A stretch of 53,779 bases of DNA from Blautia sp. (GTDB lineage Bacteria > Bacillota > Clostridia > Lachnospirales > Lachnospiraceae): NCBI GenBank assembly GCA_017463155.1, contig JAFTPT010000047.1, forward strand, positions 1 through 53,779, given 5' to 3'. The position numbers and the translations under genes were made by a program. This document shows, piece by piece, positions 1 to 53,779 of this stretch; the first letter of the stretch is position 1; every line of letters begins with the position of its first letter. The notes under the pieces are model-generated. The model searched no databases. It was not told the DNA's origin and worked only from the letters and a program-made list of their open reading frames with translations.

Positions 1-138
1 CCCTGTCCGATGTCAGTACATCTGTGCATGCAAGCATGCCCATCTGTCCTGCCGCCGTCCAGGAGCTTATCTGGCAGAATTTTCGAGAATCGTATGTGTT
101 TCACTGTTCAGTTATCAAGGTTCCTGTCTTTGCGACAG
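1..138 (-). other. Transcribed leader region, probable rRNA operon leader
   Basis: No gene is visible. Read on the minus strand, the transcript begins with a small hairpin (stem CTGTC/GACAG at 124-138). It is followed by ACCTTGATAACTGAACAG (about 101-118), which resembles the CCTTGAAAACTGAA element that recurs in rRNA leaders and spacers of Firmicutes. A second short palindrome, GCATGC-AA-GCATGC, lies at 27-40. The assignment rests on this resemblance from memory and on the strong upstream promoter. Confidence 0.45.
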
Positions 139-230
139 CTTGTTTAGATTAGCACAATCCCAAATGCTTGTCAACAACTTTTTTCGGTTTTTTCAAACTT
201 TTTTTTCAAACGCTAAATTCATGATTTCAA
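139..230 (-). promoter_or_regulatory. Strong promoter with A-tract UP element firing off the left edge (probable rRNA operon)
   Basis: On the minus strand a perfect -35 TTGACA (169-174) is separated by 17 bp from -10 TAATCT (146-151). Upstream (about 175-230) lie several A-tracts spaced roughly one helical turn apart, which look like an UP element. The transcript would start near 139 and run leftwards out of the window. The combination is typical of stable-RNA promoters; that it drives an rRNA operon is inferred, because the RNA genes are outside the window. Confidence 0.65.
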
Positions 231-1060
231 AACCGGATCCGGATGATCTTCATGCTGACCAGGCTGTCACAGAATCTGATCATCAGTTTGTGCAAAAAGT
301 CCACGTTAGGATAGATATCCCTGTAACCGCGCATGTAGCTTCTGGCCGTGACTGCAGCACGGGGAAGGTCCCATTTTTCCAGTTCGGATTCATGCTCCAG
401 GGAGAAGAAGGCGCCGACATCCGTGATACCGGCTTCCTTCAGCCACGTCTTCGTCATCATCTTTGCGCCGCGTCGGTTGCATGAGTCAAAGACAAGCACC
501 GATCCCGGAAAACGGTTTCCTATCTCCCGGAACAGTTTTTTGACGTCGTCTGTCTTAAAATAGTAGAAAACACCTGTCGCGTAAAAGATCGCTCCGTGCT
601 GATTATCGATCTGTTCCATCCAGGCATGATCGTTCAGATCACAGGCAATGTTCTTTTCCCGTTCTCCTTCGGGAAGGAGGCCATTGCGGACAGCGATCAC
701 GTCCGGCATATCGATATTAAACCCATGACACCGTCCATTGTCACACTTCCGAAAAGTGTCATCCAGCCCGCAGCCCAGATTCACCACGCTCGCCTCCGGA
801 TACATTTTCAGATAGCTTTTTACTTCGCACGCAATATCATACTGACGCTGGGCTACCTCGAGCGCGCCGAACAGTCCCATCACCGAATTCATCTTTTTTC
901 CCTTCTCGGCAAAATCATAATCGAGCATCCCGCAGATACGCTCTGCCTCCGGGTCTTTAAAAAGCTCCGGAAAATGGTCTGAACAGACCTTTCTTCCATA
1001 TAATGGAATGATCAATGTTTCCTGAACCGTATTCTTTTCGATATGATACTTTCCATTCAT
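227..1060 (-). CDS. Class I SAM-dependent methyltransferase, leucine carboxyl methyltransferase-like
   Basis: A 277-residue soluble protein. The glycine-rich SAM-binding loop VVNLGCGLDDTF lies near residues 93-104, followed by an acidic NIDMPD motif (about 115) that would bind the SAM ribose. A FYATGVFYYF segment near 160 corresponds to motif IV of the LCM/PPM O-methyltransferase family, and VFDSCNRRG follows near 190. This family makes carboxyl or hydroxyl methyl esters on proteins and small molecules; the substrate cannot be told from sequence. It stands alone, with its own promoter at 1146-1174 and an RBS (GAAGGGGAAGACAGG) before the ATG. Its 3' end runs into the AT-rich region upstream of the left-edge promoter. 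The family assignment is fairly firm; the function is not known. Confidence 0.75.
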   Translation of the reverse strand: MNGKYHIEKNTVQETLIIPLYGRKVCSDHFPELFKDPEAERICGMLDYDFAEKGKKMNSVMGLFGALEVAQRQYDIACEVKSYLKMYPEASVVNLGCGLDDTFRKCDNGRCHGFNIDMPDVIAVRNGLLPEGEREKNIACDLNDHAWMEQIDNQHGAIFYATGVFYYFKTDDVKKLFREIGNRFPGSVLVFDSCNRRGAKMMTKTWLKEAGITDVGAFFSLEHESELEKWDLPRAAVTARSYMRGYRDIYPNVDFLHKLMIRFCDSLVSMKIIRIRF

Positions 1061-1145
1061 CCTGTCTTCCCCTTCGCTTTCGGTCCTTCTGTCACTCAGT
1101 TATTCTGAGGCAGCCGATAGTTTATAGTGGCTAACTTCTTTTCAA

Positions 1146-1174
1146 ATCATACTCTTCCTTCCTCTACCTGTCAA
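1146..1174 (-). promoter_or_regulatory. SigA-type promoter of the methyltransferase gene
   Basis: Minus strand: -35 TTGACA (1169-1174), 17-bp spacer, -10 TATGAT (1146-1151). It lies about 85 bp upstream of the methyltransferase ATG at 1060. Confidence 0.7.
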
Positions 1175-1254
1175 TGACCAATTCCTCTTTATCGCTATGA
1201 CTCCCCCGGATTCATTTTCCGAATGTCGGCAGCCGGATTTTTGGCCACACAAAT

Positions 1255-1296
1255 ACGCGCACCATGCAGTTAAAATCCCGGCTGCACAGTGCGCGT
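1255..1296 (-). terminator. Stem-loop downstream of radA
   Basis: A 15-bp imperfect inverted repeat (1255-1269 with 1282-1296, two adjacent mismatches) lies 18 bp after the radA stop. The tract following it on the minus strand is only weakly U-rich, so this may be a weak terminator or an mRNA 3'-end stabilising hairpin. Confidence 0.4.
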
Positions 1297-1314
1297 TCTT
1301 ATGATTACGCTTTT

Positions 1315-2694
1315 TTATGATCTTTTTGCCAGATACTGGTAGGCTTCCTTCACCCTTGATACAAATACAAGCTTGATCCCTTCTTTATTCTTGATGGAAT
1401 TCCGGCAGACCTCCGGCAGAATGACCGTCGTAAAGCCGAGCTTTCTCGCTTCCTGGACCCGCTGCTCCGCCATCGTGACCGAGCGGATCTCACCGCTTAA
1501 GCCCACCTCTCCAAAGGCCATGACGTCATCGGGAATGACGATGTCCTTGTAGCTCGACATTATGGCGAGGCAGATCGCAAGATCAACGGCCGGCTCCGTC
1601 ATTTTCATGCCGCCGGCGATATTCACATACGCGTCGCAGTTTCCGAGCTGCATCCCTGCTTTCCGCTCCAGGACTGCGATCAGAAGATTGACGCGGTTAA
1701 AATCCGTTCCGACCGTCGTTCTTCTGGGAATCCCGAAATTACTCTGGCAGACCAGAGCCTGGATCTCGACCAGCAGCGGCCTTGTTCCGTTCATCGAGCA
1801 GGCCACAACGGAGCCGGAAGCATTTTCCGGTTTTCCGTCCAGCAGAAACTCCGACGGGTTCCTGACCTCGGACAGTCCCGTCTCCTCCATCTCAAAAACA
1901 CCGATTTCGTTCGTCGAGCCAAAACGGTTCTTTACCGCACGAAGGATCCGGTAGGAAGCATGCCTGTCCCCTTCGAAATACAGGACTGTATCCACCATAT
2001 GCTCGAGGACTCTCGGACCGGCTACGTTTCCCTCCTTGGTCACATGGCCCACGATAAAGATCGTGACGCCAAGTCCCTTGGCGATCTGCATCAGGACATT
2101 CGTAGATTCCCTGACCTGGGAAACACTTCCGGGGGCGGCACTGATCTCTTCATCAAACATGGTCTGAATCGAATCGATCACCGCGACCTGCGGCTTTGTC
2201 CGCTCGATGATCTCCCTCACATCCTGCAGATTTGTCTCACAGAGCAGCTTCAGATCGTCCGTGAATGTTCCGATCCTGTCTGCGCGCATACGGATCTGGC
2301 GCAGGGATTCCTCCCCCGATATATACAGGACGGAGGTCCCGGCGGCGGAAAGATTGCGGCAGACCTGCAGAAGCAGCGTGGATTTACCGATTCCGGGATC
2401 ACCGCCTACCAGGACAAGAGAACCTGCGACGATCCCGCCGCCGAGAACTCTGTCCAGTTCCTCCATGCCGCTGGTCTTTCGTTCTTCTTTTGCAAGACTG
2501 ATCTCACGGATCCCGACCGGTTCCCTTTTGACAGTCCTCTTGTTGTCCTTGGTGCCTGATGCCCTTGTGGTCGTAACCGTTTCCTCGACCATGGTATTCC
2601 AGGCCTTGCAGGCGGGACACTGTCCCATCCATTTGGATGATTCATTCCCGCACTCCTGGCAGAAATATACGATCTTCTTATTCTTCATGCTCAC
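1315..2694 (-). CDS. radA: DNA repair protein RadA
   Basis: RadA (Sms) is a RecA-like DnaB-type ATPase that promotes branch migration during homologous recombination. The 459-residue length is normal. The N-terminal zinc finger has its four cysteines (C12, C15, C26, C29). Walker A GGDPGIGKST is at 97-106, and the RadA-specific KNRFG motif follows near residue 255. A C-terminal Lon-protease-like domain carries GEVGLSGEIR near 390. The start overlaps the end of the upstream 141-codon gene by 17 nt, so the two are probably translationally coupled. It is the last gene of gntR-clpC-141 aa-radA, a variant of the common Firmicute clpC-radA neighbourhood. M3 is an alternative start, since the RBS is weak for both. 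Confidence 0.97.
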   Translation of the reverse strand: MSMKNKKIVYFCQECGNESSKWMGQCPACKAWNTMVEETVTTTRASGTKDNKRTVKREPVGIREISLAKEERKTSGMEELDRVLGGGIVAGSLVLVGGDPGIGKSTLLLQVCRNLSAAGTSVLYISGEESLRQIRMRADRIGTFTDDLKLLCETNLQDVREIIERTKPQVAVIDSIQTMFDEEISAAPGSVSQVRESTNVLMQIAKGLGVTIFIVGHVTKEGNVAGPRVLEHMVDTVLYFEGDRHASYRILRAVKNRFGSTNEIGVFEMEETGLSEVRNPSEFLLDGKPENASGSVVACSMNGTRPLLVEIQALVCQSNFGIPRRTTVGTDFNRVNLLIAVLERKAGMQLGNCDAYVNIAGGMKMTEPAVDLAICLAIMSSYKDIVIPDDVMAFGEVGLSGEIRSVTMAEQRVQEARKLGFTTVILPEVCRNSIKNKEGIKLVFVSRVKEAYQYLAKRS

Positions 2695-3103
2695 ATTTCA
2701 CGATCCTGACTTCCGACGCCTGCTCCGGCTGCAGCTCCACGCTGAAGGAAAGCTTGCCGCCCAGGTTCGTCGTCACCGTACCTGTACTTGCGTCATTGAT
2801 AAAAACCTCGTATTCCGTGTCTGCTTCGAGCTCGACAGTGATCTGGGCATCCTCCTGTCCTTCGACAAAGAAATGCATGCCGCTCTCTTCCTGGGACATC
2901 CGGCATACCGTACTCCCGGGCACCGACTCATAGACAAACATACCGTTTTTTTCAAGTTTTGTGATCTCACAAAAGGTCTTTACCTTGTAAACGTCTCCCT
3001 GATGCGGGAATTCAGGAACCTTTGCTTTCTCCTTGATCTGATAATTTCCAAAGCTGACCGTTCCGTCTTCTTCTGCACGGATCAGTTCTTTAATAACCGC
3101 CAT
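2678..3103 (-). CDS. Uncharacterised 141-residue protein of the clpC-radA operon
   Basis: The product is soluble and acidic, without signal peptide or membrane segment. The first half contains FGNYQIKEKAKV and GDVYKVKTFCEIT. The second half is rich in beta-prone, Ser/Thr/Val/Glu segments and looks like an all-beta fold. It lies between clpC (18 bp upstream) and radA (17 nt overlap), so it is co-expressed with the Clp chaperone and the recombination ATPase. From memory, similar proteins in Lachnospiraceae carry a misleading endosialidase label; no glycosidase motif is visible. It is not McsA (no paired CXXC motifs) and not McsB (no kinase motifs). Function unknown. The RBS (CAGGAGGATAAAA) supports the ATG at 3103. 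Confidence 0.8.
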   Translation of the reverse strand: MAVIKELIRAEEDGTVSFGNYQIKEKAKVPEFPHQGDVYKVKTFCEITKLEKNGMFVYESVPGSTVCRMSQEESGMHFFVEGQEDAQITVELEADTEYEVFINDASTGTVTTNLGGKLSFSVELQPEQASEVRIVKCEHEE

Positions 3104-3121
3104 TTTTATCCTCCTGCCGGA

Positions 3122-5578
3122 TCATGTATCCTTAACCACAAACGTGATCTTCTTGTTTCGCTGTGTTACCTGTACTGTGTCGCCGCGGCTGATCCTGCCC
3201 TCGAGGATCTCATTTGCAAGCGCGTCCTCCACCTGGGTCTGGATTGCCCTTCGAAGCGGACGCGCACCATATTTGGTATCAAATCCGGCCTCCGCCAGAA
3301 GATCCCTGGCCTGGGTCGTCACCGTAAGGCGGATGTCCATCTGCTCTTTACAGCGCTCCGAAAGCTGGGTAAGCAGAATGCCGACGATCTTGCGGATCTC
3401 CGGCTTTCCGAGCGTATGGAATACCATGATCTCGTCGATCCGGTTCAGAAACTCCGGCTTGAAGAGCCTTCGCACCTCTTCCATGACGCCTGCTCGCATC
3501 CGCTCGTAGTCCCGCTTTTCATCATTTCCGGACACAAATCCCAGGTGCTTCGGCTCGATGATCGCCTGCGCTCCCGCATTGGAGGTCATGATGATGATTG
3601 TCTGCTTAAAATCCACTTTACGTCCGTGTGCATCTGTGATATGACCGTCGTCCAGCACCTGCAGAAGAACGTTGAACACATCCGGGTGGGCCTTCTCGAT
3701 CTCGTCAAAAAGGATCACGCTGTAGGGATGACGCCGCACCTTTTCGCTGAGCTGTCCGCCTTCCTCGTAACCCACATAGCCCGGAGGAGAACCGATGAGC
3801 TTGGAAACACTGTGTTTTTCCATATATTCGGACATGTCCACCCGGATCATGGCCTGCTCCGTCCCGAAAACGGTCTCCGCCAGTGCCTTGGACAGTTCGG
3901 TCTTGCCGACTCCCGTAGGTCCCAGGAACAGGAACGACCCGATCGGCCTGCCGGGATCCTTGAGGCCGACACGTCCCCGCTTTACGGCCTGCGCGACCGC
4001 CTTCACCGCGTCATCCTGTCCGATCACGCGCTTATGCAGCTCCTTGTCGAGCCTGGCCAGTCTCCGGGTCTCGCCTTCGGTCAGCTTCTGGACCGGGATC
4101 CTGGTCCAGTCCGAAATGATGCCGGCTACGGAATTTTCCGTCACGGTCATGGATTTCCGCCGGTTCTTCCTCTCCTGGCGTTTTCGCTGCTGTTCGAGCT
4201 CCTTCCGGAGGGCCTCCTGCCGGTCCCGTATCTCTCTGGCCTTCTCGATATCCGCTTCCTTGAGCGCCTGTTCCTTCTCCTGTTCCAGTTCCTGCATTTC
4301 CTTCTCAAGAGGATCTCCCTCCAGGGAGGCGGAAAACCCGGACAGCTGGACCTTGGAAGATGCCTCGTCGATCACGTCGATCGCCTTATCCGGAAGAAAC
4401 CGGTCATTGATATATCTGGCTGACATCCTGGCGGCTGCCTCAAGCGCCGAATCCTCGATCACAACGTGGTGATGAGCCTCATAGTACGGCCGAAGCCCGC
4501 GCAGGATCTCAATCGTTTCCTCCTCTGACGGCTCATCGACCGTGACCGGCTGGAATCTGCGTTCCAGAGCCGCGTCCTTCTCGATATATTTCCGGTACTC
4601 CTCCAGCGTCGTAGCACCGATGACCTGGATCTCGCCTCTCGACAGGGACGGTTTCAGGATATTGGACGCATCCAGTGCGCCTTCTGCCCCGCCGGCGCCG
4701 ATGATCGTGTGCAGTTCGTCGATAAACAGGAGGATCCCCTGGTTCTCCCGCACCTCGTCGACGACGTTCCGGATCCTCTCTTCAAATTCGCCCCTGTATT
4801 TACTGCCCGCCACCATGCCGGAAAGATCCAGGACGACCAGCCGCTTATCCTTGACCGTATCAGGCACCTGCCCGGAAACGATCCGCTGGGCCAGTCCTTC
4901 GGCGATCGCCGTCTTGCCCACGCCCGGTTCTCCGACCAGGCAGGGGTTATTCTTTGTCCTGCGGCTCAGGATCTGGATGAGACGCGCGATCTCCGCCTCT
5001 CTTCCTACGACCGGATCCAGCTTATGCTCTGCGGCAAGCTCGGTCAGGTCCCGGCTGTACTGGTCCAGGGTCGGCGTTGCCGTCGCCCGGCGGGTCTTCC
5101 CCATCCGTGCCGCCTGGAATTCCTCCGCGATCGACTCATTGTCATACCCCATCGCGGAAAGAACCGCCGCGTACAGCTTCTGAATGTTTACGCCGAGCGT
5201 ATACAGAAGCCTTGTGGCCACGCAGTCCGTCTCCTTCAAAATCGCCATGAGCAGATGCTCCGTACCGGCCTTCTCCCTGCGGGAATTCCCGCATTCCGCC
5301 TGGGCCTGGGTGATGATTGCCTTCGCTCTCGGGCTTAACTCCGGCTTCGGGACAGCCGTCAGGACCTCCGACGGCGCGATCAGCCGCTCGATCAGCGCCA
5401 CCAGCCTTTCCTCTTCCACCGAGAATTCCTGCAGCACCCTGCCTGCGGTCCCTTCTTTTTCACGGAGCAGTCCCAGAAGAAGATGTTCCGTCCCCACGTA
5501 GCTGTGGTTCATCTGCCTGGCGGCTTCCTCCGCAAGTTTTAAGGCTGATGCTGCCTGTCTGGTTAATTTATCCTGCAT
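3122..5578 (-). CDS. clpC: ATP-dependent Clp protease ATP-binding subunit ClpC
   Basis: A Hsp100 unfoldase that feeds proteins to ClpP. At 818 residues it is full length. Two Clp-N repeats (about 4-145) are followed by the first AAA module (Walker A GEPGVGKT 216-223, Walker B FIDELH 285-290). A UVR-type coiled middle domain (about 425-475) with many Glu/Lys/Arg identifies ClpC rather than ClpA. The second AAA module has GPTGVGKT at 553-560 and ILFDEIEK at 622-629, with a D2-small domain to the end. The RBS (AGGAGGATAT) precedes the ATG. The GntR gene lies 11 bp upstream. In many Firmicutes clpC needs the adaptor McsA/MecA and is repressed by CtsR; neither ctsR nor mcsA/mcsB is here, so the GntR protein is the obvious candidate regulator. 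Confidence 0.98.
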   Translation of the reverse strand: MQDKLTRQAASALKLAEEAARQMNHSYVGTEHLLLGLLREKEGTAGRVLQEFSVEEERLVALIERLIAPSEVLTAVPKPELSPRAKAIITQAQAECGNSRREKAGTEHLLMAILKETDCVATRLLYTLGVNIQKLYAAVLSAMGYDNESIAEEFQAARMGKTRRATATPTLDQYSRDLTELAAEHKLDPVVGREAEIARLIQILSRRTKNNPCLVGEPGVGKTAIAEGLAQRIVSGQVPDTVKDKRLVVLDLSGMVAGSKYRGEFEERIRNVVDEVRENQGILLFIDELHTIIGAGGAEGALDASNILKPSLSRGEIQVIGATTLEEYRKYIEKDAALERRFQPVTVDEPSEEETIEILRGLRPYYEAHHHVVIEDSALEAAARMSARYINDRFLPDKAIDVIDEASSKVQLSGFSASLEGDPLEKEMQELEQEKEQALKEADIEKAREIRDRQEALRKELEQQRKRQERKNRRKSMTVTENSVAGIISDWTRIPVQKLTEGETRRLARLDKELHKRVIGQDDAVKAVAQAVKRGRVGLKDPGRPIGSFLFLGPTGVGKTELSKALAETVFGTEQAMIRVDMSEYMEKHSVSKLIGSPPGYVGYEEGGQLSEKVRRHPYSVILFDEIEKAHPDVFNVLLQVLDDGHITDAHGRKVDFKQTIIIMTSNAGAQAIIEPKHLGFVSGNDEKRDYERMRAGVMEEVRRLFKPEFLNRIDEIMVFHTLGKPEIRKIVGILLTQLSERCKEQMDIRLTVTTQARDLLAEAGFDTKYGARPLRRAIQTQVEDALANEILEGRISRGDTVQVTQRNKKITFVVKDT

Positions 5579-5589
5579 ATATCCTCCTG

Positions 5590-5964
5590 CTACATTTCCT
5601 GATATTCGTCAAGGATCTCATCGATCAGCTTATGGACCTCGTCCCGCGGAATGCTTCTGCAGCAGCCCCGTGCCAGGGCGATCTTCAGATATCCTTTCAG
5701 CTCCTCATAAGCCTTGAGTCTGTCCATATCCAGTGCGATCACCGCGCCTCTGCGCCGGTCGATGGTGATAAATCCCTCCTGGCGCAATAGTGAATATGCC
5801 TTGTTCACCGTATGCATGTTGATGCCGACACGATCTGCCATCTGACGTACGGAAGGAAGGGAATCCCCTTCCTGAAGCCTTGACGTGGCTATACCCATGA
5901 TGATCTGGTTGGTAAGCTGCAGATAAATGGCTTCGTCACTGTTAAAATCAATTTCTATGACCAT
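5590..5964 (-). CDS. GntR-family transcriptional regulator, YtrA subfamily
   Basis: A 124-residue protein with only a GntR winged helix-turn-helix (residues 8-75, core SLPSVRQMADRVGINMHTVNKAY) and a short C-terminal helical tail (about 80-124). That is the layout of YtrA-type regulators, which dimerise through the tail and have no large ligand-binding domain. RRRGAVIALD marks the wing. It heads the clpC operon. Its promoter carries a 21-bp near-palindrome (5980-6000) covering the -10, so autorepression, and with it control of clpC, is a direct inference. YtrA members usually control ABC transporters in cell-envelope stress; linkage to clpC is less usual. The alternative is that it answers to an effector and only happens to sit here. 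Confidence 0.9.
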   Translation of the reverse strand: MVIEIDFNSDEAIYLQLTNQIIMGIATSRLQEGDSLPSVRQMADRVGINMHTVNKAYSLLRQEGFITIDRRRGAVIALDMDRLKAYEELKGYLKIALARGCCRSIPRDEVHKLIDEILDEYQEM

Positions 5965-5979
5965 AAATCCACCCCTTTC

Positions 5980-6019
5980 GTGTTATACGCATCATAGCAC
6001 AAACATGATCATCCTGCAA
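5980..6019 (-). promoter_or_regulatory. gntR-clpC promoter with overlapping palindromic operator
   Basis: Minus strand: -35 TTGCAG (6014-6019), 17-bp spacer, -10 TATGAT (5991-5996). A near-perfect inverted repeat GTGCTAT-N7-ATAACAC occupies 5980-6000 (six of seven positions match) and covers the -10 and the start site. GntR proteins bind such palindromes, so the encoded GntR is the likely ligand. Confidence 0.6.
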
Positions 6020-6034
6020 TAAGAATATCTATAC

Positions 6035-6061
6035 AAAGAAGGGCACCTCGTTCGAGGTGCC
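6035..6061 (-). terminator. Rho-independent terminator after sseB, end of the pyr-pur gene run
   Basis: A perfect stem GGCACCTC/GAGGTGCC with a 4-nt loop (6042-6061) is followed on the minus strand by CTTCTTT. It lies 7 bp after the sseB stop and is the first convincing terminator on this strand after pyrC. Confidence 0.8.
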
Positions 6062-6067
6062 GCTTTC

Positions 6068-6832
6068 TTATTTCGCGAGGCGCTGTACCTGTTCTTTTGT
6101 CAGAGTCAGATTGAATCCCAGCGGATTCAGCACATAACGCATCGATTTGTCTCCCGGAAGTTCCGCGATCTTTTTGAAGGGGACCCGTCCCATCAGGAAT
6201 TTCTGTTTTCCCACGAACTTCTGATACTCCAGTATGTCGGAGAAGAAAAGGTAGGACATTTTCCCCTCCTTATCCTTGAAGGAAGGGATCAGGATCTTCT
6301 TGGGATTCTTCGGATCGATGGTCATTGGAAGAAGGTATTCCGCCCGTACCACGTTGGCCAGCAGTTCCTCCTGCAGTTCCGCCAGCTCTGCCTGGACTGC
6401 GCCCTGCTTTCTGGCCGCCTGCATATAGTAGATCCCGCTGAGAGCGAGCGCCGGATTGAGAAGAGGTCTTTTGGCCGGCTCAAGCTTGCTGAAATCCGGA
6501 GCCGGAAACAGCTCCTCCAGTTCGACCTCCGTCCTCTCTTCCCCCTGCATCCACACAACGGCGTTCACACCGATCGCATGCAGATTGCTGAACAGGACAT
6601 TAAAGCTCTTCTTTTCAAAGGACATGCCGAGCAGCTGGATCTTTTTTGCAGCCTGCTGCTGGGCGAAGGCTTTCAGCTCCTCCTCTGTCCCAAACAGGAA
6701 CGCCTGGTCATTGTAGGTCTCTTCATCGCAGACCACATAGGGAAGCCTGGTCGATGCCGCATAGGGCACGAACAGCTTTTCACTTTCCTGGATCTCCTGC
6801 ACCGTATTTTTATTTGTAACTCCGACTCCCAT
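6068..6832 (-). CDS. SseB-domain protein
   Basis: A 254-residue soluble protein whose N-terminal half (about 15-120) matches the SseB N-terminal domain pattern (LFVPYAAST, a DQAFLFGTEEELKAF-like segment, GVNAVVWMQGE). The middle (about 125-165) is helical and the C-terminal part (165-254) has IPSFKDKEGKMSYLFFSD, a second SseB-like strand pattern. The family takes its name from an enhancer of serine sensitivity in E. coli; its biochemical role is not settled. The gene is 17 bp downstream of purD and 7 bp before a terminator, so it is the last gene of the purine segment. A link to nucleotide or serine/one-carbon metabolism is suggested only by position. Confidence 0.7.
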   Translation of the reverse strand: MGVGVTNKNTVQEIQESEKLFVPYAASTRLPYVVCDEETYNDQAFLFGTEEELKAFAQQQAAKKIQLLGMSFEKKSFNVLFSNLHAIGVNAVVWMQGEERTEVELEELFPAPDFSKLEPAKRPLLNPALALSGIYYMQAARKQGAVQAELAELQEELLANVVRAEYLLPMTIDPKNPKKILIPSFKDKEGKMSYLFFSDILEYQKFVGKQKFLMGRVPFKKIAELPGDKSMRYVLNPLGFNLTLTKEQVQRLAK

Positions 6833-6849
6833 CTGAACCGCCTCCCTCG

Positions 6850-8124
6850 TTATGCTTCATCGATCGCTTTTCCGATATCATGTCGCATGTATTTGTTGGC
6901 AAACTCGATCCACTCTGTCGCCTCATATGCGTTTTTACGTGCATCCTTCAGGTCCATGCCCGTGGCCGTGATCCCGACGACCCGTCCTCCGTTCGTGACG
7001 ATACGGCCGTCGGAAAGCTTTGTCCCGGCATGGAAGCAGTAATAGCCTTCCTTGTCCTTGAATTTTTCGAAGCCGGACATCGGGATCCCCTTCTCGTAGG
7101 AGACCGGATACCCGTCGCTTGCCAGCACGACGCACACGGCCGCATTGTCTTCAAACTGAAGATCTACCTGGTCAAGCGTTCCGTCCACGCACGCACTCAT
7201 TACCTCCAGGATGTCCGTTTTCATCCTTGGCAGGACCACCTGTGCCTCGGGATCCCCGAAACGGGCATTGTACTCAAGCACCTTCGGACCGTCCGCCGTG
7301 AGCATGAGGCCAAAGAAGATGATGCCCTTGAACGGGCGGCCCTCCGCCGCCATCGCGTCCACCGTCGGCTGGTAGATATGTGTGCGGCAGAACTCATCGA
7401 TCTCCTTTGTATAGAACGGACTCGGTGAGAATGTCCCCATACCGCCGGTATTCAGTCCACGGTCCCCGTCGAGGGCCCGCTTGTGATCCTGTGCGGAGGT
7501 CATGGGCTTGATCGTCTTTCCATCCACGAAGGAAAGGACCGACACCTCCCGTCCCGTCATGAACTCTTCGATGACCATGGCGTTTCCGGCGCTGCCGAAC
7601 TTTTTATCCAGCATGATTTCCTTGAGGCCGTCCAGCGCTTCGGCAAGATCCTGGCAGATCAGTACGCCTTTTCCAAGCGCAAGCCCGTCCGCCTTCAATA
7701 CGATCGGGAATTTCGCCCTGGTCTTCAGGTATTCCTCCGCCTCGGCCGGATCCGTAAAGTTCTCATAGGCCGCGGTCGGAATGTGGTACTTCTTCATGAG
7801 ATCCTTGGAGAACGCCTTGGAGCCTTCCAGGATGGCCGCGTTTCTGCGGGGTCCGAACACCTTCAGGCCTCTTTCTTCAAACACGTCTACGACGCCTCCG
7901 ACCAGCGGATCATCCATTCCGATGATCGTGAGGCCAATCTTCTTTTCCTCGGCAAAATCCGCCAGCTTCTCAAATTCCATGGCGCCGATCGGAACGCATT
8001 CCGCGATTTCGGCGATCCCGGCATTTCCGGGCGCACAGTAGATCTTGTCCGCAAGGGGGCTCTTGGCCACGCTCCAGGCGATGGCATGCTCTCTCCCGCC
8101 GCTTCCCACGATCAGAATATTCAT
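6850..8124 (-). CDS. purD: Phosphoribosylamine--glycine ligase (GAR synthetase)
   Basis: It catalyses the second step of purine synthesis, joining glycine to phosphoribosylamine with ATP. The 424-residue ATP-grasp enzyme begins MNILIVGSGGREHAIAW, the typical N-terminus. KADGLALGKGV (about residue 140) and LEYNARFGDPEAQVVLPRM (about 285) are the ATP-grasp and substrate signatures. A GTG lies in frame 15 nt upstream (8139), but the ribosome site GGTGAGGAAG overlaps that codon, so the ATG at 8124 is preferred. It lies 25 bp after purN and 17 bp before sseB. The order purE-purM-purN-purD keeps steps 2, 3, 5 and 6 of the pathway together; purF, purL, purC and purH are elsewhere. Confidence 0.97.
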   Translation of the reverse strand: MNILIVGSGGREHAIAWSVAKSPLADKIYCAPGNAGIAEIAECVPIGAMEFEKLADFAEEKKIGLTIIGMDDPLVGGVVDVFEERGLKVFGPRRNAAILEGSKAFSKDLMKKYHIPTAAYENFTDPAEAEEYLKTRAKFPIVLKADGLALGKGVLICQDLAEALDGLKEIMLDKKFGSAGNAMVIEEFMTGREVSVLSFVDGKTIKPMTSAQDHKRALDGDRGLNTGGMGTFSPSPFYTKEIDEFCRTHIYQPTVDAMAAEGRPFKGIIFFGLMLTADGPKVLEYNARFGDPEAQVVLPRMKTDILEVMSACVDGTLDQVDLQFEDNAAVCVVLASDGYPVSYEKGIPMSGFEKFKDKEGYYCFHAGTKLSDGRIVTNGGRVVGITATGMDLKDARKNAYEATEWIEFANKYMRHDIGKAIDEA

Positions 8125-8149
8125 ATCTGTCTTCCTCACCTTCTGCTGT

Positions 8150-8776
8150 TTATTCCTTCAGAAAAACCTTTCCGTCCTTCACATCCACTCTGCCGTTCGC
8201 GATCAGGTCGATGGCTTTTGGCAGGATGATCCATTCCGCCTGCTCCATGACCCGCCTCTGCAGGACCTCGGGCGTGTCGTCCGCCCTTGTCTCTACCGGT
8301 TTCTGCAGGATGATGGGACCCGTATCCGTCCCGCAGTCCACAAAATGGACCGTCGCCCCCGTCACCTTCACGCCCCGCCCGAGCGCAGCCTCGTGGACCT
8401 TCAGCCCGTAATATCCGACGCCGCAGAATGAAGGGATCAGGGATGGATGAACATTGATGATCCTGTTCGGAAAAGCTTCCACGATCATGGGCGGAATGGA
8501 TACCAGGAATCCTGCCAGGACGACCAGATCCACCTTCCTGGTCTTCAACTCCTCGAGAAGCGCCCGGTTGAAGGCTTCCCGGTCTTCATAGTCCCTGGGT
8601 GAAATGCAGACCGCCGGAACGCCGTGCTTTCCGGCACGTTCAAGCGCAAACGCGTTCCGGTTGTTGCTGATCACGACAGCTGCCTCCGCGTTTGTTATGT
8701 TTCCGTTTTCGATCGCGTCCAGGATCGCCTGCAGATTGGTTCCTCCGCCGGATACAAGTATTCCAAGCCTCAGCAT
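8150..8776 (-). CDS. purN: Phosphoribosylglycinamide formyltransferase (GAR transformylase)
   Basis: It transfers the formyl group of 10-formyl-tetrahydrofolate to GAR, step 3 of purine synthesis. The 208-residue length is normal. [16 protein letters not shown] near residue 7 binds the phosphoribosyl group. The catalytic signature is present around residue 107, with [10 protein letters not shown] (Asn and His of the active site), and the catalytic Asp follows in [13 protein letters not shown] near 145. The start overlaps the purM stop by 7 nt, so the two are translationally coupled, and purD follows 25 bp later. Confidence 0.97.
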
Positions 8777-9795
8777 AATGTGACTCCTTTTTCTCCGTTC
8801 TCGATCCTTCCGACGACATAAGGTGTCTCTCCGGCCTTTCGGATCGCATCCATCGTCTTGTCCGTATCGTTTCTGTCCACGGCAAGAACCATGCCGATGC
8901 CCATATTGTAGGTATTGTACATCATCTGTTCTTCGATATTGCCTTTCGCGGCCAAAAGCCCGAAGATCGGCGGTACCGGATAGCTGTCTTTTTCGATGAC
9001 GGCCCGTGTTCCGTCCTTCAGCATGCGGGGAACATTCTCGTAAAAGCCGCCGCCGGTAATGTGGCTGCAGGCATGGATCCTGACCCCGGACTCTTTGACA
9101 GAGCGAAGAGCCTTCACATAGATCTTCGTCGGTGCCAGCAGAGAATTTCCCAGTGTATTGTCAAGCTCCTCATAGTACGTGTTCAGGGAATCCCTCGACA
9201 TCTCGAATACCTTCCGCACCAGTGAGAAACCGTTGCTGTGTACGCCGGAGGAGGCGATTCCGATCAGCACGTCTCCCTCCTGCAGAAGTTCTCCCATGAT
9301 CAGGTCTTTTTTGTCTACAACGCCGACGGCAAAACCGGCAAGATCATACTCATCCTCCGGATAAAAGCCAGGCATCTCCGCCGTTTCACCTCCGATCAGC
9401 GCCGCCCCGGCCTGGGCGCACCCGTCCGCCACGCCCTTGACGATCCCGGCGATCTTCTCGGGATAGTTCTTTCCGCAGGCAATATAGTCAAGGAAAAACA
9501 AAGGTTCCCCGCCTGCGCAGGCGATATCGTTCACACACATGGCAACGCAGTCGATGCCGACGGTATCATGTCTGTCCAGAAGGAACGCCAGCTTCAGCTT
9601 GGTTCCCACGCCGTCCGTGCCGGATACCAGGGTCGGTTCCTCCATGTCCTTGAAGGCGCTCATGGAAAAGGCCCCGGAAAACCCGCCGATCCCTCCGAGG
9701 ACCTCCGGGCGCATCGTCTTTGCGATATGCTGCTTCATCAGTTCCACAGATCTGTAGCCGGCCTCAATATCTACTCCTGCATTCTTATAATCCAT
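8770..9795 (-). CDS. purM: Phosphoribosylformylglycinamidine cyclo-ligase (AIR synthetase)
   Basis: It closes the imidazole ring in step 5 of purine synthesis, using ATP. The 341-residue AIRS-family enzyme begins [36 protein letters not shown] (about 57-72) is the signature loop, followed by [17 protein letters not shown] and [13 protein letters not shown]. The open frame extends 36 nt further up, but AACAGGAG lies at the right distance from the ATG at 9795 and not from the earlier codon, so 9795 is the start. It is 48 bp after purE, in a gap where no promoter is obvious, and overlaps purN by 7 nt. Confidence 0.97.
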
Positions 9796-9843
9796 ATCGA
9801 TCTCCTGTTCTCTGATTTTGTAAAGGTACACGCCTTCGGCTTA

Positions 9844-10350
9844 TCACTTTGAATAGTCCTTCCAGCCGGTCTCCTGCAGCCGTCTGTCTTTTTCCTCGAC
9901 CTGGCTTTTCAGCCTGCCGCTGTACTCCTTCAGCTTTCCGAGAAGCTCCTCATCGGATGTGGCAAGGATCTTTGCCGCCAGGAGCGCCGCGTTCGCGCCA
10001 CCGTTGATGGCAACGGTCGCCACAGGAATACCGCTTGGCATCTGGACGATCGAATAGAGCGAGTCCCTTCCTCCGAGGGACGTGGTATGCATCGGAATGC
10101 CGATGACCGGCATCGGGAAGATCGCGGCGCACATGCCGGGCAGATGTGCTGCCATCCCGGCGCCGGCGATGATCACCTTGAAGCCTTTTTCTTCTGCCGT
10201 CCTGGCATACTCAAAAAACACGTCCGGCTCTCTGTGCGCGGAAATGATCCTCATCTCATAATCGATTCCCAGCTCATCCAGGACCGCGGCCGCTTTACTC
10301 ATAACAGGCATGTCAGAGTCACTGCCCATAACGATTCCCACTTTACTCAT
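9844..10350 (-). CDS. purE: 5-(carboxyamino)imidazole ribonucleotide mutase
   Basis: It moves the carboxylate of N5-CAIR to give CAIR, step 6 of purine synthesis. The 168-residue length fits class I PurE. VGIVMGSDSDMPVM at the N-terminus, ISAHREPD near 40 and the AGMAAHLPG loop near 70 are the phosphate- and substrate-binding motifs. GRDSLYSIVQMPSGIPVATV is also typical. Class I enzymes normally need PurK to make N5-CAIR; no purK is next to it or elsewhere in the window. The ATG overlaps the stop of the aminopeptidase gene by 4 nt (ATGA), which couples the purine genes to the genes before them. Confidence 0.96.
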   Translation of the reverse strand: MSKVGIVMGSDSDMPVMSKAAAVLDELGIDYEMRIISAHREPDVFFEYARTAEEKGFKVIIAGAGMAAHLPGMCAAIFPMPVIGIPMHTTSLGGRDSLYSIVQMPSGIPVATVAINGGANAALLAAKILATSDEELLGKLKEYSGRLKSQVEEKDRRLQETGWKDYSK

Positions 10351-12398
10351 CTGCTGCCTTCCTTTCCGCCCGCTGTTTCAAAGGGGCTGTTCAGTTCCTC
10401 TGTGCCCGGAAGCACAAACCGACCGTCTTCTATGATCGAGACCATCTCCCCGTCATCGTCGATGACGCGGATGCCTCCCAGTTCCTCATAGGGAATGGTG
10501 ATATCGGTATGGCATCCGTAATACGCAAGATGCGGATCCTCCTTGCGGAGGATCGAGATCTCGTTATCCCGTGCGATGATCTCTTTCCCGTCCGGATTGT
10601 AGACGGGGGAGTCCTCCTCCCAGCTGTAGCAGGTATCGCCCACAGCAAAATGAGGACCCATCTTTTCCGCGATCAGGATCGGCATTTTGCCGGCGATCCC
10701 GTATTTCTGCGCGGCCACGTACGCTGTCGTGTTGGTACCGATGGCAAATTCACCCATCGGGATCTTCGGGTGATGGAACAGGATATTATCCTCAATGTAG
10801 CGCCTGTTCTCCTCTTCGGTCTCAAAATTGCCGCAGCTGTAATCGATCACCTGCCCGCAGTCAAATACCAGCCTGAGATCCTTGAACAGCAGTCCGTTCA
10901 GGTAGACGGCCTTTACATGAAGGATCCCGCCTGTTCCCGCAAGCACCGGTGAGGTAAAGACCTCTCCCACGGGAATGTTCACGTCCGCCACGCAATTCTC
11001 AAAATTGGTCTGCTTTTGGGGATCGTCCAGCGTGTGCAGGTGGATCAGAAGATCCGTCTCGTTTCCGTCCGCACCCTTGATCTCGACCCATTCGCAGGTA
11101 TCGAGCACATCGATGATCTTCTGCTGGATACGCCTGTAGTGATCGGAATCCAGCGTATTGATCCGTACGATCTCACGGAAGATCTCCGCATAGGGCTCCC
11201 CGATCTCCGGAAGCGGGAACGCAATGATCGTATAGCTTCTCTCATCTCCCGGAATGTAACGGTTCGTGATCTGGGAGGAATCATTATCCATCCCGATCTG
11301 GATCTTCTGCTGTGCCTCGCTTAAGGTCCGGGCCTCCGGCTTGATCACCGGTACGAACTGCTTTTCCCCGAACGTCTCCACGATGGCCGGTCCGCCATGG
11401 ACAGCCGCGAGTTTTTTCATGCTTTCATAGCCGTTCCGGAGTGCTCTCTTTTTGCGTCCTGCTAGCTCCGCATCCAGAAAAAGCCCGATATCCTGCCTGT
11501 GATCATAGTCATACTGGGGATTGGCGACACCGCCGGTATAGCCTGTCCGCATCTGGTTCCTTCGGTTGATCAGGTGGGAGGCATGTCTGTAGATGACCGG
11601 CTCCAGCCCGATCGAGCGGAAATTCATTACCGCGGACCGGATGATCCTCTCAAAGCCGAGATTATAGCGGATATTGACGGTCTTCTTTTTGGTGATATCC
11701 TTACGCCCTGCCAGAAATCCCAGCCGGTATCCTTCCGAGAACGTAGACGCCATCTCGTCGATCTCTTCCTGAGAAAAAGAATTCAGAAGCCTGGCCGTGC
11801 CGATCTCGTTTTCCGACACATATTCCCCGTATCTGTACAGGTAGGAAAGATCGGAAAGATCGGATCCCATCAGTATGGAAAGGGCAAAATCCTGCTCCGG
11901 ATCCATACACTCGCGGACCCTGTTTTCGACCATATCGTCCGCGTAGTCGTCCACATAGGATTTCAGGATCCCGTGGACCGCGGCCGGTGACGGAAGCTCT
12001 TCCTCGCAGAAAGCCGAATAGACCTCCAGCAGGAGTTCAAGCGTGACCGTCAGATCCCAGAGCCTGTTCTCAAAGGCATAGACGATCGCGCCCCGGGTCT
12101 CCGCATACAAAAAGCAGAGATCCTGCCCGTAATCGCCAAGCATGCGGACCGCATAGGCCGGATTCCCGTAGGATTCTTCATAGTGATCAGGAAGAATATC
12201 CGCATAAAGCCGGTGATTGAACCCGGCAGGGTCCTTTTCCTTTACCGCAGGGTCGTCCATCACATCGATGACCGGCTGCAGAAATTCACTTACCGCGGCA
12301 AAAAAAGCACGGTACGGCTCCGGGACCCGCGTCTCGCCCTGGATCTCCCTGATCCTTTCTTTTGCAAGCACATACCGTTCATTCAACAATTCATCCAT
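10347..12398 (-). CDS. M29-family metallo-aminopeptidase with long N-terminal extension
   Basis: A 683-residue protein. The C-terminal 400 residues match peptidase family M29 (AmpS/aminopeptidase T). All six metal ligands of the family can be placed: E479 (VGEVFTSP), E550 (MGEFAIGTN), H583 and Y591 (HFAVGDTCY), H630 and D632 (GCHTDI). It should remove N-terminal residues from peptides in the cytoplasm. The first about 280 residues have no counterpart in the classical enzymes of about 410 residues. Two ATG codons are possible. The one at 12404 overlaps the preceding stop as ATGA but lies 1 nt from the GGAG. The one at 12398 has GGAG at 7 nt and is chosen. It sits between the small membrane-protein genes and purE, overlapping purE by 4 nt. 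Confidence 0.85.
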   Translation of the reverse strand: MDELLNERYVLAKERIREIQGETRVPEPYRAFFAAVSEFLQPVIDVMDDPAVKEKDPAGFNHRLYADILPDHYEESYGNPAYAVRMLGDYGQDLCFLYAETRGAIVYAFENRLWDLTVTLELLLEVYSAFCEEELPSPAAVHGILKSYVDDYADDMVENRVRECMDPEQDFALSILMGSDLSDLSYLYRYGEYVSENEIGTARLLNSFSQEEIDEMASTFSEGYRLGFLAGRKDITKKKTVNIRYNLGFERIIRSAVMNFRSIGLEPVIYRHASHLINRRNQMRTGYTGGVANPQYDYDHRQDIGLFLDAELAGRKKRALRNGYESMKKLAAVHGGPAIVETFGEKQFVPVIKPEARTLSEAQQKIQIGMDNDSSQITNRYIPGDERSYTIIAFPLPEIGEPYAEIFREIVRINTLDSDHYRRIQQKIIDVLDTCEWVEIKGADGNETDLLIHLHTLDDPQKQTNFENCVADVNIPVGEVFTSPVLAGTGGILHVKAVYLNGLLFKDLRLVFDCGQVIDYSCGNFETEEENRRYIEDNILFHHPKIPMGEFAIGTNTTAYVAAQKYGIAGKMPILIAEKMGPHFAVGDTCYSWEEDSPVYNPDGKEIIARDNEISILRKEDPHLAYYGCHTDITIPYEELGGIRVIDDDGEMVSIIEDGRFVLPGTEELNSPFETAGGKEGSR

Positions 12399-12400
12399 TC

Positions 12401-12715
12401 TCATACTCCAAGCAAAAACAGGCCGACCCATCCAACAAGGAACAAACCGCAAAGGATCGAGCCGACCATACTGGTTCCATGCTTTCTGTCCTGCTCCGAG
12501 AAGCTGGCCAGTCCCATCAGAAAGCCATACGCAGCGAGCAGCGCCGCAAAAATACTGACTCCGCCGACCAGAAAGCCAAGCTTTTTGTTGAGAAACAGCG
12601 AAAGCAGGACGGCTGCCGCAAACAGGACAAAGGAAGCAATCGCGCATCCGACCGAAAGCTTCCCTTTTGCTGCTTCTTTTCTCTTTACAAACGCATATCT
12701 AAATCTTCTTGCCAT
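12401..12715 (-). CDS. Small membrane protein with three predicted transmembrane segments
   Basis: A 104-residue protein with a basic N-terminus (MARRFRYAFVKRKEAAKGK) and hydrophobic stretches at about 20-43, 46-72 and 84-104. The loop ASFSEQDRKHGTSM between the second and third is the most polar and perhaps conserved part. It resembles the DUF6142-type small membrane proteins seen in Lachnospiraceae (recalled, not checked). It overlaps the VanZ-like gene by 17 nt and touches the aminopeptidase start, so all three are coupled. Function unknown. Confidence 0.75.
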   Translation of the reverse strand: MARRFRYAFVKRKEAAKGKLSVGCAIASFVLFAAAVLLSLFLNKKLGFLVGGVSIFAALLAAYGFLMGLASFSEQDRKHGTSMVGSILCGLFLVGWVGLFLLGV

Positions 12716-13172
12716 ATTGCCTTCTCCTGATCGAAAGACACAGCCGGAACATCAGATAGCCTGCTGCCGTCCCTAACGTATTCAGTATCAGGTCATCCAC
12801 GTCAAAGCTTCCCACACCGGTAAGGAGCTGCATCCCTTCGACCAGCAGACTCAGAAAAAAGCCCAGGGCAACTGCACCGGGCCCCTTTCGGAACCTGGCA
12901 AAGATCGCCGGCATCAAAAAGCCCAGCGGAATGAACGCCAGCACGTTGCCGAGAATATTCACTGTCACAGCCGACATGCCCAGGCTCTCCCGGTTCTGCC
13001 AGAACCGCCTGATCTCGGCAAAGGGGATCAGGTTAAAACGGTTTCCGTGGGCGGAAATATCCCCTCTCCCGTATCTCTCCGAGAAGAACAGAAAATACAG
13101 CAGGACCGAAAGGTAGACGGCCAGAAGCAGGACCGATACGACCCGGATCACAAACTTTTCTTTTTTTGACAT
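12699..13172 (-). CDS. VanZ-like family membrane protein
   Basis: A 157-residue protein with four predicted membrane segments: about 10-29, 65-85, 92-112 and 122-142. NLIPFAEIRRFW (about 46-57), NILGNVLAFIPLGFLMP (about 70-86), LSLLVEGMQLLTGVGSFDVDDLILNTLG (about 104-131, in two adjoining parts) are the hallmark VanZ motifs, including the Glu and the DVDDLILN box. VanZ-like proteins modify the envelope or confer low-level glycopeptide resistance in some bacteria, but most members have no proven role. It starts 7 bp after the 52-codon gene and overlaps the next gene by 17 nt. No vanR/S/H/A/X genes are near, so resistance should not be inferred. Confidence 0.88.
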   Translation of the reverse strand: MSKKEKFVIRVVSVLLLAVYLSVLLYFLFFSERYGRGDISAHGNRFNLIPFAEIRRFWQNRESLGMSAVTVNILGNVLAFIPLGFLMPAIFARFRKGPGAVALGFFLSLLVEGMQLLTGVGSFDVDDLILNTLGTAAGYLMFRLCLSIRRRQYGKKI

Positions 13173-13179
13173 ATCCGTA

Positions 13180-13338
13180 TCAGATCAGGATTCCCTTTTT
13201 TGCTTTCAGGATCTTCGCAGCATTGATGATCAGGAGAACGCCAGTCGTTACTCCGAAAATAATCGTCACGATCCCAAGAACGAGACTGGTCAGCCCGGCG
13301 CCATCCATGACCTTATAGATCTTCTCATTCATTTTCAT
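13180..13338 (-). CDS. 52-residue single-span membrane peptide
   Basis: A short gene with a very good RBS (GGAGGAATACCGGG, then ATG at 13338) and stop TGA at 13180-13182. The product begins MKMNEKIYKVMDGAGLTS, has a hydrophobic span (about residues 17-40, LVLGIVTIIFGVTTGVLL within it) and ends with a basic tail KILKAKKGILI. This is a positive-inside arrangement for a single- or hairpin-spanning peptide. It lies 14 bp after pyrE and 7 bp before the VanZ-like gene, so it is the first of three consecutive membrane-protein genes. No family is recognised. Confidence 0.75.
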   Translation of the reverse strand: MKMNEKIYKVMDGAGLTSLVLGIVTIIFGVTTGVLLIINAAKILKAKKGILI

Positions 13339-13352
13339 CCCGGTATTCCTCC

Positions 13353-14033
13353 TTATTCCTGTGCGCCGTACCTGGCGTAATAGGCATCGATCTCAGCCTT
13401 GAGCCTTTCGTCGATCACGACGCGGCCCTTATATTCCCTGTTATACAGATGGCTGACCACTTCCTCCATTGTCACGATCGTGGTCGTCCGGAGGCCGTAC
13501 GTCTCCTGGATCACCTTTAATGCACTTTTCGGGGTATCCTGCGCTCTTTCCATCCTGTCAACGGAAACCACCAGTCCGATCGTCTCGATATTTCCCTGTG
13601 CCTTCAGGATCGGCATCGTCTCCTGGATCGAGGTGCCCGCCGTTGTGACGTCCTCGATGATGACGACCTTGTCTCCATCCTCCAGCGGACTTCCGAGAAG
13701 GATCCCCTTGTCTCCGTGATCCTTGATCTCCTTGCGGTTGGAGCAATAACGGATGTCCTTTCCGTACAGCTCGCTGACCGCCATCGCCGTCGTTACGGAC
13801 AGCGGGATTCCTTTATAGGCCGGTCCGAAAAGCACGTCAAAGGAAAGTCCGAAGCTCTGCTCTATGGCTTTCGCATAATACTGTCCGAGCTTTCTGAGCT
13901 GCGTTCCGTTCCGGTAAAAACCCGTATTGACAAAAAACGGTGTGTTCCGTCCGGATTTCGTCACAAAATCACCAAAACGCAGCACGTTGCAGTCGATCAT
14001 AAACTCAATAAATTCTTTTTTGTAGTCTTCCAC
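13353..14033 (-). CDS. pyrE: Orotate phosphoribosyltransferase
   Basis: It makes OMP from orotate and PRPP, step 5 of pyrimidine synthesis. The 226-residue form starts with GTG at 14033, which has a perfect GGAGG 7 nt upstream; the longer frame to 14069 lacks a site. The PRPP-binding motif is VVIIEDVTTAGTSI (about residues 125-138). FGPAYKGIPL (about 70) and the NRKEIKDHGDKG loop (about 100-111) bind substrate. It follows pyrDB after a 90-bp gap that may hold an internal promoter, and precedes the small membrane-protein genes. Confidence 0.96.
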   Translation of the reverse strand: MEDYKKEFIEFMIDCNVLRFGDFVTKSGRNTPFFVNTGFYRNGTQLRKLGQYYAKAIEQSFGLSFDVLFGPAYKGIPLSVTTAMAVSELYGKDIRYCSNRKEIKDHGDKGILLGSPLEDGDKVVIIEDVTTAGTSIQETMPILKAQGNIETIGLVVSVDRMERAQDTPKSALKVIQETYGLRTTTIVTMEEVVSHLYNREYKGRVVIDERLKAEIDAYYARYGAQE

Positions 14034-14064
14034 GTTTTTTCCTCCGAATCCTGTGATCATGGTT

Positions 14065-14075
14065 ATCATACCACA
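14065..14075 (-). promoter_or_regulatory. Possible internal promoter before pyrE
   Basis: In the only sizeable gap of the pyr genes (14034-14123) the minus strand shows an extended -10, TGGTATGAT (TATGAT at 14065-14070). No good -35 stands 17 bp upstream (TTCCCT). It could let pyrE and the downstream genes be expressed apart from pyrC-F-K-DB. Weak evidence. Confidence 0.35.
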
Positions 14076-14123
14076 TTGCAGAAGATTAGGGAAGAACAGA
14101 TTTGCCGGTGCGAAGGCGCCCGG

Positions 14124-15032
14124 TCATTCCTGCACGATCCCCCTGATATCCCGGATGTCGGAAATGTTCCGGCTTTCCAGAAACGCGCCTATCCCGTCCA
14201 CGATCTTTTCTGCTGCATTCGGATCGTGGAAATTTGCCGTTCCGACCGCCACGCATGTGGCGCCCGCCATGATGAATTCCAGCGCGTCCTCCGCCTTCAT
14301 GATCCCGCCCATGCCGATGACCGGGACAGAAACGGCCCTGACCGTCTCGTAGACCATCCTGACGGCCACCGGCCTGATCGCGGGTCCCGAAAGTCCGCCC
14401 GTACGATTGGCAAGCGCGAACGTTCTCCTGTTGATATCGATCTTCATTCCGGTCAGTGTATTGATCAGCGACAGGGCATCCGCGCCGGCGCTCTCGGCCG
14501 CCCTGGCCATCTCCGTGATATCCGTCACATTCGGACTCAGCTTCATGATCACCGGCTGCTTTGCATGCTTTTTGATCTCCTGCGTGATCCGGAAAAGCGC
14601 TTTGGGATCCTGCCCGAACGCGATCCCGCCTTCCCGCACATTGGGACACGATACGTTGATCTCCAGAAGATCCACCGGCTCATCAGAAAGCCGTTCGACC
14701 ACCTCGCAGTAATCCTGTTCCGACCGTCCGCACACGTTCACGATGATCCGGGTGTCGTATTTACGGAGGAACGGGATATCCCGCTCGCAGAACACGTCGA
14801 TCCCGGGGTTCTGAAGCCCGATCGCGTTCAGCATACCGCTCGGCGTCTCACAGACGCGGGGAACAGGATTCCCTGTCCAGGGAACATTTGCCACGCCTTT
14901 TGTCACAACTCCGCCCAGACGGTTCAGATCCATGAATTCCCCGTATTCCTGCCCGGAGCCGAAGGTCCCGGACGCCGTTACAACGGGGTTTTTGAGCTCC
15001 ACACCGGCAAGCGTCACGCTCATATTGCTCAT
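14124..15032 (-). CDS. pyrD: Dihydroorotate dehydrogenase B, catalytic subunit
   Basis: This is the FMN-containing PyrDB subunit, which oxidises dihydroorotate to orotate with PyrK passing electrons to NAD+. The length is 302 residues. GTFGSGQEY (about 23-31) precedes the TKGV segment. The catalytic base of class 1B is the Cys in LEINVSCPNVREGG (about 122-135), here present. The C-terminal GMGGIMKAEDALEFIMAGA binds the FMN phosphate. The start overlaps the pyrK stop by 4 nt (ATGA), as expected for subunits of one heterotetramer. Confidence 0.96.
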   Translation of the reverse strand: MSNMSVTLAGVELKNPVVTASGTFGSGQEYGEFMDLNRLGGVVTKGVANVPWTGNPVPRVCETPSGMLNAIGLQNPGIDVFCERDIPFLRKYDTRIIVNVCGRSEQDYCEVVERLSDEPVDLLEINVSCPNVREGGIAFGQDPKALFRITQEIKKHAKQPVIMKLSPNVTDITEMARAAESAGADALSLINTLTGMKIDINRRTFALANRTGGLSGPAIRPVAVRMVYETVRAVSVPVIGMGGIMKAEDALEFIMAGATCVAVGTANFHDPNAAEKIVDGIGAFLESRNISDIRDIRGIVQE

Positions 15033-15817
15033 AGAACCACCTCCGTGCTTACGAATACAGGCCCGTCCTTGCAGATCCGGGCATTGTGGACATGGGAATG
15101 TCCGTCGACCTCTTTTGTCTCACAGACACAGCCGAGGCACGCCCCGATCCCGCAGGCCATCCGTTCCTCCATCGAGATCCAGCAGGGCATGTTTATTGCT
15201 TCACAGTATTCCTTTACGGCGCGGAGCATGGCACGGGGACCGCACGCAAAGGCCGCGTCCGCCTGCCTGCCGTCACTCCGGACCGCATCAAGCACGGTCC
15301 CTCTGGTCCCGACGGAACCATCCTCCGTCGAGATCAGCACGTGGCACACCTCCCGGAACTCATCCGCCAGAAAGCTGCCGGTCCTATATCCCAGGACAGC
15401 CGTTACTTCCGTACCGTGGTCCGCGGCAAGAGCGCGGGCCGTCTCCAGCATCGGAGGGATCCCGATCCCGCCGCCGAACAAAAGTACTTTTTTGTTGCGC
15501 ACCTCCTGCAGGGGAAACCCATTGCCGAGCGGGCCAAGAACCCTGAGCGGCACCCCCGCATGCAGCTTTGACAGCTGCTCCGTTCCGGTATCCGGCCCGG
15601 TGACACGGTAGATCAGCCTGATGCGGCCGCTCTCCCGGTCGATCTGCGCCAGGCTGACCGGCCTCGGCAGAAGCCGGCTAGGATCTCTTGTGTATACCGA
15701 TACAAACTGTCCCGCCGCCGCGGCATCAGCGATCGCGCCCGCCTCCAGCCAGAGGTCAAAAATGCCAGGTTCGATCTGTGTCTGGCTGATGATCCTGCAG
15801 TTTTCCAGCTGTTTCAT
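15029..15817 (-). CDS. pyrK: Dihydroorotate dehydrogenase B, electron-transfer subunit
   Basis: The FAD and [2Fe-2S] partner of PyrDB. The 262-residue length fits. LLPRPVSLAQI (about 50-60) is the FAD-binding RxxS motif, and LFGGGIGIPPMLETARAL (about 112-129) is the NAD-binding region. The C-terminal cluster site has four cysteines in CGIGACLGCVC (about 220-230) plus NARICKDGPVF. It follows pyrF after 9 bp and overlaps pyrDB by 4 nt. Confidence 0.96.
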   Translation of the reverse strand: MKQLENCRIISQTQIEPGIFDLWLEAGAIADAAAAGQFVSVYTRDPSRLLPRPVSLAQIDRESGRIRLIYRVTGPDTGTEQLSKLHAGVPLRVLGPLGNGFPLQEVRNKKVLLFGGGIGIPPMLETARALAADHGTEVTAVLGYRTGSFLADEFREVCHVLISTEDGSVGTRGTVLDAVRSDGRQADAAFACGPRAMLRAVKEYCEAINMPCWISMEERMACGIGACLGCVCETKEVDGHSHVHNARICKDGPVFVSTEVVL

Positions 15818-15826
15818 ATTCGTCTC

Positions 15827-16753
15827 CTATCGTCCGGACAATGCGTTCGCAATGTCCTCAGTCATATCCTTTACCGCTGCCCTGGCCGCTTCCGCATATC
15901 CTTCCGCGCCGAAAGCGGCATATTTCTCCTGCTTGTAGGCCGCGATGATCCCTCGTGAAGAATTCACGATCGCGCCCAGACCGTCCTCGTTGAAGAAATG
16001 CACCAGATCGGCGCCTTTTCCACCCTGTGCCCCGTATCCGGGAACCAGGATATACGCCTTCGGCATGATCCTCCGGAGGACCTTTCCCATTTCCGGATAG
16101 GTGGCTCCTACGACGGCGCCGATGTAGCTGTAGGAATCACCCATGCAGGTGCTGCCCCATTCAGCCACTTTTTCACCGACCCATTCGTACAGCGGCCTTC
16201 CGTCGATCAGGCGGTCCTGAAACTCTCCGCTGGACGGGTTGGATGTCTTGACAAGGATAAAGATTCCCTTTTTTTCTTCTCTGCATACATCCACAAATGG
16301 CTTGATCCCGTCCGTGCCAAGGTATGGATTGACCGTTGCGAAATCCTCATGGAAAGCACTGCAGACGCTTTTTCCGATCCTGACCTTTCCCAGGTGTCCG
16401 GCCGCGTAGGCCGCCGATGTCGAACCGATATCGCCTCTCTTGACGTCCCCGATGACCACCAGGTCCTTCTCCTGGCAATAATCCACGGTCTTCTGGAATG
16501 CCTGAAGTCCCGGAACACCGAACTGCTCATACATGGCGATCTGAGGCTTGACTGCCGGGATCAGATCGCAGACCGCATCGACGATGCCCTTGTTGTACTG
16601 CCAGACCGCTTCGGCGGCGCCTTCGGGCGTCTCTCCGAATTCGTGGAAAGCCTTTGCCAGAATGTGTTCCGGCACATACGCCAGCATCGGATCCAGGCCG
16701 ACGACCACGGGTGCTCCTGTCTTTCTGATCTTTGAAACAAGCTTATTGATCAT
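15827..16753 (-). CDS. pyrF: Orotidine 5'-phosphate decarboxylase
   Basis: It converts OMP to UMP, the last step of the pathway. At 308 residues it belongs to the longer type-2 PyrF subfamily. VVGLDPMLAYVP near residue 16 is the substrate entry motif. The catalytic Lys/Asp tetrad lies in VIGDVKRGDIGSTSAAYA (about 96-113), with Lys and two Asp in place. The C-terminal VPGYGAQGGKGAD loop (about 252-264) grips the phosphate. The start overlaps the pyrC stop by 4 nt. Confidence 0.96.
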   Translation of the reverse strand: MINKLVSKIRKTGAPVVVGLDPMLAYVPEHILAKAFHEFGETPEGAAEAVWQYNKGIVDAVCDLIPAVKPQIAMYEQFGVPGLQAFQKTVDYCQEKDLVVIGDVKRGDIGSTSAAYAAGHLGKVRIGKSVCSAFHEDFATVNPYLGTDGIKPFVDVCREEKKGIFILVKTSNPSSGEFQDRLIDGRPLYEWVGEKVAEWGSTCMGDSYSYIGAVVGATYPEMGKVLRRIMPKAYILVPGYGAQGGKGADLVHFFNEDGLGAIVNSSRGIIAAYKQEKYAAFGAEGYAEAARAAVKDMTEDIANALSGR

Positions 16754-18039
16754 TTCTTATCCTCCCAGACTACTTTTCCATTGCAGATGGTATATTTGAC
16801 CTTCCCCCTGACTTTCCAGCCATGGAACGGGGTGTTTTTTCCCTTTGAAACAAACGTGTTCCTGTCGATCACGTACTCGTTCTCAGTATCCACGATGATC
16901 ACGTCCGCCCTGTGACCGGGTGCGATGGTCCCGGCGTCGATCCCGAGGATCCTGGCCGGATTGAGGCACATTTTTTCGATCATCTGCCGGAGCGTCAGGA
17001 CGCCTTTCCCGACCAGCTCCGTATAGATCAGCGCCAGGCTCGTCTCCAGCCCCACGATCCCGAAAGCTGCATTTCGCATGGAACCGGACTTATCCTTTGC
17101 GGTATGCGGAGCGTGATCGGTGCTGATCACGTCGATGCTTCCATCCTTCAGTCCTTCGAGCAGCGCATCGACGTCCCTTCTGGTCCTGAGCGGGGGATTC
17201 ATCTTGTAATTCGGGTCATCCCTCGGAATGTCATCCGAGGTGAAGAGCAGGTGATGCGGGCAGACCTCCGCCGTGATCCGGTCGCTTCCCGACTGTTTGA
17301 CGAGTTTCATCATAAAGGCCGCCCCTTCGGTGGAGCAATGGCATAGATGAAGTCTTGCCCCGGTGTCCCGGGCAAGGAGGATGTCCCGTCCCGCGATAAT
17401 ATCCTCCACCGCATTGCAGATTCCCGGAAGGCCGAGACGCTTTGCGTTTTCGTCCTCGTTCATGCAGCCGTCTCCGCGAAGCTCGATGTCCTCGCAGTGA
17501 TCAAATACCGGAATGTCATATCGGGCAGCGATCTTCATGGCCTCCCGCATGAGGCGGGCATTCATCAGGGACTTGCCGTCCTCGGAAAAAGCCCTGACTC
17601 CTGCTGCGGCCAGTCCTTCCAGGTCGGAAAGCTCCTCTCCTTTCTGTCCGCGGGACAATGCCGCAGCCTGAAACACACGGATCGGAGCAACCTGCTCCGC
17701 CTTGTTCTGCACATAGCTGACCCGGTCCGGACTGTCAATCACCGGGCTCGTATTCGGCATTGCCACAACCGTTGTCACACCGCCCCGCGCCGCTGCACGC
17801 GAACCGGTCTCGATATCTTCCTTCTGTGTCTGCCCCGGATCCCGGAAATGAACATGAAGATCCACGATCCCCGGCATAACAAGACAGCCTTCCGCATCGA
17901 TGATACGGTCGTTCTTTTCCCTTGGTGTCAGATCATTGCCGATCTCTCTTACAAACCCGTCGTCCAGATAAAGATCGGCGGTCTCGTCAATTCCCGATGC
18001 CGCATCGACGATGCGCCCTTTTCGAATCAGTATTCCCAC
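16750..18039 (-). CDS. pyrC: Dihydroorotase
   Basis: A class I zinc amidohydrolase that cyclises carbamoyl aspartate. The length is 429 residues. The metal motif HVHFRDPG (about 60-67) is followed by ARGGVTTVVAMPNTSPV (about 83-99). DHCEDIEL, LHLCHCSTEG and STDHAPHT supply the remaining ligands and the catalytic Asp. The start is a GTG at 18039 with AAGGAG 8-9 nt upstream. It is the first gene of the pyr run. No PyrR-binding attenuator stem is evident in its 5' region, and pyrB, pyrAA, pyrAB and pyrR are absent from the window. Confidence 0.96.
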   Translation of the reverse strand: MGILIRKGRIVDAASGIDETADLYLDDGFVREIGNDLTPREKNDRIIDAEGCLVMPGIVDLHVHFRDPGQTQKEDIETGSRAAARGGVTTVVAMPNTSPVIDSPDRVSYVQNKAEQVAPIRVFQAAALSRGQKGEELSDLEGLAAAGVRAFSEDGKSLMNARLMREAMKIAARYDIPVFDHCEDIELRGDGCMNEDENAKRLGLPGICNAVEDIIAGRDILLARDTGARLHLCHCSTEGAAFMMKLVKQSGSDRITAEVCPHHLLFTSDDIPRDDPNYKMNPPLRTRRDVDALLEGLKDGSIDVISTDHAPHTAKDKSGSMRNAAFGIVGLETSLALIYTELVGKGVLTLRQMIEKMCLNPARILGIDAGTIAPGHRADVIIVDTENEYVIDRNTFVSKGKNTPFHGWKVRGKVKYTICNGKVVWEDKK

Positions 18040-18133
18040 GGATCCATTCTCCTTTCATGCTAAAAATGACATTCTTAAGCTACATGATACACGAAACAAT
18101 TGTTTTAATAAAGTCGTTTTTGTGTTTTTATCC

Positions 18134-18162
18134 TTGACAATTCAAAATAGGGGTTATATAAT
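18134..18162 (+). promoter_or_regulatory. Strong cspA promoter
   Basis: Plus strand: -35 TTGACA (18134-18139), 17-bp spacer, -10 TATAAT (18157-18162), all consensus. Transcription from about 18169 gives a leader of about 144 nt. A minus-strand promoter for pyrC may overlap here (TTTATT-17-TATCAT, about 18075-18103), but it is much weaker. Confidence 0.85.
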
Positions 18163-18168
18163 CCAGTA

Positions 18169-18312
18169 TATAAAGAATGTGTAAAGATTATTTGATGTAT
18201 TAAATCACTAGTTTTTAGAGATTATATTTACATGATATAGTCTGTAAAATCTGGTGATTTTTTTCACCAGTAGGTTAGTTTTCTTTTACACAATTTCTAT
18301 GGAGGTAACATC
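18169..18312 (+). promoter_or_regulatory. Structured cold-shock mRNA leader with two mutually exclusive stems
   Basis: The leader is very AT-rich and long, as in many cold-shock genes. The segment CTGGTGATTT (18251-18260) can close a local hairpin with TCACCAG (18264-18270; 7 bp, 6-nt U loop). It can instead pair over 10 bp (one G-U) with AAATCACTAG at 18202-18211. The two cannot form together. The RBS GGAGG is at 18301-18305. Function as a temperature-sensing or attenuating switch is inference. Confidence 0.5.
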
Positions 18313-18513
18313 ATGAACAAAGGAACTGTCAAATGGTTCAACGCAGAAAAAGGTTATGGCTTCATCACCGGAGAAGACGGTGCGGACGTATTCGTTCACT
18401 TTTCTGCGATCAACGGCGAAGGCTTCAAGTCTCTTGAGGAAGGTCAGGCTGTCACCTACGATCTGACCGAAGGCGCTCGTGGAATGCAGGCTGCCAATGT
18501 AACAAAGTTATAA
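18313..18513 (+). CDS. Cold-shock protein (CspA family)
   Basis: A 66-residue OB-fold RNA/DNA chaperone. RNP1 (KGYGFITG, residues 13-20) and RNP2 (VFVHFSAI, about 27-34) are both intact, and KWFNAEKG is the family signature. Such proteins melt mRNA secondary structure and are abundant in the cold or in growth transitions. It has a consensus promoter, a long leader, a strong RBS (GGAGG, 7 nt from the ATG) and a terminator at 18588, so it is monocistronic. It lies opposite to the flanking pyrC and 87-residue genes. Confidence 0.97.
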
Positions 18514-18587
18514 TCGACATTCTGCCAAAGTGGCTGCTTTGGCGAAACAGTATTCGGGCTTACTGCTTCTGCTGACAGCAGTGTATC

Positions 18588-18625
18588 AAAAAAGATGTCG
18601 TCCTCAGGGCGACATCTTTTTTTCA
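18588..18625. terminator. Bidirectional terminator between cspA and the 87-residue gene
   Basis: The stem AAAGATGTCG / CGACATCTTT (18591-18600 with 18610-18619) is flanked by A-runs on the left and T-runs on the right, so it can end both the plus-strand cspA transcript and the minus-strand transcript coming from 18654. A second small hairpin, CCTGCAG/CTGCAGG, lies at 18629-18651. Confidence 0.85.
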
Positions 18626-18653
18626 TACCTGCAGTCCGAAAGGCTGCAGGATA

Positions 18654-18917
18654 TTATTCCGCTTCCTCCGTCATCAGGGAATCCATGTAATCACTCAGCG
18701 CATTGGTGTTGATGACCGTCTCCTGCACTTCTCCTGCTTCCGTCTCCGGCACAGTCGTGACCTTGGAATAGATTGAAAAACCGACCCAGCATACCACTGC
18801 GATGGCGATCAAGGTTCCGATGATCCTCTCCAGCAGCTGAACGCGCTTTTCTTTTTTGATGATCTCTTTTCTGTTTGCCTTCTGTTCCTTGTAGTAGTCA
18901 ACTTTTTTCTGACTCAT
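18654..18917 (-). CDS. Small single-pass membrane protein, function unknown
   Basis: An 87-residue protein with a highly charged, probably coiled-coil N-terminus (KKVDYYKEQKANRKEIIKKEK, about 4-24), one membrane span (about 32-52, IIGTLIAIAVVCWVGFSIY within it) and an acidic C-terminal tail (VPETEAGEVQETV and onwards) expected outside. A type II-like topology with a basic cytoplasmic head is likely. Its own promoter has an extended -10 at 18964-18969. No family is recognised; a role in envelope or protein export would be a guess. Confidence 0.7.
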   Translation of the reverse strand: MSQKKVDYYKEQKANRKEIIKKEKRVQLLERIIGTLIAIAVVCWVGFSIYSKVTTVPETEAGEVQETVINTNALSDYMDSLMTEEAE

Positions 18918-18963
18918 GGTGTTCTATCTCCTTTGTTTCCTATGAAACCACATATTTATATTT

Positions 18964-18972
18964 ATTATAGCA
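18964..18972 (-). promoter_or_regulatory. Extended -10 promoter of the 87-residue protein gene
   Basis: Minus strand TGCTATAAT (TATAAT at 18964-18969), about 47 bp upstream of the ATG at 18917. There is no clear -35. It lies just beyond the degV stop. Confidence 0.6.
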
Positions 18973-18995
18973 CAGGTTTCTGCAAAAGAAAAGAG

Positions 18996-19835
18996 TCAAA
19001 CCGCAACGATTATTCCGCCGTCGCTGGCGTACAGGCTGCTGACGCCGGCCGTATCGAGCACGATCACCTTGACAGGATTCAGTCTCTCCTCGACTGCGGC
19101 TTTAAGCATCATGGCCCTCTCTCTGCAGTTGCAGTTGGAAATGGCCAGAATCCTGTTCTGACTGTCCGCGGTCCTCTCCACGATAAAGTCAAGCATTTTC
19201 TGGAGAGCCCTGTTCATGCCCCGGGCCTGCCCGAGCTGACAGATACTCCCGATGTCGGTAGAGCCCATGATCGGTTTGATCTTGAGGGCGGTGGCGACGA
19301 TCGCCTTGACGCCGGTAAGCCGTCCGTTCTTGCGGAGGGCATCCAGGCTTTCCAGCACAAAATACGTGTTCATGGAATCGATATACTTCTCGACCGTCTG
19401 CACGATCTTTTCAAACTCCATTCCCTGCTCTTCACACTGACGGATCCGGATCGCGATGAGCGTCTCCCCGATGGAAGCCGACCTGGAATTGAAGACGTGG
19501 ATCTTTCTTTTTCCCTGCTCTTCCTCCAGAAGATTTTTGCCGAGAACCGCGCTGTTGTAGGAGCCGCTGAGCTCCGCTGACAGAGTGACCGCATACACAT
19601 GGTCCGCCTCACAGTCAAATGCCTGCCGGTATCTCTCCGGCGAAGGACATGCTGATCTGGGATATGTCGGCGATGCTGCCACCTTGGCCAGAAACGCTTT
19701 CTGGTCGAAGGTCTCGTCATCTATGATCGTCTCATCTTCCACCATAAGCGTAAGAGGTACTGACTCCATTCTGTCGTCATATTTCCATTCTTCCAGAAGT
19801 TCGCCGCAGCTGTCGAGTACTATCTTAAAACTCAC
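18996..19835 (-). CDS. DegV family fatty-acid-binding protein
   Basis: DegV/FakB proteins hold a fatty acid for phosphorylation by FakA. With the start at the GTG at 19835 (GAGG 8 nt upstream) the protein has 279 residues, the usual family length, and begins with SFKIVLDSCGEL, where the first strand normally starts. The frame stays open to 19871. SPTYPRSACPSPERYRQAF (about 54-72) and VTLSAELSGSYNSA (about 82-95) are the lipid-binding and phosphoryl-site motifs. NSRSASIGE follows near 115. C-terminal domain from about 170. It lies downstream of the Spo0A-like gene with about 84 bp between; they may share a transcript. Confidence 0.88.
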   Translation of the reverse strand: MSFKIVLDSCGELLEEWKYDDRMESVPLTLMVEDETIIDDETFDQKAFLAKVAASPTYPRSACPSPERYRQAFDCEADHVYAVTLSAELSGSYNSAVLGKNLLEEEQGKRKIHVFNSRSASIGETLIAIRIRQCEEQGMEFEKIVQTVEKYIDSMNTYFVLESLDALRKNGRLTGVKAIVATALKIKPIMGSTDIGSICQLGQARGMNRALQKMLDFIVERTADSQNRILAISNCNCRERAMMLKAAVEERLNPVKVIVLDTAGVSSLYASDGGIIVAV

Positions 19836-19918
19836 AATGCCGTCCTCTTTTCCATCAAACATAGTTTTCAATACCGCATTTATCTTACCATAGTGCCTTC
19901 GTTTTGAAAAGAGTTTTT

Positions 19919-20272
19919 TTACTGCCTGGCCCGGGATGCGGCGGACGCTTCCCGCAGATGGAGAATGTAGTAGGACAGGCCGTCCAAAAATTCGTAGTTA
20001 GACGGCATTTTGTGGAGCCGGACGCCCATGACCTCTTCCAGTTTTTCCCGGTTGCTCCGCCAGCAGCTGAGCACCACGGTCCGTATGTTGTGCTCGATGT
20101 TCTGCGGTTTTGACTGGTATTTGGTGGCCAGGATCGGATAGATGTCCTTCGTGATCCTGATCGGTCTCTCCTGGCTCTCCAGTGTCAGTTTGACTGCATC
20201 CGCAACATAATAGTATCCTTTGTATTTTGTCGAAACCCCAAGCTGTCGGATTGTAATGTAGATTTCGTTCAT
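19919..20272 (-). CDS. Orphan Spo0A C-terminal-domain DNA-binding protein (no receiver domain)
   Basis: A 117-residue protein that aligns over nearly its whole length with the effector domain of the sporulation master regulator Spo0A: IRQLGVSTKYKGYYYVADAV corresponds to the first helices, and ITKDIYPILATKYQSKPQNI and EHNIRTVVLSCW to the helix-turn-helix. PSNYEFLDGLSYYI is the C-terminal helix. The N-terminal receiver with its phosphorylatable Asp is wholly missing, so binding should not depend on the phosphorelay. In the recognition helix, residues equivalent to the Glu and an Arg are kept, but a neighbouring Arg is replaced by His and a His by Thr, so specificity may be shifted. ATG at 20272 has AGGAGGT 8 nt upstream; the GTG at 20281 lies inside that site. 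The promoter region carries an array of 0A-like boxes (20361-20440). Confidence 0.85.
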   Translation of the reverse strand: MNEIYITIRQLGVSTKYKGYYYVADAVKLTLESQERPIRITKDIYPILATKYQSKPQNIEHNIRTVVLSCWRSNREKLEEVMGVRLHKMPSNYEFLDGLSYYILHLREASAASRARQ

Positions 20273-20342
20273 GCAAAGCACCTCCTGATTATGACGGGTT
20301 TTTTGTACGAAGAAGAGTTGCCGCTTCTTGTGTACGCAAATT

Positions 20343-20371
20343 ATTATACACTTTTATCAGCAAAAACGAAA
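20343..20371 (-). promoter_or_regulatory. Promoter of the Spo0A-like gene
   Basis: Minus strand: a consensus -10 TATAAT (20343-20348). Seventeen to eighteen bp upstream the sequence is TTTCGT or TTTTCG (20366-20371), a poor -35 that is itself the last, weakest unit of the decamer array. Poor -35 with regulator boxes on top of it is the layout of Spo0A-activated SigA promoters. Confidence 0.65.
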
Positions 20372-20440
20372 AAAATCGAGAAAAATCGAGATTAATCGAC
20401 AGATTTCGACATGTCTCGACATGTTTCGACATGTTTCGAC
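20361..20440 (-). repeat. Array of eight 10-bp 0A-box-like repeats, helically phased
   Basis: Eight consecutive decamers without any gap. Read on the minus strand from 20440: GTCGAAACAT, GTCGAAACAT, GTCGAGACAT, GTCGAAATCT, GTCGATTAAT, CTCGATTTTT, CTCGATTTTT, TTCGTTTTTG. The first seven contain TCGA at the same position; with the preceding T the first four give TGTCGA(A/G)A, close to the Spo0A box TGTCGAA. Similarity falls off steadily towards the promoter. Tandem 0A boxes spaced 10 bp are the known mode of Spo0A dimer binding, but usually two or three, not eight. Confidence 0.9.
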
Positions 20441-20452
20441 TGATTATCTGTG

Positions 20453-20492
20453 CATCAAAAAAGTGCCCCGCTGGCGGGACACTTTTTTGATG
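20453..20492. terminator. Bidirectional terminator after htpG
   Basis: Stem of 18 bp with one mismatch (20453-20470 with 20475-20492), including the A-run and T-run ends, and a 4-nt loop CTGG. It ends the htpG transcript on the minus strand and isolates the downstream array from it. Confidence 0.9.
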
Positions 20493-20512
20493 TATATTCA
20501 TTTCATCTTACT

Positions 20513-22579
20513 TCATTTTGCCAGCTTCAGAAGGATCTCATTGCTTCTCTGGACAAATTTCGTCATTTCCTCCGGTGTCAGCTGCCGGTGGCTGATCATG
20601 GCCAGATCGTACAGCTGCTCGCAGATGATCCCGACGGAGTCTCCCTGCTCCTCCTGAACATATTTGACGAGCGGATGATTCGCGTTCAGGACAAGGGTCT
20701 CCTGACCGCCGAACATGGACGGATCCATTCCGTACATGTTGTACATCTTCATCATGTCCTGCATGCGGCGGCTCTCCTCGGACAGGGTGATCATGGCGGC
20801 CACATTCTCATTTCTGAGGCTTTCGACCTTGACTTCAAGCTTCTCCTTGTTCAGGTATCTACGGAAGATCTCCGTGAGCTTTTCCGCTGTTTTGTTGTCG
20901 GTCTTCTGTTCATCCCGGAGTTCTTCGGTCAGATCCGCATCGATCCGAAGGAAACGGACCTCCGGGTTTTTCTGCTCCAGATGGGAGATGAACGGCGAAT
21001 CGATATGATGCTTCAGGATGACCGCATCCTTGCCGGCCTCGCGGAACAGATTGATATACTGGCTCTGTACGACCTCGTCCGTCACATAGTAAACGGTGGT
21101 CTTCTCCGGTTCCTTTTCATCAGCCTTTTCCTCGGTCTCCCCGGATTCCTCCTTTGTTTCCTCCTCGGCGGTCTCTTCCGGCTTCTCTTCCGTCTTCTTG
21201 TTCTCTTCGATGCAGTCCTTCAGAGTCAGGTATTTGCCATCCAGGTTCTTGAACAGGACATAGTCGCTGATCTTCTCGGCAAACTTATCATCCTTGATGC
21301 AGCCGAACTTGATGAACGGACTGATATCGTCCCAGTATTTCTCGTAGGATTCCCGGTCCGTCTTGCACATGCCGGTCAGCTTGTCCGCCACCTTCTTGGT
21401 GATGTACTCGGAGATCTTCTGCACAAAGCCGTCATTCTGAAGCGCCGATCTTGACACGTTCAGCGGAAGGTCCGGGCAGTCGATCACGCCCTTCAGAAGA
21501 AGCAGGAACTCCGGGATCACTTCCTTGATGTTGTCTGCAATGAAGACCTGATTGTTGTAGAGCTTGATGGTTCCTTCGATCGAATCATACTCTGTATTGA
21601 TCTTCGGGAAATACAGGATGCCCTTCAGGTTGAACGGATAATCCATATTAAGATGGATCCAGAAAAGAGGCTCTTTATAATCCAGGAACACCTTGCGGTA
21701 AAAATCCTTATACTCCTCTTCCGTACAGTCGTTGGGATGCTTGGTCCACAATGGCTTTGTATCGCTCAGGGAGACCGGGCGCTTATTGATCTTGACCCTG
21801 TCTCTCGCGGGAGAGATCTCCACGACCTCCTTCTCCCCGTTCTCGTTTTCTTTTTCCTCGGTCTTTGCCTCCTCATGGATATGCTCAACGACCACATCGT
21901 CATCGCGAAGCTCGGATTCGTCGATGGTCTCATATTCCTGCGGGGCATCCGCCTTGGAGAGGAAGATCTCCACAGGCATAAAGGAGCAGTACTTGCCGAT
22001 GACCTCGCGCATACGGTACTCATTCGAGAATTCAACACTGTTCTCATTCAGGAAAAGCGTGATCTCGGTGCCGACCGTGTTCTTATTGCCGTCCTGGATC
22101 TCATAGTCCGTCCCGCCGTCGCAGGCCCAATGGACGGGAACCGCTCCGTCCCGGTAGGAAAGTGTATCGATGTGAACCTCGTCCGCCACCATGAACGCGG
22201 AGTAGAATCCCAGGCCGAAATGCCCGATCATCTGGTCGTCCGTCGTCTTGTCTTTGTACTTTTCAAGGAATTCCGTTGCCCCCGAAAATGCGATCTGGGT
22301 GATGTATTCCTCGACCTCGTCCGCCGTCATACCGATACCGTTATCGATGAATTTCAGGGTCTTTTCCTCCGGGTTGACAATGACCTCGATCCTGGGCTTA
22401 TACCCTTCCGGGAAAGTATACTCGCCCATGATCTCCAGCTTTTTCAGCTTTGTGATGGCGTCGCACCCGTTGGAGATCATCTCCCTTACGAAGATATCGT
22501 GGTCGGAATAGAGCCACTTCTTTATGATCGGAAATATATTCTCGCTGTTGATAGACAGACTGCCTTTCTTTGCTGCCAT
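20513..22579 (-). CDS. htpG: Molecular chaperone HtpG (bacterial Hsp90)
   Basis: A dimeric ATP-dependent chaperone that remodels client proteins. The 688-residue length is normal. The N-terminal ATPase fold of the GHKL type shows REMISNGCDA (about residue 33), DNGIGMTADEVEEY (about 82) and IGHFGLGFYSAFMVAD (about 120-135). The frame is open a further 99 nt upstream, through the promoter, but AAGGAG with correct spacing marks the ATG at 22579. An acidic insertion in the middle or C-terminal domain (about 490-530, with EEKPEETAEEETKEE) is unusual in bacteria and resembles a charged linker. CIRCE and a near-consensus promoter lie upstream. Confidence 0.96.
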   Translation of the reverse strand: MAAKKGSLSINSENIFPIIKKWLYSDHDIFVREMISNGCDAITKLKKLEIMGEYTFPEGYKPRIEVIVNPEEKTLKFIDNGIGMTADEVEEYITQIAFSGATEFLEKYKDKTTDDQMIGHFGLGFYSAFMVADEVHIDTLSYRDGAVPVHWACDGGTDYEIQDGNKNTVGTEITLFLNENSVEFSNEYRMREVIGKYCSFMPVEIFLSKADAPQEYETIDESELRDDDVVVEHIHEEAKTEEKENENGEKEVVEISPARDRVKINKRPVSLSDTKPLWTKHPNDCTEEEYKDFYRKVFLDYKEPLFWIHLNMDYPFNLKGILYFPKINTEYDSIEGTIKLYNNQVFIADNIKEVIPEFLLLLKGVIDCPDLPLNVSRSALQNDGFVQKISEYITKKVADKLTGMCKTDRESYEKYWDDISPFIKFGCIKDDKFAEKISDYVLFKNLDGKYLTLKDCIEENKKTEEKPEETAEEETKEESGETEEKADEKEPEKTTVYYVTDEVVQSQYINLFREAGKDAVILKHHIDSPFISHLEQKNPEVRFLRIDADLTEELRDEQKTDNKTAEKLTEIFRRYLNKEKLEVKVESLRNENVAAMITLSEESRRMQDMMKMYNMYGMDPSMFGGQETLVLNANHPLVKYVQEEQGDSVGIICEQLYDLAMISHRQLTPEEMTKFVQRSNEILLKLAK

Positions 22580-22631
22580 TGTATCGTCTCCTTCTTTCGG
22601 TTTTGATTGCTGTGTTCCAGCTCTATCGTCT

Positions 22632-22660
22632 ATATTAGTACGCCGGAATGCAAAAGTCAA
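22632..22660 (-). promoter_or_regulatory. htpG promoter
   Basis: Minus strand: -35 TTGACT (22655-22660), 17-bp spacer, -10 TAATAT (22632-22637). This is about 50 bp upstream of the htpG ATG. Confidence 0.8.
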
Positions 22661-22667
22661 GAAAAAA

Positions 22668-22694
22668 CTAGCACTCATTCGAAATGAGTGCTAA
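22668..22694 (-). promoter_or_regulatory. CIRCE element (HrcA operator)
   Basis: TAGCACTC-N9-GAGTGCTA, a perfect 8-bp inverted repeat with the CIRCE spacing (plus-strand 22669-22676 and 22686-22693; only the outermost T/A of the consensus deviates on one side). HrcA represses chaperone genes through this site. Here it ends 7 bp upstream of the -35 rather than overlapping or following the promoter, and it starts 10 bp after the nagA stop. Confidence 0.92.
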
Positions 22695-22703
22695 CATCTT
22701 TTG

Positions 22704-23876
22704 TTATCGTATTCTTATGCCGTCCATATAGACCTGTTTCAGGTTCCAGCTTTCATCACAGACTAAAAAGTCCGCTTTTTTCCCTTTCTCGATACTCCCG
22801 ACCTCTTCTGCCGCGCCCAGTACCTCAGCCGGTGTAAGCGAGGCTGCCGTGACAGCTTCCGTCACGGGGATCCCGAAATGGATGGCGTTCACCATATCCT
22901 CAAAAAGATCGGAGGATGCACCCGCCAGGGTTCCGTCCGAAAGTCTCGCCGCACGGTCCTTCAGGGTCACCTGCTGGCCGCCCAGCTCATAGACCCCGTC
23001 CGGCATGCCGCAGCACCGCATGGCGTCGGAGATCAGGCATATCTGTCCCGGAAACAGCCGGAATGCCATTCGGATGACCGAGGGGTGAATATGCAGGCCA
23101 TCGCAGATCAGTTCCGCCGTCACATTCGCCTGCTCACAGGCGGCTCCGATCAGACCGGGGGTACGATGATGGAGCGGCGGCATTGCATTGAAGAGATGCG
23201 TCACATGTGAGGCCCCTGCCGAAAATGCAGCCGACGCCTCTTCGTAGGAAGCATCCGTGTGCCCGGCCGATACCCGGCAGCAGGAGGATACTTCGCGTAT
23301 GAATTCAACCGCTCCGGGAAGCTCCGGGGCGATATCCACGACCCTGATCAGGCCTCCGCAGGCTTCCTGCAGGCGGAAAACAGCCTGCGCATCCGGCGCC
23401 TTCAGGTATTCACGATTCTGTGCCCCACGCCTTTTTTCAGAAAAGAACGGGCCTTCCATGTGGATACCGGCCAGCCTGGCGCCTGCTTCGGGACGGTCTG
23501 TCCTGTATTGACAGGCAGTATAAAAAGCCCGCTCCAGTACGTCATATGGAAGGGTCATGGAAGCGGGTGCAAAGGTCGTGACGCCCCGGGAGGCAAGATA
23601 TGTCCCGATCCTCCGAAGGCCGTCCTCCGATCCATCCGAGAAATCACACCCCGAATTCCCGTGTATATGCATATCTACCAGGCCGGGAAGCACGAGAAGG
23701 CCTCCGAGGTCCACGGACGGTTCCGTATCTGTATTGTCCGCATCCCGCTCCGATGACAGAGGATGCCCTTTTCCGGATTCCGGAGATATATTCCGGAATC
23801 TCCCGTTCTCTACGGAAAAGCCGGCTTTCACAAAGCCGGCTTCTCCGAGAAATACCTTCGCATGACAGTATCTCAT
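22704..23876 (-). CDS. nagA: N-acetylglucosamine-6-phosphate deacetylase
   Basis: It removes the acetyl group of GlcNAc-6-P during amino-sugar use and wall recycling. The length is 390 residues. LPGLVDMHIHGNSGCDF (about 62-78) carries the HxH-type metal motif. AGIHMEGPFFSEKRRG (about 137-152) has the metal Glu. SAGHTDASYEEA (about 200) and THLFNAMPPLHHR supply the remaining His residues, and LISDAM the catalytic Asp (about 285). The start has GGGAG 6 nt away. No nagB, nagK or PTS gene is adjacent. Two strong hairpins are written into its first codons (23776-23841). Confidence 0.95.
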   Translation of the reverse strand: MRYCHAKVFLGEAGFVKAGFSVENGRFRNISPESGKGHPLSSERDADNTDTEPSVDLGGLLVLPGLVDMHIHGNSGCDFSDGSEDGLRRIGTYLASRGVTTFAPASMTLPYDVLERAFYTACQYRTDRPEAGARLAGIHMEGPFFSEKRRGAQNREYLKAPDAQAVFRLQEACGGLIRVVDIAPELPGAVEFIREVSSCCRVSAGHTDASYEEASAAFSAGASHVTHLFNAMPPLHHRTPGLIGAACEQANVTAELICDGLHIHPSVIRMAFRLFPGQICLISDAMRCCGMPDGVYELGGQQVTLKDRAARLSDGTLAGASSDLFEDMVNAIHFGIPVTEAVTAASLTPAEVLGAAEEVGSIEKGKKADFLVCDESWNLKQVYMDGIRIR

Positions 23877-23931
23877 AAATCTCCCGTTCCGGCCATGTCA
23901 AGGCCGGTAATTATCCTGATCAGTGCCTGTG

Positions 23932-26802
23932 TTATTTTTTTCTGCTGCGATAGACCAGGATTCCTCCGATCAGCACGATCGCAGCGATCAGAATGCCCAC
24001 ATAGAGGCCGACCGGCGTATCATCCCCGGTCAGGACAGCGTTCTTGCCTTTTCCTGTCGGAGCCGGAGTCGCTGTAGGCTTCGTTGACGTATTATTGACG
24101 GTAAAGGTAACCTTCTTGACGTCGGTATTCCCTGTCTTTACCCAGGAGGATCCATCGTACTCCTGCTCGGCAAACGTGACCGCGAGCGTATAGGTACCGG
24201 CCTTGGAAACACGGAAGGTCGCTTCATATGGAGCGCTGCTCCATTTCCGTTCTTCCATCACATTCCACTTGGTGGGAATAAATCTTGTGTCACCCTTCTG
24301 CGGATCTTTGTTGTCCATTCCGGCGCCTACGGCCGTAAAGCTGATCTTGGTCTCGGTCGTATAAACGTCCTTTTTGGAACTGATGCCCTTGATCTGGTTG
24401 TTATCACTGTCGGCGATCTTTGCCTTCCGCGCGGAGACCGTAACCTTCACGGCCGCCACAAGGTCCAGGTTGTCCGGGTTTTCGATCCCCTCCGGCAGCG
24501 TCACCTTGCCGCGCACGGTAAAGATCTGCTCTTCTGCGGAAGAGGGATCATATTCCGCGCTCTTGACATCCCAGGAAACGGAAGCACTCTTCTCTCCGTC
24601 CGTGGTCACCACGGTCACCTTGCCGGGAAGTCCCAGCCCATCGGCTGATTTTTCACTTCCGTTCTTTACGCCGGTGATGTCATCCGGATTCTTGATACTC
24701 ACAAGATTCGTTTTCTTTTCATTCTTTTCAAAAAACAGATCCACGGTATCTTCAGCCTTTTCGGCAGAAGTGATCGTGATCGTCTCCGCGATCGTTCCGG
24801 TCAGTCCATCCTTCGGCGTAATGGTAAAGTCCGCCGTCTCCTGGGGCGCCAGGACTGCGGCCGAAAGGGTACCGATCGTAAAGAAATCCGTGGAAGCAGG
24901 CTGCACCAGGTTCACGGTGCTGTTTCCCGTATTCGTGACCGTCACCGACTGCGGCGCGGTGCTGTCAATGAATGACAGTTCCGCCGGGGCCGCCTTGATC
25001 GTATAGACCGGTGCTGGCTCCTTTACGGACAGATCTGCTTCCAGCTCGGCCAGAACCTCGTCCGTCTCTGCATTCACAATGCGGAGCGTTTCCGCATATT
25101 CACCTTTGGGCAGGCCTTCTGTCGGCCGGACGGTAAATGTGACCGTGCCTCCCGCTTCGACCGCCGCTGAACCAAGGCCTTCGATCACAAAGAGCTCCGC
25201 ATTCTGAGAAGCCACCGTGACCGGAGCCGTTCCGTCATTCGTCAGCACGACCTCAATTGCGGAAGGAGCCTCTTCACCCTCCACCATATCAAAGGCAACC
25301 ACATCCTGGTCAAGCGATGCGGATACAACAGGAGCTGCCGGCTCTTCTTCTTCGGGATCTTTTTCCTCAGCCGGATCCTTTGTCTCATCCGGATCTGTTC
25401 CGCCTTCGCCTTCCGCATCCGGCGTCTCTTCCGACTCGGTTTCACCCTCCGTATCCGTTGTCTTCTCCGGTTCGGTTTTGTTGTCTGTATCTTTTGTCTC
25501 CGCCGGTTCGGTTTCACCGTCCGTTTCCGCCGTTTCGTCCTTCGTCAGGTCCGGTGCTTCCTCCTGGCCTGCGGAAGCCGCCGCCAGATCCATCCCGTCC
25601 GGTTCGGTATCGGGCACTTCCTGATCGGAATCCCCCACAAGTGCTTCGGGATCGATCACGATCTCTCCCTCCGTCTCCGGGATCTGCTCTTCATCCTCTT
25701 CCTCAAGGCTGGTGGTCACGATCACAGCCCTTGCCGTAAAGGAGGCTTCCGCTCCCTGTTCGGACACGTATGTGATCGTGTCTTCGTATGTACCGTCCTC
25801 CAGGCCCTCCCGCGGCTGGATCCAGAGATTGACCGCAGCACCGGGCTCCAGCGTCTCCTTGATATCCTCCACCATGAAATGCTCCGGAGAGATCCCTTCA
25901 AAATCCAGCGGGACGTTTCCGCTGTTGGTGACGGTCACATAGCGGACTTCGGGATCTGCCAGCTGTTCTTCATCAAGCGTTCCGAAATCAAGGATCTCCG
26001 AACCATCGGACACAGCCGCCACAGCTTCCGCGACCGGCTCCGCCTCCGCGACGATCTCCGTCCCGGCAGGCTCGGCTTCGCCCGTCTCTTCATTGATGAC
26101 AAAAACCTCTTCCTGGACATCACCGAGAGAAGGATCTGCCGTCCACTCATCTCCCTCGTCCGGCACCTCGACCGTATCCTGGTCCTCGGTGACGGGTTCT
26201 TCCGGCGCAGACTCCTCGAAGGAATCGTCGGAGGGGATCTCGAACACCTCTTCCTCCGTGGTGATCTCCGGAAGTTCCTCGACCGGGATCTCTACATATT
26301 CGGCTTCCTGCGGTTCCTCCTCGTAGACAGGCTCTTCCGCGGGCACCTCCTCGTAGACGACCTCCGGGACCGGCTCTTCATAAACCGGCTCTTCCGCCGC
26401 CGGTTCCGGCTGCGGTTCCTCCGTGGGCTGCGGCTTCGGCTCCACCTTGCCCGTCGTAGCTGTCAGACTCCCCTCGATTCCCTGGTCGGCTTTTCCGGTG
26501 ATCGTAAGGACAACGGCCTTGCCCACATCCGCATCGGACGGCGTGTAGCTCTTGCCGGTACTCACTTCCCTGCTGCCGCTGTCATCCTTGACCGCCCACG
26601 AAAAAGAAAGCTGGTCCTCTCCGGCTCCTTTGACCTCGGATAGATCGGCCTTCAGCTCAGATCCGGCTATCGCCTGGCCTTTGATCTTCACCTTTCCTTC
26701 CAGTTTGACCGTATCTGCTTCCTCAGCAAAAACAGACACCGGAATCATCATCAGCATCATAAGGACCGACATGATGACTGCCAGTATTCTCTTCTTACTC
26801 AT
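23932..26802 (-). CDS. Large secreted, wall- or membrane-anchored surface protein with repeated Ig-like domains
   Basis: A 956-residue protein. A signal peptide (1-26, cleavage after VFA) is followed by an Ig-like module (about 30-115), then a Glu/Pro/Val-rich acidic stalk (about 120-240, repeated EEPVYEE motifs). Three ASPM/SPD2/Hydin-like beta modules with VTNSGNVPL, VLTNDGTAPV and VTNTGNSTVN are separated by a second acidic linker (about 390-490). A Big-type Ig domain (about 700-790) and a last beta domain follow. The C-terminus has a Thr/Pro/Ala linker, TGDD, a hydrophobic span (VGLYVGILIAAIVLIGGIL) and RSRKK. This is the layout of a sortase substrate, but the LPXTG is replaced by AVLTG. 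The RBS (AAGGAGG) supports the ATG. Adhesion or scaffold role is inferred. Confidence 0.85.
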   Translation of the reverse strand: MSKKRILAVIMSVLMMLMMIPVSVFAEEADTVKLEGKVKIKGQAIAGSELKADLSEVKGAGEDQLSFSWAVKDDSGSREVSTGKSYTPSDADVGKAVVLTITGKADQGIEGSLTATTGKVEPKPQPTEEPQPEPAAEEPVYEEPVPEVVYEEVPAEEPVYEEEPQEAEYVEIPVEELPEITTEEEVFEIPSDDSFEESAPEEPVTEDQDTVEVPDEGDEWTADPSLGDVQEEVFVINEETGEAEPAGTEIVAEAEPVAEAVAAVSDGSEILDFGTLDEEQLADPEVRYVTVTNSGNVPLDFEGISPEHFMVEDIKETLEPGAAVNLWIQPREGLEDGTYEDTITYVSEQGAEASFTARAVIVTTSLEEEDEEQIPETEGEIVIDPEALVGDSDQEVPDTEPDGMDLAAASAGQEEAPDLTKDETAETDGETEPAETKDTDNKTEPEKTTDTEGETESEETPDAEGEGGTDPDETKDPAEEKDPEEEEPAAPVVSASLDQDVVAFDMVEGEEAPSAIEVVLTNDGTAPVTVASQNAELFVIEGLGSAAVEAGGTVTFTVRPTEGLPKGEYAETLRIVNAETDEVLAELEADLSVKEPAPVYTIKAAPAELSFIDSTAPQSVTVTNTGNSTVNLVQPASTDFFTIGTLSAAVLAPQETADFTITPKDGLTGTIAETITITSAEKAEDTVDLFFEKNEKKTNLVSIKNPDDITGVKNGSEKSADGLGLPGKVTVVTTDGEKSASVSWDVKSAEYDPSSAEEQIFTVRGKVTLPEGIENPDNLDLVAAVKVTVSARKAKIADSDNNQIKGISSKKDVYTTETKISFTAVGAGMDNKDPQKGDTRFIPTKWNVMEERKWSSAPYEATFRVSKAGTYTLAVTFAEQEYDGSSWVKTGNTDVKKVTFTVNNTSTKPTATPAPTGKGKNAVLTGDDTPVGLYVGILIAAIVLIGGILVYRSRKK

Positions 26803-26876
26803 AGGGTTGATTCCTCCTTCACTCTTTTATCCCTGCAGACAAAAAGCCTTGCAAAAGACCTTTGATTCATGACCCT

Positions 26877-26885
26877 ATTCTAGCA
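26877..26885 (-). promoter_or_regulatory. Extended -10 promoter of the surface-protein gene
   Basis: Minus strand TGCTAGAAT (TAGAAT at 26877-26882), with TTACAA 18 bp upstream as a possible -35. The leader would be about 70 nt. Confidence 0.5.
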
Positions 26886-26917
26886 TAGCAGACACGCCCA
26901 TTGTAATTTATAGTTTC

Positions 26918-27178
26918 TCAGCCCTCCACAATGAGGTATTTCCCGTCCGGAAGCGCAAAGACCTCCGCGGCTTCGGCAAGCTCCTCCGCGGACATGCCTT
27001 TCACATCCGCGCCCATCTCATCCAGATAGCGCCGGACATCCTTCATGTTATCGACAACGACCGCCATACAGTCATCAAGGAACGCTTCCGCCTCCTCGTA
27101 GGTGTCGGCGACCGGCTCATCAAAAAGCTGCCCCTGCCTGGCAAGAAACGTCTCGACACATTCTCTCGAATAGATCAT
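26918..27178 (-). CDS. Uncharacterised 86-residue acidic protein
   Basis: The product begins MIYSRECVETFLARQGQLF and is strongly acidic (DTYEEAEAFLDDCMAVVV), ending with FALPDGKYLIVEG. It looks soluble and alpha/beta, with no signal peptide. Its start overlaps the stop of the HAD gene by 4 nt (ATGA), and that gene overlaps maf by 4 nt, so it is the third gene of a compact operon maf-HAD-86 aa. No known family is recognised with confidence. Confidence 0.75.
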   Translation of the reverse strand: MIYSRECVETFLARQGQLFDEPVADTYEEAEAFLDDCMAVVVDNMKDVRRYLDEMGADVKGMSAEELAEAAEVFALPDGKYLIVEG

Positions 27179-27870
27179 TCGTCTGTCTCCTTTCTGCTCT
27201 CCTGCTCCTTTTTGTTTTCTTCCTCAAACAGTGTAAGAAGGTCTTCCGGTGTTTCGACGATCCTTGCCGCGTGGGCGCCCTCGAGTTCCTCCCTTGGCCG
27301 GAACCCCCACAATACACCGACGGTGAACATTCCGGCCGAGATCCCGGTCTGCATATCGGTCGCCGTGTCTCCGATGTACATACACTCCTCCGGCTTTACC
27401 TGCAGCAGCTCCGCGATCCGGAGCGGGCTGTCAGGCGCAGGTTTCCTCCGGAGCCCCTCTGTCTGACCCTGTACCACATTAAAAAGCCCCGGAAAAAGCG
27501 TCCCGATCACCTGGAGTGCCGCCTCATGCGGCTTGTTTGTGCAGACCGCGATGGGGACCCCCATCTCCCTGAACCTCCGGAGCACGTCCTCGATCCCGTC
27601 GTAGACCGTGACCCGGTACAGCGGATCCTGATTAAACTTTTCCCGGTAGATCTCTTCCATCTCCACGGCATGGACCAGTTCCGGATCACCGGCATCCCTA
27701 AGGCACCTTCTGACAAGCATACCTGCCCCGTCTCCGGCATAATAGCGGAAATTGTCGGACGGCAGGGCCTGTAAGCCCAGATCCTCAAGGATCCCGTTGG
27801 CAATGACCGCCATGGAATCGATCGTGTTCGCCAGTGTTCCGTCGAGATCGAAAATACAAGCCCTGATCAT
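27175..27870 (-). CDS. HAD-family hydrolase, phosphoglycolate phosphatase-like
   Basis: A 231-residue phosphatase of the HAD superfamily with a C1 cap. Motif I is FDLDGTLANT (about 7-16) with both Asp residues. Motif II is the Thr in AVCTNKP (about 113), motif III the Lys in LRRKPAPDS (about 145) and motif IV YIGDTATDMQTG (about 168-179). This arrangement is that of Gph/PpaX-type enzymes. 2-phosphoglycolate from DNA repair, or another small phosphate, is the likely substrate. A charged tail (EEENKKEQESRKETDE) is added. Coupled by 4-nt overlaps to maf upstream and the 86-residue gene downstream. Confidence 0.9.
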   Translation of the reverse strand: MIRACIFDLDGTLANTIDSMAVIANGILEDLGLQALPSDNFRYYAGDGAGMLVRRCLRDAGDPELVHAVEMEEIYREKFNQDPLYRVTVYDGIEDVLRRFREMGVPIAVCTNKPHEAALQVIGTLFPGLFNVVQGQTEGLRRKPAPDSPLRIAELLQVKPEECMYIGDTATDMQTGISAGMFTVGVLWGFRPREELEGAHAARIVETPEDLLTLFEEENKKEQESRKETDE

Positions 27871-28472
27871 TCTGTGTCCTCCTCATCAAGCCGGATCCCC
27901 AGCTTTTCTGCCTCATGAAAAAGTCTCGCCACAGGAAGTCCCACCACATTCTGGTAATCTCCGTGGATCCCTCTGACAAAGATGCCCCCTTTGCCCTGGA
28001 TCCCGTAGCTCCCGGCCTTGTCCATCGGCTCCCCCGTCGCGATGTAGCGCTCCAGCTCACTGTCCCGCGCCGGATAGAAGGTCACATCCGTGCATTCATG
28101 GAACACATGCTCCTCCCAGCTGCCGTTTCGTCTGACCAGGAACGTAACCCCCGTGAATACCTGATGGGTCTTTCCCTGCAGCATCCGAAACATGGAAAGT
28201 GCCTCCTCCCGGTCTGCAGGCTTGCCCAGGATCTTCCCCTCATAGGATACGATCGTGTCCGCGCCGATGATCACGGTTCCTTCTTCTGCCTGCCCGCAGC
28301 GTTCCGCGATCTCTGCCGCTTTCTGGCCCGAAAGCTCTTCCACGATCTCCGCCGGGTATGTCCGGGTGATGATCTCCTCCCGGCCGGCCGGACAGATGTC
28401 AAAGCATACGCCTGCATTTTCGAGCAGCTCCTTCCGCCTGGGCGATGCCGACGCAAGTATGATCTTTCTCAT
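27867..28472 (-). CDS. maf: Maf-family nucleoside triphosphate pyrophosphatase
   Basis: Maf proteins hydrolyse dTTP/UTP or modified nucleotides and are tied to septum formation and house-cleaning. The 201-residue length is normal. LASASPRRKELLENAG (6-21) is the signature substrate loop. IIGADTIVSYEGKILGKP (about 67-84) carries the catalytic Asp. GEPMDKAGSYGIQGKG (about 148-163) is the C-terminal motif. The first gene of a three-gene operon; the nearby hairpin at 28527 may protect or attenuate its mRNA. Confidence 0.94.
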   Translation of the reverse strand: MRKIILASASPRRKELLENAGVCFDICPAGREEIITRTYPAEIVEELSGQKAAEIAERCGQAEEGTVIIGADTIVSYEGKILGKPADREEALSMFRMLQGKTHQVFTGVTFLVRRNGSWEEHVFHECTDVTFYPARDSELERYIATGEPMDKAGSYGIQGKGGIFVRGIHGDYQNVVGLPVARLFHEAEKLGIRLDEEDTE

Positions 28473-28526
28473 TTTTTCTCCCTTCTATGATCCATGCATC
28501 AAAAACATGATGACGGATGATTCGAA

Positions 28527-28551
28527 CAAAGAGCCGCGCTGCGGCTCTTTG
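28527..28551. terminator. Perfect 11-bp hairpin upstream of maf
   Basis: CAAAGAGCCGC, 3-nt loop GCT, GCGGCTCTTTG. There is no long T-run on either side, so it is not a typical terminator. Its stem is nearly identical to that of the terminator at 29041-29074. Confidence 0.5.
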
Positions 28552-28672
28552 CGCTTCTATGCTAACAGTTTTTTTCCAGAATCGCAAGAAGCCTCTTTCT
28601 TTTTCCCTCAAAAAGTATTACAATAGGACCATAATGTATTCTGCGTGAATAATGATGAGAGGAGACACTGTT

Positions 28673-29020
28673 ATGGCAAAAGGAAATAAATACTTGGGAT
28701 TGCTTGCAATAGGTGCTGTTACCGCAGCTGCAGCCGGCGCTGCCGCCGCTTATCTTCTGAAGAAATCAGACCGTGAGCTTGAAGATGACTTCGATGATGA
28801 ATGGAATGACGATCTGGCCGAGGATACCGAGACCGAAGAAGAGGAAGATCTCTTCGAGGATGAAGACGAGGAAAAAGACGATTTTGAAGCCTGGGATATT
28901 TCCGACACCGCTCAGGATGAAGTAGAGGCGGCCGAGGAAGCTGCCGAGGAGATTGCTGAGGATGCAGAGGAATCTGCTGAAGAGGCAGTGGAAGCCGCGG
29001 AGGAAACCGTCGAAGAATGA
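28673..29020 (+). CDS. Small acidic membrane-anchored protein
   Basis: A 115-residue protein from the ATG at 28673, chosen because GAGGAG lies 8 nt upstream; the frame is open to 28652. One N-terminal hydrophobic span (about 6-28, GLLAIGAVTAAAAGAAAAYLL within it) is followed by KKSDRE and a tail of about 80 residues in which roughly half are Glu/Asp, with alternating EEA(A/E) heptads at the end. The tail is predicted disordered then helical. It resembles small anchored proteins seen in Clostridia with no known role. It is transcribed alone, opposite to its neighbours, and ends at the terminator at 29041. A weak -10 TACAAT is at 28619-28624. Confidence 0.7.
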   Translation: MAKGNKYLGLLAIGAVTAAAAGAAAAYLLKKSDRELEDDFDDEWNDDLAEDTETEEEEDLFEDEDEEKDDFEAWDISDTAQDEVEAAEEAAEEIAEDAEESAEEAVEAAEETVEE

Positions 29021-29040
29021 TTCCCTGATTCCGTCAGGAC

Positions 29041-29074
29041 ATAAAAAAGAGCCGCATAGCGGCTCTTTTTTATG
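29041..29074. terminator. Bidirectional terminator between the acidic protein and glnS
   Basis: Stem AAGAGCCGC/GCGGCTCTT with a short loop, flanked by A6 on the left and T6 on the right, so functional in both directions. It ends within 3 bp of the glnS stop. Confidence 0.9.
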
Positions 29075-29076
29075 TC

Positions 29077-30744
29077 TTATTTTCCCGGAAGCTTAAAGGA
29101 GCTCTTCAGGGACACGATCCTGTTGAACACAGGTGCTCCCTCCCTGGAATCCTTACAGTCGGCGCAGAAGAATCCGTTCCGTACGAACTGGAAGCGGTCA
29201 AAGCTGACAGCCTCCATGAGGCCCGGTTCCACATAGGCCTCGACCGTTGTCAGGGAATTCGGATTCAGGTTCAGGGAACCGTCCTCCTTATTGTAGACGC
29301 CCTTCTCCTCATCGATGATGTTCTCGTAGAGGCGTACCTCGGCTTTGCCTGCATGGGAGCATTCCACCCAGTGGATGGTTCCCTTGACCTTACGGCCGTC
29401 CGGAGCATTGCCGCCCTTGGTCGCCGGGTCATACGTACAATGAACGACTGTCACGTTTCCATCGTCGTCGGCCTCATACCCTGTACATGTAACAAAATAG
29501 GCATTCATCAGGCGTACTTCCGTTCCCGGGAACATTCTCTTGTACTTTTTGGGAGGATCCACCATAAAATCCTCTCTCTCAAAATACAGTTCTTTTCCGA
29601 ACGGAAGCATTCTCGTTCCAAGCGCCTCATTTTCCATGTTGTTGGGCGCTTCTAAAAGCTCCGTCTCCCCTTCCGGGTAATTGTCGATGACGAGCTTTAC
29701 CGGATCAAGGATTGCCATCATACGTGAAGCCTTCAGTTTAAGGTCCTCGCGGATACAGTATTCAAGCGCCGCATAGTCCGCGGTACTGTTGGCTTTGGAA
29801 ATGCCGCACATATCCACAAAGTTCTTGATGGATTCCGGTGTGAAGCCGCGTCTTCTGAGCGCCGCGATGGAAACCAGTCTCGGGTCGTCCCAGCCGTCAA
29901 CGATCCCGTCCTCCACAAGCTTTTTGATGTAACGCTTGCCGGTGACCACGTTGTTCAGATACAGCTTGGCAAACTCGATCTGCTTCGGAGGATGCGGGTA
30001 CTCCAGTTCCCTGACCACCCAGTCATAAAGCGGGCGGTGATCTTCAAATTCAAGTGTACACAGGGAATGTGTCACACCCTCGATGGCATCCTCGATCGGA
30101 TGCGCAAAATCATACAAAGGATAGATGCACCATTTATCCCCGGTATTATGATGGGTCATGTGAGCCACACGATAGATGACCGGATCCCGCATGTTCATGT
30201 TGGGGGATGCCATATCGATCTTGGCACGGAGGACCTTTTCGCCATCCGCGTATTCTCCGTTCCGCATGCCTTCAAACAGCCGCAGGTTCTCCTCCACGCT
30301 CCTGTCCCTGTACGGGCTCTCTTTGCCCGGTTCGGTCAGCGTACCTCTGTACTCACGGATCTTGTCGGCCGGCAGATCACAGACAAACGCCTTGCCCTTT
30401 TTGATCAGCTTGACCGCGCACTGGTACATCTCCTCAAAATAGTCGGACGCAAAAAACAGCCTGTCCTCCCAGTCCGCGCCGAGCCAGCGGATGTCTTCCT
30501 TGATGGAATCGACAAACTCCGTTTTTTCCTTGGTCGGGTTGGTATCGTCAAAGCGCATGTTGAATTTGCCGTTGTATTCCTTCGCGATCCCGTAGTTCAG
30601 AAGGATCGCCTTGGCATGGCCGATGTGCAGGTATCCGTTCGGTTCCGGCGGGAAACGGGTATGAACGGTATCATAAACGCCCTCTGCCAGATCCTTGTCA
30701 ATGATATTCTCGATAAAGTTTTTTGAAACAGTCTCGTTCTCCAT
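29077..30744 (-). CDS. glnS: Glutaminyl-tRNA synthetase
   Basis: It charges tRNA-Gln directly; most Firmicutes use GatCAB instead, but several Clostridia have GlnRS. The length is 555 residues from the ATG at 30744 (AGAAGGGA upstream; the ATG at 30777 has no site). The class I motif [16 protein letters not shown] (about 33-48) is intact. The region equivalent to the MSKRKL loop reads [11 protein letters not shown] (about 260), so the usual Ser-Lys is Gly-Lys while KR is kept. [17 protein letters not shown] follows directly as in the family. The C-terminal anticodon-binding barrels are complete. A possible promoter is TAATAT at 30781-30786. Confidence 0.95.
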
Positions 30745-30832
30745 AGCTCTTTCCCTTCTAAATGCTTTCTCTGCCATATGATATTACCATAAACCGTCTC
30801 TTATGGAAAGTTTTTTTATTTCATTTTTTGTG

Positions 30833-30861
30833 TTGACAACCGAAACGTCATCTGTTAATAT
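30833..30861 (+). promoter_or_regulatory. tRNA-Thr promoter
   Basis: Plus strand: -35 TTGACA (30833-30838), 17-bp spacer, -10 TAATAT (30856-30861). It lies about 35 bp upstream of the mature 5' end. Confidence 0.85.
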
Positions 30862-30896
30862 ATCATTTGTTGAGCGGTTGTAACACCCTCTTCGAT

Positions 30897-30969
<73 letters not shown>

Positions 30970-30974
30970 TTCTG

Positions 30975-31000
30975 CCCCGGTATGACCGGGGTCTTTTTTT
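30975..31000 (+). terminator. Terminator of tRNA-Thr
   Basis: Stem CCCCGG/CCGGGG with loop TATGA (30975-30991), followed by GTCTTTTTTT-like T-run to 31000. Only a few bases separate it from the tRNA 3' end. Confidence 0.9.
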
Positions 31001-31013
31001 GTCCTTTTACAGG

Positions 31014-31040
31014 CAGAGGACCCTTTTTCAGGATCCTCTG
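31014..31040. repeat. Inverted repeat between tRNA-Thr and the PQQ-repeat gene
   Basis: CAGAGGA (31014-31020) pairs with TCCTCTG (31034-31040), with more pairing possible inside. The minus-strand gene ends at 31063, so this may be its 3' hairpin, but the following tract is not U-rich. Confidence 0.3.
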
Positions 31041-31062
31041 TCTGTTTCTTTTCTATTCTTCT

Positions 31063-33033
31063 TTATTCCAGCCTGATCCCGTAGATCCGGCAGTCCCTGG
31101 TACCGACCACCAGATAATTGTCATAGACAGCCGGCGAGGCTTCGATCACGCCTTCCCCGGTGCTGAAGGTATCCAGAATCTCTCCCGTATCTCCGTTCAG
31201 CATGTGGATCTTTCCGCCGCCTGTACAGTAGATGACCTTGCCGTTTCCCTCCTCATCGTAAACACAGACCGGCGAGGACCAACTGTAAAAATCACTCTGT
31301 TCCCACTCGACCGCGCCCGTTTTCTTGTTGATGCAGGCAAGAACGCCGCCATATTGGGAGCCCGTCCGGGCAACCGTCACATAAATATGATCGCCAAGGC
31401 TGTGATCGCCCACCGCGATGGTCGACTGTACGCCGCCGGATACGCCATCCTCCGTGTAGCATTCATAGGAAGTCTGCCAGACGATCTCCCCTGTCTCCGC
31501 ATCGATCTTCCAGATGGGGATCTCCGCGGAAGTACTGCTCCTCCAACCAAGATGGAAGGAGGTGCTCACGTAGAGATACAGGTGCCTGTCCTCGACAGAA
31601 AGGACCGGCGTTGAATTGGAATCATCCAGGATATCCTGTGCCCACACAAGCTGCAGCGTATCGAGATCGATACACATGAGGTTCGCCCCGTTATCGGCTA
31701 TATACAGGTATTTATCATAGATGGCGGCGCTGTCCTCCATGCCGAGCCAGTAGGAATAGACGTCGGAACGCACGCCGTTATAGCGCCACTTTACGATCCG
31801 GTCCGGATCGATGGAGAGAAGCCCTTTTTCTTCATCATAGACGGTATTCAGGTGAAACAGGTACAGGATCCCGTTTTCTCCCGGATAGATCAACGTATCC
31901 GTCTCCGCGTCCACCAGGGCGGAGGAATCGAAAAAGCTGAGAGACCCCCGCAGTGAATACGGATCGTTGTTGCCGAAGGTATACATGACGGAGCAGTCGA
32001 TCAGGTTGATGATGAATGCCCGGGCTGTTCCGTTATTGCTGTCATAGCCCGCGCCAAGGTACATGATGGGATAGCCCCGTGGATCCAGCGCGCCGGCTCC
32101 TTTGAAGGTGAATCCGAGGTACAGGGGCTCACGTGTGCGTTTTCCGTCCCTGAGATCAAGGAAATAGACGTAGCCGTCCATGCAGGCATAGATGACCTCG
32201 ACCAGCTCGTCGTCCTCCTTTGCCCACTGTTCCATGTTCATGTGGGCCTTGGCTTCCTTTGTCCATTTGCGCATCAGCGGCTGGCCGGTCCACCCGCTTC
32301 CGCTCCAGGTCGCGTTCCCGTAGGTGATCGAACCGGTCGGAACCTGCCACAGCTCCGTCATTTTGTTTGCGGTGATCGCGGCATGGCCGTAGGTGGGATT
32401 GTTCCGGAAATTGTTGCCCCTGAACGTAAAGATTCCGGGAAGATCCGTATATTCCTCTCCGAGCCCGAACCGGATCGGTGCCTCCGTCGTATAGGAGGAT
32501 GTATCCTCCAGGATCGCATCGTTCACGGAAATGCCGGTCGAAGCGATGTATCTGGACGGTTCCGTGGTCTCCACGCTGTGAGGAAGAAACGCGCCGACCG
32601 GAGATTCCACCATCTCGATCAGTTCACCCTCTTCTTCTTTTTCAAAAAGGCCTTTGACCGAACCGAGCAGCCCGCCGTCCTCTGCGTCCGTGTTCTCTTC
32701 CCCGGAAGCCGCAGCCTCCCGAGAGTTGTCCGCCCCCGTTCCCGGATCCGCTGCTTCGGCAGCTTCCGTCTTCGCGACCTGCTCCGTACCGGAAGGCTTC
32801 TGCCGGTTCCGGAAAAAGAAGACCGCGAACACCGCCAGCGCAGCGACCAGAAGGATCCCCACGACTGCCAGGATCTTTCCGGCTATGCCTCTTCCCTCTT
32901 CCTCCTCGGAAAAAGAGGCTTCTTCCTTCCAGTTCCGTTCCAGCTCCTCCCTGGAAATGGAGGTGCGGCCCCTTGCTTCCGGCCTGGCAGGGTTTTTCTT
33001 ATATGGACTGGGGGATTTTTGATTCTCAGACAT
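31063..33033 (-). CDS. Membrane-anchored PQQ-like beta-propeller protein
   Basis: A 656-residue protein. A Lys/Pro/Arg-rich cytoplasmic head (1-45) precedes one membrane span (about 49-72, KILAVVGILLVAALAVFAVF within it), an acidic Ala/Glu linker (75-150) and a beta-propeller (about 190-656). Propeller blades show the usual Trp-docking pattern, with AYVYFLDLRDG-like, MCIDLDTLQLVW, WKIDAETGEIVW, ACINKKTGAVEW and HMLNGDTGEILD repeats. Such domains bind partners rather than PQQ in most Firmicutes. It should display the propeller outside the membrane. The RBS (GAGGAG) supports the ATG. It is followed downstream by no gene on its strand until glnS. Confidence 0.85.
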   Translation of the reverse strand: MSENQKSPSPYKKNPARPEARGRTSISREELERNWKEEASFSEEEEGRGIAGKILAVVGILLVAALAVFAVFFFRNRQKPSGTEQVAKTEAAEAADPGTGADNSREAAASGEENTDAEDGGLLGSVKGLFEKEEEGELIEMVESPVGAFLPHSVETTEPSRYIASTGISVNDAILEDTSSYTTEAPIRFGLGEEYTDLPGIFTFRGNNFRNNPTYGHAAITANKMTELWQVPTGSITYGNATWSGSGWTGQPLMRKWTKEAKAHMNMEQWAKEDDELVEVIYACMDGYVYFLDLRDGKRTREPLYLGFTFKGAGALDPRGYPIMYLGAGYDSNNGTARAFIINLIDCSVMYTFGNNDPYSLRGSLSFFDSSALVDAETDTLIYPGENGILYLFHLNTVYDEEKGLLSIDPDRIVKWRYNGVRSDVYSYWLGMEDSAAIYDKYLYIADNGANLMCIDLDTLQLVWAQDILDDSNSTPVLSVEDRHLYLYVSTSFHLGWRSSTSAEIPIWKIDAETGEIVWQTSYECYTEDGVSGGVQSTIAVGDHSLGDHIYVTVARTGSQYGGVLACINKKTGAVEWEQSDFYSWSSPVCVYDEEGNGKVIYCTGGGKIHMLNGDTGEILDTFSTGEGVIEASPAVYDNYLVVGTRDCRIYGIRLE

Positions 33034-33105
33034 CTGTACGTCTCCTCGTATGATCTTTCATTGATGACAGGCCTTTTTTACTCCTGCTCTTCGGTATGCG
33101 TGCTC

Positions 33106-33921
33106 TCAGCGCAGCGCTCTCTCGGTCAGGCACACGTTTCCTTCCTTGTCATGTACCAGCATCTGGACATGGGTAAACCCGCACTGGATCGCGGTCTCAA
33201 CAGCTGTATCGAAGCCTCCGTCCAGAAGCTCCTTCTGATGCGCGTCGGAAGAAAGAAGGATCCTCCCGCCCATTTCCGACAGTTTTTTCAGCAGAAACCG
33301 GTTCGGATAGAGTTCTTTTTTACGTCCCCGGTTGACCGCACCGCAGTTGATCTCAAACGGCACATCTTCCGAAACTAGATATTCCATGGCTTCCAATGCC
33401 GGGATGGTATAGCGCTTGTCCGTCTCATCCAGCACATGCATGCTGTCGTTGAACCGGGTGACCAGGTCAAAATGCCCGACAAATGTACAGTGAAGCCGGT
33501 CGTAGACTCTGGCCTCAAGATCATAATACGCCTTCGCCAGACGGTAGTAGTCATCCCCGAAATACTCATGGCAGAGCCGGGCGAAGATCTCCTCCGTGTT
33601 GTCCACGGACATCGGGACGGGGCTCTCCACATCCAGAAAATGGGTGGACCCGATCACATATTCAGCCTCGGCGGCACAAGATGGATCATACAGGTTGTCC
33701 AGTTCGATTCCGGCAAAGATGTCGATCTCGTCCCTGTAAAGCTCCTTCAGCCTTCGGATCTCCTGCATATAAGCCCCGAGATCCATATGGATATCCGGAT
33801 CCATGTGGCCGGAAAAGCCAAGATGCGTAAACCCCTTCTGAAGAGCCGTCCGCACGATTTCCTCCGGCGTATCCCTGCCGTCGCAGAATACGGTGTGTGT
33901 ATGATAGTTTGCCCTTATCAT
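33106..33921 (-). CDS. PHP-family histidinol-phosphatase-like phosphoesterase
   Basis: A 271-residue metal-dependent phosphoesterase. The PHP motif HTHTVFCDGRDTPEEIV (7-23) gives the first two His. HLGFSGHMD (about 33-41) and the Glu in GIELDNL (about 70-76) follow. STHFLD (about 92), VGHFDLVTR (about 148) and SSDAHQKEL (about 222) complete the trinuclear metal site. It resembles HisJ/HisK-type histidinol-phosphate phosphatases, but no other his gene is here, so a different phosphoester is possible. The stop of the potassium-channel gene overlaps its ATG by 4 nt. Confidence 0.85.
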   Translation of the reverse strand: MIRANYHTHTVFCDGRDTPEEIVRTALQKGFTHLGFSGHMDPDIHMDLGAYMQEIRRLKELYRDEIDIFAGIELDNLYDPSCAAEAEYVIGSTHFLDVESPVPMSVDNTEEIFARLCHEYFGDDYYRLAKAYYDLEARVYDRLHCTFVGHFDLVTRFNDSMHVLDETDKRYTIPALEAMEYLVSEDVPFEINCGAVNRGRKKELYPNRFLLKKLSEMGGRILLSSDAHQKELLDGGFDTAVETAIQCGFTHVQMLVHDKEGNVCLTERALR

Positions 33922-34904
33922 TGTTTCTCCCCGATGTCAGTTGTCCCTGCTCCCGGTTCCAGTTCATCCGTATGCGGACAGACGACCAGGGCATCTCCCA
34001 TTTTCACTCTGTATGCCTCCGATGGCAAGATCGTCGCATCTCCCCGCTTTGCGATCACGATCATCAGGCCGTACATCCTGTCGATCTCGTGGACGGACTT
34101 TCCGATCCAGCTGCTGTCGATATCGATGGAAACCGTCTGGAGCGCGATATCCTCCGGGCCGGAGCTGTACATCATTTCGGAATAGTTTTCGACAAAGCCG
34201 GCGGAAATGATACCGGTCGGCAGTGCAACCGCCCCCACGCCCAGGAACGCGATCACGACGGCCATGGCTTTTCCGAGGGCTGTGACCGGATAGATATCCC
34301 CATATCCCACGGTGAGCACCGTCGACATGCTCCACCAGATCCCGGAAAATGCATTCCGGAATACCTCCGGCTGGGCCTCATGCTCTGCACTGTACATGAA
34401 CAGGGAGGAGGCCAGCATCAGGATAAAAATGATAAACAGGGAGGAGGCCAGCTGGGTCCTTTTTTCAAGAATGACCGATTTGATCACATTAAAGGAATCA
34501 TATCGGGAGTTTATACGGAAAAGATGCAGGATCCGCACGACCCGCAGCATGCGGAACGCCACAAATCCCGAAAAATACAAAAACGGCAGGATCGTCAGAA
34601 GATCCACGACCCCGTCAAAGGAGCAGATAAAATGAAGCGCCGCTTTGCCCCTGCTCTCCGTTGGAAACAGATAGTCCGACGTCCAGATCCGGAGTATATA
34701 TTCCACGGTAAACAGGAGCATCGTGATCACTTCAACGATCTTGAAGAACGGAAAAAAAGCCGACAGCTCTTCGAAGGTGTCAAGAAACATCATCGTGATA
34801 TTCAGGATCACGCAGACGACAAGCCCCATGTCAAAGGCACGGCTTGCCCTGTCGTCTCCGCTGCCGATCTGTATGATATCAAAAATGCGCCGTTTCCGGT
34901 CCAT
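33918..34904 (-). CDS. Voltage-gated potassium channel protein with C-terminal RCK-like domain
   Basis: A 328-residue, six-segment channel of the Kv type. S1-S3 lie at about 22-42, 50-72 and 95-110. S4 is RMLRVVRILHLFR (about 118-130), with regularly spaced Arg residues. S5 is about 148-170, the pore helix and selectivity filter TVGYGD about 195-200, and S6 about 212-236 with AVALPTGIISAGF. The cytosolic end (about 245-328) has a TrkA-C-like pattern (SSWIGKSVHEI, then GDALVVCPHTDEL). It should let K+ flow with voltage. The ATG has CGGAGGTG upstream. It overlaps the PHP gene by 4 nt; why the two are coupled is unclear. Confidence 0.9.
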   Translation of the reverse strand: MDRKRRIFDIIQIGSGDDRASRAFDMGLVVCVILNITMMFLDTFEELSAFFPFFKIVEVITMLLFTVEYILRIWTSDYLFPTESRGKAALHFICSFDGVVDLLTILPFLYFSGFVAFRMLRVVRILHLFRINSRYDSFNVIKSVILEKRTQLASSLFIIFILMLASSLFMYSAEHEAQPEVFRNAFSGIWWSMSTVLTVGYGDIYPVTALGKAMAVVIAFLGVGAVALPTGIISAGFVENYSEMMYSSGPEDIALQTVSIDIDSSWIGKSVHEIDRMYGLMIVIAKRGDATILPSEAYRVKMGDALVVCPHTDELEPGAGTTDIGEKQ

Positions 34905-34954
34905 TCTGCACCTCCGTCACAGGCCATCCGTTCCATAAGCCCGTTCAGTTCTTT

Positions 34955-35782
34955 TTATTTCTCATAAAGGAAGCGTTCCGGCAGTGTCACATTGAATCCC
35001 TTTGCGACCTCGCGCAGATCGTCCGCAGTGATGGTCTGCAGCTTGTCCGGACGTACCGCATAGATCTTGAGAAGGATCTCCGCGGATTTCTCGACCGTGT
35101 GCATCAGGCCGAAGGTCAGGTCAAAGTCCTCACCGGAACAGAACATGCCGTGATGAGCCCAGATGGCGACATCGTAGGTCTCCATCAGACGGCTCGTCGC
35201 CACCGCGATATCACGCCCGCCCGGCACCATCCACGGAACGACGCCGACGCCGTCCGGGAATACCACGGGGCACTCTGTCGCGGATTCCCAGAGTTCTCTT
35301 GTAAACACCTCGTCCTTCAGGGGAAGGATGAACGTAAGCGCGATGATGTTGGTCGTATGTGCATGATAGATCACGCGGTGCTTTCCGTTCGTGACCCGCT
35401 GCTTCACCTCATGGTTCATCAGGTGAGCCGGCAGTTCGCTCGTCGGACGTCCGCCTTCCACGAGTCCCCAGCGGATCCGGTAGTTCTCACCCTTCTCGTC
35501 CAGTTCGATGATGGCAAGGCATGCTTCCGGGTCTACAATGATGTTTCTGAAATATTTGCCGCTGCCGGTGACAAGGAAATATTCGCCGGCCAGTCCCGGA
35601 ACACTCGTGCCGATGGGCTGCCAATCCGCGTGATCGTTCAGTCTCGGCAGGATGCTCTGCACCTCTTCATCCTTCAGACGGTAGGAAAGGTTTCCGCCGT
35701 TCCTCTCGTGCCAGCCCTGCTGGAATCCATCGTCCGCCATTTTGACAAACCCGCGTACAAACTTCATATCCAGAATCTTCAT
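34955..35782 (-). CDS. rhaD: Rhamnulose-1-phosphate aldolase
   Basis: A class II zinc aldolase that splits L-rhamnulose-1-phosphate into dihydroxyacetone phosphate and lactaldehyde. The 275-residue length is normal. ERNGGNLSYRL (about 26-36) binds the phosphate. HAHTTNIIAL (about 143) supplies two zinc His, the Glu follows in TRELWES, and WAHHGMFCSG (about 212) gives the third His. GVVPWMVPGG (about 185) is also a RhaD signature. It is an orphan: no rhaA, rhaB or transporter is in the window. It lies 18 bp downstream of sigH, so co-transcription with a sporulation sigma factor is possible. Confidence 0.9.
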   Translation of the reverse strand: MKILDMKFVRGFVKMADDGFQQGWHERNGGNLSYRLKDEEVQSILPRLNDHADWQPIGTSVPGLAGEYFLVTGSGKYFRNIIVDPEACLAIIELDEKGENYRIRWGLVEGGRPTSELPAHLMNHEVKQRVTNGKHRVIYHAHTTNIIALTFILPLKDEVFTRELWESATECPVVFPDGVGVVPWMVPGGRDIAVATSRLMETYDVAIWAHHGMFCSGEDFDLTFGLMHTVEKSAEILLKIYAVRPDKLQTITADDLREVAKGFNVTLPERFLYEK

Positions 35783-35800
35783 TGCTTTGTTCTCCTCCTT

Positions 35801-36397
35801 TTACAAATTCTGCTCTTCGCTGTTCTTTATTTCTTTTCGGATCTTGACACGGATCCTGTGAAGCGCATTCTCGACGGATTTCAGCGGGCGTCCGATATCA
35901 GCCGCGATGGCCTCGTTCGGCATGCCCATCAGATAATCCGTGAGGACCTGGTTCTCCAGCGGGCTCAGGGCTTCTCTGACTCTTCTGGTCATGCTCTCCT
36001 GGCTCTCCCTGGCGATCAGGTAGGACTCCGGTTCCGTCTCCTCCGAGGCAAACAGGACCTGTTCGTCCTCGCTGAGTGAAACATATCCGTTCAGCGGCAT
36101 ATGCTTCTGCCGCTGCGCACTGCGGACAGCCGTATACAGCTGCCGGTCCACACAAAGCCTTGCGAAGGTCTGAAAAGAAGCCTCCCGGTCCGGATCATAG
36201 TCCTGCAGTGCCTTGAAAAGCCCGATCATCCCCTCCTGTATCAGATCGTCGGTCTCCCCGCCCACCAGGAAAACAGCTCTTGCCTTCCGGCGGACAAGAC
36301 CCTTGTACTTATCGATCAGGTACTCTGCGATCCCTTTCTCACCGCTTTGCATGCGTTCGATCAGTTGTTCGTCCGAAAATCCTTCAAATCCACTCAT
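35801..36397 (-). CDS. sigH: RNA polymerase sigma factor SigH
   Basis: The alternative sigma factor for the transition to stationary phase, competence and start of sporulation. The length is 198 residues. Region 2 has DDLIQEGMIGLFKALQDYD (about 51-69) and FQTFARLCVDRQLYTAVR (about 76-93). Region 4 has LTDYLMGMPNEAIAADIG (about 148-165) as helix-turn-helix, followed by VENALHRIRVKIRKE. In B. subtilis sigH lies after cysS-mrnC-rlmB-yacP; here the order is ispF-cysS-mrnC-rlmB-sigH, so the identity is well supported, while yacP is missing. Its RBS is weak and it starts 8 bp after the rlmB stop, so translation is probably coupled to rlmB. Confidence 0.93.
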   Translation of the reverse strand: MSGFEGFSDEQLIERMQSGEKGIAEYLIDKYKGLVRRKARAVFLVGGETDDLIQEGMIGLFKALQDYDPDREASFQTFARLCVDRQLYTAVRSAQRQKHMPLNGYVSLSEDEQVLFASEETEPESYLIARESQESMTRRVREALSPLENQVLTDYLMGMPNEAIAADIGRPLKSVENALHRIRVKIRKEIKNSEEQNL

Positions 36398-36405
36398 ATT
36401 CAGCT

Positions 36406-37143
36406 CTATCGGGAAAACTCCCTCTGTCTTACGATTTCATAGCACAGGACGCCTGCTGCCACGGAAGCATTCAGAGAATCGATGTCCCCCTTCATGGGGA
36501 TCGAAGCGCAAAGATCGCATTTTTCCCTGATCAGGCGGCTCACTCCGCTTCCCTCGCTTCCGATCACAAGGCCGATCGGCCCCGTGAGGTTCAGGTCGTA
36601 CATCCGCTGTCCGTCCATATCCGCACAGACAAACCAGATTCCCTGCTCCTTCAGCTGCTCGATGGTCCGGGCCAGATTGGTCACTTTCGCCACCGGCGTA
36701 TAATTGATCGCGCCGGCCGAAGTCCTGGCGACGACCGCCGTCAAACCCACCGCCCTGTTCCTGGGAATGATAATTCCGTGGGCGCCGGCCTGGTTGGCTG
36801 TCCGGATGATCGCTCCGAGATTATGCGGATCTTCGATCCCGTCCAGCAGCACAAGGAAAGGCGCTTCGTTCCTGTCCCTTGCCTTTTGCAGGATGTCTTC
36901 GACCTCCGCGTAAGCGTACGCCGCCACCTGGGCGATAACGCCCTGGTGTGTGCCGGTCCGGCTCATCTGGTCCAGCCGTTCCTTCGGCACATAGTGGATG
37001 ATCGTATCGTATTTTTTGGCTTCCCGGATGATCGTCCGCACGGGACCGTCCATACAGCCGTCCAGTATATACAGTTTATCGACGCTCTGTCCCGAGCGGA
37101 AAGCTTCCAGCACGGCGTTGCGTCCTTCGATCTGTTCAGTCAT
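36406..37143 (-). CDS. rlmB: 23S rRNA (guanosine-2'-O-)-methyltransferase RlmB
   Basis: A SPOUT (TrmH) methyltransferase modifying G2251 in the ribosomal P-loop. It has 245 residues from the ATG at 37143, which has AGGAGGAAAAC upstream. MTEQIEGRNAVLEAF is the typical start of the substrate-binding domain. NLGAIIRTANQAGAHGIIIP (about 112-131), GLVIGSEGSGVSRLI (about 193-207) and IPMKGDIDSLNASVAAGVL (about 216-234) are motifs 1-3 forming the knot. It overlaps mrnC by 8 nt. Confidence 0.95.
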   Translation of the reverse strand: MTEQIEGRNAVLEAFRSGQSVDKLYILDGCMDGPVRTIIREAKKYDTIIHYVPKERLDQMSRTGTHQGVIAQVAAYAYAEVEDILQKARDRNEAPFLVLLDGIEDPHNLGAIIRTANQAGAHGIIIPRNRAVGLTAVVARTSAGAINYTPVAKVTNLARTIEQLKEQGIWFVCADMDGQRMYDLNLTGPIGLVIGSEGSGVSRLIREKCDLCASIPMKGDIDSLNASVAAGVLCYEIVRQREFSR

Positions 37144-37579
37144 GTTTTCCTCCTGCCGCCTCCACATGCTCGATCCCTGTCCGGATCAGCTGCAGCATAC
37201 GGTCATACCCGCCCGACAGGTACAGATATCCCATCAGCGCCTCAAATCCTGTCGCTCTCCGGTAATCAGCCATGGTCGCGTGTTTTGCCATCGTGGGGGA
37301 ATGGGCGTTCCGGCCTCTCCGGTATATGCCCCGCTCCTCCGGAGACAGGAGCGGCTCCAGCACCCCGATCATCGCTGACTGGGCCGAGGCCTTTACAAGG
37401 GCCGCCGCCCGTCGGTGCAGCTGGTTGACAGGGCAGTTTCCACGGCTCACAAGGACCGTACGGATCACCAGCTCATAGATCGCGTCGCCGATATAGGCCA
37501 GCGTCAGCGGTGAGTAAGTCCGCACATCCTGCTCTTTCAGTCCGAATAATTCCCTGAATTCCGTTAAGCGCGGCTCCAT
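37136..37579 (-). CDS. mrnC: Mini-ribonuclease III
   Basis: It trims 23S rRNA precursor ends. The 147-residue protein contains only the RNase III catalytic domain, without a dsRNA-binding domain. LTLAYIGDAIYELVIRTVLV (about 25-44) holds the catalytic Asp and Glu, and the C-terminal YRRATGFEALMGYLYLSG (about 106-123) the second acidic pair. YRRGRNAHSPTMAKHATMADY is specific for the family. The ATG overlaps the cysS end by 16 nt, and AAGGGGTC is the RBS. Confidence 0.95.
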   Translation of the reverse strand: MEPRLTEFRELFGLKEQDVRTYSPLTLAYIGDAIYELVIRTVLVSRGNCPVNQLHRRAAALVKASAQSAMIGVLEPLLSPEERGIYRRGRNAHSPTMAKHATMADYRRATGFEALMGYLYLSGGYDRMLQLIRTGIEHVEAAGGKHD

Positions 37580-38973
37580 TTGACCCCTTCCCGTGTATCC
37601 TTGAGAACGATCCCCTTGGCCAGCAGCTCATCACGGATCGCATCCGCCCTGGCAAAATCCTTCGCCTTCCGGGCTGCCTGTCTCTCCTCGATCAATGCTT
37701 CGATATCCTTGTCAAGGATCTCCTCTTCCTTCTCAACGATCAGTCCGAGCACGTCGCAGAGTTTCACAAGCTGCAGAAGCAGGTTGTCCGCGAAGGCGGC
37801 GGAGCTTTCCTCCCCGGCCTTGATATTTGCAAAGCGAACAAGCTCAAACACGGCCGCCAGCGCGTCCGCCGTATTGAAATCATCATCCATGGCTTCCTCA
37901 AAGGCCGCGGTAAAGCCGGCCGCTTCGGCAAGAAGCTGTTTCTCGTCGTCCCGAAGTTCCTTCGCAGACGCAGATTCCCGGATGTCCTTCAGGCGGGAAA
38001 CCGCCGTCACGATCCTCTCCAGCGCATTCGCGGAGGACTCCATCAGCTCCGCGCTGAAGTTGAGCGGACTGCGGTAATGCGCGTTCAGCATGAAGAACCG
38101 CAGGACCTGCAGGTCATACTGGGCGCTTATCTCGCGCACCGTGCGGAAATTCCCGAGGGATTTGGACATCTTGCGGTTGTCAATGTTCAGGAATGCATTG
38201 TGCATCCAGTATCTCGCAAAGGTCTTCCCGTTGCAGCATTCGCTCTGGGCGATCTCGTTCTCGTGGTGCGGGAAGATCAGGTCCTCGCCGCCCGCATGGA
38301 TGTCGATCTCCTCGCCCAGGTATTTTTTGGCCATAACAGAGCATTCGATATGCCAGCCGGGACGTCCGTCGCACCAGGGAGACTCCCAGTAGGGCTCCCC
38401 GTCCTTCTTGGGCTTCCACAGCACAAAATCCATGGGATCCTCCTTCTGCTCCTCGCCGGTCACCTGCAAAGCACGGAACCCCGACTGAAGATCGTCCAGG
38501 TTCTTGTGGGAGAGTTTCCCGTATTCTTTAAACTTCGCCACACGGAAGTAGACCGTCCCGTCGGCCGCCGCATAGGCGTATCCCTTGTCGATCAGGGACG
38601 TGATCATCTCGATCATCCCGTCGATCTCCTGTGTCGCCTGCGGATGGGTGGTCGCCGGCTTTACATTCATGCCGTTCATGTCCTTTTTGCATTCGTCGAT
38701 GTAGCGGTTGGAGATCTCATCCGCGCTTACGCCTTCTTCGATGGCTTTTTTGATGATCTTGTCGTCCACGTCCGTAAAGTTCGAGACGTAGTTGACCTCC
38801 AGCCCCTTGTATTCCATATAGCGGCGTACCGTATCAAAGATGATCATGGGCCTGGCATTTCCGATATGGATCAGATTGTATACGGTAGGCCCGCATACAT
38901 ACATGCGTACCTTGCCCTCTTCTAGCGGTACGAATTCTTCCTTTTTTCTGGTCAGTGTATTAAAGATCTTCAT
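37564..38973 (-). CDS. cysS: Cysteinyl-tRNA synthetase
   Basis: A class I synthetase with 469 residues from the ATG at 38973 (RBS CGGAGG; the frame extends 78 nt further but overlaps ispF). VCGPTVYNLIHIGNARP (about 27-43) is the zinc Cys and HIGH-type motif. RKMSKSLGNF (about 270-279) is intact KMSKS. HIECSVMAKKYLG and HHENEIAQSECCNGK give the zinc ligands. The C-terminal anticodon part has the normal KAKDFARADAIRDELLAKGI end. The stop of ispF lies 1 bp upstream. Confidence 0.96.
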   Translation of the reverse strand: MKIFNTLTRKKEEFVPLEEGKVRMYVCGPTVYNLIHIGNARPMIIFDTVRRYMEYKGLEVNYVSNFTDVDDKIIKKAIEEGVSADEISNRYIDECKKDMNGMNVKPATTHPQATQEIDGMIEMITSLIDKGYAYAAADGTVYFRVAKFKEYGKLSHKNLDDLQSGFRALQVTGEEQKEDPMDFVLWKPKKDGEPYWESPWCDGRPGWHIECSVMAKKYLGEEIDIHAGGEDLIFPHHENEIAQSECCNGKTFARYWMHNAFLNIDNRKMSKSLGNFRTVREISAQYDLQVLRFFMLNAHYRSPLNFSAELMESSANALERIVTAVSRLKDIRESASAKELRDDEKQLLAEAAGFTAAFEEAMDDDFNTADALAAVFELVRFANIKAGEESSAAFADNLLLQLVKLCDVLGLIVEKEEEILDKDIEALIEERQAARKAKDFARADAIRDELLAKGIVLKDTREGVKWSRA

Positions 38974-38974
38974 A

Positions 38975-39469
38975 TCATTCCTCCGTCTGCAGGCTTTGCA
39001 GCAGGCAGACCGCCTGCGCGGAGATCCCCTCGGATCTGCCGGTAAAGCCAAGTCCTTCCTCTGTGGTCGCTTTCACATTGATCCGGGATACCGAGATCCC
39101 GAGCTCATGTGCCATGTTTTCTCTCATCGAGGGGATGTGCGGCGCCATCTTCGGCTTCTGCGCGATGATGGTCGCGTCAATATTCACGATCTCATAGCCG
39201 TTTTCCTTCAGAAGCTCATCGACCTTCCCAAGAAGCCTCAGGCTTGAGATCCCCTCGTACGCCGGATCACTGTCCGGAAAATGCTGTCCTATATCTCCCA
39301 GAGCCGCTGCCCCGAGCAGCGCATCCATCACGGCATGAAGAAGCACGTCCGCGTCGGAATGCCCGAGGAGGCCCTTTTCCCATGGGATCCTGACTCCTCC
39401 GAGGATCAGGTCCCGGCCTTCTGTAAGCCGGTGGACGTCGTACCCCATGCCAACACGCATATTCTGCAT
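38975..39469 (-). CDS. ispF: 2-C-methyl-D-erythritol 2,4-cyclodiphosphate synthase
   Basis: It forms the cyclic diphosphate in the MEP isoprenoid pathway. 164 residues from the ATG at 39469, with AGGAGG 6 nt before it. The zinc-binding motif GMGYDVHRL (about 8-16) and [19 protein letters not shown] (about 43-61) include the Asp/His ligands; FPDSDPAY is also typical. [16 protein letters not shown] closes the trimer contact. It continues the conserved ispF-cysS block; ispD is not adjacent. Confidence 0.96.
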
Positions 39470-39523
39470 ACAGATCCTCCTTTTTCTGGAATTATCATAC
39501 ATGATTCTTTTTCAAAAAGCAAC

Positions 39524-40906
39524 TCAGGACAGGTTCAGCGCATGATAAACGATCCGGGAAATGTCCTGCACCCGGTCGATGGCGTCCCCCTCGTCCCCTT
39601 CATACTCGGACATGACGCACAGCAGGTAGGTCACATCCTTACCGTAGACGATGGCTGCATCATGCTGGTTGTGGTCCGTTTCGCCCGTCTTGTTCGCACA
39701 GACAATGTCCTTCGGAAGTCCTTCCGGGATCTTCCAGGTCTCCTCCTGTTTAAGAAGCAGGTCCAGCATTTCGCCGGAGACTTCCGGATCCTTGCATCTG
39801 CCCCTGTAGATCGCTTCGAGAAGCGCGGCGCAGTCCACGACGGAAGTCATGTTTCTTCCACCCAGGCTTTCCTCGCGCGAAGTGGACGGCATGAGTGTGC
39901 TCTGTACGGTCGTATCCGAATAGCCTTCCTCCAGAAGAAACTCATCGATCTTCTCTGCCCCATCAAGGAACGAAAGGGAGGTTGTCTGAAGGCGTACCAG
40001 TTCGTTGAAGGCTTCATTATCACTGACCGTGATCATGCGGTCCACGAGATCCCGGACCTGCCGGGCGGCTCCTGCCGGATCCTCCCCGGATACCTCAAGA
40101 TGGCCGGCTACTTCCTCAAGATTCTGCAGGGTCCTCGCCATGACGAACAGCTTGATCAGGCTGGCCGCATACAGCGGCTGGTCTTCATATATATATTCTT
40201 CGCCTGTCTGCAGATTCTTAACATAGATGCTCCAGGTATTCTCATCTTCCTTAAGAAGGGCATTAAGCTGCTGCTCCATCAGGTCAAAGCCGGGTGTCTC
40301 CGAATCTGAAACTTTCCCGTCCGCTCCGAAGGGAAGACCTTCCGGCGTCTCACCGGCCTCTTCCATCAGTCTTCCGTTCTCTCCAAAATAGTAGCATCCA
40401 TGAAAAGAACGGCCGTTCTCCACCTGGTCCGCATAGTGCAGTCCCGGCTCCAGCAGCAGTCTTCCCGTTCCGTCAAAATAATAGAACCCCGGCGTAAGGG
40501 CTGTACCCTCCGGTGCCGTTTTTACGTACCGGATCTGCGGTGACGCCGTCAGTTTTCCAAGGTTCCCGACGGCATGGATCGTCCCTGTCTGATCCGGCAG
40601 CGTAAGAAGCCGGACGTTTCCCGCATGATAGGTCCCGTCCGCATCGTGGTAGTACCAGCCTGAAAAGGTGGCATTGCCGACCCTGATCCTGTCAAAATAA
40701 TGGATGGCTGCCTTTTTGTGCAGGGAGCCGTCCTCCAGATGGCAGACGTAGGCATTCCCGTCAACCGAGCAGATGCCGGTCTCCTTCTCCTTTAGTTCCT
40801 CCGCTTTTATCACATATACCGCCGTCATAAAAAGGAGGAAGGCTGCTGACATAAAAAGCAGGCGTATTCTATTTCGTATCTGTTTCGGATGCTTCTTTTG
40901 CAGCAT
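39524..40906 (-). CDS. Class A beta-lactamase-like serine hydrolase with wall-binding-type repeats
   Basis: A 460-residue secreted or anchored protein. The N-terminus has a hydrophobic signal anchor (about 12-30). Residues about 40-205 hold short aromatic/Gly repeats such as FSGWYYHDADGTYH, PGFYYFDGTGRLL and FHGCYYFGENGRL, resembling choline-/wall-binding repeats. The catalytic domain (about 215-460) has the active Ser in AASLIKLFV (SxxK), SDN in ITVSDNEAFNEL and KTG in CANKTGETDHN. Beta-lactamase or D,D-peptidase-like activity on cell wall fragments is inferred. It overlaps the helicase gene by 38 nt with its own RBS (AAGGAG). Confidence 0.85.
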   Translation of the reverse strand: MLQKKHPKQIRNRIRLLFMSAAFLLFMTAVYVIKAEELKEKETGICSVDGNAYVCHLEDGSLHKKAAIHYFDRIRVGNATFSGWYYHDADGTYHAGNVRLLTLPDQTGTIHAVGNLGKLTASPQIRYVKTAPEGTALTPGFYYFDGTGRLLLEPGLHYADQVENGRSFHGCYYFGENGRLMEEAGETPEGLPFGADGKVSDSETPGFDLMEQQLNALLKEDENTWSIYVKNLQTGEEYIYEDQPLYAASLIKLFVMARTLQNLEEVAGHLEVSGEDPAGAARQVRDLVDRMITVSDNEAFNELVRLQTTSLSFLDGAEKIDEFLLEEGYSDTTVQSTLMPSTSREESLGGRNMTSVVDCAALLEAIYRGRCKDPEVSGEMLDLLLKQEETWKIPEGLPKDIVCANKTGETDHNQHDAAIVYGKDVTYLLCVMSEYEGDEGDAIDRVQDISRIVYHALNLS

Positions 40907-43259
40907 GATCCCAAAACTCCTTCAGTCTGGCCTCAACGGTGTCCAGACGGCAGATCTGTCTGTCGTTCCATTCCTCCGGCAGATAGCCGGCATATTCGGG
41001 ACTGCAGAACCGTTCGTCGAGCAGAAGGATCATCCCCACGTCCGTTCTGGAACGGATCACGCGCCCGGCCGCCTGCAGCACCTTATTCATTCCCGGGCAA
41101 AGATAGGCATAATGAAATCCCTGTCCGCCCTTCTTATTGTAATAGGAGGATAGCAGCTCCCGTTCACGGCTCACCTGGGGAAGCCCGGTCCCGACGATAA
41201 TCGCGCCGATGAGCCGGTCGCCGATCAGGTCGATCCCTTCCGCAAAAATGCCGCCCATAATACAGAATCCGACAAGCGTTCCCTCCTGCTCTGAAAAACG
41301 TTCGAGAAATCCTTCCCGCTCCTGTTCGTTCATATCCTGCTGCTGAATGAGTGTCTGGACCCAGGGAACCGCGAACTCCTGTTCATAGATGTCCCTCACG
41401 TCCTCCATCATCCGGTAGGACGGGAAGAAGACCATATAGTTGCCGCGCTTCTGCCATACCGCCCTGGCAATATATTCCGCAATCTTCCGATACTCCTCAT
41501 ACCCGCGTCTTTTATAGCGGGTACTGACGTCCACGCCTGTCAGGATACAGCGGTTTTCCTGTGGAAAGGGAGAGGCTACATAGATCCCGTAATCGTCATC
41601 CCTTATACTTAATAGCCGCCGGTAATACCCCATGGGAAGAAGCGTGGCCGAAAAAAACACCGTGCCGGCACCCTTCTTCAGCCGCTCGGAAAGATTTGCG
41701 GCAGGGTTCACGCAGTACAGCTTCTCCCGGCCGCGTCCGTCCTCCGCCTTCTCAAAATAGACCACATAGTTTTCATCCAGCAGATCGGCGATATTCAGGA
41801 AATCCCGTACCGAAAAATAAAAATCCAGGATCTCCTCCACGATCTCCTGATCCGCCTGGTCCGATAAAAGCCGTTCGATCTCCCCCTGCACCTCCAGAAG
41901 CGTGAGCGGCAGTGCTCCGGGGTTTTCCAGTACACGTATTTCCTCCGTCTCCTTTTCAAGCTCGAGCAGCTGGGTATTCACCCGTCCCAGCGCTCTGTAG
42001 AGACGTTTTGCCCTGTTCTTTGTAAGTCTGCGGGCAAGAAGGACCTCTGTCCGGTCAATGGAAGCACTGTACATCTCCCTGCTTCGTTCCACCAGGTTGT
42101 GCGCTTCATCCACCAGGAAAATATAGCGTCCCGATACGCCTTCGCCGAAATATCGCTTCAGATAGACGTTCGGGTCAAAAACATAGTTGTAGTCGCAGAT
42201 TACGCCATCCGTCCAGACAGCCAGATCCAGGCACATCTCAAAGGGACAGACCCTCCATTTCTCCGCATGGGCAAGCAGCGTCTCCCTGTCGTAGGAGACT
42301 TCCTCCTGCAGAAGCTCGAACACCGCGTCATTCACCCTGTCAAAGTGTCCTTTCGCATACGGACAGTGCTCAGGGTCGCATTCCGGCTTATCAAGAAAAC
42401 AGACCTTCTCCTTGGCTGTAATGGTGATCGTCTTGAAACGAAGGCCGTGAGACCTCAGGATCTGGTAGGCTTCCTCCGCCACCGTCCGGGTGATCGTCTT
42501 GGCCGTCAGGTAGAACACCGTGTCGGCCTTTCCTTCCCCGACGGACCGGACGGCCGGATAAACGGCAGACATGGTCTTGCCCACGCCGGTCGGGGCCTGA
42601 ACAAAGATCTGCCGTCCCTCGGAGATCGTGTGATACACGCCCGTGACCATCTTCCGCTGCCCCTTCCGGTAGGGAAAAGGAAACTCAAGTCCCTGCATGG
42701 AACGATCGCGAAGGCGGATCCACGCTTCCCGGAAGGAGACCCATTTATGATACTCCAGCAGGAGCTTCTCATACCACGCACAAAGTTCCTCCATGGAGAT
42801 CGTCTCTCTGAACCGACGGATCTTTTCTGTCTCCAGATCCGCGTAGGTCATCTGGATGCCGATCCGGTCCAGTTTCTGCTGCTTACCGTAGATATACCCA
42901 TAGCAAAAGGCCTGTGCCCGGTGAACAGGTACAGGCGCTTCCAGATGCTCAAGGCCCGCATGAAGTCCCTTGATCTCATCGATCCAGGTCAGGCCCTCTT
43001 CCTCAAAGATCCCGTCTGCTCTGCCCTCGACCTGGACAGACAGATCCTCGAATTCCGTCAGCTCCTTAAGAGCCGCCTCCGCCCGGTAGCCTGACCCCAT
43101 CTGCTTCTGGATCCTGCGGTGAATGCGGCTTCCCTTCAGCATGGCTTCTTTGTCGATCCCGCCGCCGCGGCTGTCAAGATCGCCGCTTCGCAGGATAAAC
43201 TCCACCAGGTTCCGGACGGAGATCCGGATGATCTTTTTATCTCCGCTGCTGTTTTCCAT
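40869..43259 (-). CDS. PD-(D/E)XK nuclease fused to XPD/DinG-type Fe-S helicase
   Basis: A 796-residue fusion. The N-terminal domain (1-180) fits a Cas4/RecB-like nuclease: H47 (GSRIH), D82 (GRADGIF), E95 and K97 (IDEIKG), and Q116 (AQAFCYGY). The C-terminal part is an SF2 helicase: Walker A APTGVGKT at 222-229, DEAH at 384-387, and cysteines C287, C294, C299 and C338 (or C343) between them that would hold the [4Fe-4S] cluster of XPD/DinG. The motif VI region has QAAGRVIRSRTDVG near 750. It may resect or unwind structured DNA in repair. It lies 5 bp downstream of aspartate kinase. Confidence 0.88.
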   Translation of the reverse strand: MENSSGDKKIIRISVRNLVEFILRSGDLDSRGGGIDKEAMLKGSRIHRRIQKQMGSGYRAEAALKELTEFEDLSVQVEGRADGIFEEEGLTWIDEIKGLHAGLEHLEAPVPVHRAQAFCYGYIYGKQQKLDRIGIQMTYADLETEKIRRFRETISMEELCAWYEKLLLEYHKWVSFREAWIRLRDRSMQGLEFPFPYRKGQRKMVTGVYHTISEGRQIFVQAPTGVGKTMSAVYPAVRSVGEGKADTVFYLTAKTITRTVAEEAYQILRSHGLRFKTITITAKEKVCFLDKPECDPEHCPYAKGHFDRVNDAVFELLQEEVSYDRETLLAHAEKWRVCPFEMCLDLAVWTDGVICDYNYVFDPNVYLKRYFGEGVSGRYIFLVDEAHNLVERSREMYSASIDRTEVLLARRLTKNRAKRLYRALGRVNTQLLELEKETEEIRVLENPGALPLTLLEVQGEIERLLSDQADQEIVEEILDFYFSVRDFLNIADLLDENYVVYFEKAEDGRGREKLYCVNPAANLSERLKKGAGTVFFSATLLPMGYYRRLLSIRDDDYGIYVASPFPQENRCILTGVDVSTRYKRRGYEEYRKIAEYIARAVWQKRGNYMVFFPSYRMMEDVRDIYEQEFAVPWVQTLIQQQDMNEQEREGFLERFSEQEGTLVGFCIMGGIFAEGIDLIGDRLIGAIIVGTGLPQVSRERELLSSYYNKKGGQGFHYAYLCPGMNKVLQAAGRVIRSRTDVGMILLLDERFCSPEYAGYLPEEWNDRQICRLDTVEARLKEFWDHAAKEASETDTK

Positions 43260-43264
43260 TATTC

Positions 43265-44584
43265 CTACATCTGTGTCATGACAAAAATATCGTAAATGGC
43301 TTTTACCGCCGTTTCAAAATCCCTGTTCTCCACGCCGATGATGATATTCAGCTCACTGGAGCCCTGGTCGATCATCTTGACATTGACGCTGGCATGGGCC
43401 AGTGCCGAGAAGATCCTGCCGGCCGTACCACGGGTAGACCGCATGCCTCTTCCGACCACCGCGATCAGGGCCAGGTCCGATTCCATTTCCACGCAGTCAG
43501 GCTCCACGGCCTTATGGATGCCCGCGATCACCTGCTGCTCCTTATCCTCAAATTCGTCCTGATGGACATAGACCGTCATGGTGTCGATCCCGGAGGGCAT
43601 ATGCTCAAAGCTGATGCCCTGGTCCTCGAACACCTGCAGGACCTTCCGGCCAAAGCCGATCTCCCCGTTCATCAGGGATTTTTCGATGTTGATCGAGCAG
43701 AAGCCCTTCTTGCCGGCGATCCCGGTGATGGTATACCGCGGCTTACGGCAGGTGCTCTCTACGATCAGTGTCCCCTTGTCCGAAGGACAGTTCGTATTCC
43801 GGATATTGATCGGGATGCCGAGCTTACGTACCGGGAAGATCGATTCCTCGTGCAGGACCGTCGCTCCCATATATGCCAGCTCCCGGAGTTCCCGGTAGGT
43901 GATGGTTTCGATGATCTCCGGGTTCTTGACGATCCTGGGATCCGCCACCAGAAATCCGGAGACGTCCGTCCAGTTCTCATACATGTCCGCGAAGATCGCC
44001 TTGGCGACCAGAGAGCCCGTGATGTCGGAGCCGCCCCGGGAGAAGGTCCGTACCTTTCCGTTCTCCTCCGCCCCGTAGAAGCCCGGGACCACAGCGTTCT
44101 CCGCCTTCGACAGGCGTTCCCCGAGAAGACGGTCCGTCGTATCCGCGTCAAAGCTTCCGTCTGCGTGGAAACGGATCACCTCCGCCGCATCCACGAATTC
44201 ATAGCCGAGATAAGCAGCCATGACCTTGCCGTTCAGGTACTCGCCGCGGGATGCGGCATATTCCTCGCCTGCCAGATCACGGAAATTCTTCTCGATCACG
44301 GCGAATTCTTCTTCCAGGGACAGGTCCAGGTTCAAACCGCGGATGATCTCATAATACCGCTCCTTGATCGCCTTCAGCTGATTTCCGAAATCCTCTCCGG
44401 CGGCTGCCGTCCTGTAGCAGGTGTACAGCATGTCCGTAACCTTTGTGTCCCCCTCAAACCGCTTGCCCGGTGCGGACGGGATCACATATCTTCTGTCTTC
44501 CTCTTCCCGGATGATCTCGCCGACCTTGCGGAACTGCTCTGCATTGGCCAGAGAGCTGCCACCGAATTTAACCACTTTTTTCAT
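43265..44584 (-). CDS. Aspartate kinase
   Basis: It phosphorylates aspartate, the entry to the lysine, methionine, threonine and diaminopimelate branch. 439 residues. KFGGSSLANAEQFRKV (6-21) binds ATP. TFSRGGSDITGSLVAKAI (about 182-199) is the second kinase motif. The C-terminal 130 residues hold two ACT domains (GKKGFCSINIEK, and VVGRGMRSTRGTAGRIF), so allosteric feedback is expected. It belongs to the monofunctional class I type with an inserted helical region. RBS AGAGGAG. Which isozyme (lysC/thrA-like) cannot be settled here. Confidence 0.95.
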   Translation of the reverse strand: MKKVVKFGGSSLANAEQFRKVGEIIREEEDRRYVIPSAPGKRFEGDTKVTDMLYTCYRTAAAGEDFGNQLKAIKERYYEIIRGLNLDLSLEEEFAVIEKNFRDLAGEEYAASRGEYLNGKVMAAYLGYEFVDAAEVIRFHADGSFDADTTDRLLGERLSKAENAVVPGFYGAEENGKVRTFSRGGSDITGSLVAKAIFADMYENWTDVSGFLVADPRIVKNPEIIETITYRELRELAYMGATVLHEESIFPVRKLGIPINIRNTNCPSDKGTLIVESTCRKPRYTITGIAGKKGFCSINIEKSLMNGEIGFGRKVLQVFEDQGISFEHMPSGIDTMTVYVHQDEFEDKEQQVIAGIHKAVEPDCVEMESDLALIAVVGRGMRSTRGTAGRIFSALAHASVNVKMIDQGSSELNIIIGVENRDFETAVKAIYDIFVMTQM

Positions 44585-44655
44585 GATACTGTCTGATCTC
44601 CTCTTCTGTAAAAACTGAATACCATTGTAATGAATCCAGTCCTGATTTGCAAGGA

Positions 44656-45339
44656 TTACCGGTCCTCCGGCTCAAATTTTATGATATCCACAACCTCGAG
44701 AGAGCCCTCCCGGACCCGGAACCGGACATCCAGCCCCGCAAACGGCATCCCGTAAACCCTGTCCGGATCCTTCTGGTAGCGGGGCCGTGGATCCGAAGAG
44801 AGCACCTCAAGGAGTGCTTCTCTTTGCTCTTCCGGCACACGCCCGGAAAGTTCCGGAGGGATGTGCACCGAAAGATGCGGCATCTCTGTATGATCCGTGA
44901 AGCCGCCGGCAGCATCCGGATGGCAGTCCGAATGAATGTACGGCTTGATGTCATAGATCGGTGTCCCATCCATCAGATCCGCGCCGGCGACAAGCAGTAC
45001 GGGGCCCAGCTCCTTGTCCTGCAGGATCCCCTCCAGCCGCACACTGGACAGTCCGATCGGGTTTGGCCGGAACGGAGAGCGGGTCGCAAAGACTCCCATC
45101 CTTCTGTTCCCGCCAAGCCTGGGCGGACGTACCGTCGGGGACCAGTCATCTCTCCTGGCCTCGCTGAATTCCCAGATCAGCCAGATGTGCGAAAACTCCT
45201 CAAGGCCCCGGAGGGCCTCCCGGTTCCGGTACGGCGGCTCGAACACGATCCTCGCCTTCAAGGCATCGATCTTTCCGCTCTGGTGAGGGATCCCGAACTT
45301 GGTAGGAAAGCTGCTTTCAATATGAGCGATCACCTTCAT
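44656..45339 (-). CDS. trmO: tRNA (N6-threonylcarbamoyladenosine(37)-N6)-methyltransferase TrmO
   Basis: It methylates t6A37 in some threonine tRNAs, with SAM. 227 residues. FGIPHQSG (about 15-22) and RIVFEPPYRNREALRGLEEF begin the fold. The family motif LGGNRRMGVFATRSPFRPNPIGLSS (about 75-99, in two parts) includes the Arg and Pro that bind SAM. DLMDGTPIYDIKPYIHSD (about 122-139) is the second motif. The gene overlaps the TtcA-like gene by 23 nt. Both act on tRNA. Confidence 0.92.
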   Translation of the reverse strand: MKVIAHIESSFPTKFGIPHQSGKIDALKARIVFEPPYRNREALRGLEEFSHIWLIWEFSEARRDDWSPTVRPPRLGGNRRMGVFATRSPFRPNPIGLSSVRLEGILQDKELGPVLLVAGADLMDGTPIYDIKPYIHSDCHPDAAGGFTDHTEMPHLSVHIPPELSGRVPEEQREALLEVLSSDPRPRYQKDPDRVYGMPFAGLDVRFRVREGSLEVVDIIKFEPEDR

Positions 45340-46273
45340 GCGGATCCACCTCCGTTACAAGCGCGTCATCATAGCCATCCAGGAAATGATGGCGCACCCC
45401 GTCCTTTTTGTATGCCACGATCGTGCTGAGATTTACGTTCTCAACACTTTTAAAGATATTGCTTTCGATCACCGGCTCCTTTTTGGCCAGTGTACGGATC
45501 AGCTCCTTTATTTCCAGGCGCTTTGAATTTCTGTCCTCCTCCCGGGCCGACGCATTCTGCTCGGTAAACCGACAGGCACAGCGGATAAACGAAAGGCTGT
45601 TAAAGTTCGCCCACCGGATGATATCCGCTTCCCGTATCAGATAAAGGGGACGGATCAGCTCCATCCCTTCAAAATTCACACTATGCAGTTTGGGCATCAT
45701 CGTCTGGACCTGTCCGCCGTACAGCATGCCCATCAGGATCGTCTCGATCACATCGTCATAATGATGCCCGAGCGCGATCTTGTTGCAGCCGAGAAGCCTC
45801 GCGTTGTTGTACAGGTATCCACGGCGCATCCTGGCGCACAGGTAGCAGGGCGATTCTCCTTCGCCGGCGACGATCCCGAAGATCGGTGATTCAAACACAC
45901 GTATCGGCACGCCCAGAAGCCTCGCGTTGGAAAGGATCCTCTCCCGGTTGGCCTCGCTGTACCCGGGATCCATCACCAGGTATTCCACCTCAAAATTCTT
46001 TCTTCCATGCCTGTACAGCTCCTGGAAGAGCTTCGCCATCAGCATGGAATCCTTCCCGCCCGAAATGCAGACCGCGATCCGGTCTCCGTCCTTGATCAGC
46101 TCATAGTCGTTGATCGCACGCGTAAACCGGCTCCACAGCTCCTTCCGGTAGGTCTTGATCAGCGAACGTTCCGCCGTCCTTCGGAAGAGCAGCTCCTTTT
46201 CCGTAAGCTCTTCTCCCGGCTCCATAGGCTGCGGAACGGTGGTCTCTTTTTCCTTTTCCTCATTGCAGGCCAT
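45317..46273 (-). CDS. TtcA-family tRNA 2-thiocytidine synthase-like PP-loop ATPase
   Basis: A tRNA thiolation enzyme of the TtcA/TtuA group. From the ATG at 46273 it has 318 residues; that codon is 7 nt after AGGAGG, whereas the ATG at 46279 is too near. The PP-loop is CISGGKDSMLMA (about 69-80). The PCYLCARMRRG motif (about 146) gives two cysteines, and CRFTEQNASAREED another, as for an Fe-S cluster. GHHYDDVIETILM binds ATP. The first about 35 residues are charged and unlike E. coli TtcA. It overlaps the PrsW gene by 14 nt. Could equally act on another tRNA position. Confidence 0.85.
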   Translation of the reverse strand: MACNEEKEKETTVPQPMEPGEELTEKELLFRRTAERSLIKTYRKELWSRFTRAINDYELIKDGDRIAVCISGGKDSMLMAKLFQELYRHGRKNFEVEYLVMDPGYSEANRERILSNARLLGVPIRVFESPIFGIVAGEGESPCYLCARMRRGYLYNNARLLGCNKIALGHHYDDVIETILMGMLYGGQVQTMMPKLHSVNFEGMELIRPLYLIREADIIRWANFNSLSFIRCACRFTEQNASAREEDRNSKRLEIKELIRTLAKKEPVIESNIFKSVENVNLSTIVAYKKDGVRHHFLDGYDDALVTEVDPHEGDRSY

Positions 46274-47015
46274 GGCCATCCTCCTCTCCCGGGCCGGGCA
46301 AATAAGTCCATCCCGGGCCCACCGGCCTGTCCTCCCTGGAAAAACGCCGTACACGGACAAACGCCGCCACATCCAGGATGATCACGTAAAGAATAAAGAC
46401 AACGGGGGAGTAATCCCAGTCGATGGAGATGATATAATCATAGAATCCGTGGATGATCGTGGGAAACAGCAGGGCTTTCAGAAGATTTGTCCTTTTTCCG
46501 GCAAAATCCTCCTCCATCTCCGCGGCCTTTGCCTTGCCATAATAGTGGCCCATACAGATGCCGAAGATACAGTGGCCGGGAATCGAAGTGAGCGCTCTTG
46601 CAAGGGCTGTCTCCATACCGCCGTCCATGACGTAGAACACATTCTCGATCGCCGCGAAGCCGAGGGAGACCACGACCGCGTAGACTACTCCGTCGTATAC
46701 ATAATCAAAAGCGGAACTCTTCCATGTTCCTTTCTTCAGGAAAAAGTACTTGACGCCTTCCTCCACCAGGGCAACGCCGAAAAACATTTCCAGAAACACG
46801 AAAGCGGACTCGGAACTCGCGATCCCTGCAAAAAACCTTTCGGCAAAACCCTCCAGTATGATCGCAGGAATAGCCGCAAGCACTCCCAGCAGAAAAAGCT
46901 TCACCAGCAGTGACACCGGTTCCCGTTCGATCCTGTCAAGACGCCATATCCTGTAGATCAGGAATAAAGGCGGGATCACCGCGACCGCCATGATCCCCGT
47001 AAAAAAATGTTCCAT
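46260..47015 (-). CDS. PrsW-family intramembrane metalloprotease
   Basis: A 251-residue polytopic membrane protein. From the ATG at 47015 (TTGGAG 6 nt upstream) it has about eight hydrophobic segments. The family motifs are ALVEEGVKYFFLKK (EExxK, about 78-91), AFDYVYDGVVYAVVVSLGFAAIEN (about 97-120, in two adjoining parts), HCIFGICMGHYYG (about 145-157) and IIHGFYDYI (about 187-195). In B. subtilis PrsW cleaves an anti-sigma factor; no anti-sigma gene is near. It is 25 bp downstream of proC. Confidence 0.9.
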   Translation of the reverse strand: MEHFFTGIMAVAVIPPLFLIYRIWRLDRIEREPVSLLVKLFLLGVLAAIPAIILEGFAERFFAGIASSESAFVFLEMFFGVALVEEGVKYFFLKKGTWKSSAFDYVYDGVVYAVVVSLGFAAIENVFYVMDGGMETALARALTSIPGHCIFGICMGHYYGKAKAAEMEEDFAGKRTNLLKALLFPTIIHGFYDYIISIDWDYSPVVFILYVIILDVAAFVRVRRFSREDRPVGPGWTYLPGPGEEDGHGLQ

Positions 47016-47040
47016 TCTATTCTCCAATCCTGTTTACGGG

Positions 47041-47829
47041 TCAAAGCCCGCTGTTCATAACGGCATCGATGGACTTGAGGCAGGCATTCCGGAATCCTGC
47101 CTCCTCCAGAGCCGCGCATCCCCGGATCGTCGTTCCGGCCGGTGAGCAGACCTGATCCTTGAGAACCGCCGGGTGCTCCCCGGACTCCAGCTGCAGGGCT
47201 GCCGATCCGAGTACTGTCTGTGTCACAAGCTCATAGGCAAGCTTTCTTGGTATCCCGTACTTGACGGCTGCATCCGCGTAGGCTTCCATCAAAAGGTCGA
47301 CAAAAGCCGGTCCGCATCCGCTCACCGCGCCGCCGATCCCCATCAGGTGGGACGGCATCTCGATCACGATCCCCACCTGGCTGAAAAGTTTCTTTACCTG
47401 CTCCCGTTCCTCTGTCTCCAGGGAATTCGTGCTCTCAAACAACAGCACACCCTCCCCCACCATCGCCGGCGTATTCGGCATGATAAACTGGAAGCGGACG
47501 GAGGGATCCAGATACTTCTGGTACCTGGCATAGTCCCACCCGGCGCAGATCGACAGCAGTGTCTTTCCGTTCAATGCATCCCCGAGCCCTCCGAGCACTT
47601 CCTCAATCTGGTAAGGCTTGCAGGCCATAATAACCGTGTCCGTCCGTGAGGCAAGTTCGACCGCACTTCCGACCGGAACAAAGCCGATCCTTTCGGCATT
47701 TCGCTTAAGTTTCTCCTGATCCGGCGCAAAGGCATAGATCTGGTCCTTACCGACCAGGCCGGATTTCAGGAATCCGGCCGCGAGAGCCTGCGCCATATTC
47801 CCCATTCCGAGAAAGCCGATCTTATTCAT
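47041..47829 (-). CDS. proC: Pyrroline-5-carboxylate reductase
   Basis: The last step of proline synthesis, with NAD(P)H. 262 residues. IGFLGMGNMAQALAAGF (4-20) is the Rossmann motif. FIMPNTPAMVGEG (about 113-125) and GCGPAFVDLLMEAYADAAVKYG (about 152-173, in two adjoining parts) bind substrate. QVCSPAGTTIRG (about 226) is the C-terminal signature. The start overlaps the AAA ATPase gene by 8 nt. proA and proB are not in the window. Confidence 0.95.
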   Translation of the reverse strand: MNKIGFLGMGNMAQALAAGFLKSGLVGKDQIYAFAPDQEKLKRNAERIGFVPVGSAVELASRTDTVIMACKPYQIEEVLGGLGDALNGKTLLSICAGWDYARYQKYLDPSVRFQFIMPNTPAMVGEGVLLFESTNSLETEEREQVKKLFSQVGIVIEMPSHLMGIGGAVSGCGPAFVDLLMEAYADAAVKYGIPRKLAYELVTQTVLGSAALQLESGEHPAVLKDQVCSPAGTTIRGCAALEEAGFRNACLKSIDAVMNSGL

Positions 47830-49210
47830 TCTCTGTCTCCTCAGCGGTCATATCCACATCTTCTTCTGCTGCTTCTTCTGCCGGAATCGTGTCTTCTTGT
47901 CCGGATACCACGTCTTCTTCCGGAATCGTATCGTTTTCTGCAGGGATTGCTTTGTCCTCGGCCGGTGCGGCGTCTTCTCCGGAAACCACGTTCTCTGCCT
48001 CAGTGGCCGTTTCCTCTGAAACCGGAGCCTCCTCCTTCTTCTCCTGCATATCTTCGTCCATCAGATCCGCGAGCGTGATGGCGACCATGTCCTCATGGGT
48101 CGGTGCCTCCATCGCGGCCACACGGCGGGCCTGGTTGGTGATGAACTCCTCGAACATGTTGCGGACTTCACGGGCGTTGGCAAAATTCTCGCATTTTTCG
48201 AACTTCCGGAGCTTGATGATCTCCCGGATCTGCCGCATGACGTCATCATCCACGGTATAGTCATATTTCTTGCAGTTGAGCTTGAAGATGCCCTCCAGCT
48301 CATCCACCGTATAATCCGGAAATTCGATATATTTGTTGAAACGGGATTTAAGGCCCGGATTGCTGTTGATGAAGGTCTCCATCGGTCCGGTATAACCGGC
48401 TACGATCACCACGAATTCATCCCGGTGGTCCTCCATGGCCTTCAGGATCGTGTCGATGGCTTCCTGGCCGAAGGTGTCATCCTTTCGTGCAAGTGCATAG
48501 GCTTCATCGATAAAGAGAACGCCGCCCATGGCCTTCTGGATCGCCTCCTGGGTCTTGATCGCTGTCTGACCGACATAACCGGCCACCAGACCCGAACGAT
48601 CGACCTCGATGAGCTGTCCGCCCGTAAGGACGCCGATATTCTTGTAAAGCTTTGCAAGGATACGCGCAACCGTTGTCTTTCCTGTACCGGGATTGCCGGT
48701 AAAGACCAGATGCATGGAGACCGGTACGGATTTGAGTCCCTCATCCTTACGCATCTTCTGGATCCTGGCAAAATCCGCCAGCTCCTTCACGTCGTGCTTG
48801 ATGGTGGTAAGACCGATCAGCTCGTCCAGCTGCTCCATCGGATCCTTCTCGGGCTCTTTGGGCTTTTCCTCCTGCTGCTGGCTCTCTTTGGCTTCCTCAC
48901 CGGGCTTTGGCTCCGCCTTGTCCGTCTCCGCCTTCCGCCCCGGGAAGCTGAGCTCCGGCTCTCTGCCGAGCAGCTCTTTGGCTTCCTTCAGTGCGTCCTG
49001 CGCCTTTTTGACCGCGTCCTCCTCGGCCTTCTTCAGGATCTCCTCCGTACTCGGCAGGCTGTCGTCCTTTTTGGGCGTACGTTCCTTTTTCCGTGTACTG
49101 TTCCCGCCGCCGAACAGATCTCCGTAGAGGTCCTTCATCAGCGTATCTTCCGCATCTGTCAGTCTTTCAAGTGCTTCCAGTTCTTTTTCTGTAAGCTTCT
49201 CTTTTTTCAT
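47822..49210 (-). CDS. AAA ATPase of the CbbX/SpoVK type
   Basis: A 462-residue protein from the ATG at 49210 (GGAAGGAAAG upstream). The N-terminal 120 residues are charged, with a helical stretch rich in Glu/Lys. The AAA module (about 130-390) has Walker A GNPGTGKT (172-179), the pore-like motif DRSGLVAGYVGQTAIKT (about 204-220) and Walker B VLFIDEAYAL (231-240). A long acidic, repeat-like tail (EEDVVSGQEDTIPAEEAAEE) follows. CbbX and SpoVK remodel proteins; the client is unknown. It overlaps proC and is transcribed divergently from the zinc-ribbon/TPM gene. Confidence 0.85.
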   Translation of the reverse strand: MKKEKLTEKELEALERLTDAEDTLMKDLYGDLFGGGNSTRKKERTPKKDDSLPSTEEILKKAEEDAVKKAQDALKEAKELLGREPELSFPGRKAETDKAEPKPGEEAKESQQQEEKPKEPEKDPMEQLDELIGLTTIKHDVKELADFARIQKMRKDEGLKSVPVSMHLVFTGNPGTGKTTVARILAKLYKNIGVLTGGQLIEVDRSGLVAGYVGQTAIKTQEAIQKAMGGVLFIDEAYALARKDDTFGQEAIDTILKAMEDHRDEFVVIVAGYTGPMETFINSNPGLKSRFNKYIEFPDYTVDELEGIFKLNCKKYDYTVDDDVMRQIREIIKLRKFEKCENFANAREVRNMFEEFITNQARRVAAMEAPTHEDMVAITLADLMDEDMQEKKEEAPVSEETATEAENVVSGEDAAPAEDKAIPAENDTIPEEDVVSGQEDTIPAEEAAEEDVDMTAEETENE

Positions 49211-49275
49211 GGGCTCTTTCCTTCCTTCAGGTCTCAAGTCGGATGGTTCCTGACACTGTGATCATATTTACCGAT

Positions 49276-49304
49276 ATTTTACCCCCTGCATTCCCAGAAT
49301 GCAA
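49276..49304 (-). promoter_or_regulatory. AAA gene promoter with an embedded palindrome
   Basis: Minus strand: -35 TTGCAT (49299-49304), 17-bp spacer, -10 TAAAAT (49276-49281). A perfect 7-bp inverted repeat, TGCATTC-CCA-GAATGCA (49287-49303), lies in the spacer and overlaps the -35, where a repressor would block polymerase. Confidence 0.6.
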
Positions 49305-49320
49305 TGAAAAAGTGAGCCGC

Positions 49321-49350
49321 TTGCAGGGCAGGAGCAGGTTATGATACAAT
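49321..49350 (+). promoter_or_regulatory. Possible promoter of the zinc-ribbon/TPM gene
   Basis: Plus strand: TTGCAG then, 18 bp later, TACAAT, with TATGAT overlapping. It lies about 90 bp upstream of the ATG at 49436 and divergent from the AAA gene promoter. Moderate match. Confidence 0.4.
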
Positions 49351-49435
49351 TAACGATATACATACTACTGTTCCGGCTGTCCCCGCAGGCAGCCACGCGC
49401 CCGGACCTGTTCCGGCTCTTTTCAGGAGGTTTTCC

Positions 49436-51964
49436 ATGTACCAATGCCCAAGCTGTGGCGGCGAGCTTCGCTATGATATCGCCTCACGGATGCTGAAATG
49501 TGAAAGCTGTATGTCGGAATACGACTACCATACCTTCTCGGATTATCAGGCTGTTTCCGGAGAAGAGGCTCTGGGTGCCAGTGTTTTTCAATGTCCGAGC
49601 TGTGGCGGAGAGATCATCAGCACCAATCTGACCGCCGCCGAATACTGCACATACTGCGGCTCCTTCGTCATGCTGACCCGGAAGGAAGGCACCCTTCAAA
49701 AGCCGGACTGCATCATCCCCTTTGCGATCAGCCGGGAGGAATGCAAGAATACCTATCGCCGGCATGTACGAAAGGCCATCTACGCGCCTTCCAGCGTCAG
49801 GAACCCGGACTACATCGACCGTTTCCGCGGCATCTATATGCCCTACTGGCTCTACGATACCGCCATCGGTCCGGATATCCAGCTGAGCGGACATACTCAG
49901 ACCCGGGAGGGAAACTACGATGTCAAAACGACCTATTCCCTCACCTGCAAAGCGGATATCTCCTACGAGGGCATCCCCTATGATGCCTCTTCGTCCTTCC
50001 GTGACGATATCAGTACCGGTATCACGCCCTTTGATACCAAGGGACTGGAGGATTTTAATCCCACGGTCATGCTGGGCTTCTTTGCCGATACCGCGGATAT
50101 CGACGTGTCCCTCTATGAAAGAGATGCTCTGGAGGCGGCCTCCGATACCGCCTTCGACGTGATCCTGAGCAAGACCGATTTTAAGGATAAGAATCCGACA
50201 AAGCCCTCGAATCTTGTCCATGCACTTCATACACGCATCACCAGGACCCGTTCCGCCATGCTGCCGGTCTGGTTCCTGACGTGGCGGAAGAATAACCGGG
50301 TCGCCTACTCGGTCATCAACGGACAGACCGGCAAGGTGGCCGCGGAGCTCCCTGTAGACCCGTTCCGCTACCTTCTGTTTTCCCTTTTGACCGCTGTTCC
50401 GCTGTTCTTCCTGTTTGAGCAGCTGTTCACCTTTACGGTTTACACCACCCTTCTCATCTCCGCCGCGCTTGCCATGGCCATGCTGCTGCTCTATGTACAT
50501 GAGCTCGGGCGGATCTACGGACGTGAGATTCATGAGAATGACAAGGGTTACCTGGCTGTCCACAAAAATTCCCGGAGCCAGGATCCGTCCTCAAAGAACC
50601 GCAAGCCGAAAAAAGCATCCAAAAAGGCGGGAGGCCTGTTCGGAAAGCTCAATCTGAGTTCCGGTATCATGTTCTTTCTGGGCGTGCTGGTCCTGCTGAA
50701 TTTCTTCGTCGGCAGCATCTCCGGTGAAAAGGTGCGGAACATCTGTTTCCTGGTGCTGCTTTTCCTGCTGATCCCGCTTCTTTCCGAGGCCGTGAGCCTT
50801 GTAAGGTCCCTCTCCCGCCGGAGTATCTCCGCGGGTATCGGCAGCGCGTTTGTCTCCATTGTCGTCGCAGCCGGCATCTATTTCCTGGATCCGGCCAGAG
50901 ACATCTGGTACTATGCAGGCACGCTCCTTGCCTTTTTGGGGATCGTCGTCACGGCTCTTTCCCTGATCCGTCACTACAATCTGCTGGTCACGGAGCCGGC
51001 CCCGCACTTTTTTGACCGGGAGGCCGGCGACCGGGCCGAGGAAGCTATGGCGCAGCATGAATCAGACACGACCCATGCACTTCTCTGGGAAAAGACCGTC
51101 AAAGCGGAGGCAAAAAAAGCGGCCGGCCCCGGGACCCGGTCCCGCGGCGCGTTGCTCCTCCTGCTGGCTGTTGTGGTCATCGTGGGGACGATCTTTGTGA
51201 TCCTCCGTTCCGACAGGCTTTCTCTTCACACGTCCATGTCGGATATCGTGGACGAACTCGCGGAAAGCACCGACGTCACCCTGGAGAACAACGTCAACAA
51301 AGCGACCGGATATTCCATCGCACTGCAGGATCTGGCCGATCTCCTGACGCCGGAGGAAGAACAGAAACTTCAAAAAGAAATGGCCGCCATCACCCAGTTC
51401 TGTGATGCCGGCATGGTTACGGAATATGTGAGCGGACGAGGGACCGAACCCTACTCCAAAATAAAATACGCCGAGCTGTTCGGTTCCGAAAGCGGCGTAC
51501 TTTTCATTATCGATATGGGCAACCGGAATATCTGGCTCTGTGCCGACGGGAACATGAAGCAGGTCGTCACAGTCGGCAAGGCGAATTCCATCACCGACAA
51601 CATCTACGAATATGCGACAGACGGTGATTATTACAAGTGTGCCGCCAAGGCATTCTCGCAGGTCATGACCCTCCTCCGGGGCGGCCGGATCTCCCAGCGC
51701 ATGAAGCATATGACCAATGCACTGCTTGCGCTGATCCTGGCCTTTATCCTGAATTATGCTCTCCTGCTCTTTACCACAGCCATCGACAAGGTCACAGCGG
51801 AAGTGCTTCTGTCCACGGTCGGGGGCGGGATCGCCGTAACCGGTGCCCGTTCCAAGCTGGCCAGTGTAAAGCGCACCTACAACCCGCCCTCCTCTTCCGG
51901 AGGAGGCGGTGGAGGCGGTGGCGGCGGTGGCGGCGGTGCCTCCGGAGGCGGTCACGGCTTCTGA
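49436..51964 (+). CDS. Zinc-ribbon, multi-span membrane protein with a TPM domain and poly-Gly tail
   Basis: An 842-residue protein. Two zinc ribbons open it (C4, C7, C22, C25; C53, C56, C71, C74). A beta-rich cytosolic domain follows (about 80-300). Membrane segments lie at about 310-360 (two), 405-425, 435-455, 465-485, 488-510 and 575-595. The region about 600-750 is a TPM (thylakoid-phosphatase/YgcG-like) domain (LADLLTPEEEQKLQKEMAAI, then GVLFIIDMG). A last hydrophobic part (760-795) is followed by a 13-Gly tail, GASGGGHGF. TPM proteins usually have one or two spans and such a Gly tail; the zinc-ribbon head is additional. The N-terminal Cys pairs could instead bind a partner. The RBS is CAGGAGG. 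Confidence 0.85.
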   Translation: MYQCPSCGGELRYDIASRMLKCESCMSEYDYHTFSDYQAVSGEEALGASVFQCPSCGGEIISTNLTAAEYCTYCGSFVMLTRKEGTLQKPDCIIPFAISREECKNTYRRHVRKAIYAPSSVRNPDYIDRFRGIYMPYWLYDTAIGPDIQLSGHTQTREGNYDVKTTYSLTCKADISYEGIPYDASSSFRDDISTGITPFDTKGLEDFNPTVMLGFFADTADIDVSLYERDALEAASDTAFDVILSKTDFKDKNPTKPSNLVHALHTRITRTRSAMLPVWFLTWRKNNRVAYSVINGQTGKVAAELPVDPFRYLLFSLLTAVPLFFLFEQLFTFTVYTTLLISAALAMAMLLLYVHELGRIYGREIHENDKGYLAVHKNSRSQDPSSKNRKPKKASKKAGGLFGKLNLSSGIMFFLGVLVLLNFFVGSISGEKVRNICFLVLLFLLIPLLSEAVSLVRSLSRRSISAGIGSAFVSIVVAAGIYFLDPARDIWYYAGTLLAFLGIVVTALSLIRHYNLLVTEPAPHFFDREAGDRAEEAMAQHESDTTHALLWEKTVKAEAKKAAGPGTRSRGALLLLLAVVVIVGTIFVILRSDRLSLHTSMSDIVDELAESTDVTLENNVNKATGYSIALQDLADLLTPEEEQKLQKEMAAITQFCDAGMVTEYVSGRGTEPYSKIKYAELFGSESGVLFIIDMGNRNIWLCADGNMKQVVTVGKANSITDNIYEYATDGDYYKCAAKAFSQVMTLLRGGRISQRMKHMTNALLALILAFILNYALLLFTTAIDKVTAEVLLSTVGGGIAVTGARSKLASVKRTYNPPSSSGGGGGGGGGGGGGASGGGHGF
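51899..51962 (+). repeat. GGN repeat coding poly-glycine
   Basis: A run of GGA/GGC/GGT codons at the 3' end of the TPM gene, prone to slippage. It encodes the poly-Gly tail typical of the TPM/YgcG family. Confidence 0.85.
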
Positions 51965-52476
51965 CCGTGCCCCTCTTTGCCGCTCTTTTCAAAAGCCAGG
52001 CGGGGATCGTTGTCTTCTTCCACGTAGATGGTTCCGCAGTGAACGAATCCCAGCTTTTTCAGAAGCTTCTGCATAACGGTATTGTCTCCGTGGGTGTCGA
52101 TGCGCAGATGTCCGCATTTTTCATACGCCCAGTTGATGCAGAACGCTCCGATCCCTCGTTCCGAACCGTCCCCGGCGATCCGGTGGACGACACCATAGGG
52201 GCTGTCATCCAGCCATCCTCCTTCCGTGATCTCCCGGTATGTCGGCTCAATGTCCTCTCCGAAGACATAGAAGAAGGTCCCGATGACAGTCCCTTTGTCA
52301 TTGACGCAGACATAACTGTTTCTGTCCCGGATATCACGATGGATCAGTTCCTCCGGCGGCCAGTTGGTGGGGCCCCACTGGTTCGGATTGCCGTGCTCGG
52401 CCATAAACTTTCTTGCATAGCCGTAGATCTCCATCATTCTGTCAAAGTCTTTTTCGGTCGATCGTCTGATCTTCAT
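51952..52476 (-). CDS. GNAT-family N-acetyltransferase
   Basis: A 174-residue acetyltransferase of the GNAT fold. The N-terminus MKIRRSTEKDFDRMMEIYG is typical. NKGTVIGTFFYVFG (about 61-74) is the beta-2/beta-3 part. VHRIAGDGSERGIGAFCINWAYE (about 96-118, in two adjoining parts) matches motif A, which binds the acetyl-CoA pyrophosphate, and LRIDTHGDNTVMQKLLKKLGF (about 124-144, likewise) motif B. The substrate is unknown. It converges with the TPM gene and overlaps its end by 13 nt. Confidence 0.85.
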   Translation of the reverse strand: MKIRRSTEKDFDRMMEIYGYARKFMAEHGNPNQWGPTNWPPEELIHRDIRDRNSYVCVNDKGTVIGTFFYVFGEDIEPTYREITEGGWLDDSPYGVVHRIAGDGSERGIGAFCINWAYEKCGHLRIDTHGDNTVMQKLLKKLGFVHCGTIYVEEDNDPRLAFEKSGKEGHGQKP

Positions 52477-52513
52477 GGCACCGCCACCCTTTTCCCGTCA
52501 TACACTCCACCGT

Positions 52514-52558
52514 GAGCTCCAGGCACTGCACTCTTGGCAGCGCCGGAGCTCTTTTTTT
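52514..52558 (+). terminator. Plus-strand terminator beyond the acetyltransferase gene
   Basis: Stem GAGCTCC... with ...GGAGCTC (about 15 pairs with one bulge) and a T7 run ending at 52558. On the plus strand it would stop read-through from the TPM gene after crossing the acetyltransferase antisense. It lies 12 bp before the stop of the surface-protein gene on the other strand. Confidence 0.6.
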
Positions 52559-52570
52559 GACTAGCCGAAG

Positions 52571-53779
52571 TTATTCTGCTTTTCTGCGTTTCCTCATGCA
52601 ATACAGAAGGATCACAAGTCCACTAAGGCCAAGCAGGAGGATCCACATCTGAATATCCGTTTCATCTCCTGTCCGCACTTCTGTCGTAGAGCTCTTTCCT
52701 CCAACATTGACACTGGATGAATGGCTTGATGCAGACGTTCCGGCCGATCCGGATCCACCTCCGCTTGTGGAAGCCCCCAGAGCAACATTCGCGGTAGAGC
52801 TTCTGGAACCGCCTCCGGATGATGAACTTCCTGAAGAACCTCCATTTGTGGAAATATTGGTACTAAGGTTTAACGAGGAATTATCTGTCTGCGAGTTATT
52901 GCCGCCATTCCCGTTTCCAGACTCATCCTCACCCTGTTCCGTCTGAGACAGCGTATTCGTGATCTTGGTAGTTACATCAAGCACATCGCCATTTGTCTCC
53001 TGGGAGACAAAAGCAGCCTCCCATCTGTACCCATCTGCCTTGGTTTGTTTCAGAGTATACTGAATTGCCTGATTCTTCCCATCGTTGGTGTACAAAGGCA
53101 CATCATTAAATGTGTATTCCCAGCTGCCGTTAATCCCCTGCCTTACAGTTACTTCCTGAACAATCGTATCTCCCTGCATCAGCTTCACGGTCGCTTCTTC
53201 CGGCCTGTTGTCGGATTCATTATCGGAATCCTTCCAGATCACTTCGCCGTGAATCCGCATGTACTTCGGATTTTCATCCACCGGTATTACAATCGGATTC
53301 GTATCTTCGCTCCACTGTGCGGTAAAGGTATGATCTTCGCTTACTGTGTAGGAATCTCCCGGCTGGTACTCCGACCCCTTCCAATACAGGAAGGTATAGC
53401 CTTCTCTGACCGGCTCCTCATGAATCGTAATAACTGTGCCATTCTTATATGTTTCCACGATGTCGGCAGTGCTGTTGTTGTAAGAACCACCGTTCAGATT
53501 ATATGTAATACTGTAAGTTGCCTCTTCTGGATCACTCGGTGTTCCTGTCACGCCCGGTTCCGGCGTCACCGTCGGTTCAGGTGTTCCTGTCACGCCCGGT
53601 TCTGGTGTTACCGTCGGCTCAGGTGTTCCTGTCGGCTCTCCTGTCACGCCCGGTTCAGGCGTTACCGTCGGCTCAGGTGTTCCTGTCGGCTCTCCTGTCA
53701 CGCCCGGTTCTGGTGTTACCGTCGGCTCAGGTGTTCCTGTCGGCTCTCCTGTCACGCCCGGTTCCGGCGCCACCGTCGG
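52571..53779 (-). CDS. Surface adhesin, C-terminal part (5' end outside the window)
   Basis: 402 residues are visible, and the frame runs open to the right edge, so the start is beyond it. The first about 85 residues are Thr/Pro/Glu/Val/Gly repeats (unit PEPTVTPEPGVTGEPTGT). A beta-grasp InlB B-repeat-like module (NLNGGSYNNS, EGYTFLYWKG, HTFTAQWSE) follows, then a Cna-B domain (MRIHGEVIWKDSDN to VTTKITNTL). A Ser/Gly/Asn-rich linker leads to VRTGDETD, a hydrophobic span (IQMWILLLGLSGLVILLY) and CMRKRRKAE. It should be covalently or membrane-anchored and exposed. The tail again has TGD without a proper LPXTG. Confidence 0.85.
   Translation of the reverse strand, partial: PTVAPEPGVTGEPTGTPEPTVTPEPGVTGEPTGTPEPTVTPEPGVTGEPTGTPEPTVTPEPGVTGTPEPTVTPEPGVTGTPSDPEEATYSITYNLNGGSYNNSTADIVETYKNGTVITIHEEPVREGYTFLYWKGSEYQPGDSYTVSEDHTFTAQWSEDTNPIVIPVDENPKYMRIHGEVIWKDSDNESDNRPEEATVKLMQGDTIVQEVTVRQGINGSWEYTFNDVPLYTNDGKNQAIQYTLKQTKADGYRWEAAFVSQETNGDVLDVTTKITNTLSQTEQGEDESGNGNGGNNSQTDNSSLNLSTNISTNGGSSGSSSSGGGSRSSTANVALGASTSGGGSGSAGTSASSHSSSVNVGGKSSTTEVRTGDETDIQMWILLLGLSGLVILLYCMRKRRKAE
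53537..53779. repeat. Tandem repeat region encoding the Pro/Thr-rich stalk
   Basis: Units of 54 bp (18 codons) repeat at least three times, with shorter 42-bp units (14 codons, lacking GEPT) at the left. Units differ by only a few bases, so copy number can change by recombination or slippage. The array continues past the right edge. Confidence 0.9.

Follow-up and report, generated by a model that had tools for sequence, protein, structure and literature searches.

A promoter-anchored, 10-bp-phased array of 0A-like boxes ahead of an orphan Spo0A effector-domain gene in Blautia sp.

Here we describe, in a stretch of 53,779 nucleotides from Blautia sp. (the window), an array of eight 0A-like boxes spaced 10 bp apart ahead of a gene encoding a Spo0A-type effector domain without a receiver, referred to here as the orphan (Table 1). 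The array is real, anchored to its promoter and partly conserved among relatives. We think it fairly probable that its boxes act as 0A boxes bound cooperatively by Spo0A-type effector domains, and that it forms part of an auto- and cross-regulated circuit of the orphan and spo0A. Binding to the array, the identity of the binder (the orphan protein, Spo0A or both), cooperativity, a filament and the sign of regulation are what we infer from the comparisons given below, in which genomes are numbered and G000 is that of the window.

Table 1. Location of the array, its promoter, the neighbouring genes and the related genes elsewhere in the genome set
Feature	Location	Strand	Basis or remark
Orphan Spo0A_C gene, product of 117 aa without receiver	19919..20272	-	Pfam match
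htpG (Hsp90), upstream neighbour	20513..22678	-	Pfam match
DegV family gene, downstream neighbour	18996..19871	-	Pfam match
Eight 10-bp-phased 0A-like boxes (7 x TCGA, 1 x TCGT)	20365..20441	-	Pattern positions and Tandem Repeats Finder
-10 hexamer TATAAT of the orphan promoter	20348-20343	-	Without consensus -35
Inverted repeat, terminator-like, between htpG and array	20455..20492		By eye
spo0A, receiver truncated, 215 aa, three phased TCGA upstream	L101:1627-2274 (G000 C6)		Adjoins recN-like frame (by eye)
SigE/SigK-like sigma gene, 0A-like boxes upstream	L123:1590-2246		141.9 bits, below the SigE cut-off of 339

On the minus strand, seven TCGA units have their 5' ends at 20439, 20429, 20419, 20409, 20399, 20389 and 20379, followed by a TCGT at 20369, the step from box to box being exactly 10 bp throughout. 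Counted from the first base of the -10 hexamer, the CGA cores lie at -90, -80, -70, -60, -50, -40 and -30, and the C of the TCGT at -20. From the distal end towards the promoter, the boxes read AGTCGAA, TGTCGAA, TGTCGAG, TGTCGAA, TGTCGAT, TCTCGAT, TCTCGAT and TTTCGTT. The 0A core is TGTCGAA, with contacts at G2, C4 and G5, according to PMC3485338. The window boxes match this core at 6, 7, 6, 7, 6, 5, 5 and 4 of its seven positions; two of the eight are exact, all eight retain C4 and G5, and five retain G2, with one of the three boxes that lack G2 also lacking the A of CGA. The resemblance to 0A boxes and the decay towards the promoter, both proposed in the initial annotation, are thus borne out. 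Its description of eight exactly phased decamers, each with a CGA core, holds for the spacing and for the seven TCGA units; the eighth unit, although in phase, lacks the A of CGA, and three of the four distal units read TGTCGAA or TGTCGAG, the outermost being AGTCGAA. Known Spo0A targets carry pairs of boxes 10 bp apart. The helical repeat of B-DNA is 10.5 bp, and seven steps of 10.0 bp fall, by arithmetic, about 3.5 bp short of the corresponding turns, so that the single helical face that had been proposed is an approximation.

The array reaches the -35 position of the TATAAT promoter, as had been noted earlier, and covers it; a good -35 hexamer is absent, and the best candidate matches at only 3/6 positions. 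The orphan promoter, which has no -35 match, went uncalled in a promoter scan of 19880-20560. Likewise, a terminator scan called none at the inverted repeat between htpG and the array, perhaps because of a T run inside the stem, and an Rfam scan of the window returned one tRNA and nothing else. Elsewhere in the window, tandem repeat units of 54, 42 and 18 bp occupy 53538-53779 up to the window end, perhaps as a repetitive coding stretch.

The longest run of TCGA at 10-bp steps is 7 in the window, compared to 3 in 300 dinucleotide shuffles of the window (3 being reached in 5/300). When all lags from 5 to 30 bp were compared, the real sequence gave its next longest runs at lag 20 (4 units) and lag 30 (3 units), both multiples of 10. 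A chance repeat was rejected because the shuffles never reach the real run length. A functionless repeat that arose by chance or by replication slippage of a decamer, to which we give hardly any credence, would account for the identity of decamer units 1-2 and 6-7 in the window and for a 30-bp internal duplication in the array of G039. It is opposed by the shuffles, by the common register of arrays built from different units, and by the site specificity of runs of four units, which is presented below. Tandem Repeats Finder reports the window array as two period-10 blocks. On average, array units agree at 6.9/10 positions in the window and at 7.8 in G039, compared to 6.4 when units of the window are set against those of G039. 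Judging from the identical adjacent units and the duplication in G039, the arrays probably expanded in part by tandem duplication, and there is a weak suggestion in the sequences that those of the window and of G039 are separate expansions on a common register.

We examined the register in the orphan promoters of relatives. After removal of duplicates and of sequences shorter than 150 bp, 66 upstream regions were kept, of which 44 could be anchored at the -10 when scores under 6 were excluded (42 without the window and G039), and 22/66 had no clear -10. In the 64 other unique upstream regions, 27 CGA pairs occurred at lag 10, compared to about 3 per lag in shuffles, and there was an excess also at lags 20, 30 and 40 as well as 18 and 28. 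With the -10 as anchor, CGA peaks fall at -80, -70, -60, -50, -40 and -30, with a proximal peak at -22 (window and G039 included). Among the CGA cores between -100 and -25 of the 42 other promoters, 52/76 are in the phase of the window, against a mean of 8.0 and a maximum of 28 in 20000 rotations. At least one phased core was present in 24 of these promoters, at least two in 21, and none in 18. The signal was retained after thinning to <70% protein identity (12/23, P about 1e-4) and was weak after thinning to <60% (5/14; P 0.048 for phase 0 and 0.39 for any phase).

A lack of the 10-bp register in relatives that keep the gene would have refuted the proposal of the initial annotation; in this comparison the proposal was supported in part, the register being kept in 24/42 orphan promoters and missing from the remainder. 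With the exception of these 18 promoters, and weakly so below 60% identity, the boxes lie at a fixed distance from the -10 across relatives, and a general lack of conserved register where the gene is kept, as expected of a functionless repeat, was not what we observed among orphan promoters. The spacing of the array is probably not accidental because part of the family has the same spacing, and the array is probably a genuine control element rather than a chance repeat. The orphan of G039, only 42% identical to that of the window, is preceded by CGA at the same seven positions, -90 to -30, in units of different sequence; long orphan arrays were present in these two genomes only. The choice of G or C at box position 2 might follow the recognition helix of the orphan. 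A -35 with at least 5/6 matches was found in only 2/44 anchored orphan promoters. GTCGTA at the -10 recurs in orphan promoters (for example L010 and L014; TGTCGTATAAT in several). In 28 anchored promoters the -10 is thus directly adjoined by a core resembling that of 0A boxes; this count of TCG at -2 is biased because the anchor score favoured TCG ahead of the -10, with -25 to -100 unaffected.

A different explanation would be that phased A/T tracts bend the promoter DNA and that TCGA is a mere spacer between them. The promoter-near units of the window indeed contain T5 runs in phase, and A/T tracts are mildly phased in relatives. However, the share in one phase among the 42 relatives was 0.68 for CGA, compared to 0.26 for AAAA and 0.25 for TTTT, and TGTCGA-type pairs elsewhere often have no long A tracts between them, in a search that itself required the core. 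With CGA phasing far above that of AAAA and TTTT, A-tract curvature was rejected as the primary signal, and we consider this explanation very unlikely.

The gene downstream of the array encodes a Spo0A effector domain alone, in agreement with its first reading. The orphan protein matches Pfam PF08769 (Spo0A_C) with 92.9 bits against a gathering threshold of 25 (E 1.4e-26; residues 6-103, profile positions 3-104 of 104), and this is its sole Pfam domain; by eye, AGGAGG stands 8 nt ahead of the ATG. It scores below the cut-off of TIGR02875 (Spo0A), with 51.5 bits against 200 and only positions 152-248 of 262 aligned, and this was also its sole match in NCBIfam at E 0.01, where no dedicated family was found. 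PDB sequence matches were limited to two, 1FC3 and 1LQ1, both Spo0A chains. Among the titles and abstract openings surveyed in the literature, we found neither an array of this kind nor the orphan family described.

A relatives search with the orphan protein gave a match in 105/116 genomes, ordinary Spo0A included, and short orphan-type frames were found in at least 55/63 other genomes labelled as the same genus, among the matches listed. G012 has six Spo0A_C matches among those listed, five of them orphan-type and two near each other on C19. Ten loci examined from this search include some of Blautia sp. and Frisingicoccus caecimuris. In 54/75 orphan rows htpG lies upstream on the same strand, and in 49/75 a DegV match lies downstream, duplicates included; these rows repeat the same loci from two collections, the window's own locus twice, and some loci end at contig or fetch ends, where neighbours can be missed.

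The only Spo0A_C match in the window's genome besides the orphan is the truncated Spo0A, in which the receiver matches Response_reg at positions 1-49 of 111 (21.8 bits, under the cut-off of 30.2). Three consecutive TCGA-N6 units (the triple) occur at three places in this genome, namely the orphan promoter, the spo0A promoter and a GC-rich stretch within a long open frame, compared to 0 for the reversed pattern. The triple is present in 13/67 genomes; it was placed at spo0A, orphan or sigma promoters in G000, G002, G026 and G039, and few sites were examined in the other nine (G003, G004, G006, G015, G022, G024, G075, G088 and G096). Within 41 same-genus genomes, the triple was found in 10 (26 hits) and the reversed control in 6 (7 hits a strand). 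Four consecutive units (the quadruple) were found at six sites in five of 64 same-genus genomes, and the control at 0 in all 64. Two sites are at the orphan (G000, G039), two at spo0A (G039, G063) and one at a sigma gene of SigE/K-like type (G061), which places 5/6 ahead of a Spo0A_C gene or such a sigma gene; the sixth, in G006, precedes the gene of a surface-type protein that has no match in Pfam. The quadruple is more specific than the triple for promoters of the spo0A family and sigma genes. At these sites, the Spo0A of G063 has a full receiver and scores 223.9 bits against the TIGR02875 cut-off of 200, and the best match of the sigma factor of G061 is SigE (128.6 bits, below the cut-off of 339).

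Triples also precede the sigma gene in G002, G026 and G039, the genes being taken as the same on the basis of best SigE matches and similar neighbours by eye, and in G002 by eye only. The array is retained at the sigma gene in G002 and at both spo0A and the sigma gene in G026, and in both genomes the orphan is without one; therefore, an array at the orphan is not obligatory. The promoters of spo0A and sigma genes have a register of their own at -57/-58, -67/-68 and -77/-78, extending from -117 to -57 in G063. In full-length spo0A upstream regions with TATAAT (18/20 fetched), a box is at -68 in 14, at -58 in 13 and at -54 in 10. Because this register starts at about -57/-58 and continues upstream, its forward boxes stop before they reach the -35, in contrast to the arrays at orphan promoters, which overlap that position.

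A search for paired TSTCGA boxes in the window's genome listed 6 hits per strand direction, compared to 1 for the control. Box pairs precede the SigE/K-like sigma gene, where the exact pair is on the opposite strand, and a gene encoding a type IV prepilin peptidase. They also precede a gene whose product, a signal peptidase resembling SipW, scores above the TIGR02228 cut-off and is accompanied by a matrix-type protein of the SipW-dependent kind; a further pair was found on C43, close to the end of a contig. At L126:1501-3002, two TGTCGA pairs 40 bp apart place four cores in one 10-bp register ahead of the SipW-like peptidase and a TasA/BsaA-like gene.

These additional sites bear on the identity of the binder. 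That the orphan protein alone binds the array and regulates its own gene, as the initial annotation proposed, appears unlikely to us. Its gene adjoins the array, and phase-locked cores recur ahead of orphan genes, but phased boxes are also present at spo0A, sigma, sipW/tasA-like and prepilin-peptidase genes, which would suit Spo0A. We see more merit in the proposal, against which we nevertheless lean, that only Spo0A, receiver-truncated here, binds the array, with the orphan as a target under its control that may compete with it or act as a specialised effector. The Spo0A of G000 keeps a Spo0A-like recognition helix (TTGPRVERGIRHAIE). This helix is S-R-V-E-R-A-I-R-H in 18/20 Spo0A proteins, the exceptions being G000 (PRVERGIRH) and G026 (PRVERAIRH), and N-[VI]-E-H-[DN]-I-R-T in 46/66 distinct orphans. 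Binding by Spo0A only would also agree with the closeness of most distal window boxes to the 0A core, and with G002 and G026, where arrays are kept at spo0A or sigma genes. By contrast, seven orphan, four spo0A and three forward sigma units of G039 have C at position 2 (CTCGA) despite a Spo0A helix of SRVERAIRH, and the longest array is ahead of the orphan in both G000 and G039 (ahead of spo0A in G063). Two reverse boxes at the sigma gene of G039 read TGTCGAA.

SpoIVA was not found in G000, an incomplete assembly. Spo0A-type frames of 210-242 aa are also present, among the matches listed, in G002, G017, G018, G026, G039 and G048, and SpoIVA was not found in these incomplete assemblies either; it was missing from 9/42 other same-genus genomes tested (assemblies incomplete). 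Sporulation was likely lost in the lineage of G000 and of the genomes with a short Spo0A. In PMC8340488, presence of spo0A and the sporulation signature agree in 98.9% of genomes (1343/1358), and 15 genomes with spo0A fall into clusters that score low; the lineage described here would be a further example. It is possible that the SigE/K-like sigma gene was repurposed after the loss of sporulation.

In the cooperative array that we favour, Spo0A-type effector domains would bind side by side, one decamer per box, and the array would control the orphan gene within an auto- and cross-regulated pair of orphan and spo0A. The distal boxes, being strong, would be occupied before the weaker ones near the promoter; a loaded array would bring sigma-A RNA polymerase to the -10, and saturation over the -35 could act as a brake. 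We lean slightly towards activation, which is the likeliest sign because there is no usable -35, as would fit polymerase contact. Under the positional rule given in PMC4168254, boxes over the -35 and by the -10 fit repression, and repression would therefore suit the array as well. Lacking a receiver, the orphan might be set by its own concentration, by analogy with the isolated effector domain of Spo0A, which binds without phosphorylation (PMC3485338). The same paper describes multiple shifted species with a spo0A promoter and binding of Spo0A ahead of its own gene.

More speculatively, and with considerable doubt on our part, the Spo0A circuit could have been rebuilt with receiver control no longer complete, in a lineage in which sporulation is apparently lost. 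The receiver-less orphan and the receiver-truncated Spo0A would then form concentration-driven filaments on phased arrays at their own and SigE/K-like sigma promoters, and would direct genes for matrix fibres and pili rather than spore formation. With a graded series of up to eight sites, the array is a natural ruler by which the cooperation of tandem Spo0A effector domains could be tested without phosphorylation as a confounder, and it suggests how a sporulation master switch gets re-used once sporulation is lost.

The array shares with the 0A boxes of Bacillus and Clostridioides, as portrayed in PMC3485338, the TGTCGAA core, exact in two of its eight boxes, and the DNA-binding domain family. 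It differs from these in its eight contiguous decamers in one register and in preceding a gene whose product has no receiver. By comparison with Spo0A as modelled by TIGR02875, the orphan has the C-terminal effector domain too, but is without the receiver and comprises 117 aa, compared to 262 model positions. Transcription of B. subtilis spo0A switches between the promoters Pv and Ps. In 18/44 anchored orphan promoters there is a second upstream promoter (TTGACA-17/18-TATnCT) with the boxes downstream of it, whereas the window shows the proximal promoter only; a promoter switch is thus possible in those relatives that carry the second upstream promoter.
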